Under the pieces are notes generated by a model that was not told the origin of the DNA, did no database searches, and saw only the letters and a list, made by a program, of their open reading frames with translations. From Tamarix chinensis (taxonomy: Eukaryota > Streptophyta > Magnoliopsida > Caryophyllales > Tamaricaceae), in assembly GCA_030549775.1 (NCBI GenBank), contig CM060175.1:77346245-77410244 (forward strand): 64,000 nucleotides of DNA. Direction: 5' to 3'. The translations under genes and the position numbers were made by a program. This document shows, piece by piece, positions 1 to 64,000 of this stretch (positions are counted from its first letter, which is position 1; every line of letters begins with the position of its first letter).

Positions 1-2433
1 CCCTTTACTTCTAAAATTTCCATAATAGCCTTTTTACTTACAAAATTACCATAATATCCTTTTACTTACAATTTACCATTTTACCCTTCTCCTCTAAAAT
101 TACCATAATATCCTTTTTCTTACAAAATTACTATTTTACACCTTACTTATAAAATTACCATTTTGCCCTTTATCTCTAAAATTACCATAATACCCTTTTA
201 CTTACAATTTACCATTTTGCCCTTTTATTACACCACTTTTATTAAGTTATCATCACTACATGAATATTAATATTAATACTCCATTCTCATCATCCAATTC
301 CACCAATTATATACTTCAACATAATACTCAGTAACATCCACACATATTAGGCCATACTCTTGCACAAGACATATTACTAAAATGCCCCTAGGGCTCACAA
401 TAATATTATTCATGGATTAATGGTCACAATAACATAATATAACATGGATAAGTACTCAACATTTTCATTAATAACTAAACTCTTTCCTTAAGCAATATTT
501 CCACACATAGCATATAAACTAACATGCTTTCCTTTTTATCAATCACTATAAGTAACTATATATAATATATTAAACAATATATATCATGCAAAATAATATA
601 TTAAAACCCTAATGTGCTAGCATACGTTTATCTATGTGTTTAAGTGGGGTTTAACGATTAGCTTAATTTCTGCACAAATTGAACCTTACAGGTATCCCAG
701 TTAAAGATTCAAGCTTTGATTAGCAAAACTAATACCTAAAAATAATATCAATACTTATCATATTAGGACTTTATAAAACTTAATTAATGAAATAATTAAC
801 TTAAATATTATTATACCTTAAAATCATTAACAAAAATAACCCAAAGGAATGCAACAAATCAAACTACTAATACAACATCAGCTGCATGCAGAACAAGGGT
901 TGGAAGGGGTCAAAGGTGGTGGAAGAAAGGAAGGAATGGGTGTTTTCGGGTTAGGGTTTTAGGGCTAGGAAAGAGGGTAGGTGGGGGAGTATTTAGGGCA
1001 AGGGAAGGGTACAGGGGTCGAGAGGGGGTGTAGGTGGTGGTCGGGGATAGGTTAACGGCAGCTAAGGGTGGTAGTGGTGGTGCCGGCGAGGTTGCGAAGG
1101 TGGATACCAAGGTGGAGGGGCTGAGAAGGAAGGAAAAGGGAGGAGGAAAATGAGGGGTGAGGGGGTTTGTCTCGGCCAGGGAAGGTGTGGGGATGGTAGC
1201 GAAGATTGTAGGGAGGGGTTTGGTGGTTTGGGTGGTGGCAGAGGCGGCGGAACAATGGCGGAAGGAGGAGGTGTAGGGTGGTTGCCGAGAAGGAAGAAAA
1301 AGAAAAGGAGAGGAGGGAGGGGGCTACAGGGGGCTCGAGGGGTGGTGTGGTGGTGCAGGGTGGGAGTAGAAGATGGCAAGAGGTGGTGCAGGCGGTTCTT
1401 ACGGTGGTGGAAGCAGTGGAATGGGGCGGCGGTGCAAAACAGGGGGAAGGGATGAAAGGAGAAGAAAGAGAGAGAAATAAATTGGGATAGGGGAGGAAGG
1501 GCTCAAAAAATGGGCAGGATAAAGCATGGAGAGAAGAAGAAAAAGAAGAGGGAGTATAGGGGAGTAGGTGGTCGGTCGGGGCAGGCTGTAGGGTGGTAGA
1601 CGGCTGGTCAGGTGGCAGGGAGAGGGAAGGGAAGAAGAGAAAGAAGGGGGCATATGTGTTGGGGAGTGTAGGGTTGGTTAGGTCGAAAAGGGATAGGAAA
1701 ACGATGGGGGAGAGAGAGGGAAATAGGGAGAGTAGTAGGGAGGAAGGTAGGTTGCAGGCAGGGTGGTTGGGGAAGGAGGTAGAAGAAGAAAGAAAGGAGA
1801 AAGAAGGGCAGGTCGGGCAAAGGGAAAGAAAGGTGTGGGCTGGCTCGATCGGGGGAAAGGGAGAAAAGAAAAGAAGGAAGGGATTGGGCTGGGTTGGTCG
1901 TGCGGGGGAAGGAAGGAAAAGAAAAGGAGGCCAGGCTGCACGCGGGAAAAGGAGAGGAGGGAAGAGGAGGAATTGGGCCGGCGACCCAGGCATGCGGGGT
2001 GAGGGAGAGAGCAGGATAGGGTCTGGCGACTCCAAGGAAAGAAAAAAGGAAAAAGAAAGAAAGGAGGAAAAAGGAGAAAAAGGAGAAAGAAAAGGAAAAA
2101 GGAAAAAAGAAAAAGGAAAATAGGGAAATTTAAGATAAAATAATTTATGGAATAATAGAATATAATATTTTTGGTAGATAAATAAATTTAATAATTTAAT
2201 ATATGGGTTTAAAAAGGTTAATTTTAGAAAAATATTGGTTTGGAAAATTATTTAAATAAAATAAGTATGATAAAAATAATGAAATAATTATGTTAATGTA
2301 TTAAATATTCATATCCAATTTTATATACTAAAAAATCCATAAAATAATTAAATTAAATAGATTTAAAAGCTAATTTATCCCAAATAAAAGTTATTTATTA
2401 AATTATAGGTTTTTAAAATTTTGGGGGATTACA
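1..2433 (-). mobile_element. Long LTR, minus strand, 3' part beyond window edge
   Basis: Read on the minus strand, an LTR starts at 2433 with TGTAATCCCCCAAAATTTT and runs past the left edge of the window. It has the family layout: an AT-rich start (2140-2433), then a strongly strand-biased tract (purine-rich on plus, about 890-2130), then AT-rich sequence. Positions 1-240 hold degenerate repeats of the type ATTACCATTTTGCCC, as in the palindrome arms. The tract around 600-670 matches the 49600-49680 region of the palindrome (the 'cat.cgttaatc..ttaagcgagatttaacggtta' neighbourhood). The long open frames in the purine tract are compositional. It abuts an integrase fragment of opposite orientation, so it probably inserted into that older element. 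Confidence 0.75.
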
Positions 2434-3999
2434 TCCGTACCGGATAGGCCGAGGATTCTAAGCTAGAGGGGATCCATCTGAAGTTACAGGAAGGCTAGGC
2501 AGAAGGGTTCCAGGTAAATGAAAATGGTAGCCTTCATTACAAGGGCCGATGGTGTGTACCGCATGGATGTTCAGAGTTGAAGCGCCATATTTTGGATGAG
2601 GGACACTAGATCCCTTACTTAATCCACCCAGGAGGGGACGAGTTGTATAAGGATCTCAAGAAGGTGTACTGGTAGCCTCGTATGAAGCGGAAAGTGGCTG
2701 AGTTTGTGTCCTAGTGTCTGACCTATCAGAAGGTCAAAATTAAGCACCGTAGACCTACAAGGCTACTTCAACCCTTAGAAGTGCCAAGGTGGAAGTGGGA
2801 TTCAACCTCCATGGACTTTGTTAGCGGATTGCCAAGGACTCGAAGTGGTTGTAACATCATTTGGGTAATCATGAACAGATTGACCAAATTAGTCTTTTTA
2901 TTCCAATGAAGTCCACTTGGAGTATGGAACAACTAACCAATGCCTATATGAAGTGTGTGGTTAGCCGGCATGGGGTCCCAGAGGATATTGTGTCAGATAA
3001 GGATTCTATATTCCTCTCCCATTTCTGGGAAAAGCTACAAGAAGTCCTGGGATGAAGTTGAAGATGAGTACAACTTTCCATCCTCCTACAGATGGGCAGA
3101 GTGAGAGGACTATACAAAACCTAGAGGACATGTTAAAGGCCTATGTTTTAGATTTTTAGGGTAGTTGGGAAGAGCTCCTGCACTTGATAGAGTTCTCATA
3201 CAAAAACTGCTACCATGCTAGCATAAGGATGACCCCTTACTAAGCATTGTATGGCAGGAAGTGTAGGACCTCCTTGTGCTATAATGACATCAACAAGATA
3301 GTGGTTTTGGGATTTGAGATGATCGAGAAAATAACTAGGTAGATCTACCAGATTCAGGACCGGATGAGAGTCGCTCAGAGCTGTTAGAAGAGTTATGCTA
3401 ACCAGAAGCGCTGGAGGAGTGAATTTGAGCCCGGGAAGAAATTGCTATTGAGGGTTTCCCCCACTAAGGGTGTGTAGAGATTTGGTAGAAAGGGGAAGTT
3501 GAGCCTGAGGTACATCAGGCCCTATGAGATCTTAGAGCGAATCAGAGATGTTGCATACTTGTTGGCACTCCCACTAGAGTTAGCTCGAGTTCACAATGTG
3601 TTCCACATCTCATAGTTGCGAAATTATGTTGCCGATCCTTCCCATGTGATCCTGCCCATGAGCTCAATGATACCCTGGCTTACGAGGAGCGACCTATGTG
3701 GATCCTTGATACTAAGCTCTGAAAGACCCGCATGAGTGTGGTCCATCTCGTGAAGATCCTTTGGAGCTGCCATGGAACCGAAGAAGCAACCTAGGAATCT
3801 AAGAAAGACATACACGAAGCGTATCCAGAACTCTTCTATGTAGGTACAATAGTTCGTAGTAAACCCCTTTTTCTTTCAGGGGTAATAGCATCGCGATTCA
3901 TACTTCTATTATCTGAATCAGCTTAGAATTGCTTTTCCTGTTTCCCTACTCTCAAAAATTAAGCCAATGACTTTGGGGACAAAGTCTTTCTTTAAGGAT
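2434..3999 (+). pseudogene. Ty3/gypsy Tekay/Del-like integrase and chromodomain fragment
   Basis: This is the end of a retrotransposon pol gene, broken by several stops and frame changes. In order I read: the RNase H-integrase linker (about 2450-2590); a degraded HHCC zinc region (about 2600-2740); and the integrase core from about 2790, including the [12 protein letters not shown] stretch, the [16 protein letters not shown] block near 2960-3010 and the TDGQSERTIQ block near 3090-3120. After these come an ALYGRK motif near 3250, a C-terminal stretch ending with a VHNVFHIS motif near 3590-3610, and a chromodomain-like tail (about 3650-3840) ending in YPELF. The first catalytic Asp (usual VVDRLTK) is Asn here (IMNRLTK), besides the stop codons, so it is inactive. 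The chromodomain and block order fit the Tekay/Del lineage of chromoviruses. It runs straight into the long LTR at about 4000, which makes that LTR its 3' LTR. Confidence 0.8.
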
Positions 4000-4845
4000 G
4001 TAGTGATATAATACCCCAAACCTTAATTTAGGAATTAATAATAAAATAGGGATTAATATGTGAGATCAATTAAATACAAAAATTTTAATCAAATAATTTT
4101 AATATAATAAAAGTAATCAAGATAAAAAAAGAGGAAAATAATGTAGGAATTAAATTGGTGGAGGTTAGGGTAATTTTGCTAACCAAAATTGATTTTAAGA
4201 AAATTTAACCACAAATTATAAATTAATATAAAAGAAAAGTTAATTATTTATTTTTACTAATTCTATTGTTTTCAAAAAATTCAAAAAAATCCTAAATACC
4301 CCAACCACCTTATTTTTTTCCTTTTCCTTTTCTTTTTCTTTCGTACTTTTTCTTCTTTTTCTTCTTTTCTCATTCCCCGTCGGTTAGGGCCACGCCTAGC
4401 GCCGCCCAACCCTCTCTTCCTCTCCCTCCTCTCCTTCTTTCTCCCTATGCAGCCCAACCCACCTCTTTTTTTTTCTTTTCTCCTCCCGCGGGATGGTCTG
4501 CCACTTTTTTCCTTCTTGTTTTTTTCCCCCGCCTCGTCGGCCAGCCCCTTCCTCCTTTATTTTTCTTCTTCTTCCTCCCCTGCTTGCCGTTGACCATGTG
4601 CACCTGCAACTCCTGCGCTTGCACCGACCATCCGTCCCTCTCCTTCTCTCCCCCATCCCTTTCCTTTCCTTTTCCATCCCCGACCTCCCCTGCTCGCATG
4701 CACCCCCTCCCTTCCCCTTTCTCCCCCTACCACCTACAGGACTACACCCTACCGCCCTATGCTAGCTGCCACCGCCGCCGACCAGCTACCACCTTCCCCC
4801 CACACACTTGTCCTCATCCCCCTTGTTCTCTTCTCCCCCCATGTC

Positions 4846-4853
4846 TATAAAAA
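4846..4853 (+). promoter_or_regulatory. Candidate LTR promoter TATA box
   Basis: TATAAAAA followed by CCCC lies inside the pyrimidine-rich part of the long LTR, about 845 bp from its start. The position and the following C/T-rich leader fit a retrotransposon core promoter. The palindrome arms carry a weaker version (TCTATAACC near 51063 and its mirror near 50220). No expression evidence is available. Confidence 0.45.
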
Positions 4854-6176
4854 CCCCAGCCCTCACCCTTCTTCCTCTTCTTTTTGCTCTGCCCAAAAAA
4901 TCCCAAAAACTCTCTACCGCTGCCCCATAAGATGCAACCGCAGCCGCCACCGTGCCTTAGCGTCGTCCAAACTTCCACCCAACCTCTTCCCTGCACTACC
5001 CTCTTTCAAGCAAGACCACTCCTCGCCTCTAACTCCCCTTGCACTTCCATCCCTACTCGTGCAAAGTGGGCAGCTTGAGTTGCCCTTTGCACCCTGTCGC
5101 CGACTTACGCCACCTCCTCCACCACAACCATTACCCCTACTACCTCCTCCTCTACCCAGCAAACCCTCCCCTACATCCCTATACCCTTCCTTCCCCCTTT
5201 CTCCCCCTCCTTCATCCTCCTTTCTTCTCCTCCACCCTTGACCATCACCGTCGTCGCCACCTATGTCGCCGCCTTGGCACGCCGCCGCCACCACTACAAC
5301 CCTCCTGATCCAGGAAACCTACCACCTCACAACCACCACTTCCCTTACCCTTTTCTAACCCCAAAGTTTATTCTTTTCAAATCACCACCACCTCCATCGC
5401 CCGATGTCGCCGTCGCTGCCACCACCCTAGCTGCCACCTTCACCCTTGCTTGTACCATAACCCTTGTTTCTAATTAAGTATAATTTATTTTGTATAATAA
5501 TTATTATTATTCTTATGAATTATAGGTGACTAAATAAAAAGATAATGGAAAAAAAATGAAAGGTTGGAGTAAATCTTACATGGTAAGTGTAAGACTTGCA
5601 TGGGGTGGTTATCCTTTGCATGGGGGTAACGTTTACATGGGAAAAGGTAATTTAAGGGTTAAGCATGGTGAGGGAATAGTGTTTTGAGTAGTTAGAGTCC
5701 ATGGGTAAAAAATAGTACATGGGTTGTTAGAAGTGTGCATGAATGGTTTATCTAGGGTTTGTGGGGAAATTGTGTGGAGAGGTTGATGGTGAATAGGAGG
5801 AGAAAGGATTGAGACTAGGAGGGTGTACAATGAAAAGGGATGAGTCAAACGGAAAGAAGGGTAGAGTGTGTGTGGATGGAGGGGATGGCATAAGGAAAGG
5901 ATAAATATTAGGGTTTGGGGTGGCTAATTGGGGTTTCACTATCATATGTGAAGAACGGTAAGTAGGGTTATGATGTTTGAGTTTGGTTTGAGTGGTGTGA
6001 TGGGTTGGAACAAGAGGGGAGTATGGGTTAGGTATGATGAGGAGAGGTTAGGGCCATATAGGCCAAGTTAGCGTTTTCAAAGGGGGAATCCTAGTGGGCG
6101 ATGGTGAGCCAAGGTGGAGAAATGGGTAAGTGGGCTTGAACCCACATGTATAGGGGATTGGATTCATGGTGAGTGG

Positions 6177-7562
6177 TAAAAACTTGACACGTTCCTACCC
6201 GCAAGTGCATGGGGTCAGAGTAGTAGTCAAGGTCGATCCCACAAGGATTGGTGAATGACCACTAGGAGAATGATAGAACTTAACTATGTCTAAACTACGA
6301 GATGATATGAAATAATAAATTGTAAGCTAAAATAACTAAATAAGCTAAAAAGAAAGGAAAATAGCACTCAAGTCACTCAAATAAATAGAAGAGCTAAGGT
6401 TCTGGTTCATCGCCCCCGATCCTCACATGTAATCGAAGATCACATCAAAAAATAATTCAACAATCATAATCAATCATGCCAACAAGGATAGAAAGTGTTG
6501 TGCTTTCTCAAGCCACAACCACCCTATTACATATCTATGGCCCTAACTATCTCTAGCTTAGAGTCTAATAGAATGTAATGCATTAAAGTCTATAAAGTTT
6601 CCTCCTTTATTGTTGAAGAGGTCAAATCGATCGTCTCTCGACCTACAATTTAATCTCCCATTATGCTATTGGGTCTAATACTGGATTATCTCTCGATCTC
6701 ACCGGTATTTCCCACACCGAAAATCAGAACCCGGCTGTGGTTCAAGAATCCGTCAATCAATCAATAACACAACACATACATTATGAATTGAATAAAAAAG
6801 AATGCAATAATTCAACACATTAGGATCGGGAAAAATTACCCTTCACCTTAGCACAAGATCTATCCCATCAAATTCATAGCAAGAATATTAAAAACAATAA
6901 GAGATTCCATAGATAAAGAAAATATCATTAGATAATACCCTTGATGTTCACAAATTCTTGCAAAAATTTAACTTCTTGAACCTCCGTCTCTAATTTACAA
7001 GAGAGATCTTGATGAATTGGGGAAGAGGATCGAGAAGAGAGAAAAAAGAGGGAGTGGAGGCTGCCTCGAGATATTAGAATAAGAGTTTGTACACTACCGC
7101 CTCGTGGATCGCTCGGGTTTCGGTAACGATGGGCTTCCCGTGTCAGCTTTGAAAATGATTCGTATTTTTACCATAACTTTTTCATCATAACTCCGATTAA
7201 GCTGATTTTTGATGTTTTGGAAAGATATTAAAAATATCTAAAACTTTGATGTTGAAAGCTTCTCCAAATTCAGATCTTTTCTTGGTCTAAATTTCACTTC
7301 TTTCAGGCTCATATACTTTAAATATGCATTCTTTCTTTTCCCACTTTAACTTTTGCTCCTCTTTGCTCCTTTTTTCTCCTTTCTTCTCCCTTTAAGGTTA
7401 TTCTTTTTCTTCATCCTTCATGATTATTTTTGTTGCTTGAGACCCTGCAAATTTTCACAACACAAAGGCAGTAACAAGAACAAAAAGGGAGAATTCTGAC
7501 TGAAATTAAAGGTAAAAACTCTTATAAACCTTAGGAATAAGATGTAAAAGTCACACTTATCA
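6177..7562 (-). mobile_element. Solo-LTR-like insertion inside the long LTR
   Basis: A 1386-bp block interrupts the long LTR. Read on minus it starts TGATAAGTGTGAC and ends CAAGTTTTTA. Flanks are AGTGG (6172-6176) and AGTAG (7563-7567), a 5-bp duplication with one mismatch. The related LTR at about 40080-40145 lacks this block. It includes a purine-rich PPT-like end, a stretch reading 'gatcccacaaggattgg' and no coding capacity. The size and 5-bp duplication fit a solo LTR of a different family. The 3' terminus (TA instead of CA) is imperfect. Confidence 0.5.
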
Positions 7563-7775
7563 AGTAGGGGAAAGTGGAATCAAAGGCCTTGAGGTCTTAG
7601 GGAGTGTAGAGGTCCCAAGATATGGGACCGGGTCATTTAGGAGTCTAGGATGTAAGTCAGGAGTCTTTGGAGAGCATGTATGTCTAGTTGGGGTTGGGTG
7701 TGGATTAAGACAAGAGTAAAGCACTAATTGCTTAAAGTGAAATATTATAGATTTGGGTCCAAATTAGAGTGTTTT

Positions 7776-8095
7776 TTGGTCCACCGACTATAATAGTGGC
7801 CAGAAGCCTTCTTGTCCTAGAGTATATTTTGGTCCACCGGCTATAATAGTTGCCGGGAGCGATTTGCCCTAGAGTATCATTTTTGGTCCACCGACTATAA
7901 TAGTGGGGGGTTCCGAGATTGATAAACCAAACTTTGTGTGGTAATAAATCATGGAAAATACACTAACTACTTATAGTGGAACACTACTTGAGTTGGGGCC
8001 AGGTTGAAATGATTTCCGGTTCACCGGCTATAATAGTGATCAGAGGCATTTTTCCCTGGAGTATCATTTTCGGTCCACCGACTATAATAGTGTTG
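7776..8095 (+). repeat. Minisatellite of CCGGTCCACCGG..TATAATAGTGG units in the LTR
   Basis: Five units start near 7776, 7829, 7883, 8016 and 8070, about 54 bp apart within blocks. Each has a GGTCCACCG core (self-complementary when intact: CCGGT-CC-ACCGG) followed by CTATAATAGTGG. The same units occur at matching positions in the LTRs at 37975-38300 and 40275-40885 and in both palindrome arms. Confidence 0.8.
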
Positions 8096-8750
8096 CCCCC
8101 GTACTCACATGGATATAATACGAGAGATGTGTAAAGATGAAAATAATAGCCTATGTCTTAATAATGATGTGAACTTGAATGAAGTACTATATGCATCATT
8201 GCCTATTTGCACTTGCATGGTCTTGCCCATATGGTTACCTTACTCAGTACATAGCGTACTGATCACCCCTTTCATGGGTGCTGCTCATTCCCACGAGCAG
8301 AGGCCCCTCTTGAGTTTGTTCATGTAGGAGATGAGGCATGTGATGCCCCTCTTGAGCAGGGGCCCACGAATACAATGCTATGGGCGGGGCGGAGTGATGG
8401 CCTATTATACTTGTCCTAGGGTCCGAGAGGGTGTTGTTCGGACTTATCTTTACCTGCTTTTCTTATTTTTATATTCACTATTTTAGTTCCCCCATATGGG
8501 TGGTATTGTACTCGCGTTTATTTCTATATCAACTACAACATTTGCACACTTTGTTTTATTTATGAAATATTAGAACTATTGTGGTTTTACTTACTACTCA
8601 AATCATGCCTTTAAATTTTCTAGCCTTGTGGTTGGTATAAGGTTGGTCGGGGTCAATCTTGTGTCAATCATGGCAGTAGCACCCCTTGATTTAGTGTATG
8701 GTTTTCTGTATCAACGAAAATTTTCAATTGTGAATTTTGAGGGTGTTACA

Positions 8751-11700
8751 ACATATGCAACATGAGTTGTGTTTGGATTTTTTTATTAATTTTGGCACTA
8801 TTTAATATATAAGGATAGTTTGGCTATTTTAAATAAAAATTATTATTTTATTTCTCAAATATTAATATGGTATTTGTGATAGTATTTTTAACAAAAAATT
8901 TATAAATGGAGCCTAATCATTTTTAGACGGTTACCGGTAAAGATTGCTTTCGCTGGAAATCATGTAACCTTTATACTCCACTAAAATTTTTGGATATTGT
9001 ATGTTAGCACATTACGGTTTTGACATTTGATTTGTGTTAGATGTGACTTGTTATAATTGTTTATGTGATTATTAATGTTATCTTTGAAAATAAAAAAAGA
9101 AGGCATGTTATCTTGCATAAAATATTATATGTGCGAAAGTGTGATAAAAAGAGGTCTAATGTTGGGAAGTGATGTTGTATGTTACGTGGAGGTAAAAATA
9201 TTAGGTTAAGTATGCATAGACACACCTGTAGAAAAATTATTATCACCATGTGCCCTAAGGGCAATTTGGTTATTTAACCATATTGTGATAATTCACCTTA
9301 ACGGGGATGCTTAATGTGTTATAAATATTGCTAAGATTGGAGATAGGGGTTTATTATCTTGGAAACACATGTTTGAGTATGAACATCAATAATATATGGT
9401 CTAGGTATATTTAAATGTACTATGGTGATTGTTCTAACAAACATGCATGATAAGCATTATTTAATATTAAGTATGAGAATACATTTTTTTGTCTTAGAAA
9501 CATATATTTGAGCAAGAATATTAATAATATATTCTCTAGGGACATTTTGGTAATTTTGCATGTACTATAGTGATTGTTCTAAATAAACTTGCATGATAAG
9601 TATTATTTGATATTAAGTATGAGAATAGGGGTTTGGTGTCTTAGTAATCCATGTTACATCATGACTATTAATAACTTTATGGTCTAAGGGTATTTTGGTA
9701 ATTTTAAGAGTATTATAACGATTATTCAAATAAATATGTATGATGAGTAATATTTGATGACAAGTATGATAATAGGGGTTTAGCTGTATTAGAACCACAT
9801 GTTCCAGTATAATTATAATTATATTAGGGTCTAGGGGTATTTTGGTAAATTGGATTGTACCGTGATAAATATTTTAATAAATATGCATAATATGTGCTAT
9901 TCGTTATTAAGCATGAGTATAGGGTTTTGATGTTTTTGCTATGCCTATTTGAGCATGATTATTATTATTGTATGGTATAGGGGTATTTTGGTAATTTAGG
10001 GTATGCCATAATAATTATTCTCATAAACATGCAAAATGTGCATTATTTGTTGATTAAGCATGAGAATATGTATTTTGATGTTTCAGAAGATGTTGTTAGG
10101 GCTTTAGGTGTACAATGGTATATAAGGAAAAAATGGTCATTTGGCATGTCGGGTAACTTAATTACATGATCAATAATTAAATTATGGTGTGTTATCCTTT
10201 TTATGGCAAGTTGATTAAATAAAATGGATTTTGTAATGGGAATGGATGGTAAAGTGGTAGATTTAGCCTAAGGGGTATTTTGGTCATTTTGACCTAAATT
10301 GTCCAAGTGTGAGTAATCGAGTCTAGGATGGCCTTAGTAGACTTCTAATATTGACATTGATAACAATCTTGATTTTGGTTACCTCTTAATGTTGGAAATA
10401 AATAAAAATGGTTAAGTATGAAGAATTGATTATATGTGATTGATGTGTGCCTTTTGTGGTCATCCTCATAAAATACTAATACTTAAAGTGAAAGACATCG
10501 CTATTGGGAATGGTCGCTACCCTAAGGATGTGGTTTGGTCCACAATTATTATGGATTTTGCTGGTATACCTTAGTGCACCAACTAAACCTTATATCTTAC
10601 TTTATTTAGCTCTATGAACCTAAGTAGGGGTATTTATACTTATGTATTAAGTGTCCTTGTCAGTGGAGTCCTATGTACCTTCGTGTACTAGCGCAATCAA
10701 GGTACTTTTGCATTCCTAGGTTGTTAGTTGGTAAGATATTGTGCTACCTTTATGTGCCAGTATGACTGGGGTACCTTATTGTCTTCGGATTTGTAGCTCT
10801 CCTCCTTGAGAAAATAAAAATGGCAATGTTTGATAATTACATGGAAATTATTATTGGGATAATTTGATAGTAGCCTTTATGCCTACTTGTGAGTTGGTAG
10901 TAGTCTTTATGCCTACCTATAATTTGGTAATAGCATTTGTGCCTACCTATGATTTGGTAGCAGCCTTTATAACTACCCGTGATGATGTGGGTATATTAGT
11001 TATGTTGATGAGCCTACCTATGTATTGAGATGTTGTGGGTTGAGAATTGTACCTGTTGCTATAACTTGAGAATGATGTGACTTTCTAATGATACTACAAA
11101 TAGCATCGTTTGGATGTTCTATTAGTAAGTTTCGGTTATTTTCAGGTGCATGAGTATTGGTGGTATATGGTATTGATGTATGTGGTTATATGAATGAATA
11201 TCACATTTTAGATAATATATGCATAATTAAATGTTCACATATTGTTGTAACTTATTCCATGAGGGCCTTACATATTAGTCTTGTATAACAACTCTGAGTA
11301 CCGTTGTATTGAAGGGTTACCCTCTTGGACCCCTGCTTATTCAATGGGAAGTGGCATTTGTAGGTTAGCTCGCAAGCTCTATTCAAGGACATCCTTTAGG
11401 TTGAGAGTGTTGGGTTATTTGGGTTCTATCTGGTAACTTGAACTAGAAGTTTCTGTATTTCTTATAATCTTTTTATATTTTCCTTTTACTAGCATTTTTT
11501 TTTGTAACCAAAATTAGTGGGTTTTATTTGAAAGGTTAATTTATCTCTTTAACTATTTTGCTACTCTAATTCATAATTGTATTTTTAAATTTAGGTGAAG
11601 TAATGTTTTAGCCTTAACACTTGGTAATGGAATGGTCGAGGAAACCGGTCTCGTACTAAATGTGGCGATAACACCATGAAATTTATTGTCTTAGCTTATG

Positions 11701-11753
11701 CATGTAACTTTTAAAAATAAAATTTTTCCGTAATAAATTTTGGGGGTGTTACA
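8751..11753 (+). mobile_element. Long LTR, 5'-truncated copy
   Basis: It follows directly on the end of the previous LTR and ends TTTTGGGGGTGTTACA at 11753. It begins in the middle of the family consensus: the 'gagttgtgtt' tract near 8765 matches 16501, just after the pyrimidine-rich section of that copy. The 8930-9010 region (ACGGTTACCGGTAAAGATT) matches the 51620-51680 region. It contains repeated GGGGTATTTTGGTAATTT motifs (9250-10300), a 30-bp array (10866-10985) and the 3' stem-loop (11609-11675). The missing 5' part may lie left of the window if the 4000-8750 element inserted into this copy. Confidence 0.75.
10866..10985 (+). repeat. 30-bp tandem array, GGTAGTAGCCTTTATGCCTA type
   Basis: Four imperfect units of about 29-30 bp (TAGTAGCCTTTATGCCTACC followed by a TGTGG/TTTGG spacer). 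It sits where other LTR copies carry the CCGGTCCACCGG array. The same repeat is in the LTR copy at 17879-18030. Confidence 0.7.
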
Positions 11754-13005
11754 ATAACAATATCAAATATGAGATATCATACACAAATATGCATTGCACA
11801 TAAAATCCTAATTACAATGTGTATCCTTACCAAAAGCATCTTTGATTTCTAACCATGTATAACCTTAAGATGCCTCATTTGATACCATCAAAAAATCAAC
11901 TAAGAATAAATTTTAATACATCATTAGAACTTAATAAACCAAACAAGGAAAAGCTAAGGAAAAGGAGGGTGGAAATGAGGAAAAATTGAAGCAAACCAAG
12001 TCGTGCAAGGCTCAAACTAGTTGCACCATAATTTTGTATAGGTTAAGGGGTGTAGCGCAGCTAGAGGCCTTATGCTCCAAGGAGTGACTTGTGTAGGGTG
12101 TGGATAGTGTTGGATCTTGATGTTGGGGGTGGTGGTTTGGCGTGGGTTGTTGACATGAGGAGTGTCAGTTTGGAGTGAGTTTGTGGTGCGTGTGGGGGTT
12201 GTTGTGTGAAGAAGTGACGCAAGAGGGTTAGTGGTTGCGTGAGTTTGAGGGTGCAAATGAGGATAGGGTGCATAGAAATATCACACAAGAAGTGGTGGTG
12301 CAATAGGAAAGTTTGATGCAGCTATGGTATGGTTGTGGAATGATGAGGTCTGCATGACGGTTTGACACAACAAAGCTATTTTTTGCGTGAGGTGTTGACA
12401 TTGTTGAGAGGTGCAGTGAAGCACGGGGACGCTGAAGTGCTCCCGTTTCGCGTCCTCGGGACGTTTCTGGGGACGAAACGTGAGGCGGGACGCTGATTTT
12501 TTAAAAAAAAAAACCTCCAAAACGACGTCGTTTTGGAGGATTTTTATTGTCTAACCTCTGACGCTACTCGCCCACACCCAGTCACCCGGTCGCCCCATCC
12601 CCTCGGCGCCCTCGCACGACGCCCCACGGCCCCAGCCTGGCAGCCCACTGCCACTGCCCCTCACTGACAAGTGACAATAGGCATCAGCATGACAGCATTG
12701 CAGCCCACTACCACTGTCCCTCACTGACAAATGACAATAGGCATCAGCATGACAGCATTTACTATTCCTGAATAGTAAATGCTCCTCGAAGAAACGTGTG
12801 TGTGTATGATATTAATTAAATAATTTTAATATACATTAAAATTTATATTAAAATTATTTAATTAATATTTTTATTAAAAAATATTATTTAATCAATTTTT
12901 TTATTAAAAAATAATTATTAATAATTAAATTTAACTAATATATGAATTAATTTTAGAATTTTTTTATTTTTCCTCTTAATTTTAATAAATTTAATCTATT
13001 TTTAA

Positions 13006-13036
<31 letters not shown>

Positions 13037-13543
13037 TTTAACGTTTCTTGCCGTCCCCGTTTCCTATACTTTTAAAAAATGACGTTTCCGTGTGTTTCGT
13101 CCCGTCCCCGTTTCTCCGTCCCCGTCCCCGTTTCCGTGCAACACTGGAGAGGTGTTCTATGTGGGTTTATAACGCAACCAATGCTAAGTAGTGTGAGCCA
13201 AAATACACTACACAACTCCTTCCTAGAATAAAATGGGGAATTAATGACAACAGAAACACAAAGAGGTTGGGGGAATGAAGAGGAAGGTCAAGGGTTAGGA
13301 TTAGAATTAGCTTAAATTTAGGTTCAGAAATTAGGTTAAATTTAATTTATCAACCATCTGGGGTTAGGTTAAGGTTAAAAATACTAATAACCAAAAATAA
13401 AAATTAGAATTAGGTTTAGATTTATATTTAGATATAGGATTAAGAAATTAGGGTAAAATAAAAATATCCATTATTTGAGATTAGGATTAGTTTAAAATGT
13501 TAATTACTTGGAACTAGAGTTAGATAAAATTCAAGGTATTATA
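11754..13543 (-). mobile_element. Long LTR 5' fragment, minus strand
   Basis: Read on minus from 13543 the sequence starts TATAATACCTTGAATTTTA and matches the starts of the 61483 (-) and 20469 (+) copies over roughly 150 bp (including ACTAATCCTAAT and AATTAC tracts). Purine-rich sequence follows down to about 11940, the mirror of the pyrimidine tract of plus-strand copies. The remainder of the LTR is missing where the plus-strand copy ends at 11753. A hAT MITE is inserted at 12414-13146. The left limit is approximate. Confidence 0.6.
12414..13146. mobile_element. Non-autonomous hAT element with 8-bp TSD
   Basis: 733 bp flanked by perfect 8-bp duplications GAGAGGTG (12406-12413 and 13147-13154). 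Ends are CAGTGAAGCACGGGGACG and CGTTTCCGTGCAACACTG, an imperfect terminal inverted repeat starting CAGTG, typical of hAT. Subterminal GGGACG/CGTCCC motifs repeat. A perfect 26-bp palindrome centred on ACGACGTCGT lies at 12514-12539, and a roughly 66-bp direct duplication lies at about 12643-12762. No transposase is present. Confidence 0.85.
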
Positions 13544-13559
13544 ATAGGTATTGACTTTA

Positions 13560-14395
13560 GCCATATAAATATTTATTTTTATGCAAATTCAAGGTGAATC
13601 AACCGCAAAAATATCTTTCTATTGTTAATTTGTGGTGAGTAAGCCACAAAAATAGCATTTTGTACCAAATTTGTAGCAAGTTGGCCACACAAATGTGTTG
13701 TAACTTAGCTATGAAAATATATTTATGTGGATAATTTGTGGCATGTTATATCTTTTGGTGACAAATTCTTGATAAGTTAGTCGCAAAAATATCATTTTTG
13801 TGATAAATTTGTGGCAAGTTAGACATAATAATATATTTCATGGACAATTCATGCGAGTTAGCCATGATTTTCATGACAAATTTGTGGAAAACATGGGATA
13901 AATTAATCATGAAAATATCTTTCTATGGCAAACTTGTGGTGAGTTAACAATTAAATACCTTTCAATGTCAAATTTGTGGTGAGTTTACCACGAAATTGCC
14001 TTTTAATAGCAAATTTGTGGCGAGTTGGCCACAAAAATATTTTTTCCATGGCAAATTAGTAGCAATTTACCATAATAAAATTTATTTTGAAAATTTATGA
14101 CAAGTTAGCCAGTAAAAAAATTCTTCATGAAAAATTTGTGATGAGTTCACCATAAAAATATTTTTCCGTGACAAATTCATAGTTACTTCACCATGAAGAT
14201 ATATTTTTTTTCTATAGCAAATTAGTTATAAATATATTTTTTCGTAGCAAGAAAGCGAACATATACACTAAAATTCCTTTTTCTATAACCATTTTTACTT
14301 AAACTCCAATGCCAAATTTTGTATAAAAAATTTGGCTACCGATTTTTTCCTCGCAGAGCTCTTTTTCATAGTCTATGCCACCTTTTGTTGTAGTA
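13560..14395. repeat. Degenerate ~50-bp repeat array with CACTA-like right end
   Basis: About a dozen diverged units contain AATTTGTGGC..GAGTTAGCCACAAAAATAT, each an inverted pair (TTTGTGGC / GCCACAAA). The array ends with CCACCTTTTGTTGTAGTA at 14395, close to the reverse of a CACTACAA-type terminus of En/Spm (CACTA) elements, whose subterminal regions carry such repeats. No matching left terminus was found, so it is a fragment or a misreading of an unrelated satellite. Confidence 0.45.
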
Positions 14396-14711
14396 AGCTA
14401 AACTTGATTTATCTCGTGAACAAACAAATTGAGCCTCCTATAGCTCGTGTTTGACTTGTTTAATAAATGAACCTAGAAATAAGATTTAAACTTAATTTGT
14501 TTACCTAAACAAATGAGTTGAGTTGGATTGGCTTGCAAGCTTGTTCGATTCGTCAACATCCTTCTATGGGACTTGAAAAAGTAAATTAAATGATTAAGGA
14601 TTAATGTAATTAGACAATTTAGTCTCTTTATTTTATCTATGTTATTACTTTATACGAATTACAAGTTGTTTGTTTTAAATATTATTTTTAGAACCACATT
14701 ATCTATATTAT

Positions 14712-14955
14712 TACTCCCTTTATATAATAAAAGAAGTCATTCTATCATTAAATTTTTATATAAAAAAAAGTCATTTTAAAAAAGTCGAAGCCTACTTTAT
14801 ATTTTTACCCTCACTTTTTTATATTAAATATGCATTAAATGCTTTGTTACTTTTAATGAATAATGTAATTGTAATTTAAAGACTACTTTTATTATTTTCC
14901 TAAAAAGTGTGCAAATTGATAGAATCCCTTTCTTTTTATATGAAGCGGCTACTTC
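14712..14955. mobile_element. MITE, Stowaway-like, family A
   Basis: It starts TACTCCCTTTATATAATAAA and runs about 240 bp of AT-rich sequence. It aligns along its length with 63638-63885, including ATTAAATTTTTATATAAA and GATTGATA/AATTGATAGAAT tracts near the end. The left border has the ACTCCCT signature. The right inverted repeat is degraded. Confidence 0.55.
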
Positions 14956-15077
14956 ACGAATATGCCTCACTACTTTTTAGTAAATGATTTTACACTATTA
15001 TCCTTATACCCTTATTAATTATACTCACCCACCATCGTTATTATTATAATTGTCTTTAATACTTAATATTATTAATC

Positions 15078-15312
15078 ACTCCTTTGGTTTTAAAAATAAT
15101 TTTTTTACTAATTAACACATTATTTTAGGAAGTAATTAATCTAGTAATTATACCATTGATTGGAAAATAATATGGCAATTAATGCATAGAATAAAAAATA
15201 GAAAAAGTAGGTGTAAAAATGAAAACTAAGAATTAACTTTTCTAGAATAAATTTCATTTTGAAAGAAAAAATTTTGTTCTAAAAAGACTTTCCTTTAGAA
15301 ACAGATATATTA
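15078..15312. mobile_element. MITE, Stowaway-like, family B
   Basis: It starts ACTCCTTTGGTTTTAAAAAT and ends near TTTAGAAACAGA. It aligns with 27271-27508; the shared middle tract includes AATAATAT.GCAATTAAT and AAATAGAAAAA. About 235 bp and non-coding. Confidence 0.5.
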
Positions 15313-15365
15313 TTATAATTAATTATTAACATGTTATTTTTTGGAATATTAATATTAATAGGTAA

Positions 15366-15385
15366 AATTAAAAATAATAATAATA

Positions 15386-15418
<33 letters not shown>

Positions 15419-15592
15419 AATGTAAACTATTTATAATATTCCATTTTTAGGAACCCTAACTAAAACTACTAATTACGTGTGATTAGTTATAATTATTATT
15501 TTAGAAGGTTTAGTATTAAACGTGTTATTACTACTACTACACTACTACTACTACTACTACTGTTGTTGCTGCTGCTGCTACTACTACGATGG
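15366..15592. repeat. Trinucleotide microsatellites
   Basis: An (AAT/ATT)n tract lies at about 15371-15417 and an (ACT/CTG)n tract at about 15526-15590. The second produces a poly-leucine open frame with no sign of being a gene. Confidence 0.85.
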
Positions 15593-18500
15593 TTTAGATA
15601 TAAAAATAATCAAGTTAAAAAGTTGATAGAAATCGAACTATTAATTTTAATCCTAGTTTATGCCCATAAATATTAGCCTACTTATTTTATTAATAATCTC
15701 GATCCGTAACCCGAAATATATCTCAAAATTTTATTCCCGATTATTTTATATTATTCCATTTTATTAATCCCATTCCAATTCGGACTATTTTTTCTGAATT
15801 ATCTTTCAATCCGGTACCCCAATCTACCCAAAATAAACTTAAAATAAAAATAAAAAATATGTTTTCTCTCAACCATCTAATCTCCTTGCCTCCCTCTTTC
15901 CTTACTTTACTCAACCCATCACTTCACCTCTCCTTGCCTTCCCCGTCCAACCACAACCCCCCTATTTCTTTCGATAAAGCCCCCCGAGAAGCTCACCAAT
16001 CTCAAGCACGCATAGAGCCCTTACTCCCCTTCCCTACCTCATTTGTTTCCAATGCACCAGCCCATACCTTTCTCTGTTCCGTTCTAATTTCCCAGCCCAT
16101 CCCCCTCTATTCCTTTCTACTCTCCCTCACCAACCAGCCTTCCCAACCCCCAGTAGCAGCACCACCCTAGCACTTAAACACATCACCATCAAGCCCAGCC
16201 ACCGCCGACCGTGCAAGCCCAACAGCACCTCCATCACCACCGACCAGCCTCCTTCCTACACTGACCGATATTTCCCCATCACCTCCACCACTTTGCAGCC
16301 CTTGCACTTCACGATCCAACTAGCCGACCACCATCTCGCCGAGCCACCCAGCAGCCTCCACCGACGTCGCCTATCCCAACCATCACCACCAGCTCTGCCG
16401 CCCACTACCACCCTCTCCTTCCCCCTGCCTCGCCCGGCCAAATCTCTCACCCAACAGCTGAGCCTTCTACGCATGCATGGCTCATGCTGCTGTGCAGCGT
16501 GAGTTGTGTTAATAAATTTTGGTGCCCACATTAAATGTAAGGGTATTTTGGTAATTTTAGAAATAAATATTTTTATATTATAATTATTATTTTGGTAATT
16601 CAGTATTTTTGGTATTATATTTAGGTACATAATTTGATTAGAGGAACTTAATAATTTTTAGTAGATACTGCTAATTTTACGTTTTTCCTAAAATCCAGGC
16701 AATCATTATACCCTACTAAAATGATAAATATTACGTGATAGCACATTAGGATTTTTGGTGTATGAAATATGTAAAGTATGATTTATTTCGTTATAATTAT
16801 GTGTTAATTATTATTATCATCAAAAACGATAAAACGAGCATGTTATCTAATGTAAAATATTTCGGGTACGGAAGTATGATTAAAATGATTCTAATGACGA
16901 AAAAGTATTTTGTATATTAATTATGGTTGTGTATGCTTAGATATAATTATGGAACAATTATTATGAATGTGTGCCCTAGGGGCAATTTAGTCATTTTTAT
17001 GTATTATGATATTTATCCTGGAAATTAAGTCTAATATGTATTATCTGTTGTTGATTATGCGATCATGTGTTTTGTACGTTTTAAAAGTATATGATAGGGT
17101 TTTGTATGCAGAAACCTATGTAAGGGCAAAATAGTCTTTTGACATAGCTAATAGTTTAAATTTCATAATAAATAATTAGATTATTTCATTTTAGCCTTTT
17201 CACAACAAATTAATAAATAAAATGGATTTGATATTTAAATGGATGATAATCTAATAATTATTGGCCTCAAGGGCATTTTGGTCATTTCGACCGAATGTGC
17301 CCAAACGTGAATAATTAAACATAGGATGGCCTTAGATTTTTAGTAGGTTGACCTTAGTGTTGACTTTAACCTTGTTTTGGACTGTTGACCTTAGGGTTGA
17401 TGTGGATAATTAGAAATAAAGGGAAAAAATGGATCGGTATGGAAATGGGAATAATTGTGCAATATGTGTTATCTGTGATCACCTTATAAAAATATTAATA
17501 CGTAAAGTGGAAGACCTCAAGTTTGGGAATGGTTTCTCTTTAGGGGTAGCTACCATAGAGATGAGGTAGGAGTCCTCGATTTGTTGGGGTTTCGGTGTGT
17601 CAGTTGTGTCCTAGTAAAGCCCTAGTCTACTCTATAGGTGACCCACGATTGATACTTAGGGATTAGGTGTTCGAGGTGAGGAGGGTATTGTGTGCCTTAT
17701 GCATCAGTATGACCAGAGTGTTGTTATGCCTCTGGGTTGGATGGTTGGAGGGTACCGGGATGCCTTGTGTGCCGGTATGACTGGTGTACTTTTATATCTC
17801 CGGGATATTATTGTATCCCCCTTGAGTAAATAAAAATAAAAATGATCTGATCAGATTGGAATGATTATTATTGGATTGGTTTCGGTAGTAGCCTTATGCC
17901 TACTTGTGGTCTCGATAGTAGTCTTCGTGCCTACTTGTGGTTTCGGTAGCAGCCTTTGCGTCTACCTGTGGTTCCGGTAGTAGCCTTTGTGCCTGCCTGT
18001 GGTTTCGGTAGTAGCCTTTGTGCCTACCTGTGTTGGTATTATATCTGTAAGTACACCTGTAATGTTATGTATTTTATTATACTATACCTATAAGTATACA
18101 TGTAATGTTATAGATTTCACCATACTGTACCTATAAGTGTACCTGTGAGGTTTCAGATTTTATTATCCTGTATCTATAAGTACACATGTGATGTTATGTA
18201 TTTTATTATATTATACCCGTAAGTATACATGTGATGTTGTGGATTTTGTTATAGCTTACCTATGAACATAACTATAATGTTATAAATTTGGTTCAGATTT
18301 ATGCTAAGATATGAGTTATGTTGTGAATGTTATAATTGTTATGTCGGAGTTTGGGTTCTCATTATTACTTCTGAGAGCATCTCTGGTATGTTTTGTCTAT
18401 TAAGCTTTCAATTGATTTAAACAAATGAAAATGAGTAGTGTGACTTTAATAGAATTTGACTGTTTAAATGATTACTGTATATCAATCCTCATATGAATAC

Positions 18501-19032
18501 TTAAATGTCTTGTACATGTTAATTGTATGCCTTGCATGTGTTCCATACTAGTTTTTCATATTAGCTTGATATAAAGGGTTATTCAATACCATAGTACTGA
18601 TGGGTTCTGTTTCGTGGTCCCCTACCTATTCAATGAGCATTCTTTACTTTGCAGGATCACTTTGAGGGTAAGGTCTAACGACTTCAAATAGAGGGTTAAG
18701 AGTTAGGACTATCTGGTGTTCATCTTGACTTCTTTTGATCTGGATATTTCGTGGACTCTTAAGTCCCCTACTATTTTCCTTTGCTATATTGCAACTCTTT
18801 GCCTGATTTTTTTTATACTTATTAGGACAATGTAATTTGTAATGAAATTTCTATTCTACCTTCGTTATAAATGTTAATTAAGTAAAGTAATGTTTTAGCC
18901 TTAACACTTAGTATGAGAATGGTAGAGGATGTCAGCCTTATACTGAGTGTGGCGGTAACACCCACTAATTTTGTAATTGATGCTTCCGCAAAATGAAAAT
19001 TTTTAGTAGTAAGAAAAAATGGGGGTGCTGCA
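15421..19032 (+). mobile_element. Long LTR copy
   Basis: The 3' end is clear: TGGGGGTGCTGCA at 19032, a mutated form of GGTGTTACA. The start is placed at TGTAAACTATTT (15421) by position only and is uncertain. Landmarks in order: pyrimidine-rich tract (15860-16500), 'gcgtgagttgtgtt' (16498), GGGCATTTTGGTCATTT (17272), a CCAGTATGACC/GCCGGTATGACTGG pair (17705-17790), a 30-bp array (17879-18030) and the 3' stem-loop (18896-18962). No coding sequence. Open frames at 15859-16170 and 16256-16630 are compositional. Confidence 0.7.
17879..18030 (+). repeat. 30-bp tandem array, GGTAGTAGCCTTTGTGCCTA type
   Basis: Five units of about 30-31 bp, the best conserved reading TTTCGGTAGTAGCCTTTGTG then CCTACCTGTGG. 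A second, looser array of about 60 bp units (ACCTATAAGTATACATGTAA type) follows at 18030-18250. Both replace the CCGGTCCACCGG array of other copies. Confidence 0.8.
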
Positions 19033-19961
19033 TTATTAGCCAGTATTAATATTATTTATTAATATAATTCATTATTCAATTCATGTAATATTATTTATTA
19101 TTAAGTATTATTATTATCAATTATGATTATTAAACATATTAGTTATTAATAATATAATTATAATAAATAATGTTCATGTTAATTATTAATTATTTATATA
19201 ATATAATGAAATATATTCATAATAACTATTATTATTAATTATTTACACTAATATTATTTGTAATTAATTATTTTTTTATAAATTATTATTATGATTAATC
19301 ATTATTATCCATTAATATTATTATAAATTGTTAATATCAATTATTATTATTAATCATATAATAATTAGTGTAATTTATTAATATTAATTAATGATATTAA
19401 TATATAATATTAGTTATTTAGTAATGGTTATTATTGATATTATTACTAATTAATAATTAGAAATCTATATTTATATGTTATTATTAATAACATTACCTTT
19501 TTATATTATAATGTTTAAAATGAATATTAATTGTCATTAGGTACTATTAATTACATTTTCAACTTAATTAATTTAATTAATATGAATTATTACTTTAAAT
19601 TTACAACACTAATAATAATTATTTTCATTAATATAATAATAATTATTATTAATATCAATTATAAATTACTTATATATCATTTTTAACAATATAGATAATA
19701 ATTAATATTAAGACTAATATTAATTATTGATGTTAATATTCACTATTATTATATGTGTTATACATATTACTATCAGTTATAATTAATTATTTGTATCAAT
19801 TAATTTTATTAATTATAGTATTTCCTATTAATATGTTATATTGTGATCAATAACAATAACTACTACTAATAGAACAATAATAATTCATACAAATATTATT
19901 GATTATTAATTAGTTCATGATTAATTAGAATGTGTTATAAGAATATTATAAGAATATATTC
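19033..19961. other. Extremely AT-rich spacer
   Basis: About 930 bp made mostly of ATT, TAAT and TTAATA words with very few G or C. It looks like a degraded microsatellite or matrix-attachment-type AT tract. No gene or element termini are visible in it. Confidence 0.6.
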
Positions 19962-20199
19962 TACTCCCTTTATATATATATATATATTTGAGGTCTCTCA
20001 AATTTCATAAATAAACTTTGACCATTAATTTTATTTAAATTATACTATAATATAATTTAAATTTTTAATTTTTATATTAGTATTGGAAAATACTTTTATA
20101 ATATTATTTTTTGATCAATATATATATATTAAAATTTATTAATAGTAAAAAAAAGTTCTTGAAATCAGAAACATCAAATATAAGTTTGCTGAGGGAGTA
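19962..20199. mobile_element. MITE, Stowaway-like, with CTCCCT/AGGGAG ends
   Basis: 238 bp bounded by TACTCCCT (19962-19969) and AGGGAGTA (20192-20199), so a TA duplication plus CTCCCT inverted termini. An inner pair ATATATTTGAGG / CATCAAATATAAG extends the inverted repeat. These features fit Tc1/mariner-derived Stowaway MITEs. Confidence 0.65.
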
Positions 20200-20468
20200 T
20201 TCAAATAAAAATATCTAAAATTATTAATATACATCATTTTATTTATAATATGATACGTTACCGAATACCATTATTGCTTTATATATAAATAAGACACATC
20301 TATGAAGTATCATTATTACTTCTAACACATTATTATTTAAGATTATATTATATTTAAGATGATTGAACATAAAAAACACTTAATCCCTAACACTGTATTA
20401 TTGTTATATTAAATTTAAGGGTAAAAGTAGTAATTATACAACGAGTGTATATATATGGATAAAATTAT

Positions 20469-23400
20469 TGTAATACCCCAGAGTTTTTGTTAAATCTAAT
20501 ATCATGTAATTAATACCTTAATACAATTCTAATCTCGAGAAAATTTTATTTTAGCCTTACCCAAATTTCTTAATCCTAAAATCTTAACCTAATCCAAATC
20601 TTTGATCTGAATAATTTATTTTCTTAATATAACCTTAATTTCAGTAGACTTATATCATTAATCCTACTTATTTTAACTAATCAAAAAATAATCTAATACT
20701 AACCTAAACCTTTTTCACTTTTTCCTTTTCTTTCTCCTTTTCCCTTTCTCCTACCTCCTTCCTACGCTGAAATACTTGACTCTTATTTTTTTTCTTATCA
20801 CTTGCAACACACAACCATCACCCTCATGCCCCTCCTGTTGCTGCCATGATCATCACACAACCATCACCATCCCCTGCTAGAACCCTTGTCATCCTTTGTT
20901 GTTGTTGCCTTAGTCATACCCCTACCATTCTTCACCCAACACACCACCATCACTCTCAACCAATCCTCTCCCATCTCTTATGTTGAATTTTGCTCCCTTC
21001 CCCCTACTGCTATTGTTGACCATCACCATCCGCATAATCACCCTTCCACATCCCCTATTTGCACGCCACACACATATACATACATACATATATATATCCT
21101 CCATCTCTCTCTTCCTCCCTCATTTATTTGCCTCATTCTGCCATTTCTTTATTAAGCATAACCTCCCCGATCCATCTCTCTTTCTTCTTCGTCTTCTTTA
21201 TATCATTGTTGCTCTGTTTTTCTGTTGCATGCCACCACCATCACCACCAAGCATCAACCAAAGCTTGGTGGATCAACCACCAAGACCATCCCATCACTCC
21301 CCCTTATTGCCGACAACCGTCTACGTCAATAGCCATAGTTTTTTCCTCTTCTTTCCTCATGTCCGTCACATTTTTGTGAGGTGCACGGCTATGTATGGTC
21401 TCTTGCACGACGTTTCACTTCTATTTTTCCTTATAGCACACTTGTGCACGCCAGTATGGTTTGCCAATGCACACTTGCATGGTTTGTGCACTGACTCCGC
21501 AAGTCATGCATCCTTGTTCGTTATTACCTATGTAATACATTGCATGAACACGACCATGCCTCTTCGCACCACTTGCTTGTGTAGATTCTCAACTCTCGAA
21601 CTAAGTATGCACCGCTTGCCAGATGCCCGTGAAACCCAACTTTTTGGCCGTGCCCCCCCTTTTTCCCATCCAAACACCACCAAAATTTCACCATAGCACC
21701 ACCATACCTTCCATTATACTTCCACACAACTCAAGCTTCCCTTTGATTATAAGAGAATTCTCACACTTTACAAATTATGAAAGTGATAGACAAAGTGAAA
21801 ATTGTAATCTAGATAGAGAAAGATATGGATGGAATAAATAGCTATTAAATAATTTACATTGTTAATGGAATTTAACAATGAATAGAGACTTGACCATTTC
21901 ACAATATATTTAGTAGGCAATTAGCTTCCAGTAAATAAGTAAGTTTTAGAAATTATCATTTACTAAGCCTATTTTACAGTAATTCTATTGCCTTTAACTA
22001 TTATAAATAGCCTACTAAATCTCCATAATCAGTATAGTAGCCGCATATTCCAAGAAAATTAAAATATAAGATCCAGCACCATCGTACTTGGATTAAGGAG
22101 GAGGATTTACTATATAAGAACTATAATACCATATGATATTCATGGGTATTTAATCGATATTTTAAAACATATATGCTTATATCATACTATTATTTTTTAT
22201 TATTTTAATATGGTGTTATTGTATAGGAGTGTATGATGTTTTCACTTATCAACGAACTAGGTTTGTAGTTAGTTAGACACATTATGTAGACACAATTAAT
22301 AATAACATTATAATATTTATAGGAATAAAAAAAAGACGTGGGAAATCATATGGCGTTATGCATCACACCTCTCCTTTTTTTATTACCTAGATAGTGTTTT
22401 CATATTTAATTCATAGTCTTAAGTCAACAATTTATAATTTCTACTCATCCAACTATGGTGTATGTCATTAGTTAGAGTAGCAGATAGTAGAAGTCCTATA
22501 TAAAGAAAAATAGATAAGTTTATATATAAGAAAAGAGTAGCAATTGCATTAATGATGTCACATAGTAGTAGGTAATAATGAAGATAAAGTATCGGCCTTT
22601 AGATTTAGTTTTGAGAATTTAAATTTGATTGATTTATGTAATAATAGCCTCCAACGATGCCATCATATCGATTTTAGTTTCCAAACAATAGTTACGACTA
22701 AGTAGTAAATATTTAGTTTTTTTTTATAGAGTTTAAATTTATAAGTTTTATTTAGAGGTAAATATTTAGGTAAATGATCACTTAGCACTTTATTTATTTG
22801 AGTAATTCCATGCCCCCTTAATTAGTTTAGAATTAAAGGCTTATATATAAATATAAGGTGATAGAATCAATGATTATTAAAGTTATGGATTTTGATAAGT
22901 TGCGCCCAAACTAATTATAATACATTTATTCAATATATTTCATCTAGCATTATTAATATATTATTGTTAATTTTAGGATTAGTTGACTAGTAAGACTTTG
23001 GTGATCGGATCATATTTCAGGTAACCCACTTACTTTTCTAGTTTCTTATAGTTAAATTATTAACTATATTTTGATATATGTGATACTATTTTGTGATATA
23101 TGAAGGTGTTTTAAATTTTATATATGAGATAACCTTTATTTTATAAAACTTTGTGTTTTGTCAACTTAGTTCATAATTTTATCTAATAATATGAGTTTTA
23201 TAAATATAAGTTTATTCATACGTATTTTTATAAATTTCCGTTGCTAATTTATTCAAAACGTATGTATGGTACTTATGTGATTTTATATATTGTTGGTGAT
23301 CATATGAAATGTATGATATATGTAGTCATATGATATTATTATAAATATATGATCTTTGTTTTCTTAATTGGCATTGAATCACAATGATGGTTGATTTTAT

Positions 23401-24615
23401 TCTAATCCAAGTGGTCAATCCTTTATGGAAATTGTTCAAATTGGGAAGTGATATTGTGGAAAACCTTATTTAATAAAAATTTTATTTATAAAAATATTAT
23501 TTATGGGACGTATTAATTATGGAAAATATTATTTATGGAAGTTTCTATTTTTGAAAAGTACCAAATATGGTAGGTACCCTAATTCAGAAAGGTGGATAAT
23601 TAAGGAATGGATATGGTTCTGTATTTTGATGTATTATATAATTACTTTGAATAGGACACTAAAAATTTAAAGTGGAAGATGAGAGTGAGATAGGGTCTTT
23701 TAGGGTTAACCTCTTGGAGTTGGGGATTGACAATAGCCTTTCCTTAGATTGTAGTGATGTGTAGTCACTTGGTTTATTTACCTGGCCAATAGCTAATAAG
23801 GCTCCATTTCTACTTTGTTAGGATCTTTGGACCTCTTAGAGAGTATGCACACTTAAGGATTGAATAACCGATGTTGGATTTTACCCTTTGGTGCTAGGAC
23901 CACTAGGATTACCCAGGAGGTGGATCTCATGTAGTTGGTTTTTGTTGTTATTAGATGTCTTCGGACTTATTTGCAAAGTGACCCTCCTGGTTGGGTTTTT
24001 CTCACTCAATAAATAAAATTAGATTGTGTGCTTATATGGTTACTAATTTAAGAGGCTTTTATAAATTATGAACTAATATTTTCCTTGTCATTTGACTCAT
24101 ATGCGGTTGTGTTTGACGTATTATGGTGATTCTATAAATTATGATATTTTCCTTCTGATTAATGGGTTACATAGTTATTTTTCTAATTAACTTGTTGTTT
24201 TAAACATGGTTGTAATGATCCATGATACACATGGTGAGTAGATAGTCTTGTGGAGGTAAATTGTGACCATACTTGACAATGTATGCATACTTGCGACAAG
24301 AGTTGAGAGAGTAGTTTGGCTTCCTGAGTTCTATCTTTTAATTGTGTTTCGATTTCAATGAGTTTTAAATAGAGTAGAGTTATTTAATTTACTGATATGT
24401 TGTTAACCATTTTCAACATTGTTATGTGACTTTATTATGGTGTCCTATTATATGTGGATTTTTTTTTGTTTTAACTTTAAGTTTTAGCCTTAGCATCTAA
24501 TGTAAGTAGAAAAATAGTGTCTACTTGCATTAAATGTGGTAGTAATACCCTAATTTATATTCAGCTTCTACATTGTTTTCTAAGTATTATATGTTTTAAA
24601 AATAGGAGTGTTACA
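20469..24615 (+). mobile_element. Long LTR, apparently full length (solo)
   Basis: 4147 bp from TGTAATACCCCAGAG (20469) to GGAGTGTTACA (24615). It has a pyrimidine-rich tract (20740-21720) and a strongly paired 3' stem-loop at 24486-24550 (TAATGTAAGTAGA with TCTACTTGCATTA). No minisatellite array was seen. Flanks ATTAT and ACAAC do not match as a target duplication; the right flank is a microsatellite that may have changed since. The open frames at 20886-21727 lie in the pyrimidine tract and are not supported as genes. Confidence 0.75.
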
Positions 24616-24720
24616 ACAACAACAACAATAATAGTAGTAGTAATAGTAAATAATAATAATAATATAATAATAATAATAATAACAAAAACAACAACAACAA
24701 CAACAATAATAATAATATAA
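24616..24720. repeat. ACA/AAT trinucleotide microsatellite
   Basis: Mixed (ACA)n, (ATA)n, (GTA)n and (AAT)n runs start directly at the LTR end. Confidence 0.85.
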
Positions 24721-24840
24721 ATTTTTGTGATCTCATCTGGTTAATGCTAATATGATATTATAGTAAAGTGAAAAGAACATAATCTTACTAGTTTTGTTTC
24801 ATTTGTTGTTATATGGGTTGTGTATCTTTGTTTTCATAAA

Positions 24841-25240
24841 ATTTTATTAACAAGATAGTTTATTAGTATTTATATATCAATTTATATACAATAAAATATT
24901 ATCTTTGTGTATGAAATTTGACTTTAGTTTAGATAAGTCTGAAATTATGTCCGTGTATGGGTCGGGTTCAAGTCGGGTCATGTTAGGTTGGGTAAGTTTG
25001 GGTCGGGTTATTATCGAGTTTCTAACTAGGTATGAGTTGGGTTTGGATCGAGTTTTTTTTGGGTTGGGTTATTTTGATTTGCATCATTTTGAATACGAAT
25101 TACTATTGAGTTAATTAAATTCGGGTCAGATTTGGACTGATTCGGATTGTTTTGGATTTTTTGGTTGAGATCGGATTAAGTTTTTTGATTCAGATTAGAT
25201 TTCAAATCCGATTATTCGGGTCATATCAGCTTCGTTAGGT
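24841..25240 (+). repeat. Dispersed GGGTCGGGTT-type repeat, copy 1
   Basis: It starts at the TTTTATTAACAAGATAGTTT tract and continues into GGGTCGGGTTCAAGTCGGGT. It aligns, by eye at roughly two thirds identity, with the reverse complement of 60130-60560. Shared landmarks are ATCAATTTATAT, ATAAAATATTA.CTTTGTG and GGTCAGATTTGGA. The element class is unknown; 'gggtcgggt' words are common in plant hAT-type MITEs. Confidence 0.5.
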
Positions 25241-26930
25241 CTACCATTGTCTTTGTTAGGTCTACCATTGTCATTAAAGTCTCGTTTTGGTATTGTTGGT
25301 TTTCAAACCGGGGTTCAAGCCAATGTGATGGAGGTTAGGAATAATCTAGAGTGGACCATGGTGTACGTAACCTAAGGAAGGTGTATGGTAAATTAATACA
25401 TTTATGACAAATGTTTAATTGGTCCTTAGGAAATGGATGGTATAGTTAATTAGAGTATTAATTGACATTTAAGGCCTTTTACCAAAGGTATTGATTGTTT
25501 TTGTCCGTTATTTTTACCAAACTTTATGGTTGTTTTTCATCCTTAGGTTTGTAACACTTCACATTTAGTTCTACGTTTTTTTTTTCTAAAGCCTGTTTAA
25601 ATGCTCTTTTCTATAGAGTCGAGAGATATGTAAAGTGAGGCATATGCACAATACAACCCGGGGGTGTGCGATAAATCTAGAGAGTAGATCAAGGAAATTC
25701 TTAATTGGAAACGGGGTTCCGGAATTGACTGAATTAATCAAGAGGGTTGTTCTTGATTAATTGGTAAGGATAAAAATACGGGGAGAGTGTTCTTGATTCT
25801 TATATCGCTTGAAAGGATAGTAATAAAGATTAAAGTTTGGTAAATTCTTCTTTGATTTATTATTATTCTGCATAGTGCTTGTGTTTTTGGTTTTGAAGAT
25901 TTTATTTTAGATCTCAAAACTGAGGTAATCGCGGATATTTTCTAACAGGTATGAGAAGAATAAGGATGGCAAATATTTATCTCTTCTTTTAATATTAAGT
26001 ATTTATAAATAGTTTTTAATAAAATATTTATTTTAGACTAAAATAAGATCTAAAATATTTATTGGTTGAAAAAAGTTATTTCATTTCAAATTAATCGACA
26101 ACCGATGTAAATTATGGATATATAATTTTTTAACTCCTATTAGCCAGCCAAACGAGCACGATACAAATAATTTGCTATACCTGAGTACAAAACAATTCCT
26201 TAGCAAATGCTCAAATCATTAAAACTTTAGTAAAATTGTATAGTCACATAAAGCGAATGTTCTTCTAAATGATTTGTTGCATTTTGTCAATGTTTTACAT
26301 ATAGTTTTGTTATGCGAAGAAAATATAAAAGTTTAATTATTAATAAATAATGATACCTAATTATAGAATTAGATGTTTTATATATATACACACACACACA
26401 CACACACCAAAGTGGATCCCAAATATATTGAACAATGTTGTGTAGTAGGGAATTAAAAGAAAATAAGGAGGAAAAAAAAGCAGATAAATGGTTTAAGAAA
26501 AATTGATTTCTAAGTACATTTTATATTATTCTGAAATTTATAATATGGTTAGATTAGGGTAATATATATATATATATATATATATATATTTCCCCCTCTT
26601 ACATTTGTATTTATTCTCTTCATCTTTAGGTTAACATATGAAATAGATTATTATTAATTATTTGCTAACATTATGTAAATTTGGTTGATTAGAAAAAAAG
26701 AAGAAGAAGAAGAAAAGAATAAACATTTAAGAGATCTTAACAAATTTCAGTTTTATAACGGACTTTTAGCTTTCTAAAATTAATTTATTGCGTGCGTACA
26801 ATGCATATTATAGTAGTGATTTGAGTGACGACTTAAGCAATTTTTTGATGGAAACAAAATTACATATGCACGGTTGACCACATTGTTGGCCGACGTGGGG
26901 AAGACCACGGGGAGAAGTCCTCTTCATCAA
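25241..26930. other. Intergenic sequence upstream of the P450
   Basis: No gene recognised. TCTAACAGGTATGAGAAG at 25941-25958 resembles the junction of a copia LTR end and a tRNA-Met-type primer site, but no partner LTR was found. Microsatellites: (CA)n at about 26389-26407, (AT)n at about 26561-26589 and (GAA)n near 26699-26715. Confidence 0.5.
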
Positions 26931-26934
26931 AGTT

Positions 26935-26940
26935 CACGTG
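26935..26940 (+). promoter_or_regulatory. G-box (CACGTG) upstream of the P450
   Basis: TTCACGTGTCAT lies about 1 kb before the P450 ATG. A CGACGTGG motif (about 26891) and a W-box-like GGTTGACC (26872) are close by. Such motifs bind bZIP/bHLH and WRKY factors in plants. That they act on this gene is inference. Confidence 0.35.
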
Positions 26941-27270
26941 TCATAGTCCAAGAGATCAACTTGGTTCCCTTAAATTCATATATAATATAAATCTATATAG
27001 GGGGAAGATCTCGTATATACCCTTTATAAGATATATGTATAGGAACTAATTATAACTATTAAATTAGTATTTGATCAATGGTCAAAATTTAGAACATACT
27101 TAATCTAAATTTATTTTAATCTCAACCCTTAAATTTTCTAGATCTAACGGTTATTAAGAGTTCCTACATTTATATTTTAAATAATAGTTTGTACAAGAAC
27201 CTTATGATACGGCGAAACGGTCCATGTCTGCCGTAAAAATATAACAAGAAACAATATTATTACTAGTATA

Positions 27271-27508
27271 ATAATCCCTCCTTTTCTTAAAAAAAAATAT
27301 AGTATTTTAACAAATAAATACTATTTTATAAAGTAATAACAATAGTTCTAATACGAAAATTATATCATTCTTTAAAAAATAATATAACAATTAATACCTA
27401 AAATAAGAAATAGAAAAAATAAGTATTATCCTTTATAAAATTAACTTTTACTTTGAGAAAAAAGTTTTAAACTATTCGGACTTCTTTTCATAAACAGAGG
27501 AAGTACTA
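27271..27508. mobile_element. MITE, Stowaway-like, family B, in the P450 promoter region
   Basis: It starts ATAATCCCTCCTTTTCTTAA and ends near AGAGGAAGTACT, weakly inverted termini. The body matches 15078-15312. It ends about 310 bp before the TATA box. Confidence 0.5.
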
Positions 27509-27817
27509 ATTTAGTACAGATAAAAATATAAATAAAAAAGATTTGTGAGGTAATGAAGTAATTAAATATAATAATCAAGTACCAAGGACAGGCAAATTAA
27601 GACCGGAATAAAGGTCTGCAACGCGGACGATTTCAAAAGAATCTAGTGATACCATGCAATCTGAGTGAGATATTTGCGTCAAGGATCTCTATGTATGTAT
27701 ACGATCCGATTTCACATACATCCATCATCATCATAGGAAGAAAAATCATAGGGAATATCTATCATAGGATTAGCCAAAGATACTCCTCTACGATAACTGT
27801 AGTACTCATCATCATCC

Positions 27818-27825
27818 TATAAAAA
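27818..27825 (+). promoter_or_regulatory. TATA box of the P450 gene
   Basis: TATAAAAA followed by GGGG, 126 bp before the start codon. This predicts transcription from about 27850 and a 5' leader of about 100 nt. Confidence 0.65.
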
Positions 27826-27950
27826 GGGGTTGCCTCCACTGTATCATGCATCATCTAGCTAGTTCTGCCTACCGAAAGCACGATATATACTTCACGCAAA
27901 CAATCTTCTTCTTCTTCGCTCCGTACACGAGATAAGAGAGAGAAGGAAAG

Positions 27951-29777
27951 ATGTGGGGAGCCGGGATGTATGCTGCTACGTTACTGGGAATGCTGGTTTC
28001 CGTCATGGTTTTAATTAAGAGGAAGAGGAATGTAAAAGGGAAAGCCGTGGTTCTGCCTCCTGGCTCCAGAGGGTTACCTCTCATTGGAGAAACCCTGCAA
28101 CTGATCATTCCTAGCTACTCTTTAGATCTTCCATCCTTCATCAAGACCAGAATTCAACGGTAAACACACACACACACGCACACTAACTACTACTGCGATA
28201 ATCAATGCATTTATATATATATATAGACACAAACACACACATAAATTTCGATTAATTGTTATGTTGATTTCATCGATCAGACGTTTGTATTTATATATAT
28301 ATTATCCGACAACTCTGATGGTATGGTATGTGTTTTGAATTTTTGGCCATCAGTTACGGATCGGTTTTTCAAACCCGTTTGGTGGGAAGGTCGGTTGTGG
28401 TATCGGCGGATCAAGACTTGAACCGGTACATAGTGCAGCAAGAAGGAAAGATGGCTGAAATGTGGTACTTGGACACGTTCTCTAAGCTATTTGCACAGGA
28501 GGGAGAAGGCAGGACAAACGCAGCCGGTTACGTTCATAAGTACATCAGGAGCATTACATTGAACCATTTTGGTTCCGAGAGCCTCAAGAACGAGTTGCTT
28601 TCTCAGATTGAGAACCTGGCGCACACAACCCTACAAGATTGGTCTTCCAAGAATTCAATCGACGTCAAAGAAGCTGCATTAACGGTAAGCCCTTCATTCA
28701 TCCATTCATTCTTTCATCCTCAAGCTCTACTAAGTAGTGCATGTGTTACTGTTTTTCAATTTTTTTTTGGGGTTGGCTGGAATGGATCAGATGGTCATAG
28801 AATTTGTGGCGAAGCAAATGTTTGGGTACGATTCTGATAAAACCGAGATGAAGATTGGAGAAAAGTTTGCTCATATGTCTCAAGGCCTTCTCTCCTTCCC
28901 ATTAAACATCCCGGGAACTACATATCACAAGTGCTTAAAGGTACACACATACGCCTACGGAGGTAAACATATATCACAAGTTCCTCCCATTCAACTCATT
29001 GGTACTTTCACTTCTTACAGAGCCAAAAGGAGGTAATGACAATGATGAGGGATACAATCAAGGAGAGGCTGCAGGGTTCTTCTCTCGTACCAGATCAAAA
29101 TGTGTCGTCGTGTACCCGCGGCGACTTCCTCGACCATGCACTGAAAGACCTTCACAAAGAGAAATTCTTGACAGAGGATTTCATAACTCAGGTCATGTTT
29201 GGACTTTTGTTTGCTAGCTCAGAGTCCACCTCCATCACTTTGACTCTTGTTTTCAAGTTCCTGGCTGAAAATCCTTGGGTTATGGATGAATTGATGGTAC
29301 GTATGTCTTTGTTTGCGCACACACACACACACAGACGTATATATATATCCCGAACCAAATTGCTGCAACTTGATGGATCATATTTGTACGTATAGGCTGA
29401 GCACGACAGAATCCTGAAGAATAAACAAGATCCGACCTCCCCGCTCACTTATACTGAAGTTAAATCAATGGCTTTTACGCTTCAAGTAAGCTCCTTTATT
29501 TATTTTGTTTACGCATGCGTATCTAAATTTTCAGGTTCAAACATAAAGTCAGACAAAAAAAATTCAGTTATATATATTTCTAATTCAGACGTATATAAAC
29601 TTAATCTCTACTTTAGACGCAATCCACAACACCTATGCATGCTTATATGAAACCAAAAATCAACTGCAGGTCATCAATGAAAGTCTCAGGCTGGGAAATG
29701 TCTCCCTTGGCCTCCTGCGAAAGGCATTGAAAGACATCGAATACAAAGGTGCCTATTTAAGCCTGCTGCCTGCTTAT

Positions 29778-29811
<34 letters not shown>

Positions 29812-30565
29812 ATATATATATATATATACACATACATTTAACTTATATATATATATATATATATATATATGGACGGACGAACCAACAAAGTAATACTATA
29901 TTATATGTCTAATAATGTACATGGTGTTGCATCGTACGTAGGATATACAATTCCTGCAGGATGGACAATTATGATGGTCACCTCTGCATGCCAATACAAC
30001 CCTGACATATACGAAGATCCACTTACCTTCAATCCACACAGATGGAAGGTAGGTATATACATACATACAAGCATACATTCTTGAAGCTAGCTAGCCAGCC
30101 AGCCATCACTACTGATCCTAGCTAAAGACCGAGATTAATTAACCTCGTACTAATTTTACTTATCTTCCTCCACGATCGATAACATTAACTCGCTTGCAGG
30201 ACCTTCAGCCCGATGTCGTTAGCAAGAATTTCATGCCATTTGGTGGAGGAACAAGGCAGTGTGCAGGAGCAGAATTTGCCAAGGTGTTGATGGCTACCTT
30301 ACTTCATGTCCTCGTCACTAAATACAGGTTTCTTTCCATTCATATTTTAACTCTCCTTTCCTTGTTTACGTACATCATCGTCATAATTACTTGTTCAGAA
30401 TCTAAATAACTAGTGATTATTAATTCTTAATTAATAGTGTCGGTTGACGTTCAATGTCATGATATATGTAGGTGGAACAAAGTCAAGGGAGGAGACGTTG
30501 CTCGAACACCTATTTTAGGTTTCCCAAATGGTCTCTCCATTAAGGTCGTTCACAAGGAAAACTAG
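27951..30565 (+). CDS. CYP87A: Cytochrome P450, CYP87A-like (nine exons, 487 residues)
   Basis: Exons 27951-28159, 28354-28684, 28791-28940, 29021-29296, 29396-29485, 29670-29748, 29942-30048, 30200-30327 and 30472-30565 join in frame with GT..AG introns. They give 487 residues, about the usual length. Seen in order: an N-terminal membrane anchor (about residues 6-22) then KRKR; the hinge LPPGSRGLP from residue 35; the I-helix ASSESTS (295-301); E356-x-x-R359; FNPHRW (408-413); and the haem loop FGGGTRQCAG with Cys435. The WYLDTF and ESLRLGN neighbourhoods resemble the CYP87A subfamily of the CYP85 clan. Known relatives are ER-bound monooxygenases using NADPH-P450 reductase; some oxidise or cleave sterol side chains or hydroxylate triterpenoids. 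The substrate here is unknown. The usual I-helix Thr after the acid is Ser299, with Thr300 next. Intron 6 has (CT)n and (AT)n tracts. No stops or frameshifts, so it is probably functional. Confidence 0.93.
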
Positions 30566-30727
30566 TTATTAACTCCAGTCTATGCTAATTCGTGCATGGG
30601 GCTTGGTTTTGAAATGACATTGAATCACATTTGTTTTTTGGCCTTACGGACCAGATTGATCATTGTTATAATATATCATGTATTTTCTATTTTCTCAAAC
30701 TTCACATGTAACACCATTGCCGAAAGA

Positions 30728-30733
30728 AATAAA
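30728..30733 (+). terminator. Polyadenylation signal of the P450 gene
   Basis: AATAAA lies 163 bp after the stop codon, after a TTGTTATAATATATCATGTA upstream element. Cleavage is expected shortly downstream. Confidence 0.6.
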
Positions 30734-30862
30734 AAAGTTCGATATATTTGGTGGAAATAATTTTGTTGGTGGTGCTATCAAGGAGTGATATATTTATTTT
30801 CTATCCATTCCGGAACCATCACAAGATGTTATTTGAGTTGGTACATCCCCCCACCTTGTAGA

Positions 30863-31660
30863 TAGGGATGGTGATAAGGTTGTAAATGAATTGTGCCAGT
30901 TCGGTATTCGGCTCGGCTCGATTTCTTAAAAGCTCGGTTAAGCTCGTTCATGTAGTTAAATGAACCAAACCCGAGCCTCACTTTGGGGCTTGTTTATTAA
31001 ATGAACCAAGCTTGAGCTTGAAAAAATGAGGCTCGGTTTATTTTTTGACTTTGGCTCGTAAGCTCAGCTCGTTCGTTTAGTTAAACTAGCGGAACTCGAG
31101 CCTTATTTTAAGCTTATTTAGTTAAACAAGTAGAGCCCGAGTCCAGGGATATTCGTCTTGGCTCTACTCATTTATAGCCCTAGATGGTAATAAGACCCAT
31201 ACCCATCAAATCAATCTCATTTTTAATCGATCTCGGTTTATATATATTTAAATGGGAGTAGAACTAGTAGTTTTAGACCCACATCTAATTCACTGCACCT
31301 GATTCGATTCATATCCTCATACATATATAAATACATACTAATATTATGTTTATCATCTTTGTCGTAATCTTGCTCGAGCTGCTCATTCATTTTTTTCAAA
31401 TTTATTTTTTTGTATTTATTTTCTAAGCAGTATGTTATAATATTTTATTTTAAAAGTAATTAAACAGCATTAGAAAAGTTAAAGTAATTATTTTAAAATA
31501 TTTATATTTTTACTTAGAGGATTTTTTTAAACAAAAAATACATATTAAGATATATAAAACATAAACGTATATGTATTTATATAGATTAATTTTTTTAAAA
31601 AAAATAGCAAGACCTATTTAAGACATGTTTAGGATTGGGTTTGGGATATTGTTAGTAACT
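30863..31660 (-). mobile_element. hAT MITE, GGGATGG family, copy 1 (split and degraded)
   Basis: It starts TAGGGATGGTGATAAG, like the intact copy at 41804. After a nested element (30875-31182) it continues. The span 31320-31640 aligns closely with the reverse complement of about 41930-42215, with shared tracts such as CATACTAATATTATGTTT, AATACATATTAAG and TATATAAAACATAAA. The right terminus was not found. Confidence 0.65.
30875..31182. mobile_element. Nested hAT MITE with near-perfect 8-bp TSD
   Basis: 308 bp with termini TAAGGTTGTAAATGA and TCATTTATAGCCCTA (12 of 15 paired). Flanks are GATGGTGA (30867-30874) and GATGGTAA (31183-31190). GCTCGGCTCG and AGCTCGTTC words inside are typical of this plant hAT-MITE type. 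It sits in the first 12 bp of another hAT MITE. Confidence 0.8.
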
Positions 31661-32191
31661 TTAGAACAATATAAAATAATTGTCTCTACTACAAAAAGAT
31701 CATCTTTGAGCTAGTAATTTTTAGCCCTCCATTCCATGGATGTAGGCACCATTGCTAAGCCACAAACACACTACTAAAGAACACTGATTTGATAACACTT
31801 AATAGATAACAATTATCAACAAACTACCACTAAAAACGTGAAAATTCGAATGGATGCTCAGAGGAAAGACTTCAACTACAATTATGCATAAAAACTATTA
31901 TTAAAAGCTGAACTGAAGTTTTTAATAATGGTTCTCTTCAAAACCATAGGCAAAAGTTTGTGGCTCTAACACATTCTCCTTAAATCAATCCCTTTTCTTT
32001 TCTTCTCTCATTTCATAACCTTAACTCTTTCAAGTACCTAAGCTTCCTTAATATTTCGAATTGTTTCTTTCTTTCTCCATGGAGTGTCCTTTCAATGGTA
32101 GAAATTGAAACTTCTGAGTTAGAAAACTTGGTTCTTTATTAAATTTCTCTCTCAATTACCTTTTTCAGTTTCTTCTCCTCTCCTCACTCTC
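31661..32191. other. Unassigned sequence
   Basis: No gene. CTACTACAAAAAGATCATC at 31687 resembles a CACTA-type terminus but no opposite end was found. A T/C-rich stretch (31980-32190) precedes the next LTR end. Confidence 0.4.
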
Positions 32192-34601
32192 TATAACATC
32201 CCCATTTTTCATTGCTATTTTTTTTATAAGAAAAACATTTATGAAAGCAAAAAAGTAATATGAAAGCAACAATATAAAAAGTAAGGTGTTATTGCTGCAT
32301 CTAACATAAAATAGACATCTCACCATCTGTCGCATGTTAGAAACAAGGTTTAGTATTCAAAGATAAAACACAAGAGAAATTAGAGTGGGTAAGGGAGTTA
32401 GGTTTACAATCTAAGACTATGCACACCTAAAACCAGTACAAAAAGAAGGAAGAAATGATGACCAAAGGAAAACAAATATAAGGGAAGGTGTCTCGGACAC
32501 TCAAGGACCATCAAAAGGAAACACCTCTGAAAATGCTTATGCTTAGATAACCCAACTATCCTTAAAGGAGAGGTTAGATCACTCACTGGTAAACCTCAAA
32601 ACCTGCACAAGACTTGCGACTCATGGAATTGAGGAAGGGATTGCAACAACCCCATCAATATGCATACATACTAAGCAAACCAATATACCATTATTATGTA
32701 GATCATGATACATACAAGCACACATAACATTCTAATGCTACAATATATCAAGATGTGCATGCAAAACTCCTATTATTTCATTGAAAAACTTTTGCATAAG
32801 ATCATGCTTGGATCTATCAAAACATGCTTTGTCATAATTGTACATACATATAATAACATACATGCTATAACATACTTGGACTTACATATCATATTCATGA
32901 GGAAACATGGATCACTTAGATTATCTTATAATATTGCATAGGGTGTATCCTACAGAGTAAATAACCTTATAGATGCACACATGACACTTCAACCGTGGGT
33001 TCTTATGGTAAAAGGATCATGATTACACACAATATAGATCGTGCAATAATTCATTGAAACATGAGAGAACAAGAGAATCATATGACAATGGAGTACTTAG
33101 GGTTAAGTACATGGTAGCACATATTGTGTGTATACATATATGATGGATATACCACATTGTGCATTCTAAGAAACACTTCCATGATGCAACATTTACGAAA
33201 AGTATGCAAGGTTACATAATATACTTAGAATAAACCAGCTATTATCATTCTTTAAAGTGATCATGGAGTTTCCTTATACCAATTTATTAAGTAATGAGCT
33301 ATATTGTCCTCCATGGTTCTCAAAACCCACAAAAGTCACACTAATTAAGTGAATGGGCATAAAGTCCAACCAAAGCCAAGGAAACTGGAGGACAAAAGTC
33401 TGAACGAAGCTAAATAGTCTAACTTTGTAACTAGATCCTTCAATATTGATACCCCTTGGTACATCATCAATGTTTAGAGTAGAAAATATATTGGGATAAA
33501 ATAGGATCCTACCTAAAGGTATTTATAATAAAAACATCCGAAGACAGGCTAACCCCCATTAGCTAATTGAAGATTTGATAACCTAAACCAATCACAATGC
33601 TTATTTCACTTTAAGTATATAATATCTTATTAGATTGAGATTTTATATCACACTAAGATCCACATATAATATCATTCTAAGTAACATGCCATTTCAATCC
33701 AAACACAACCATTGAAGGTTCTCACATTGTCTCATATTCTCATTAAGGGTTTATTAAAGTGATAGCTCCATTATGTAATTATTTACTATCAATCATAGAT
33801 CTCTAAGATTTGATTTCCATTTAGTTCTCTTCATTCATAATTCAAGTCTAAGTTAAGGGCCATGACTAGAGTCACAATCATGGTTCCATCACTTAACCAT
33901 ATTTTTACCATCTATTCAAGTACATTTTAGGTCAATCCCTAAGGCTAAGGATAAATGCCCAAATGATGGTCAACTAAAATCCGATCTTAATTTGTAATAT
34001 TTGTACATTAATTTAAATATTCAAGTGGATGATATTGTTTATAAAAAAAAGTCAAAGTATGGTCAAATTAAGGCCATCATATATGTTAATTTTTTGTCTT
34101 CTAATCATACTGGGTCATTCAACTTATGAGGTTTCATATTTCAAGGCTAACATGTATAGGTCATTAGAAGTCCATTAACCACAATTAGGGTTCATTATTT
34201 AGGTACTAACTATGGGGAAATCTATTTTTAACCATCTCCTCATCTAATTATTTCATGGTCAAGAGAAAAGCTAAAATGCTAGGTTATGGTCAAACTTGGT
34301 CAATATAGTGTCAATTTCTACTAACTTTAATCCATCATTACAATTTAATTAATCTAGGTCATCTTATAGATACTAGCATTTTAGCTCATTGTCTAAGTAT
34401 AAGCTACTCAAGATATCACATTTAAGAAAAAATAGATAAGAAAGGGAGTTATAGCCGAGACCAATCAATGGATTCTAAGGACTAATTGATCAGTCTAGGC
34501 ACTGTTAGACCTTCATAGTCACTGTGAACTAGTAGATTGGCTAAACTAACTAATCAAATGCTCTAGGAAATATTTTATGGGTTTGGTTAAACCAATCTAT
34601 G
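32192..34601 (-). mobile_element. Long LTR, minus strand, 3' part (split by a gypsy element)
   Basis: The left end TATAACATCCCCATTTTT (32192) is the reverse of the family 3' terminus. The reversed 3' stem-loop region follows (32270-32350), then AT-rich sequence. A 'cactttaagtat' tract (33606) mirrors the 'acttaaagtgaaagac' landmark of 10480, 17495 and 53390. AATCCCTAAGGCTAAGG near 33934 mirrors 10261. The copy is interrupted at 34601 by the minus-strand gypsy element and resumes at 56795. Confidence 0.6.
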
Positions 34602-34811
34602 TGATGCATATGAGATCCAACTTGGGTCTTGCTAGGAGGTGGTGTACTAAGACTACTTAGAACAACCGAAACAAAGAGAGGAATGGAGGGAGATTTGAGA
34701 GAATAAAATTAATTCTTGGTAACCCCTTTAATCGATACTTACAAGAACCACCTAAGGTTTAAACTCATAGGATAAATCTTGAATGATTTTTAAAAAACTT
34801 CATACTCTTAC

Positions 34812-37800
34812 TGTAATACCTCGTATTTTTAAAATCCAGATTTATTAAGTTTAATGATTTTATTAGCGTAATTTGATGTAAACAATTAATTATTTTAATT
34901 TCGATTCGTTTTATGGATTTATCAACGATTTCGAATTCATAATTGAACGTAATTAATCATTTTCGGGAAGTAATATTTTATCGACGTTTTAATTAATTGA
35001 ATGTAATATTTTCGGGAAGTTTAAATTAAAAATATTTTCGGAACTTATTTAAGAATTTCTTTTTGGAATTAATTTTCTTTCGTTCTACGCTTTTTAGTTT
35101 GCGGAAAACCGATTTCGGAAATTATTAAAATTAGTCTTGATTTATTAGAATTTGACTTAAATATTTTATTATAGGTTTTTAAATATTATTTCAGGGTCTT
35201 ATAATGTATTTCCGTAAATAATATAAATTTTTACGTTCGATGGTAAATTCTTCCGAAAATATTTTCGAAATTCTTTATATAGCTTTTTATTAATTTTAAG
35301 TCTTCGGACCCGTTCGAAATAAATTTTCGTTAAATAAATTTTATATAAATCTTCCAATAATATTTATATTTTTAGTATTTTATTTTATGTGTATTTGTAA
35401 TATAAAAAAAAAAGAACCATATGCCCCGACCCCCCTCTCTTCCTTTTCCTTTTCCTTGCTTCTCTTTCCCGTCAGTCCCCTCTCTCGATTTGCCCCTGTT
35501 CGCAGCCCCCGAACCCTAGCCGTCACCTCCTCCCTTGCTCCTCCACTCCAACCTCCTCGCTGGCCATGACCGGTTGCTGCCGTCGCCCACTGCCTGGCCA
35601 CCGGCGAGCCTTGCTGACCACCGGCGAGCCACTGTCGTTCCCCGACGAAGTTTCTCCGACATTTTCTTGTCCCGATTTGTGTTGATTTCGTTGGCATAAT
35701 TTCCGAAAAACCCTAACCCTTATTTTGATTAATTGGGTATGAATTAGCTTATAAAAAGCTAAATTGATTGTTTGGTTATGTATATATGTGCTGTAAGAAT
35801 GATTTGGATAGGTTAATTGTATTGTTATGTCGAGATTTTGGAAAAATTGGATTTTTGGCCGGGTTATGCCCGAATTTTTTGGATCCATCCGTTTTGCGAT
35901 TTCGAACAAATTGATTATACAATATATTTTAAAATTTATCCAATTTCATTTTGGAACCGTCAATTTGAGAAATTTATGCAGGTTTTATCGAAATTTGATT
36001 CCTAGGTCAAATTCGGGGTGTAATGAAATTGGGTCGTATAATTGAGCCGTCCCGCTCAATTGATTTTATAATATTGTTTAAAATGTATTTAATTTTATAT
36101 TGGAAGTGTTGATTTGGAAAAATTGTACGTAATTGATCGGAATTGGATTTTTAGGTCAAAACTTCCGCGGGTTTAAATTGATTTGGGTAATCGGGTTATT
36201 TTATTCAATTGACTATATAAATTACATTAGAATATGTTTAATTACATTTTCGAACCGTCAATTGATATGTTTTGATAAGAATTGATCGGGTTTGCGTTCC
36301 AGGCTCGAAAACCCTAATTGTGCTAAATTGTGTATTTCTTTTACTAGTTTTGAGCAATTGATTATTTGATATGTTATAAAATGTGTCTAATTGCATTTCT
36401 AAACATTCAATTTGATTAAATTTACAGAATTTTAATGAATTGTATTTTCGGGCCTAAAACCCTAAATTTTAAGTGAAATTATGAAACTGATTACTCGTAT
36501 TGTTGTTTTTCTAAAATTGAATTTATAGAAATAGTTGAAATGGTATTAATTGCTTCTAAATAACTTTAATTTGAATTGATTAAATTGAATTACTTGAGTT
36601 TGTGTCGTGGGTATTAAAAACCCTAATTTTCGGGGATGATTTTATAAAATTGATTTTGCTATGTGTATTTTATCTAATCGAATTCTATCTTTGGGTTTTA
36701 AATCATTTAAATTCTACTTTAACCTAATCGGTTTGGATTTGGTTCTATGTAAATGGTTAGGTTACCTATTTAGTTGTAAAACCTAATAAATAAGATATTT
36801 TCGATAAATTAGCTTATGATCGATTATTCTTTCTCGGGCTTTCCAAATTAAGTTGAAATGTCCCAAGTGATATTTGTATTAATCCGTTTTGATTTAGTTT
36901 TAACCTTAAATCTTAATAAAGCTATGCTTTTAAGTTCTAAGTTTTGGACACGTTTTCTAAGAAAGATCATTTGTGTTGTTTTGTATTTAATTAAATTAGA
37001 ATATGTGAATTATTGATTGATAGAATAGTTTCTAATTTAGTTTTCGATTTCTATCGGATCTAGGAAAGCTTTCTAGTGGATCCACAAGCTAGTGATCTCT
37101 CTCCCTCTTATCTTGCTTAGCTAGCTTCGGATCCAGGTAAGTCTCTACTTACCTCTACTTATGGGTAATTAGTAAGGACGAAGCTAATGGCCTTGTGCTA
37201 TGTGTGACATGGATGTGTTGAATGTTGTGTATGACATGCTATGCCATGTATTATATGATTTGTGGATACCTTGGCTTATGTGTAGCGCAGCTTGGAGATT
37301 GAGGTATGTTGTATGTGCTTCCGTGACATGAGCATGACAGTTATATGTATGATGTTTATGATGTAATATGTTATGGCCCACTAGGACAAGCATGCTAGTA
37401 TAAATGGTAATATGAGTTGGGAACCATCATGGGAGTCTTGAAGTTTGTATGGTGGGATTAGGGTTTGTATGGTGGCATAAATGCTCGTATGGTGGTAATA
37501 ATGATTTCATAGTGGTATTAATGGCTTATGGTGGTATTCGGGTTTGTATGGTGGTATTCGAGTTTGTATGGTGGTATTGTGATTTTATGGAGGTATTAAT
37601 GATTGTATGGGATTAGGGTTTGGAGTGATTAACTCTGGGACGTTGTGATTAAGCAGGGATGGAGTAACTAATTGTGACTGTTGAGGATAATTAAGGTTTG
37701 GGATGGCTAAGTACGGTTGTTATGGTAAAGTAGGGATGAGAGTGGTTAACCACGGGTTGGTGTGGACAATTAGGGTTGGTTACGACTGCTTAGAGTTGTT

Positions 37801-39112
37801 TGGCGTTATCATGTGTATTATTGATTTAAGTGTAGTTATGAATGTGGAATTTTATTGGTTGTGATGTGTAAAGCATAAAGAGAATGATTTATGCATATCC
37901 ATGGTGAAAACCTTTTGAATAAGATATGTTAAGACATTAACTACTTACAGAGAAAGATGTTGAGCCGGACCCAGACCGGTCCACCGGCAAATAATAGTGG
38001 CAGGGTATGTTATCCTCGTGACCGGTCCACCGGCTATAATAGTGGTAGGGCATGGCCCTCGTGACTGTTCCACCGGCTATAATAGTGGGGGATTCCGCGC
38101 TCAACAAACTAATCAGAATGATAATAAGACCTGGGAAAGATACAAATATTTACAGTGGAACACCTTGTGAGTCGGGGCCAGACCGGTCCACCGGCAAATA
38201 ATAGTGGCGGGGTATGATACCCTCGTGACCGGTCCACCGGCTATAATAGTGGCAGGGCATGGCCCTCGTGACCGTTCCACTGGCTATAATAGTGGGGTTC
38301 CCGCACTTACACAGACTATTAAAGAATATGTGTGGAATGAACATATTATTAATGAGAATAAAGAATAAGTCTAATTGGACCATGGCCGGCTTTTATTATA
38401 TGTATTACCACATGTTGCTTATGTGCATAATGAGTCACTTTATATTTCAGTTATACCACGCTTATATGTTAAATGGGATGTTGCATATGTTTTATATGTT
38501 ACTATGAGTGTATGGCAAGATTCATGCTGTGGGTTGTGAGTATGTAGGATATTGTATTAACGTATTGTACTATAATTTAATACACACTTGATGATATCTC
38601 TCCTATAAGGTAGGGTAGTGAGACTTACTCAGTATTGGACCCGTACTGATACTACCTTGATTGAATGGGTCCTGTGATGATCCACTGGTGGGGAGCAGAC
38701 CTCTTGTGCAGGTTTAAGATCGGATACTGTTTTGGGGTGGAAGGCCTAACTTGAGTGAGTAGGCAATCCGGATATTGATCCTTCGGGATTTGTTTTTGTT
38801 TAGCTGTATTTTGTATTACATTCCTGTTTTGAGAAACATATTCTAGGGTTGTAATCCTAAATCGTATTCTAACTTCTGTTTGACTTACCTCTTGTTAAGG
38901 ATTTATTTTAAATGTTGTCTTGCGTTTTTGATACTTTGTACTAAAGGTTGATCGGATATAGCCTTAGCACTTAATACTAGAACGGTAGGAGTGAACTGGT
39001 CTGGTACTAAGTGTGGCGGTAATACCCCCGAGTTTACGGTTTTATCCTTTGCTTCCGCTAAACCTTTTGATTTTAAACGAAATTTTTCAGTAGTAAAACT
39101 GGGGGTGTTACA
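34812..39112 (+). mobile_element. Long LTR, full length, first part of a composite
   Basis: 4301 bp from TGTAATACCTCG to GGGGGTGTTACA. It includes an AT-rich head, a pyrimidine-rich tract (35410-35640), a CCGGTCCACCGG array (37975-38300) and the 3' stem-loop (38961-39027). The left flank is CTTAC (34807-34811), shared with the far end of the composite at 41746. It sits inside the 3' LTR of the minus-strand gypsy element. Confidence 0.85.
37975..38300 (+). repeat. CCGGTCCACCGG..TATAATAGTGG array
   Basis: Six units in two blocks of three, with starts near 37977, 38021, 38066, 38182, 38229 and 38269. Blocks are separated by a TACAGTGGAACACC..GAGTCGGGGCC linker, giving a higher-order period of about 205 bp. 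Confidence 0.8.
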
Positions 39113-41745
39113 CATGAGATATGTTATGTGACTAAGGTTCTTACGTGTTATGTGACTTGTATGCCTTGGGTGCCTTGTATATATATCATGTCCTGTTGTG
39201 TATCACATGATTATCCTTAACGTGTTTTATGCGTAGCGCAGCTTGGAGTTAAGGTACGTGGTAATGTGTTTTCTTATAACATGAATGTGATATCCATACG
39301 TGGTGATTATGATGTGATGTGGCATGATTTAACCCTCTAGGACATGCATGTTAGGGTAATTATTATTATGACATGGAGATGAAAGGACAAAAGAAATAAA
39401 TGGGAAGTGAGTTGCTAAAGGGGGTATAAGGTTAACCAAAATGAATAAGAGATAAGAACTATGCATGGAAATTTTAGGGTTTGCATGGGAACTTCGAGAG
39501 TTTGCATGGGGGATAAAACTTGCATGGGGATGATCGTGACGTGAGAAAAGTTGTATTAAGGTATAAATAAGCTAAAGGGAGAGCTGTGGAGTGTTTGGAG
39601 ACTTGGGATGAAAAATAATACGTAGGTCAGTGTAAGGGTGTATAAGGGACCCGATTAGGGTTTTTGGGAGAAAGTAATAATCTGGAAAATGTGGAAGTAA
39701 ATGATTAAGGGAGAGTGGATTACGGGTTAAAGGTGGAAATTGGTGTATAATGGGTGATTATGGTGTCATGGGAGAGAAGAGATATTGGGTGAAAAAGAGA
39801 GGGGTTACTTGTGGGAGAAAGAAAGGTGCTAGGGTTGAAATGGCCAACTAGGGTTTTTCGGTCATATGTGGAATCGAGGGGTAAAGCGATACGATTTGGG
39901 ATTTGATCTAAATGAGATGAGGAGTGGGACGATAAATGGAGTAATGGTAGAGTAAGTGAGAGAAAGTTGGGCCACATAGGTCCAATTAGGGTTTCCAAGG
40001 GAAAACCCTAGAGGGAGATAGCACGTGGAGTGGATGTCACGAGGTGTTGGGCCTTAACCCACACCCTTAGGAATTGGTTTCCATTTTGAGTAAGCGTAAA
40101 AGGGAATGTATACCGAGGTGTGATAAGGGGCGCAAGAGTCCCAAGATATGGGACGGGCCCTCCTGGGAGGATAAGTGTGGATATAGTTAGTCGTGCATGT
40201 CAAGGGTGTGATGTGATTCAATAAGACACGGATAAGACATTAATTACGTAAAGCGAAAGACTGATGAGCCCGACCCAGTCCGGTCCACCGGTTAGAATAG
40301 TGGCTAGAGGCATTCTGCCTTGGGTGTTTATTTTCGGTCCACCGGCTATAATAGTGGTCAGAGGCGTTCTGCCCTGAGTGTTTATTCCGGTCTACCGGCT
40401 ATAATAGTGGGGGATTCGGGCTCGACAAACCCAAACGAATAAGTTAATCCACTGGAAAAATACTAAGTACTTACAGTGAAACACCATGTGAGTCGGGGCC
40501 AGTCCGGTCCACCGATTAGAATAGTGGCCAGAGGCGTTCCGCCCTGGGTGTTGATTCCGGTCCACCTGCTATAATAGTGGTCAGAGGCGTTCTGCCCTGT
40601 GTGTTTATTTCCGGTCCACCGGCTATAATAGTGGGGCTCCCGCGCTCACATGGATTAATGAAGAATGCTTTGAATGAATACGAATGAAGTAATCCATAGG
40701 AAAATACTAAGTACTTACAGTGAAACACCATGTAAGTCGGGGCCAGTCCGGTCCACCGGTAAGAATAGTGGTCAGAGGCGTTCTGCCCTATATGTTTATT
40801 TCCGGTCCACCGGCTATAATAGTGGTCAGAGGCGTTCTGCCCTGAGTGTTGATTTCCGGTCCACTGGCTATAATAGTGGGGCTCCCGCACTTACATGGAT
40901 TATTAAAGAATATGTGTGGAATGAACATATTATTGATGAGAATAAAGAATAAGTCTAATTGGACCATGACCGGCTTTTATTATCTGTATTGCTACATGCT
41001 GCTTACGTGAGTATACCACGTATTGAGTTTTAATAATATGGATTGTTCCTACCTGAGGCGTATGAGCCACTTTACATCTCGGTTATACCACGCTTATATG
41101 TTAAATAGGATGTTACGTATGTTTTATATGTTACTCTAGGTGTATGGTAAGATTTATGCTGTGGGTTGTGAATATGCATGATATTGTATCAACGTGTTGT
41201 ACCCGGATTTAATATGCACTTGATGATATCTCTCCTAAGATAGGGTAGTGGGACTTACTCAGTATTGGACCTGTACTGTTACTACCTTGGTTGAATGGGT
41301 CCTGTGATGATCCACCGATGGTGGGGAGCAGACCTCTTGTGCAAGTTTAAGATCGTATATTGTTTCAGGGTGGAAGGCCTGACTTGAGTGAGTAGGCAAT
41401 CCGGATATTGGTCCCTTGGGATCTGTTTCATTTAGCTATATTTTGTACTATGCTTCTTGTTTTGAAACCGTACTCTTAAGTTGTAATCTTAACGATATTT
41501 TAACTGTTGTTGACTCGTGGTTTTCGTGAATGGTCTATGTTAACTATGGACCTATGTTTTGATGACTCTTACTTAACGATTGTTTAGTTTAGCCTTAGCA
41601 CTTAGTATCGGAACGGTAGGAGTGAACTGGTATGGTACTAAGTGTGGCGGTAATACCCCCAAGTTTATGGTTTTAATTCTTTCGCTTCCGCTAAACCTTC
41701 TGATTTAAACGAAATTTTTCAGGAGTGAAATTTGGGGGTGTTACA
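39113..41745 (+). mobile_element. Long LTR, 5'-truncated second part of the composite
   Basis: It follows the first LTR with no internal region and aligns with its 3' half (landmark GCGCAGCTTGGAG at 39236 and 37287). It ends TTTGGGGGTGTTACA at 41745, followed by CTTAC (41746-41750), matching 34807-34811. Over the last 110 bp the two parts are roughly 88% identical by eye. It includes a nine-unit array and a 3' stem-loop (41592-41660). Confidence 0.85.
40275..40885 (+). repeat. CCGGTCCACCGG..TATAATAGTGG array, nine units
   Basis: Three blocks of three units, with starts near 40280, 40333, 40389, 40505, 40556, 40612, 40749, 40803 and 40858. Each unit is followed by CAGAGGCGTTCTGCCCTG. Blocks are joined by a TACTAAGTACTTACAGTGAA linker, giving a higher-order period of about 230-245 bp. 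Confidence 0.85.
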
Positions 41746-41803
41746 CTTACACCTAATTTTTGAAGGAAAGACTCTCAGTTTTGCTTGAGCGGAAATGTGC
41801 AAC

Positions 41804-42411
41804 TAGGGATGGTAATGGGTCAAGTCTGGGTCGGATCCAGCCATATCCAGACCCAGACCCATTTATATTACCTATACCTAGACCCAACCCAGACCCAAAT
41901 CCACCGGGTCTAGCGGATAAACGGGTCCTAAATGGGTTCGATTATTTTAAAAAAATTATTAATAATAGATGTAAATACAAATACATTTATGTTTTATATA
42001 ACTTAATATGTATTTTTGGTTAAAAAAATCCTCCATGTGAAAAAATAAATATATTAAAATAGTTACGTTAACTTTTTAAATAGTATTTTAATGCTTTTAG
42101 AATATAATATTGTACATATTACTTATAAAGTAAATATATAAAAATAAAATTAAAAAAATGAATAAGGAGCTCAAATAAGATTATGACAATAATGACAAAC
42201 ATAATATTAGTATGCATTTATATATGTATATATATAAACACATACATATATATATACTAAACGGGTCTGGCAAGTAGGGTCTAGGTCTAGAACTACTGGA
42301 CCCAGACGCAGACCCATTAAGGTATATATGGACCTAGACCCGACCCAGACCCGTGAAAAATAAGGCAGGTCTAGCGGTCTGGGTCAGGTCCGAGACCCAT
42401 TGCCATCCCTA
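41804..42411. mobile_element. hAT MITE, GGGATGG family, intact copy
   Basis: 608 bp with termini TAGGGATGGTAATGGGTC and GACCCATTGCCATCCCTA (17 of 18 paired) and a perfect 8-bp duplication TGTGCAAC (41796-41803, 42412-42419). The homologous position in the partner gypsy LTR (about 56135) has no insertion. The interior is AT-rich and non-coding, with GGGTCT/AGACCC subterminal words. Confidence 0.92.
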
Positions 42412-43104
42412 TGTGCAACCAATAAGTTGTGTTCCTCTATTTAATTATATTCTTGACACTTATAGAAGAATTACAGGATTAAAGGTTAAAACTTAAGCCA
42501 ACTAATACATGTTATTTGAGCTAAAACAAAGTAGAAAATCTACCTAATATTCCAGAGTTTTGGTCATGAGTAGGGATAGTTGAGCATATTTTTGAACATG
42601 TATTCCTACTTAGCACATGTTCTAACACATAAAGCAACTACATTACTCAAAAGGAAAGAGACAACTACCATTTTAATATTGTAAGTAATAAAAATAAGTA
42701 AGGAATGTCTTCTAGCTTTCCTTATTCGTTCCCAAAATCTGCATTACTCTTTCCAAGAACTGAAAAGGACTTAACTTTCATCTTAAGAGGGACTTGTGGC
42801 ATTTTTGTGTGGCTCTAAAGGGTGTAGAATGGGATGCATTTTTGTTGAATTTTTATAGCTAAAATATTAAGATAAAATGGGTTAAAAAGGTGGGGAAAAC
42901 TAGAGGGAAGAACATGGCCAATAGTGGCCTTTTTTGGGTTTTTTTTGTGGATGATACAAAGGAGGGTGGCAAGGCTTACATGGCTTCCATGTCTAGGTTG
43001 TATTATATGGTTAATTTTTCCAAGTAAGAAGAGTTTTATGGCTCTTAAACTTGAAAAAATTAATCATGATATTGTGATCATCAAATGGCGATACTCCCGC
43101 ATCA

Positions 43105-44430
43105 TCCTCCCTCTCTTAAAAAACAACCTCCTTGTCTTTGGATGGCTCATCATGAATGTAAGGAAGTAAATCTCTAACATTAAATGTGTTTTATATATCT
43201 CTCATTTTCTTTAGTATCTCCTATTTATACGTGATATCACCAATATTTTCAATAACTTTGAATGGACTATCACTTCTAAGCATGAGTTTGTTCTTCCTTT
43301 TAGAAGGAAATCATTCCTTCATAAGGTGAAGCCAAACTAGATCTCTTGGTTCATACAAGTATTGTCTTCGGTGTTTGTTGGATTTAATCTTGTTCATTTC
43401 ATTTACCCTCTTGATATTTGACCCCACTTACTCACGAAGCTTCTTCATTATCCTAGTCTTTTCTTATGGTTCAAAGTTGGTGTAGGTCTCAATGGGAAGA
43501 GGTAAGAGATTTATGGGAGTATTAGGGTTCACCCTATATACTTTTTCAAAGGGTGAGCATCCTGTAGCATAGGTTGGTGATCAGTTGTAGGAAAACTCGG
43601 CATGTGATAATTTGGTCTCCCAATCCTTCAAATATTTGTGAACCAAACTTTTGAGGAGCATTGTGAGGGTCCTATTTGTGACCTCAGTTTTCCCATCCGT
43701 TTGTGGATGGTAGACATTACTGAATAGAATTTTGGTACTAACTATCCTCCATAAGGTCTTTCAGAAGTAACTAAGGAATTTAGTGTCCCTATCAGAGATA
43801 ATAGACTTAGGAACACCATGTATCTGAACTATCTCCTTAAAGAATATACCGGCTATGTAAGAGGCATCATCCGTGTTATGATAGGAAAATAAATAAGCTA
43901 TCTTACAGAACAGATCAACCACCACCATTATAACATCATTTTGCCTTTGTGTCTTAGGCAATGCTACAATAAAGCCCATACTCACATGATCCCATGGTTG
44001 ATGTGAGAGAGGAAAAGGAGTGTATACCTCCTGGTGGAAGTGACTCATGTACTTTTGATAAGTGACACGCCTAGTTATTATACATTGTATATATCCCCAT
44101 AAGCTTTGGTTAATAAAAATGCTCACTAAGCACATCTGATGTCTTTTTGATGCTGAAGTGTCCAACTAGTCCTCCACCACGCACTTCCCTTATAAGTAAT
44201 TCTATGATGGAACATTTAGGAATGTAAAGTTTGTTATTATTGAAGATGAACCTGTCTTGGATGATAAATGATCCTTTCTTATTGTCTTTATCCTTGAAGT
44301 AGCAACCAAAGTCTTTGTCTTCCTTGTAGAGCTCTCTAATGCACCCAAACCCTAATATTCTCGCCTCTACCAAAGAGAGTATACAATATATCATAGAAAG
44401 TGCATTTAATACTACATTCATTTTACCACT
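43105..44430 (-). pseudogene. Gypsy integrase (decayed)
   Basis: Minus-strand integrase of the 34602-56794 element. The zinc-binding region lies near 44100-44240 (GGGLVGHF motif). The core follows: PWDHVSMGF near 44000, VVVDLFCKIAYLF near 43910, and HGVPKSIISDRDTKF near 43780-43810. A C-terminal stretch near 43200-43400 reads EPRDLVWLH and NTFNVRDLLPY. No chromodomain was recognised. There are several stops. Confidence 0.75.
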
Positions 44431-44850
44431 TTTATTCTTAGATCAAAGGAAAAATATTGCAAACATTCTACCCATCTTGCATACCTCGGATTAAGATTGT
44501 GTTAGCTATTGATGTACTTCAATGACTCATGATATATGTGTAGCATAAACTATTTGGGCCTCAATTAGTGTAATCAAGAGATCTTAATAAAGTGTGGAAC
44601 TCATTATCATATATGTTGTAATTCACCCTATAACCATTGAGCTTTTCACTAAGTAAGTCAATCGACTTCCCTTCTTGTAGTATAATAGCTCTAATGTCCA
44701 CTCCACTGGCCTCACAATCAACCTCAAATAATTTGTTAAATTTAGGTAATGTTAGGATGGGTGTGTTTATTAAATTTACCTTGATCACCTCAAAGGTGTA
44801 TTTGGTTGCCTTGGTCCACTTGAATTCACCCTTCTTCATTCATTCAGTTA
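44431..44850 (-). pseudogene. Gypsy RNase H (decayed)
   Basis: Open from 44839 to 44561. FEVDCEASGVDIRA matches the start of a Ty3-type RNase H (first catalytic Asp present), and YDNEFHTLLRSL matches the downstream acidic motif. A stop separates it from the integrase. Confidence 0.7.
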
Positions 44851-45700
44851 TAAGCGATAGTAGGGTGCTGAAATCCCTAATAAAACTCCTATAAAACAAA
44901 GCCAAACCATGAAAAGATCTTACTTGCGTAAGGCTTGTAGGTGTGGGCCATATCTTGATTTCTTCCACTTTAGATTCATCCACGGTTATGCCATCCTTGA
45001 ACGCCAAAAAAACTAGAAATGTCACCCTAGAAAGAAATAACTCGCACTTCTCTAGCTTGGCATATAACTTGTGATCTCTAAGTTCTAGAAATAAAAGTTT
45101 GAGATTCTTTACATGTTCCTCCTCACTAGAGATATACACAAGAATGTCATAAAAGTAAACTATTACAAAATTTCTAATAAATGACCTAAGTTCCTCATTT
45201 ATAAGTATCATAAAGGTACTATTGGACAAACCAAAGGGTATAACCATCCACTAATACAACCCTCCCTTATTTTTTAATGGAGTTTTCCATTCATCACCAT
45301 ATTTTATTCTTATTTGGTAGTATCCACTCCTTAGGTTAATTTTGGAAATCAAGAATACACCATTCAAAAATTCAAGAATATCATCAAATCTAGGTATAGG
45401 ATACCTTTACTTGATAGTAATGTTGTCGATAGCTATATTATCAATACACATACTTGTGGTGCCATTTTTCTTTGGAACAAGTAAGGCAGGCACGACATAA
45501 TGGTTAAGGGTCTCTCTTATTAAACCTTTATAAAATAATTTGTCTACTTGCCTTTTTAACTCTAAGGCATCCTTAAGGTTACACCTATAGGCCGCCTTAT
45601 TAGGGAGTATGGAAATGGATAAAAAGTTAAGTTGGTTCTCTATGCCTCTAATGGGGGGGAACACATAGGGTAGGTCATTAGAGAATACATCATCAAACTC
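44840..45700 (-). pseudogene. Gypsy reverse transcriptase (decayed)
   Basis: Palm and finger blocks are recognisable: VPALLVPKKNGT near 45450-45490, IPFGLSNSTFM at 45215-45247, YFYDILVYIS near 45140-45160 and VRSFHGLALFYR near 44890-44935. The YxDD catalytic pair is altered (YFYD instead of YFDD). A frame break lies near 45247-45407. It is inactive. Confidence 0.8.
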
Positions 45701-46486
45701 CTCTAATAATGCCCTAACTCACGGCTCATTACAAACCCTCTCTTCATTATCCTCTAATAACAACAACAAGTAGATTACCTTCTCTTTTACTATAGCCTTA
45801 TCTAAATAATTTTTACCTATGAATAAGGACTTTTTACAACTCATATCAATATGACTAGGCCTAGAAAATAAAGGGATGAGTAAAATCTTCTTCTTGGCAA
45901 ACTTCAATCAATAGGTGTCCTTCCTTCCATCATGCAAGACACTTCTATCAAATTCTCATGGTCTCTCCAAAAGTAAATGACAAGCATCCATCGGAACAAC
46001 ATCACACACCACCTCATCTTGATAGGCATTCCCAATGGAGAATGGTACTTCCCCTTGCTTTATAACCTCCACTATGTTACTATCATTAAGCCATTGTAGT
46101 TTTTATGGTTTGTCACGTTTTGGAGTAGTGAGGTCGAGCTTCTCTACTAAGGTGCAAGAAGCAACATTGGCACAACTTCCTCCATCCATAATAAAAGAAC
46201 ATATTGTGCACTTGGTTTGAAAAATATTTTCTCTTTAGGACTCATCACATTCAAACTCCTTCGTGTGCAACAACCTCCTAATCATCAAAGATTCTCCCAC
46301 ATCTGATGGCGCAAACTCCTCTCTATTAATGGCCAAATATTCCTCACTCTCCTCCTCTCAGTTGGCTTCCTCTAAATCTAACATGGTCATTACACTCTTG
46401 TTAGGACATTCATTTTGATAATTTCCCAATCATTGACATTTAAAAGACCTAGCACTCTTGGTTTGATTCTCAAATGCCACTCATTT
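45701..46486 (-). pseudogene. Gypsy protease region and gag zinc knuckle (decayed)
   Basis: The zinc knuckle is readable near 46385-46450 as KCQ-stop-LGNYQNECPNK, a CX2CX4HX4C box with one Cys lost to a stop and the His changed to Asn. Protease-region coding is poorly conserved. The frame upstream is cut at 46486 by the palindrome and resumes at 54793. Confidence 0.55.
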
Positions 46487-47249
46487 TGTAACACCCCCAA
46501 AATTCACTACTGAAAAATTTCGTTTTATTAAAAGATAGTTGCGGAAGCGGTTTAATAAACTGTGAATTTTGGGAGTATTACCGCCACACTTAGCACCAGA
46601 CCGGTTCACTCATACCGTTCCAGTACTAAGTGCTAAGGCTAAAGTTGTTAAATAAAATTTCACAAGAACTTGAGCATTCGAAGATCAGAGTAGCACAGTA
46701 AATACTTTACAAGAGAAAACATTCAATCACGGTGATTACGAAATAACAATACGTTGAATTTAAATGAGACAAATTAAAACCCCTAAAAGAATTTCCGGAC
46801 AGTACCTTACGCTCCCCCCAATGGCCCACTTGAATAGCACCTGAAACACAACCTGCAAGGGGTACTGCCCATTGAATAGGCAGGGGCCCCATGAAGGGAA
46901 CCCTTCAGTACTACGGTACTGAGTAACCCTTTAAAAATACGCTTAAAATACAGGCACACATATTACACATGATACTACTACATTCAGTTATAACCATAGG
47001 TATAAACATGGTATTCAGATCCATTTATTTGTACATCCAATAACTCAATCATACATTAATACTGTATACGTAAAATTCACTTTCATATATTTCATAAATC
47101 AAACAACCAACATCAGATAGGCCATGATCAGTAATCGAGATATTTTTCGGGCCTTGAGGCCATTAATCAAGTGTCTCAATGACTAGTATTTTCCCATAAC
47201 TCATTCACATCTGAAATAAATTTTTATTGAGCTCGGGACCTCCACTATT

Positions 47250-47460
47250 ATTGCCGGTGGACCGGAATATAAAATCATCACCCAGGGCACAACGCTCCTG
47301 GCCACTATTATAACCGGTGGACCGGGATATATATAATCTCATCATCCAGGGCACAACGCTCCTGGCCACTATTATAACCGGTGGACCGGGATATATATAA
47401 AAAAAATCATCACCCAGGGCACAATGCTCCTGGCCATTATTATAACCGGTGGACCGGTAC
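47250..47460 (-). repeat. CCGGTCCACCGG array, left arm
   Basis: Four units on the minus strand, spaced about 55-70 bp, each followed by CCAGGAGCGTTGTGCCCTGG. It mirrors 53825-54050. Confidence 0.8.
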
Positions 47461-48359
47461 TCAATATCATAAATCGCTGGTCCCGGCTCATTAATATTCC
47501 ACTTTCAATTATAGTATCTTTCCTTTCTTAAAATCAGCACAACAACCATATTTATTTTGCCTCGATAGGGAGATCATGAACCCGGGACACAAAGGTACAC
47601 CGGTCGTACTGGTGCGTAAAAGCAACTCAGTCCCTTCAACTAGTAACCCAGGGACGCAAAGGTACCCTGGTCGTACTGGTGCGTAAAGCTAACTCAGTAC
47701 CCTACCGACAAGGACACCTAATCCTTAAGTATGCATACCCCCTAACTAGGTCCGTAGAGCTAGAAAGAGTAGATATAGGGCCTGGCTGGGGCACAAAGGC
47801 ACACCAGCAAATACCAAACAATCGTGGACTAAACCACGTCCTTAGGGTAGCGACCCCTAAGGAGTCACCATTCCCGATCTCGAGGTCTTTCACTTTAAGT
47901 AATAGTGTCTTAATTAAGGGTGATCACAAAAACACAACAAGAAGATAATTATCCTCTTTTAATCGTTCAGATATCATCAGAGATTTCTTATTCAGGTGGT
48001 CAGCCAACATAACATAGGAGCATCAATAAGGCCATCCTAAACTCATCTAATTCCGAATTAAAACTCATTCTCGTGATACTTACTAATCGTCAAACATTCT
48101 TGCCTCGTTAATCAACACTAATAGAGCCATGTCACGAATTCACAATCATAATGATACCCTAGATACAAACTACTTATTTACCACTTTACTTATGAAATCA
48201 TTACGTCACCCTTCCATATTCGATAAATTACCACGTTACCCTCCCTGTTACAAAATCACCAAGTTATCCCTTATTCAATTTAGGTTACTAAATTATTTAT
48301 CATACTTATTAGGACATTAACTCCCCCTTAATAATTTTTTTACACTTAATATACTTTCC

Positions 48360-49340
48360 ATGTGATTGGTTAGATTACCACTTTGCCCCTTTCTCCTTAG
48401 TATAATTAGTAAATTATCCTTGAATTGGTCAAATTACCAAATTACCCTTCCTCCTTATCCTAATTACCAAAATTAACCCTTTATTAAATTAATTACCAAT
48501 TTACCATCCTTTATTATCAATTCCCAACTACCCTTCCTTATTGACAAAATTACCAAATTGCCCTTCGGTTGGTGAAATTACCAAATTACCCTTGCATATG
48601 ATCATAATTACAATTTGGCCCTTCTCTGTTATTAACTTTACCAAATTACCCTTTTGTTATTTAAGTTACCGAATCGCCCTTCTTGTTTATCATAATTACC
48701 AAACTACCCTACTCCATTATCCAAAATTACGAAAATACCCTCCAGTCGGTTAAATTACCACTTACCCCTCACATTTATCATATTTACCAATTTACCCTTT
48801 TCTACTATTAATTATCAAATTACCCTTTAGTTATTTAACTTATTATCTTACTCTTCTCAATAATTATTATTTCCAATTTACTCCTTTCCAATGTTCATTT
48901 TTGCCCCTTTGATTTACACAATTACCGTTTTACCCCTCTACCTTCAAATTTACCATTTTACCCCCTTAACTTCCAAAATTACCATATCGCCCTTTTCCTT
49001 ATAACTTTTCCATTTATCCTTAATTATAAAATTACTATCTTACCTCCTCTAATTTCCAAATTACCATTCCGCCCTTAGATTGCAAAATTATCATTTCGTC
49101 TTTTAATCATAAAATTACTATTTTGCCCTTTAATTACAAGATTACAATTTTGCCCTTTTATTTTAACATTACTAAATTGTCCCTTTATTACAATTTACCA
49201 AATTTCCATTCTTTTTAACAAGATTACCAAATTGCCCCTTTTATATACAAAAATTACTCTTCCATCCTTTGTTCACAAAATTACAATTTTACCCCTACTC
49301 CAAAATCACTATTTTCTCCCTTGATTAACACATTCACCGT
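48360..49340 (-). repeat. AATTACCAAATTGCCCTT minisatellite, left arm
   Basis: About 1 kb of degenerate 24-32-bp units containing AAATTACCAAATTACCCTT (plus strand), roughly 35 units. It mirrors 51945-52925. In other LTR copies the same motif (GGGGTATTTTGGTAATTTT) occurs only a few times and far apart, so it has expanded in this subfamily. Confidence 0.7.
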
Positions 49341-50628
49341 TTTACTCTTAGGCCATACTCATATACAATATACATTATTAAAATCTCCCCCTAATGCTAA
49401 CAAAATGTTACACATGTAATAAAAATCACCATAGCATATCACAACATGGATAATAATTTATATTTTCCCTAACCACCAAATTATTACACAAAATATTATT
49501 CCCATACACATCATCAATCTATCATGCTTCCTTTTCATCAACAACCACATTAACCACATATGATAATGCTAAGTAACATATATCAAGCATAATACATATT
49601 GATAATGCCTAATGTGATAACATGCGTTAATCCATGCATTTAAGCGAGATTTAACGGTTACCTTAATCTCGCCAAAATTACCAAACCTTACCAAGCACAA
49701 TCAGTAATTCAACACACCTGAATAATATCCATCATATACACGTTAGAAATAAAATCCAAGTATCAAACTTTATAAAATTTAATTAGTAAAAATACTTAAT
49801 ATAAAACACCATTATACCTTAGAAATTAGCCAAATCATTTCTTTTCTTTTTTTTCTACATGGAGGAGAGCTCACGCTGCATGAGCAGCGTGAGTTTCATG
49901 CAGAAGAAGAAAGGGGAGAGGCTCGAAGAGGGTGTGAAGTGGGAGGGAGGAAGGGTGGCTCGGTTTAGGGACTTTAGGCTAGAAAAAGAGATAGTTGGGG
50001 GAGGTTCTAAGGCAAGTGGATGGTGCAGAAGTGAAGAGGGGGTGTAAGAGGTGGTCGGGGATGTGTTGCTGGTGGCTAATGGTGGCGGAGGCGGCGGCAG
50101 CAGGGATGCGAAGGTGGCGGCCGAGAAAGGGGTGAGGTGGAGGAGTTGTGAAGGAAGGAAAAGAAGGAGGAAAGATGGAAGGTTTCAAGGGCTGTTTTCA
50201 GCCAAATAATGCCTGGCGGTTATAGAGGGGGTTGCAGGGAGGAGATTGGTGGCCTGGGTGGTGGCAGAGGTGGCCGGACGGCGGCGGAATAGGCGGTTGC
50301 AGGTGGCTCGGTGGTAAGGGAAAACAGGGAGAAAAATGGAAGAAGGGGAGAAAGAGGCTACGGGAGGGTTATTAGGGTGGTGCAGGGTGGTAGAAGAGGG
50401 TGCAGGAGGTGGTTTAGGGGCTGGGTGCGGCGGTCGGATATCGGCGGAGGGCGGCGGCGCACGAACGAAGGGGAGAAGATGGTGGGAGAAAAAATGGGGA
50501 AAAAGGGAGCTCGGGGAAGGAGGTCCGAACTTATGGGCAAGGAAAGGTGGAGAAAAAGGAGAGGGGGAGAGAGAGAGAGAGAGAGAGAGAGAAAGGGACA
50601 GTGTGGCAGGGTGGCGGTTGCAGGCGGT

Positions 50629-50657
50629 CGGCAGCAGCAGGCAGGTCGGCGGCAGTC
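50629..50657. other. Palindrome centre (29-bp spacer)
   Basis: A GC-rich spacer with CAGCAGCAGGCAGG and GGCGGCAG words between perfect inner arm ends GGTTGCAGGCGGT (50616-50628) and ACCGCCTGCAACC (50658-50670). (GA)n at 50571-50592 and (CT)n at 50695-50719 are its mirror-image neighbours. Confidence 0.85.
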
Positions 50658-51944
50658 ACCGCCTGCAACCGCCACCCTGCCACACTGTCCCTTTCTCTCT
50701 CTCTCTCTCTCTCTCTCTCCCCCCTCTCCTTTTTCTCCACCTTTCCTTGCCCATAAGTTCGGACCTCCTTCCCCGAGCTCCCTTTTTCCCCCATTTTTTC
50801 TCCCCACCATCTTCTCCCCTTCGTTCGTGCGCCGCCGCCCTCCGCCGATCCGACCGCCGCACCCAGCCCCTAAACCACCTCCTGCACCCTTCTTCTACCA
50901 CCCTGCACCACCCTAATAACCCTCCCGTAGCCTCTTTCTCCCCTTCTTCCATTTTTCTCCCTATTTTCACCCTTACCACCGAGCCACCTGCAACCGCCTA
51001 TTCCGCCGCCGTCCGGCCACCTCTGCCACCACCCAGGCCACCAATCTCCTCCCTGCAACCCCCTCTATAACCGCCAGGCATTATTTGGCTGAAAACAGCC
51101 CTTGAAACCTTCCATCTTTCCTCCTTCTTTTCCTTCCTTCACACTCCTCCACCTCACCCCTTTCTCGGCCGCCACCTTCGCATCCCTGCTGCCGCCGCCT
51201 CCGCCACCATTAGCCACCAGCAACACATCCCCGACCACCTCTTACACCCCTCTTCACTTCTGCACCATCCACTTGCCTTAGAACCTCCCCCAACTATCTC
51301 TTTTTCTAGCCTAAAGTCCCTAAACCGAGCCACCCTTCCTCCCTCCCATTTCACCCCTCTTCGAGCCTCTCCCCTTTCTTCTTCTGCATGAAACTCACGC
51401 TGCTCATGCAGCGTGAGCTCTCCTCCATGTAGAAAAAAAAGAAAAAGAAATGATTTGGCTAATTTCTAAGGTATAATGGTGTTTTATATTAAGTATTTTT
51501 ACTAATTAAATTTTATAAAGTTTGATACTTGGATTTTATTTCTAACGTGTATATGATGGATATTATTCTTAGGTGTTGAATTACTGATTGTGCTTGGTAA
51601 GGTTTGGTAATTTTGGCGAGATTAAGGTAACCGTTAAATCTCGCTTAAATGCATGGATTAACGCATGTTATCACATTAGGCATTATCAATATGTATTATG
51701 CTTGATATATGTTACTTAGCATTATCATATGTGGTTAATGTGGTTGTTGATGAAAAGGAAGCATGATAGATTGATGATGTGTATGGGAATAATATGTGTA
51801 ATAATTTGGTGGTTAGGGAAAATATAAATTATTATCCATGTTGTGATATGCTATGGTGATTTTTATTACATGTGTAACATTTTGTTAGCATTAGGGGAGA
51901 TTTTAATAATGTATATTGTATATGAGTATGGCCTAAGAGTAAAA

Positions 51945-52925
51945 CGGTGAATGTGTTAATCAAGGGAGAAAATAGTGATTTTGGAGTAGGGGTAAAATTG
52001 TAATTTTGTGAACAAAGGATGGAAGAGTAATTTTTGTATATAAAAGGGGCAATTTGGTAATCTTGTTAAAAAGAATGGAAATTTGGTAAATTGTAATAAA
52101 GGGACAATTTAGTAATGTTAAAATAAAAGGGCAAAATTGTAATCTTGTAATTAAAGGGCAAAATAGTAATTTTATGATTAAAAGACGAAATGATAATTTT
52201 GCAATCTAAGGGCGGAATGGTAATTTGGAAATTAGAGGAGGTAAGATAGTAATTTTATAATTAAGGATAAATGGAAAAGTTATAAGGAAAAGGGCGATAT
52301 GGTAATTTTGGAAGTTAAGGGGTAAAATGGTAAATTTGAAGGTAGAGGGGTAAAACGGTAATTGTGTAAATCAAAGGGGCAAAAATGAACATTGGAAAGG
52401 AGTAAATTGGAAATAATAATTATTGAGAAGAGTAAGATAATAAGTTAAATAACTAAAGGGTAATTTGATAATTAATAGTAGAAAAGGGTAAATTGGTAAA
52501 TATGATAAATGTGAGGGGTAAGTTGGTAATTTAACCGACTGGAGGGTATTTTCGTAATTTTGGATAATGGAGTAGGGTAGTTTGGTAATTATGATAAACA
52601 AGAAGGGCGATTCGGTAACTTAAATAACAAAAGGGTAATTTGGTAAAGTTAATAACAGAGAAGGGCCAAATTGTAATTATGATCATATGCAAGGGTAATT
52701 TGGTAATTTCACCAACCGAAGGGCAATTTGGTAATTTTGTCAATAAGGAAGGGTAGTTGGGAATTGATAATAAAGGATGGTAAATTGGTAATTAATTTAA
52801 TAAAGGGTTAATTTTGGTAATTAGGATAAGGAGGAAGGGTAATTTGGTAATTTGACCAATTCAAGGATAATTTACTAATTATACTAAAGGAGAAAGGGGC
52901 AAAGTGGTAATCTAACCAATCACAT
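51945..52925 (+). repeat. GGGCAATTTGGTAATTTTG minisatellite, right arm
   Basis: Mirror of 48360-49340; degenerate 24-32-bp units. Confidence 0.7.
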
Positions 52926-53824
52926 GGAAAGTATATTAAGTGTAAAAAAATTATTAAGGGGGAGTTAATGTCCTAATAAGTATGATAAATAATTTAGTAA
53001 CCTAAATTGAATAAGGGATAACTTGGTGATTTTGTAACAGGGAGGGTAACGTGGTAATTTATCGAATATGGAAGGGTGACGTAATGATTTCATAAGTAAA
53101 GTGGTAAATAAGTAGTTTGTATCTAGGGTATCATTATGATTGTGAATTCGTGACATGGCTCTATTAGTGTTGATTAACGAGGCAAGAATGTTTGACGATT
53201 AGTAAGTATCACGAGAATGAGTTTTAATTCGGAATTAGATGAGTTTAGGATGGCCTTATTGATGCTCCTATGTTATGTTGGCTGACCACCTGAATAAGAA
53301 ATCTCTGATGATATCTGAACGATTAAAAGAGGATAATTATCTTCTTGTTGTGTTTTTGTGATCACCCTTAATTAAGACACTATTACTTAAAGTGAAAGAC
53401 CTCGAGATCGGGAATGGTGACTCCTTAGGGGTCGCTACCCTAAGGACGTGGTTTAGTCCACGATTGTTTGGTATTTGCTGGTGTGCCTTTGTGCCCCAGC
53501 CAGGCCCTATATCTACTCTTTCTAGCTCTACGGACCTAGTTAGGGGGTATGCATACTTAAGGATTAGGTGTCCTTGTCGGTAGGGTACTGAGTTAGCTTT
53601 ACGCACCAGTACGACCAGGGTACCTTTGCGTCCCTGGGTTACTAGTTGAAGGGGACTGAGTTGCTTTTACGCACCAGTACGACCGGTGTACCTTTGTGTC
53701 CCGGGTTCATGATCTCCCTATCGAGGCAAAATAAATATGGTTGTTGTGCTGATTTTAAGAAAGGAAAGATACTATAAATGAAAGTGGAATATTAATGAGC
53801 CGGGACCAGCGATTTATGATATTG

Positions 53825-54050
53825 AGTACCGGTCCACCGGTTATAATAATGGCCAGGAGCATTGTGCCCTGGGTGATGATTTTTTTATATATATCCCGGT
53901 CCACCGGTTATAATAGTGGCCAGGAGCGTTGTGCCCTGGATGATGAGATTATATATATCCCGGTCCACCGGTTATAATAGTGGCCAGGAGCGTTGTGCCC
54001 TGGGTGATGATTTTATATTCCGGTCCACCGGCAATAATAGTGGAGGTCCC
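53825..54050 (+). repeat. CCGGTCCACCGG array, right arm
   Basis: Four units starting near 53829, 53898, 53960 and 54021. Each has CCGGTCCACCGG, TATAATAGTGG (or TATAATAATGG) and CCAGGAGC..GCCCTGG. Confidence 0.85.
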
Positions 54051-54637
54051 GAGCTCAATAAAAAATTATTTCAGATGTGAATGAGTTATGGAAAATACTA
54101 GTCATTGAGACACTTGATTAATGGCCTCAAGGCCCGAAAAATATCTCGATTACTGATCATGGCCTATCTGATGTTGGTTGTTTGATTTATGAAATATATG
54201 AAAGTGAATTTTACGTATACAGTATTAATGTATGATTGAGTTATTGGATGTACAAATAAATGGATCTGAATACCATGTTTATACCTATGGTTATAACTGA
54301 ATGTAGTAGTATCATGTGTAATATGTGTGCCTGTATTTTAAGCGTATTTTTAAAGGGTTACTCAGTACCGTAGTACTGAAGGGTTCCTTCATGGGGCCCC
54401 TGCCTATTCAATGGGCAGTACCCCTTGCAGGTTGTGTTTCAGGTGCTATTCAAGTGGGCCATTGGGGGAGCGTAAGGTACTGTCCGGAAATTCTTTAGGG
54501 TTTTAATTTGTCTCATTTAAATTCAACGTATTGTTATTCGTAATCACCGTGATTGAATGTTTTCTCTTGTAAAGTATTTACTGTGCTACTCTGATCTTCG
54601 AATGCTCAAGTTCTTGTGAAATTTTATTTAACAACTT

Positions 54638-54706
54638 TAGCCTTAGCACTTAGTACTGGAACGGTATGAGTGAACCGGTCTGGTGCTAAGTGTGGCGGTA
54701 ATACTC
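54638..54706 (+). other. Conserved 3' LTR stem-loop (right arm example)
   Basis: CACTTAGTACTGGAACGGT pairs with ACCGGTCTGGTGCTAAGTG (14 Watson-Crick pairs plus G-U wobbles in 19), followed by TGGCGGTAATAC. Equivalents are at 11609-11675, 18896-18962, 24486-24550, 38961-39027, 41592-41660 and 46575-46645 (minus). It lies about 85-155 bp before the LTR end. Confidence 0.7.
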
Positions 54707-54792
54707 CCAAAATTCACAGTTTATTAAACCGCTTCCGCAACTATCTTTTAATAAAACGAAATTTTTCAGTAGTGAATTTTGGGGGTGTTACA

Positions 54793-55854
54793 CATTTACT
54801 CCTCACATCTTTTGTCAAAGGTGTGGAAGGGGTTTTTAATGGTGGAGGAACCTCCCTTAAGATTCTAGCTCCCTTCTTTGGGGCTCCATACCTTACAGAT
54901 CTATTCTCCTTTTTATATTTTTTGACCTTTATGGCTAAATGATAGAGCTCATACAAGGTATAATACCTATGCATCTACACCTTCATAGTTATGGCATGCC
55001 GAAGACCACCAAGGAACCGATGCATAGTATACTCCTATAGCTCATCCAAAATATCTAATGTACTTCTATGTACTCAATGACCCTCTCTTCAAAGAGGAAA
55101 TTTTTTTGCACAAGTCTTAAGTTAAAGAAGGAGGAAGGAATCTCTCCTTCATCTACTTCTTCATTTTCAACCAATACTTAAATTTTTTACTTTTCCTTTT
55201 TTCTCCTCTTATGAACTAAATTCTCCCACCATAATAAGGCATGGACTTTGAGCTTAAGAACTTCCACCTTAAAGGCTTTGGTGTCGGAATAGCCCTTGGC
55301 CTCAAACAATCTACTACACCTCAACATCCACTCTAAAAAATCTTTGAGATTGTGATTGCCTTCAAACTCCTAGACCTTGGCCCTAACATCATGAAAACTC
55401 TTTCCTTTTTTTATTCCTCTTCCGTGGATCCATATAATACTCACTTGAGGATGAATCTTCCCCATCCTCACTACCAATATACTATACATCCCCATATAGG
55501 TCACAAAATGGGAGTGTTGTTTTTTGTTGGTCTCAGGCCATATTAGGGATTATGGTCTCCAAGATATCAATCACTTTTCTCATATCATTTTAAAGAGACT
55601 TAATGGATCTATCCCTTCTTAAATTATTTGTTTCCTCAAGGCTCAACCCTCTTGGTAAGGAAGGTCTCACATTGAAGATTAAGAAAATTAAGAAGGCTAA
55701 TAAGAGAAAATAATTTTGGTTAAGGGTAGAAAAAATGATATTAGGTTCAAAACAAAAGGGGGTGTTTGGTTCAAAATGTTTTTTGGTGTGTGGGTGTTTG
55801 CTTTAGAAAAGGATTATGGGAAGACAAAATAATGTCCAAATTAATACAACCTAA
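54793..55854 (-). pseudogene. Gypsy gag (decayed)
   Basis: A minus-strand gag domain is readable in shifting frames between about 55560 and 54950. Blocks seen include EFEGNHNLKDFLEWM near 55320-55370, AFKVEVLKLKVHALLWWENL near 55210-55275, and KERFLPPS near 55135-55155. The frame continues to 54797 and, with the palindrome and one CATTT removed, runs on into the zinc knuckle at 46486. Stops are present. Confidence 0.75.
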
Positions 55855-55866
55855 GATTTGATACCA
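55855..55866 (-). other. Primer binding site
   Basis: On minus, TGGTATCAAATC begins three bases after the 5' LTR end (…GCATCA). It matches the usual plant retrotransposon initiator-Met tRNA site TGGTATCAGAGC at 9 of its 12 positions. Confidence 0.75.
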
Positions 55867-55869
55867 ATT

Positions 55870-56794
55870 TGATGCATATGATATCCAACTTAGGTCTTGC
55901 TAGGAGGTGGTGTTCCAAAACTACCTAGAACAATCAAAACAAAGAGAGGAATAGGGAGAGATTTAAAAGACTAATACTGATTCTTGGTAACCCCTTGAAT
56001 TAGTATTTACAAGAACCACCTAAGTTTTAAACTCTTAGGATAAATCTTAAAAGATTTTTGCAAAACTTCAAATTCTTACACTAGATTTTTGAAGGAAAGA
56101 CTCTTGGATTTCTTGAGAGGAAATGTGCATTCAATAAGTTGTGTTCCTCTATTTCATTTTATCCTTGAAACTTATAAAAGAAGTGTAGGATTAAAGGTTA
56201 CAACTTAGCCAACCAATACATGTGATATGAGATAAAACAAAGGAAAAAAATCTATTGAAATATTCCATCCATGAGTTTTAGTCATGGATAAGAATAGTTA
56301 AGCAGATTTTCGAACATGTATTCCTACATAGCACATGTTCTAACTCATATAGCAACCACATTACATAAAATGAAAGAGACAAATATCATTTTAATCTTGT
56401 AATTAAAAAAATAATTAAGAAATATCTTCTAGCCTTCATTGTTCTTCTCCAAATTTTGTATTGTTCTTTCCTAGTGCTGAAAAGGACTTGACATTCAACT
56501 TGAGAGGGACTTGTGGCTTTTTTATGTGGTTCTAAAGAGTGCATAATGGGCTGCATTTGTGGCATTTTTAGGGCTAAAATATTAAGGGAAATGGGTTTAA
56601 AAGGTGGGAAAACATGACTAATGGTGGCCTTTTTGGGGTGTTTTGTGGATAGTACAAAGGGGGGTTGATAAGACTTACATGGATAGGTTTTATTAGATGA
56701 TTAATTTGTCCAATTAAGGGGAGTTTTGTGACTCTAAAACTTGAAAAAATTAATGACAATATTGTGATCACCAAATGAGGATGTTTATGCATTA
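55870..56794 (-). mobile_element. 5' LTR of the gypsy element
   Basis: 925 bp from TGATGCATATG to ATGCATTA (plus strand), collinear with 34602-43104 once the nested insertions are removed. It serves as the empty-site control for both insertions in the partner LTR: no LTR at the CTTAC site (about 56076) and no MITE at the TGTGCA site (about 56135). Confidence 0.9.
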
Positions 56795-57900
56795 CTATAG
56801 GTCTAAGCTGAGACTAAGACCACCGAGATCACAGAATAACGGTCAATTGGTCTTCCATATCATTTGATGTGTCCCAAGGGCTGGTCGATGGGTCATGTTG
56901 ACTAGTCGATCGGTTGCGGGAACCTATCAATTGGTCGGGGCAAAAACAATCTTTGTTGAACACATTCACATACAATAAAGTTCTTCAAGTTTTTATCATT
57001 CAATTCAAACATCAATCATTGATCATATAAGGCTCTTAACAAGTAATATTCATGGATTAACATTTGTAATACCTAATTCATGCTTGGAATCTTAGTAGCA
57101 TATTGAAATCATGCTTGCACCTTTACCAAAATCATTAAACGAACTAATGTCTTATATCATGTTCTTTCTTGTTATATATTTATGCAAAACAATTTATACA
57201 TCATGATACACATGCTAATATTGCTGAAATTCTCAAAATGCCAAATGTAGCCATGAATCCAAATCATACCCATGAGGCTAATGCACACAAAATTTCAAGT
57301 TAGGCTTTTCTATGCATTCTGTCATTTATTCAACCTTAACATACTCAAAAATATTTTCATTTTTAAGGTTCATGAGTTCATAGAAATATAGAGCATACAC
57401 CTCACTCATTCATACTATTTCTCACAAAATATGAAGGCCAATAGTTCTACTCAAGAAAACTTAGCACAACCCACCAAAAGAGAGCAAAAGTCTTCTTCAA
57501 CTAGTATATTTGAACCTTTCCAACTCTTAAACATCATAAAAGATAAGATAAAAACCTTAGCAAAGCCCTTAAAATTGCAAAAGAACCAATATAAACCAGA
57601 AATGAGAGAGCAAAAATTAGAAAGAACCAAATCCTTACGAGAAATAGAGAAACAAAGAGAAGAAAAAAAATATCCCTCACTCTTTTCCTAAATCTAACCC
57701 TATATTATTTAAGAGCAAAATAGGAGTTAGAGGAAGGATTAAAAGAAGGAATAAGGGTTAGCGATAGAGATTAGAGAGAGAAAATGTGGGTAAAAGTAAA
57801 TATGGGGAAAAATAGGGAGACTCGGATGTTGGGAAGAGAGGTAAAAATGTTTTGCCCTTTAGGAAAAGGGAGACTCAGAGGTTAGCAATAGTTTTATTTC
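56795..57900 (-). mobile_element. Long LTR, minus strand, 5' part (continuation of 32192-34601)
   Basis: Sequence resumes here after the gypsy element. It turns purine-rich at 57440-57890, as expected for the reversed pyrimidine tract of a minus-strand long LTR. The LTR start was not found, so the right limit is a guess. The 86-codon frame at 57431-57691 (Lys/Glu/Gln-rich) lies in this tract and has no recognised homology. Confidence 0.45.
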
Positions 57901-58789
57901 ATTGCTCCAAGCTGATGGCTATAAGGATAAGGAAAAAATAAATAATAATAAATAAATAAATAAATAAATAAAGCCTAAAGCGCCACATGCTTTCTGCCAA
58001 GAGACCACTTTTGCTAGCACCTATCCGGACACTATAGGCTTTCTTAATTGAAGAAGTTTTAGGAATTAAACTTCTTCATTTCGGCAACAGATAATTAGAT
58101 ATATATAAAAAGAGTACAAAAAAAAAGTGCGATATATCTGGACACACATAAACTAGGACTGTTTTTTGTGTTTTTTTTTTTTTTTTTGTCTTACAGACTC
58201 AATATCCAAAGCCCAGGTCCGATTAAATCTAAATGCTATCCGAAGGGTCCTTTATTTAGGTACAGCTCCCTCAAGAGCATTGCTCTTGATTTAGAAGCTA
58301 GACATTTGGTAGATAGAGGGACATACATCCATCTTCACCTTGTAGCTATCGCAATGTTTCGCTGAATTCCACTACTTTCGCCCAACTTAAATATCAGGAA
58401 AAAAAAAATACTCTTTTTATCATTCTGCTGATGCCAGACGTACGTGAGATAGGAAATGAAACCATTTAATAACAATGCATAGGTCGGCCGCCTCTTTCTT
58501 TCTCTTGTTCTTTCTGCTCCTTCATATACATGTATACAGGTACACGCTAGTGTTTGGCATCCACATACATAAATTGGTTTCTAGCTTATTTGATGAAGCC
58601 AATAAAATTCTGAAAAAAAAAAAAAAAAGAGCTACAAGTTTTCCACTAAAAAAAGCTATTTATTAAAAAATTATTTGAAGTAGTTTAATTTTATAAGTTT
58701 TCAGTTAATTTTTTAAGCCTGTACGCTAGTTTTATCAATAAAAAATAAAAAATTGCCTCAATATTTCAGACTTCACTGCATATCTCGTC
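57901..58789. other. Unassigned sequence
   Basis: No gene recognised. (AAAT)n lies at about 57938-57972, with poly-T and poly-A runs near 58170 and 58612. The purine tract of the LTR ends near 57890. Confidence 0.5.
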
Positions 58790-59460
58790 CACCCATCCAC
58801 AACTTTCCAAAATATCCTCCGTACCTACCTCAACCGGAAGAGGGCGTTCCACGATGATATGAGCCGCCGTCTCGGTATTAGCGCGGCCCATAGGAAACAA
58901 CACATCAAGTGTCCCCTAGTGGCCTACCTATTCCGTGGAAAGCAGTCTTAGTTTTGCAGGCACTCAATTATTCAAGCCAAGCCATAAGGTATTTGAAAGT
59001 GGACACCAAGAAATTATAATGCCATCACGTGGGGTTTTGTCTATTTTGTGCGACTTCTATCTTTCTTCCACCACAACAGTACGCCACTTTCCATCAATCT
59101 TCCTCTAATGAGTAATGACATCGGCTCCATGAATTATCTTGAGCATGGGTAATCACGAAAACTTCCAAAGCGAACTTGATCCCGTTGGTCGGTAATCCCC
59201 ACACCTAGCGAGTGCCCTTCGATCTTTTCTTCTTCTTTTTTTTATTAAAAAAAAAAACGATGCGTACCCATTTAATCCAAAGAGACTCCTTCATATGCAT
59301 GCATGCTCCATAACACCTTGCCATTAAAAGGCAAAAGTAATGTTGGAGGATCTTGAAAAGAATAACAATTAAAGCTCCACTAAGGCTTGGAAATTCTCGA
59401 ATATGTCCAAATGAAGTTACATCAACAAATACAAAGCCTATCGTGGCGTGGACAACCATT
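58790..59460 (-). pseudogene. LINE (non-LTR retrotransposon) C-terminal relic
   Basis: On minus, LMARCYGACMHMKESLWIKW (about 59265-59330) resembles the post-RT motif of plant LINEs (ALLAK/LMAKHLW..ESLWIKWV). About 400 bp further, ETAAHIIVERPLP (about 58845-58885) resembles the end of the LINE zinc-binding domain (ETAxHLFFxCP). Frames are broken by stops and the RT core is absent, so it is an old 3' fragment if correct. Confidence 0.4.
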
Positions 59461-60129
59461 TCCCACTCCCCATTTCTTTTCTTTTCTTTTTCCTCCTCCT
59501 ATTTTACAATGGTGCATCGGCAGTGGAAAATTAAATATTTAAATTTAATATCTATTATTTTAAATATCTAAAAAATAAAATTAGATATCAGATGTGGATT
59601 CGGTTAATGATGTGTGATTCATTTTGCATGTGGTTGATAGATATAGATTTGAATGAACATCACTCACAAACCACTTAATCTCACAAAAGAAAAGAAAAAA
59701 AAAATCAAAAGATTTCTAAATTATCACTCACACAGATTATATAAATATAGGACAACGAAACTCACGTAAGGTCTCAACGAGAAAAAATCTCAATTTATTA
59801 ATTCAACTCAACTTCATTATCAAATTAAATTACAAGAGATTTATACAGCCAAATTGTACATCCTCAAACTAAATCTTCTAGCACACAAAAGATAAATGAT
59901 CACACTCTTAAAACATCAAACTCTATATAGTCTTAGCTAATATCCTAACAAGCTTCTTAACTATTAAATAACAATGAAATAATGACTAATAAGTATTAAC
60001 TCTCTAATACCTAAGCACTGTTTACTATATTGTTCATGTGAATAGTGACTCGTGAATACTGATCAAATAAAATAATATGATAAGATAACTCATACTATAA
60101 GATAAATTAACTTAATAGCTAAATTAATA
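59461..60129. other. Unassigned sequence
   Basis: AT-rich and non-coding. A stretch at 59760-60000 (GGTCTCAACGAGAAAAAATC and following) looks like the end part of a copia-type LTR. No partner or termini were identified. Confidence 0.4.
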
Positions 60130-60560
60130 ACAATTAACTAACTAATTTTTTCTTGATAAGGTCCGACCCTAAGTTGTAGTGCCATCTCATAAGTAGACCC
60201 ACTAAAGTTGGCTCGACCCAATCACTCCAACCTAAATTATCCGATTTAAAACACAATCTAGACCTGAAAATTTCAATATGATCTAACCTAAATCAATCCA
60301 AATCTGACCTGAATATAGTTAACCTAATTATGACCTGTATCCAAAATGACCCAAACTAAAATAACTTATTCCCGAATAAAAATTTGATAATGACCCGATC
60401 CAAACTTACTCGACCTAAGATGATATGTCTCAAACCTTACCTATACCCAGACATAAGTCCAAACTAGATCAAAACTAAATTCAAACTTAATCCACAAAGG
60501 TAATATTTTATCTCATATAAATTGATACTTAAACACTAATAAATTATCTTATTAATAAAA
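60130..60560 (-). repeat. Dispersed GGGTCGGGTT-type repeat, copy 2
   Basis: The reverse complement matches 24841-25240 (see there). It directly adjoins a minus-strand long LTR fragment; copy 1 lies about 225 bp after a long LTR end, so the pair may be associated with this LTR family. Confidence 0.5.
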
Positions 60561-61483
60561 AATGGTGGAAGTGACCAAAAGGTGGGGGGATGCACCAGCT
60601 GGAATGGTTGAAGATGGAGGTGGTGCACTGGTTGTTGGTGTCGCAACCATGGAAGAAAAGAAAGGGAAAGGTTGTGGGGAGGTTAGCCAAAGGTGGAGGT
60701 ATGGGTTGTAGTTAAAGTTGCTAAGGGTGGGCTACGATGAAAGGAAAGGAAGGAGGGTGGCTGCAAGGTGTTTGGCTAAAAGATAGGATGATGCACCGGC
60801 GAAAGGCTAACGTTTAGGGGTTAAAATGACAAAAGTGACCAAAGGAGGTGAGGTTGCTTCTGCGAGGGTTACCTGTGGTGAGTTTTGTAGTTGTTTTCAT
60901 GACGCTAAGGAAGAGGATGAGGAGGAGGAATTTGGTAGGGGAATTTCTGCAAAATATAAAGGGAGAGAAAAGAGATGATTGGAGCATTTATTGCTGGGTA
61001 TAAATATGTATATACATGCACAAAGATGCAAAAGGAGAGGGTGCAATCGGCTAGAAAAATTCAACCCCAACCCCACAATTGTAGGGGCTAGGAGTTGATA
61101 GGTTGATGGGGGTATGGAGTGGCTTGGCAGGTGATAGGGAAGTGATGGGGGTGATGATAGGCATTGTCTAAGGAAAATGTTTCACACAGGAAGAAAGGGA
61201 AAAGGAGAAGGCCGGTCGAAGGATGAAAAGAGAAAGAAGGGAAAAGGTGGGGAAAGAGGAAAAAGAAAAAGGGAGAATAATAAGTTGGTTTTTTATTGGG
61301 ATAAGATTAATAAATTTTAGGTTATGATATTAGGATAGTTTAATTATCAATAAATCGGGATTAGGATAAAATTCTAAGGTTAGAGAAATAGTGTAAGGTG
61401 GAAATATTAATTTTTTAAAATTAGGATTAGTTTATAAAGTAAATTACTCGGGATTAGGTCTAACTAAAATTTGGAGTATTACA
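60561..61483 (-). mobile_element. Long LTR 5' fragment, minus strand
   Basis: On minus it starts TGTAATACTCCAAATTTTAG (61483), shares the ACTAATCCTAAT landmark with the 13543 copy, and carries the pyrimidine tract (purine-rich on plus, 60570-61290). The rest of the LTR is missing. Confidence 0.7.
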
Positions 61484-62528
61484 ATTCCTCTATGTAGGAT
61501 CACCTATACCTACTGTAGGGCACTTCATAGAATAACTTCTGGTTGTAGGACATGCTCCCCACATCATCAAATACATACATACATACATATATAATATTAT
61601 AATATGTTCTAGTAAATTACATTGCCTACAATATGAAAGGCCGTCTCTACTAACTAGAATCTAGTAGATAGAGTTTATAATGATTTTTTATTCTATTCTT
61701 TAACTTGTCTATTGACAAAAGCTTAGGTTCTATATCCACACTGTTGGGTGTACCTATATACAACCTAAATAATATCACAACCACAACATAAGAACAAGAA
61801 GCAACAAGAACGATGCAAAGTATGGTGAATCAACAAACATGAAGAATAAGAAAACTTAAATTTTTATTATTAGCCTATTAAATAATACAAAGTTTAAGAT
61901 TATCTAAGAATACCATTCTTAATAATCTCACCCCATTGAGAACTTCATGTTCGATTAATATTTTCCATCTCTAGAACACTCCACTAAAAATAGAGCTTGG
62001 ATCTCATTGTTGGATCTCAATTACAAATATTCTCTTCTAATACGTGACTAACCCAAAGCAAAATGACTCCCTTTAAATAATCTCACACAAGATATATTAA
62101 AATAAGCATGCAATAAACGATTACTTTCAAAATCAAATGGAACTCAAAATTACAACTATCGTGAAAAACTAGGATGAGCACAATCATACTAGCTAACATG
62201 GTTTGTCTATGATCCTCCACACAGCCATGCCCTTCTTATTTTCTTTTGTCGTCCTTTATGATATAAATGTGTTCTTGACATTATCAATCCATGTAATCCT
62301 TGAAAACATATTACAACATATATCCGCCAAATAAAGATACTCTCCAAATAAAATATAATTAACAATCATATATCAAATATATAACACAAAATCACTACAT
62401 AGTATGGACTTTTTAGATATTGGATTGGATTTTTTTTATTCATATTACTATTTGGAGAATAATTAGATAAATAAAAAATGACATGAAATGATATAGAGCA
62501 ACACTTTTTTGATAGATACTTTCACTTC

Positions 62529-62594
<66 letters not shown>

Positions 62595-63637
62595 GTCATC
62601 ATCGTCATCATCATTATCATCATCATCGATTTGATAACACTTTATTATAAATAGTAATAAAAGATAAGGATAACTTGAATTTCCTTAATAAATAATATTA
62701 ACTAACATTATTATAATGAATCAACAATCTTTGATAATCTCATGATGAATGGGGTCATATGACTTGTTAGGATTGTGGTAAACATAAGTTAAATTGAATT
62801 AGACCGATGAACTTATGTTAGATAAAGGTAGGTCAATGTTTTTGTTATTTACTAGATTAACTTAGATGAAAAGGTTATAATCTTGAATGAAAGTTTAAAG
62901 TATGATGTAGTCCAATAATTAAGGATGATAAAATTTAATAAAAAATCTGTCTTTACTTTATTTAGCCCATGTTTGGAGCTACTTATTAAAATTAGTTATC
63001 CATGATAACTATATATTTTGGAAAATTTTCAAGCTAAAAATTTTTTAAAATAAATAATTAAAATAGATAATTACTTTTGATAAATAAATCCAAACAAGCT
63101 ATTAGTCATTCATTAAATTTTGTTTGATATTACTTATTTTTAATAATTACTTTTAGAAAACTATTTTTTTTAAAGTACTTTATTTAATGTGTAACAAAAA
63201 TAAGATATACGTAAATTGAAGTAGATTAATAGTAACCTCAAATTTTAATTTACCAAATAGGATAAGCTAAAATATTACTTCAACCTCATTTCAAACATCC
63301 CTCTAAACTTCCGGGTAATATTTACACGACACAGTGAATGGATGATCCCGGCAATAACGGTGGCTGCCTGGTTCAATAATTTACCGCGTGGGGACTGAAA
63401 TAAATCACGTGGGCGGCTAAGCCCTGATTCCTGCTAAACTAATGGACACAGCTCATTCCATTCTATCCTGGAAAAAGTTGTTGTCATGGAAGAAATTATT
63501 ATATTGATGAATAAGAAGTATTTAAAATGGGCGTTTACTTATAATAATAATAATAATATATTTTATAAAATATAATTTTATCATATTAAGAGAAATTTTT
63601 AATATTATATTTATTAGTTTATAAAAAATTATATAAA
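61484..63637. other. Unassigned AT-rich sequence
   Basis: No gene recognised. A stretch at 61750-62050 (CAACCACAACATAAGAACAA onward) resembles the A-rich end of a copia-type LTR, without proof. The sequence from 62640 on is AT-rich without landmarks. Confidence 0.45.
62529..62628. repeat. (ATT)n then (TCA)n microsatellite
   Basis: About 20 uninterrupted TTA repeats (62531-62594), followed by TCATCATCGTCATCATCATT-type repeats to 62628. Confidence 0.95.
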
Positions 63638-63885
63638 TCACTTCATCCGTATAAAAAATAAAGTAATTTTATTACTAAATTTTTATATAAATAAAATAAA
63701 TTTATTTTAAAAAAATTAAAATCTAATTTTTTTACGCTTACTTATTTTTTTTATCATCTATATATTAATTAATTTATTATTTTTGTAAGAAAATGTGTAA
63801 GTACAATTTGAAGATTACTGTTATTAATTTTTTTAAATATGTATAGATTGATATAATGTCTTTTTTTAATGCGAAAAAATTATTA
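63638..63885. mobile_element. MITE, Stowaway-like, family A, second copy
   Basis: It starts TCACTTCATCCGTATAAAAA and aligns with 14712-14955 across about 240 bp (ATTACTAAATTTTTATATAAA and GTATAGATTGATATAATGTC are the clearest shared tracts). Confidence 0.5.
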
Positions 63886-64000
63886 AAATATTTTTTATAC
63901 AAAAAATAACAATATATATTAAAAAATGTACTATAATTATACTTAATATGTAAATATTATATCCAATTTTAAATGAGTGTACTTGCTTCTATTTTTTTTT

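Follow-up and report, generated by a model that had tools for sequence, protein, structure and literature searches.

The 8306 bp between positions 46487 and 54792 of the window (the whole stretch of 64,000 nucleotides analysed here) form an inverted repeat made of one LTR (two arms of ~4.14 kb, ~99% identical). They probably represent a single event in which a product of aberrant reverse transcription was integrated; its source would be a Ty3-type retrotransposon that has very long LTRs and, apparently, only gag. When the window was compared with itself by BLAST, this region paired with its own reverse complement over 8335 columns (98.99% identity, 50 gap openings). The alignment of one arm against the other, which the preliminary description had called for, was run with MAFFT and gave 4119 of 4172 identical columns, with 18 mismatched cells and 23 gap runs. 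The palindrome is confirmed as real, with the two near-identical inverted arms and the 29-nt spacer (located at 50629-50657) described earlier. The arms are indeed inverted LTR sequence, but they are not the two whole LTRs first supposed, as each lacks, by comparison with a relative on C4, the first ~540 bp of the LTR (the 5' part, TATA-like boxes included). The features of the locus are as follows.

43764-45250, minus strand: fragments of the host Ty3-type element, interrupted by stops (RNase H and RT above the cut-off, integrase and zinc-finger below it)
46482-46486, no strand: left copy of the 5-bp target duplication CATTT, a single-copy site in 4/4 fetched host relatives
46487-50628, minus strand: left arm, 3' part of the LTR (~4.14 kb) with its U5 end at 46487; the sequence is natural through the loop and second stem
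50621-50628, plus strand: CAGGCGGT, first half of the natural 8-nt inverted repeat (annealing partner)
50629-50657, plus strand: 29-nt loop, natural LTR sequence continuous with the left arm, non-palindromic
50658-50665, plus strand: ACCGCCTG, second half of the natural inverted repeat and putative 3' end of the minus-strand cDNA (primer)
50666-54792, plus strand: right arm, copied from the left one and lying in the sense orientation of the LTR, with its U5 end at 54792
54793-54797, no strand: right copy of the 5-bp target duplication CATTT
54798-55197, minus strand: host element sequence to the right of the insertion, query for uninterrupted relatives

The palindrome starts with TGTAACACC at the left and finishes with GGTGTTACA at the right, exact at the terminal TG/CA, and is bordered by CATTT on both sides, as had been noted. 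Normal copies continue after GGTGTTACA with ATATGGTATCAGAGC, where the tRNA-Met primer site is located. Since this site directly follows GGTGTTACA, both outer ends of the palindrome are U5, in agreement with the earlier reading. The ATA and primer site that come after U5 in normal 5' LTRs are missing at both ends, each of which is exact to the CA. The U3 end seen in normal copies is either TGTAATCCCC or TGTAATGCCCC, and neither end of the palindrome is U3. Duplications of 5 bp (GTATG, CTCCC and GTAGG) were present in all three normal copies in which both outer flanks were examined. The palindrome has such a duplication and the TG/CA ends of an integrase-type insertion, but not the usual combination of one U3 and one U5. 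It sits on the 5' side of the host Ty3-type element, and the four fetched host relatives (the best 4 of 39 other matches to the right flank) are all contiguous at this point, with a single copy of the 5-bp site, i.e., the empty site is preserved at the DNA level. Two U5 termini, a 5-bp duplication and an intact empty site bear out the proposal that the palindrome was integrated as a unit through two U5 ends. This implies that the integrase of a plant retrotransposon is able to pair and join two identical U5 ends.

The centre of the palindrome reveals how the arms are connected. The left arm and the 29-nt loop are ordinary LTR sequence, and the 8-nt inverted repeat (CAGGCGGT, 29 nt, ACCGCCTG) is natural, being identical in the three LTR copies fetched (3/3). 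The novel junction is 50665|50666. In a genome search with the 96-nt centre (40 of 172 candidates scored), the full length was matched at the palindrome locus only; the other 39 scored copies stop at 50665, 38 of them matching positions 1-71 and one matching 3-71. Because the left arm runs on into the natural loop and the junction comes after the second stem, the left arm can be identified as the template and, read on the plus strand, is taken as the original minus-strand cDNA. As in a self-primed cDNA, the turn is at a natural inverted repeat and the 3' end lies in the stem; when the end of the cDNA was folded by prediction, its last 8 nt (3') were base-paired. Against this reading, the stability of the hairpin showed no excess over shuffled sequence (z -0.63). 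The turn at this repeat supports the earlier idea that an inverted double-LTR cDNA had formed, through self-priming, strand switching or a hairpin, ahead of integration. That interpretation was largely right, and the direction of copying, the breakpoint and the primer can now be added to it. One clean case of such a junction was found.

We propose that synthesis of the minus-strand cDNA would have begun at the tRNA-Met site, crossed U5 and ended within the LTR, ~540 bp from its start, at ACCGCCTG. This 3' end could have annealed to CAGGCGGT across the 29-nt loop and primed DNA synthesis back along the minus-strand cDNA to its U5 end. Two minus strands priming each other in one particle would give a linear duplex with U5 at both ends, the loop mismatch being resolved later, while a single strand folded on itself would give the same sequence but would also require hairpin opening; the pairing of two minus strands in one particle is the most likely. 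Integrase, supplied in trans, would then have trimmed both U5 ends, removing the bases between the LTR and the primer site, and joined them to the target DNA with a 5-bp stagger. Here we infer the particle setting, the choice between one and two strands, the processing by integrase and its supply in trans. In the C4 copy the TATA-like boxes are at LTR positions 105-178 and the turn is at 542; since the boxes are upstream of the turn, the arm can be part of a strong-stop product. Against self-priming, the cDNA stops ~330-410 nt short of the start site expected from these boxes, and therefore a pause or trimming of the cDNA, unproven, is required. It is unlikely that two LTR-bearing cDNAs, broken near the same place on the U3 side, were instead joined head to head extrachromosomally by microhomology end joining and afterwards integrated by their U5 ends. 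The 8-nt ACCGCCTG, common to both sides of the junction, could be a microhomology as well as a primer, but end joining demands two independent breaks at most 37 nt apart and near-identical sources, both of which are covered in one step by priming at the inverted repeat.

It is very improbable that an ordinary insertion became a palindrome after integration, through replication template switching or an inversion in the chromosome; one example of such a process is the origin-dependent amplification of inverted repeats studied in yeast (PMC4689423). Template switching during replication likewise uses short interrupted inverted repeats. A copied arm should, however, run through U5 into the left flank, while the actual stop is exactly at the CA; CATTT comes next, and then host sequence which in four relatives joins directly onto the left flank.

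Several known systems offer partial parallels to the palindrome. Works on the fold-back self-priming of minus-strand cDNA are said to include those of Guo in 1997 and of Driscoll and Hughes in 2000, and this side reaction is known mainly from test-tube work on HIV-1. The likeness lies in the 3' end of the minus-strand cDNA, which folds back in the LTR region and gets extended; it is described as turning at a hairpin of this region (PMC4668388). Known self-priming is an aberrant side product lowered by nucleocapsid, whereas here the double-U5 form appears to have been integrated and inherited. The palindrome would be a fossil left in the genome by this side reaction of reverse transcriptase. 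The retroviral LTR-LTR circle junction is U5-U3. It resembles the present case in being a palindromic LTR-LTR arrangement handled by integrase, but here the centre of the palindrome is inside the LTR and the U5 ends are outermost. Integrase is reported to cut palindromic retroviral LTR-LTR junctions (PMC1905944). We found no report of an integrated U5-U5 LTR palindrome in the titles and abstract openings listed, a search whose coverage leaves out most subscription papers. Long inverted repeats feed both hairpin RNA silencing and genome instability, and the process would provide a one-step route to them.

The source family is represented by a copy (L033/L034) with LTRs of ~4.75 kb and an internal region of ~1.75 kb that includes a primer site and a polypurine tract; its longest internal ORF, the only one scanned, is a gag of 326 aa (Retrotrans_gag, E 8.1e-19). 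Elements of the TR-GAG class have LTRs, a primer site, a polypurine tract and a gag ORF but no pol. L033/L034 is similar to these and to LARD-type non-autonomous plant LTR elements in its long LTRs, short internal DNA and gag, whereas the palindrome lacks an internal region as well as a primer site and a polypurine tract and would be a by-product rather than a member of the class. With a solo LTR, which has one U3 and one U5 end and is a product of recombination, it shares LTR sequence with a 5-bp duplication and no internal region, but this identity was rejected, since there are two inverted copies, each without the first ~540 bp, the U3 start is absent and both ends are U5. DIRS-type elements and foldback transposons carry inverted terminal repeats, as the palindrome does. 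However, the arms are those of a known LTR and the single palindrome ORF scanned (250 aa) had no Pfam match, so a TIR or foldback transposon was rejected as well. The same centre was found at no further locus among the 40 scored of 172 candidates, which also sets the palindrome apart from those elements and led us to reject a proliferating palindromic family.

Standard LTR finders expect direct LTRs, and U5-U5 units may therefore be overlooked. The search for other units, also advised in the preliminary description, did not recover the same centre, as indicated above, but did reveal a U5-U5 unit on C10. Opposite outward U5 ends less than 20 kb apart were found at three places among 193 distinct end positions (220 listed), which came from 40 scored candidates each out of 5837, 7133 and 4006 and from the first 100 listed among 6275 matches (these 100 without mismatch and confined to C1); this is a small sample from which no genome-wide rate is claimed. 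The three places are the palindrome locus, C10:79345129-79354827 and C1:44309243-44323157. The C10 unit is a hybrid composed of an inverted LTR piece, a polypurine tract and a whole element, with a duplication match of 4/5 (GTCCT/GTCGT), and the same outer end can also be paired with its middle LTR. At C1 the pair lacks a duplication (1/5). Finding another U5-U5 unit, on C10, points to a side-route that is rare but has been taken more than once. More tentatively, it is possible that U5-U5 cDNA is a regular product of plant Ty3-type particles, made when minus strands cross-prime at short inverted repeats, and that integrase treats a pair of U5 ends like any other. Such a route, rare but standing, would seed the genome with near-perfect LTR palindromes and hybrids like the one on C10. 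If so, transcripts of LTR palindromes would directly supply double-stranded RNA that could silence the family they come from.

The differences between the arms bear on the number of templates. Five of the 18 mismatches are in the non-palindromic centre, nine in shifted clusters beside micro-indels and four are single substitutions; excluding the centre there are 21 gap runs, 16 of them of 1 bp. In a comparison with 13 LTR segments, one arm alone carries the state in question at most of the differences. Of 12 columns that differ between the arms in the inner ~330 bp (columns 144-323), 11 have the right-arm state in six close copies, and private left-arm changes would explain why the arms are only 97% alike over the inner 331 bp. 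These extra changes look later in origin, or misread, and the arm differences would fit one template. Both arm states are present among relatives at substitution 703 and at the 1-bp indels 796, 1677, 1881, 3236 and 3823, sites that leave room for two slightly different templates. The abundance of 1-bp indels resembles read errors, and nanopore reads are reported to call inverted duplicates badly (PMC7229812). One-base indels are nevertheless a weak sign of misreading at the palindrome, because 39 gap openings are seen between the LTRs of a normal pair (L039/L040). An assembly or read artefact is hardly credible, as fold-back reads also mirror the flanks, which here differ, and would not result in a second exact U5 end beside a target duplication. 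Least probable of all are two separate LTR insertions in opposite orientation, with deletions: family ends are abundant (3188 and 3087 matches with up to three mismatches to the 44-nt U5 terminus), ordinary opposite neighbours exist (C1:44309243/44323114, duplication match 1/5) and over the inner 331 bp the right arm is at least as close to several other loci (97-99%) as to the left arm (97%), but the 5-bp duplication is exact, the empty site is intact, the junction falls at a natural inverted repeat, and over the outermost 493 bp the left arm is 99% identical to the right and 96% to the best other copies (40 of 5837 candidates scored).

The palindrome (window 46487-54792, with the window at C5:77346245-77410244 of the 1.32 Gb, 28-contig genome that we searched) is an inverted repeat from end to end, as the preliminary description had it, with 4119 of 4172 columns identical when one arm is aligned to the other. 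Its outer ends can be identified from normal copies of the source family. In these (e.g., the copy with LTRs L033 and L034) the LTR starts with TGTAATCCCC, is about 4.75 kb long and ends with GGTGTTACA. After the 5' LTR comes ATATGGTATCAGAGC, which contains the tRNA-Met primer site, and before the 3' LTR a polypurine tract. Given this arrangement GGTGTTACA, which is present on both outer sides of the palindrome, is by its sequence context the U5 end, in agreement with the termini first proposed. Neither palindrome end retains the bases that separate LTR and primer site, as would be expected from integrase processing. Exact 5-bp duplications (GTATG, CTCCC and GTAGG) flank all three normal copies for which both outer flanks were examined. 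In the one copy examined for coding capacity, the longest ORF of the internal region is gag (326 aa, Retrotrans_gag E 8.1e-19) and the region itself, at about 1.75 kb, leaves no room for a complete pol. On these sequence features the family would thus be TR-GAG-like, and would probably need reverse transcriptase and integrase in trans. Four further, more diverged U5-type ends are found on the + strand of the window (8750, 11753, 39112 and 41745), and the same part of the window holds tandem units with GGTCCACCG and CTATAATAGTGGCC.

The palindrome is flanked on both sides by CATTT, and the flanks otherwise differ. Its host is an old Ty3-type element on the minus strand, interrupted by stops, in which RNase H and reverse transcriptase fragments score above the Pfam cut-offs and integrase and zinc-binding fragments below them. 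We searched the genome with the right flank (from 54798 onward) and fetched the four best other matches across the insertion site. All four host relatives are contiguous there, with a single copy of the five bases; the insertion thus added 8306 bp plus 5 bp, with no loss seen. The palindrome and its target duplication are confirmed, and the suggested entry as one unit is supported.

The centre of the palindrome, with the 29-nt spacer originally reported, reads in the window sequence:

50621-50665, + strand: CAGGCGGT - 29 nt - ACCGCCTG

Exactly the same stretch, contiguous with left-arm sequence, is found in three of the closest LTR copies (on C4, C3 and C11; 98-99% over 331 bp), which depart only past ACCGCCTG, where they run on upstream and the palindrome turns back. 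The 96-nt centre was also searched in the genome. Among the 40 of 172 candidates that were scored, no second copy of the palindrome centre appeared: only the window matches 1-96, and each of the other 39 aligns over 1-71 (over 3-71 in one case), ten of them with 100% identity. The shared sequence thus stops at 50665 (position 71), where the repeat also ends; this fixes the junction and makes the left arm plus loop the natural side. More distant copies read CAGGCGG...CCACCTG at the same place, so a perfect inverted repeat is confined to a subset of the copies. The turn corresponds to LTR position 542 of the C4 relative, whose TATA-like boxes lie at 105, 119 and 178.

The junction and its natural side support, and sharpen, the original idea of an inverted cDNA made before integration: an aberrant product of reverse transcription that was integrated by way of two U5 ends. 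Left arm and loop (+ strand) would represent minus-strand cDNA that starts at U5 and has its 3' end at ACCGCCTG, which can pair with CAGGCGGT; extension of the paired end would then use the minus strand as template as far as U5. The 3'-terminal eight bases are paired in the predicted DNA fold of the cDNA end, and this fold is no more stable than those of shuffled sequences (z -0.63). A single minus strand could fold on itself, giving a hairpin that must then be opened and copied. Alternatively, two minus strands in one particle might anneal through both halves of the repeat, each 3' end being extended on the other strand, which would yield directly a linear duplex terminated by U5 on either side. 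Both routes give the same sequence; we lean modestly towards the two-strand form, the route with fewer steps. The integrated product is unusual, the underlying chemistry known in outline. Among the titles and abstract openings listed from a collection without most subscription journals, none reports a comparable integrated palindrome, and we do not claim its absence from print.

Comparison of the arms, a check proposed at the outset, gave only four isolated single substitutions outside the centre (alignment columns 327, 715, 3150 and 3438), the remaining differences there being micro-indels (21 gap runs, 16 of one base) or shifted clusters adjoining them. Most differences outside the centre are private to one arm when set against 13 LTR segments from 11 places; both states occur among relatives at substitution 703 and at the 1-bp indels 796, 1677, 1881, 3236 and 3823. 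From the four substitutions in about 4090 bp, with substitution rates for plants, a rough age would be 38,000-70,000 years.

Identity between the arms falls near the centre: the inner 331 bp are only 97% identical, and the right arm is 97-99% identical there to several other loci, which could suggest a second template. Six of these loci were aligned with both arms, and at the difference columns 144-323 all six side with the right arm at 11 of 12 and with the left at one (317); three more columns (69-71) are a variable TC run and one is at the cut end. This agreement removes the doubt: rather than a second template, the extra differences most likely reflect changes that the left arm acquired later, or errors in reading it. 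Of the normal LTR pairs, L033/L034 and L035/L036 show few gap openings (2 and 4) and L039/L040 shows 39; as a normal pair is affected too, uneven base calling may concern the assembly generally, beyond the inverted repeat.

Further U5-U5 units were sought, as first suggested: the same centre recurred in none of the 39 other scored candidates, and a second unit, its two outer ends both U5, was found at C10:79345129-79354827 (9699 bp; L031 5129 to L032 4827). In element orientation it consists of:

1-1696: inverted 1.7-kb LTR end
1694-1771: polypurine tract and first ~66 bp of an LTR
1766-3444: 1.68-kb LTR end (shortened LTR)
between this LTR end and 5068: primer site, then internal region
5068: polypurine tract
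ending at 9699: final LTR

The three LTR ends are mutually 99.6-99.8% identical. The flanks, GTCCT and GTCGT, share four of five bases, a match expected in about 1.6% of random pairs at equal base frequencies. Here minus-strand synthesis would have continued beyond U3 and reached the polypurine tract before the strand primed on minus-strand LTR sequence. The unit tentatively fits the same idea as the window palindrome; its duplication is imperfect, and the case is not a clean one. One further outward U5 pair, without duplication, lies on C1 (193 distinct end positions sampled). Among the matches listed, three U5 ends on one strand of C1 (41802216, 41809241 and 41816267; 7025 and 7026 bp apart) resemble a tandem LTR-internal-LTR-internal-LTR array. 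Another tandem arrangement, at C4:35054381-35065591, has four LTR ends, closely alike and all on the same strand, in steps of 2677, 5357 and 2679 bp.

Other candidate transposons were also seen. Window 41804-42411 is a probable miniature transposon, presumably hAT-like, with ends TAGGGATGG...CCATCCCTA and flanked on either side by the 8-bp duplication TGTGCAAC; related sequence in inverted form is present at 31319-31631. In L048 (a C6 locus, about 3810-4316) an insertion of about 0.5 kb with ends TAGGGATG...CATCCCTA is present in one LTR and absent from its partner in the same element, and GTCATTGG is repeated at both sides; the insertion is apparently a transposon that arrived later than the retrotransposon itself.
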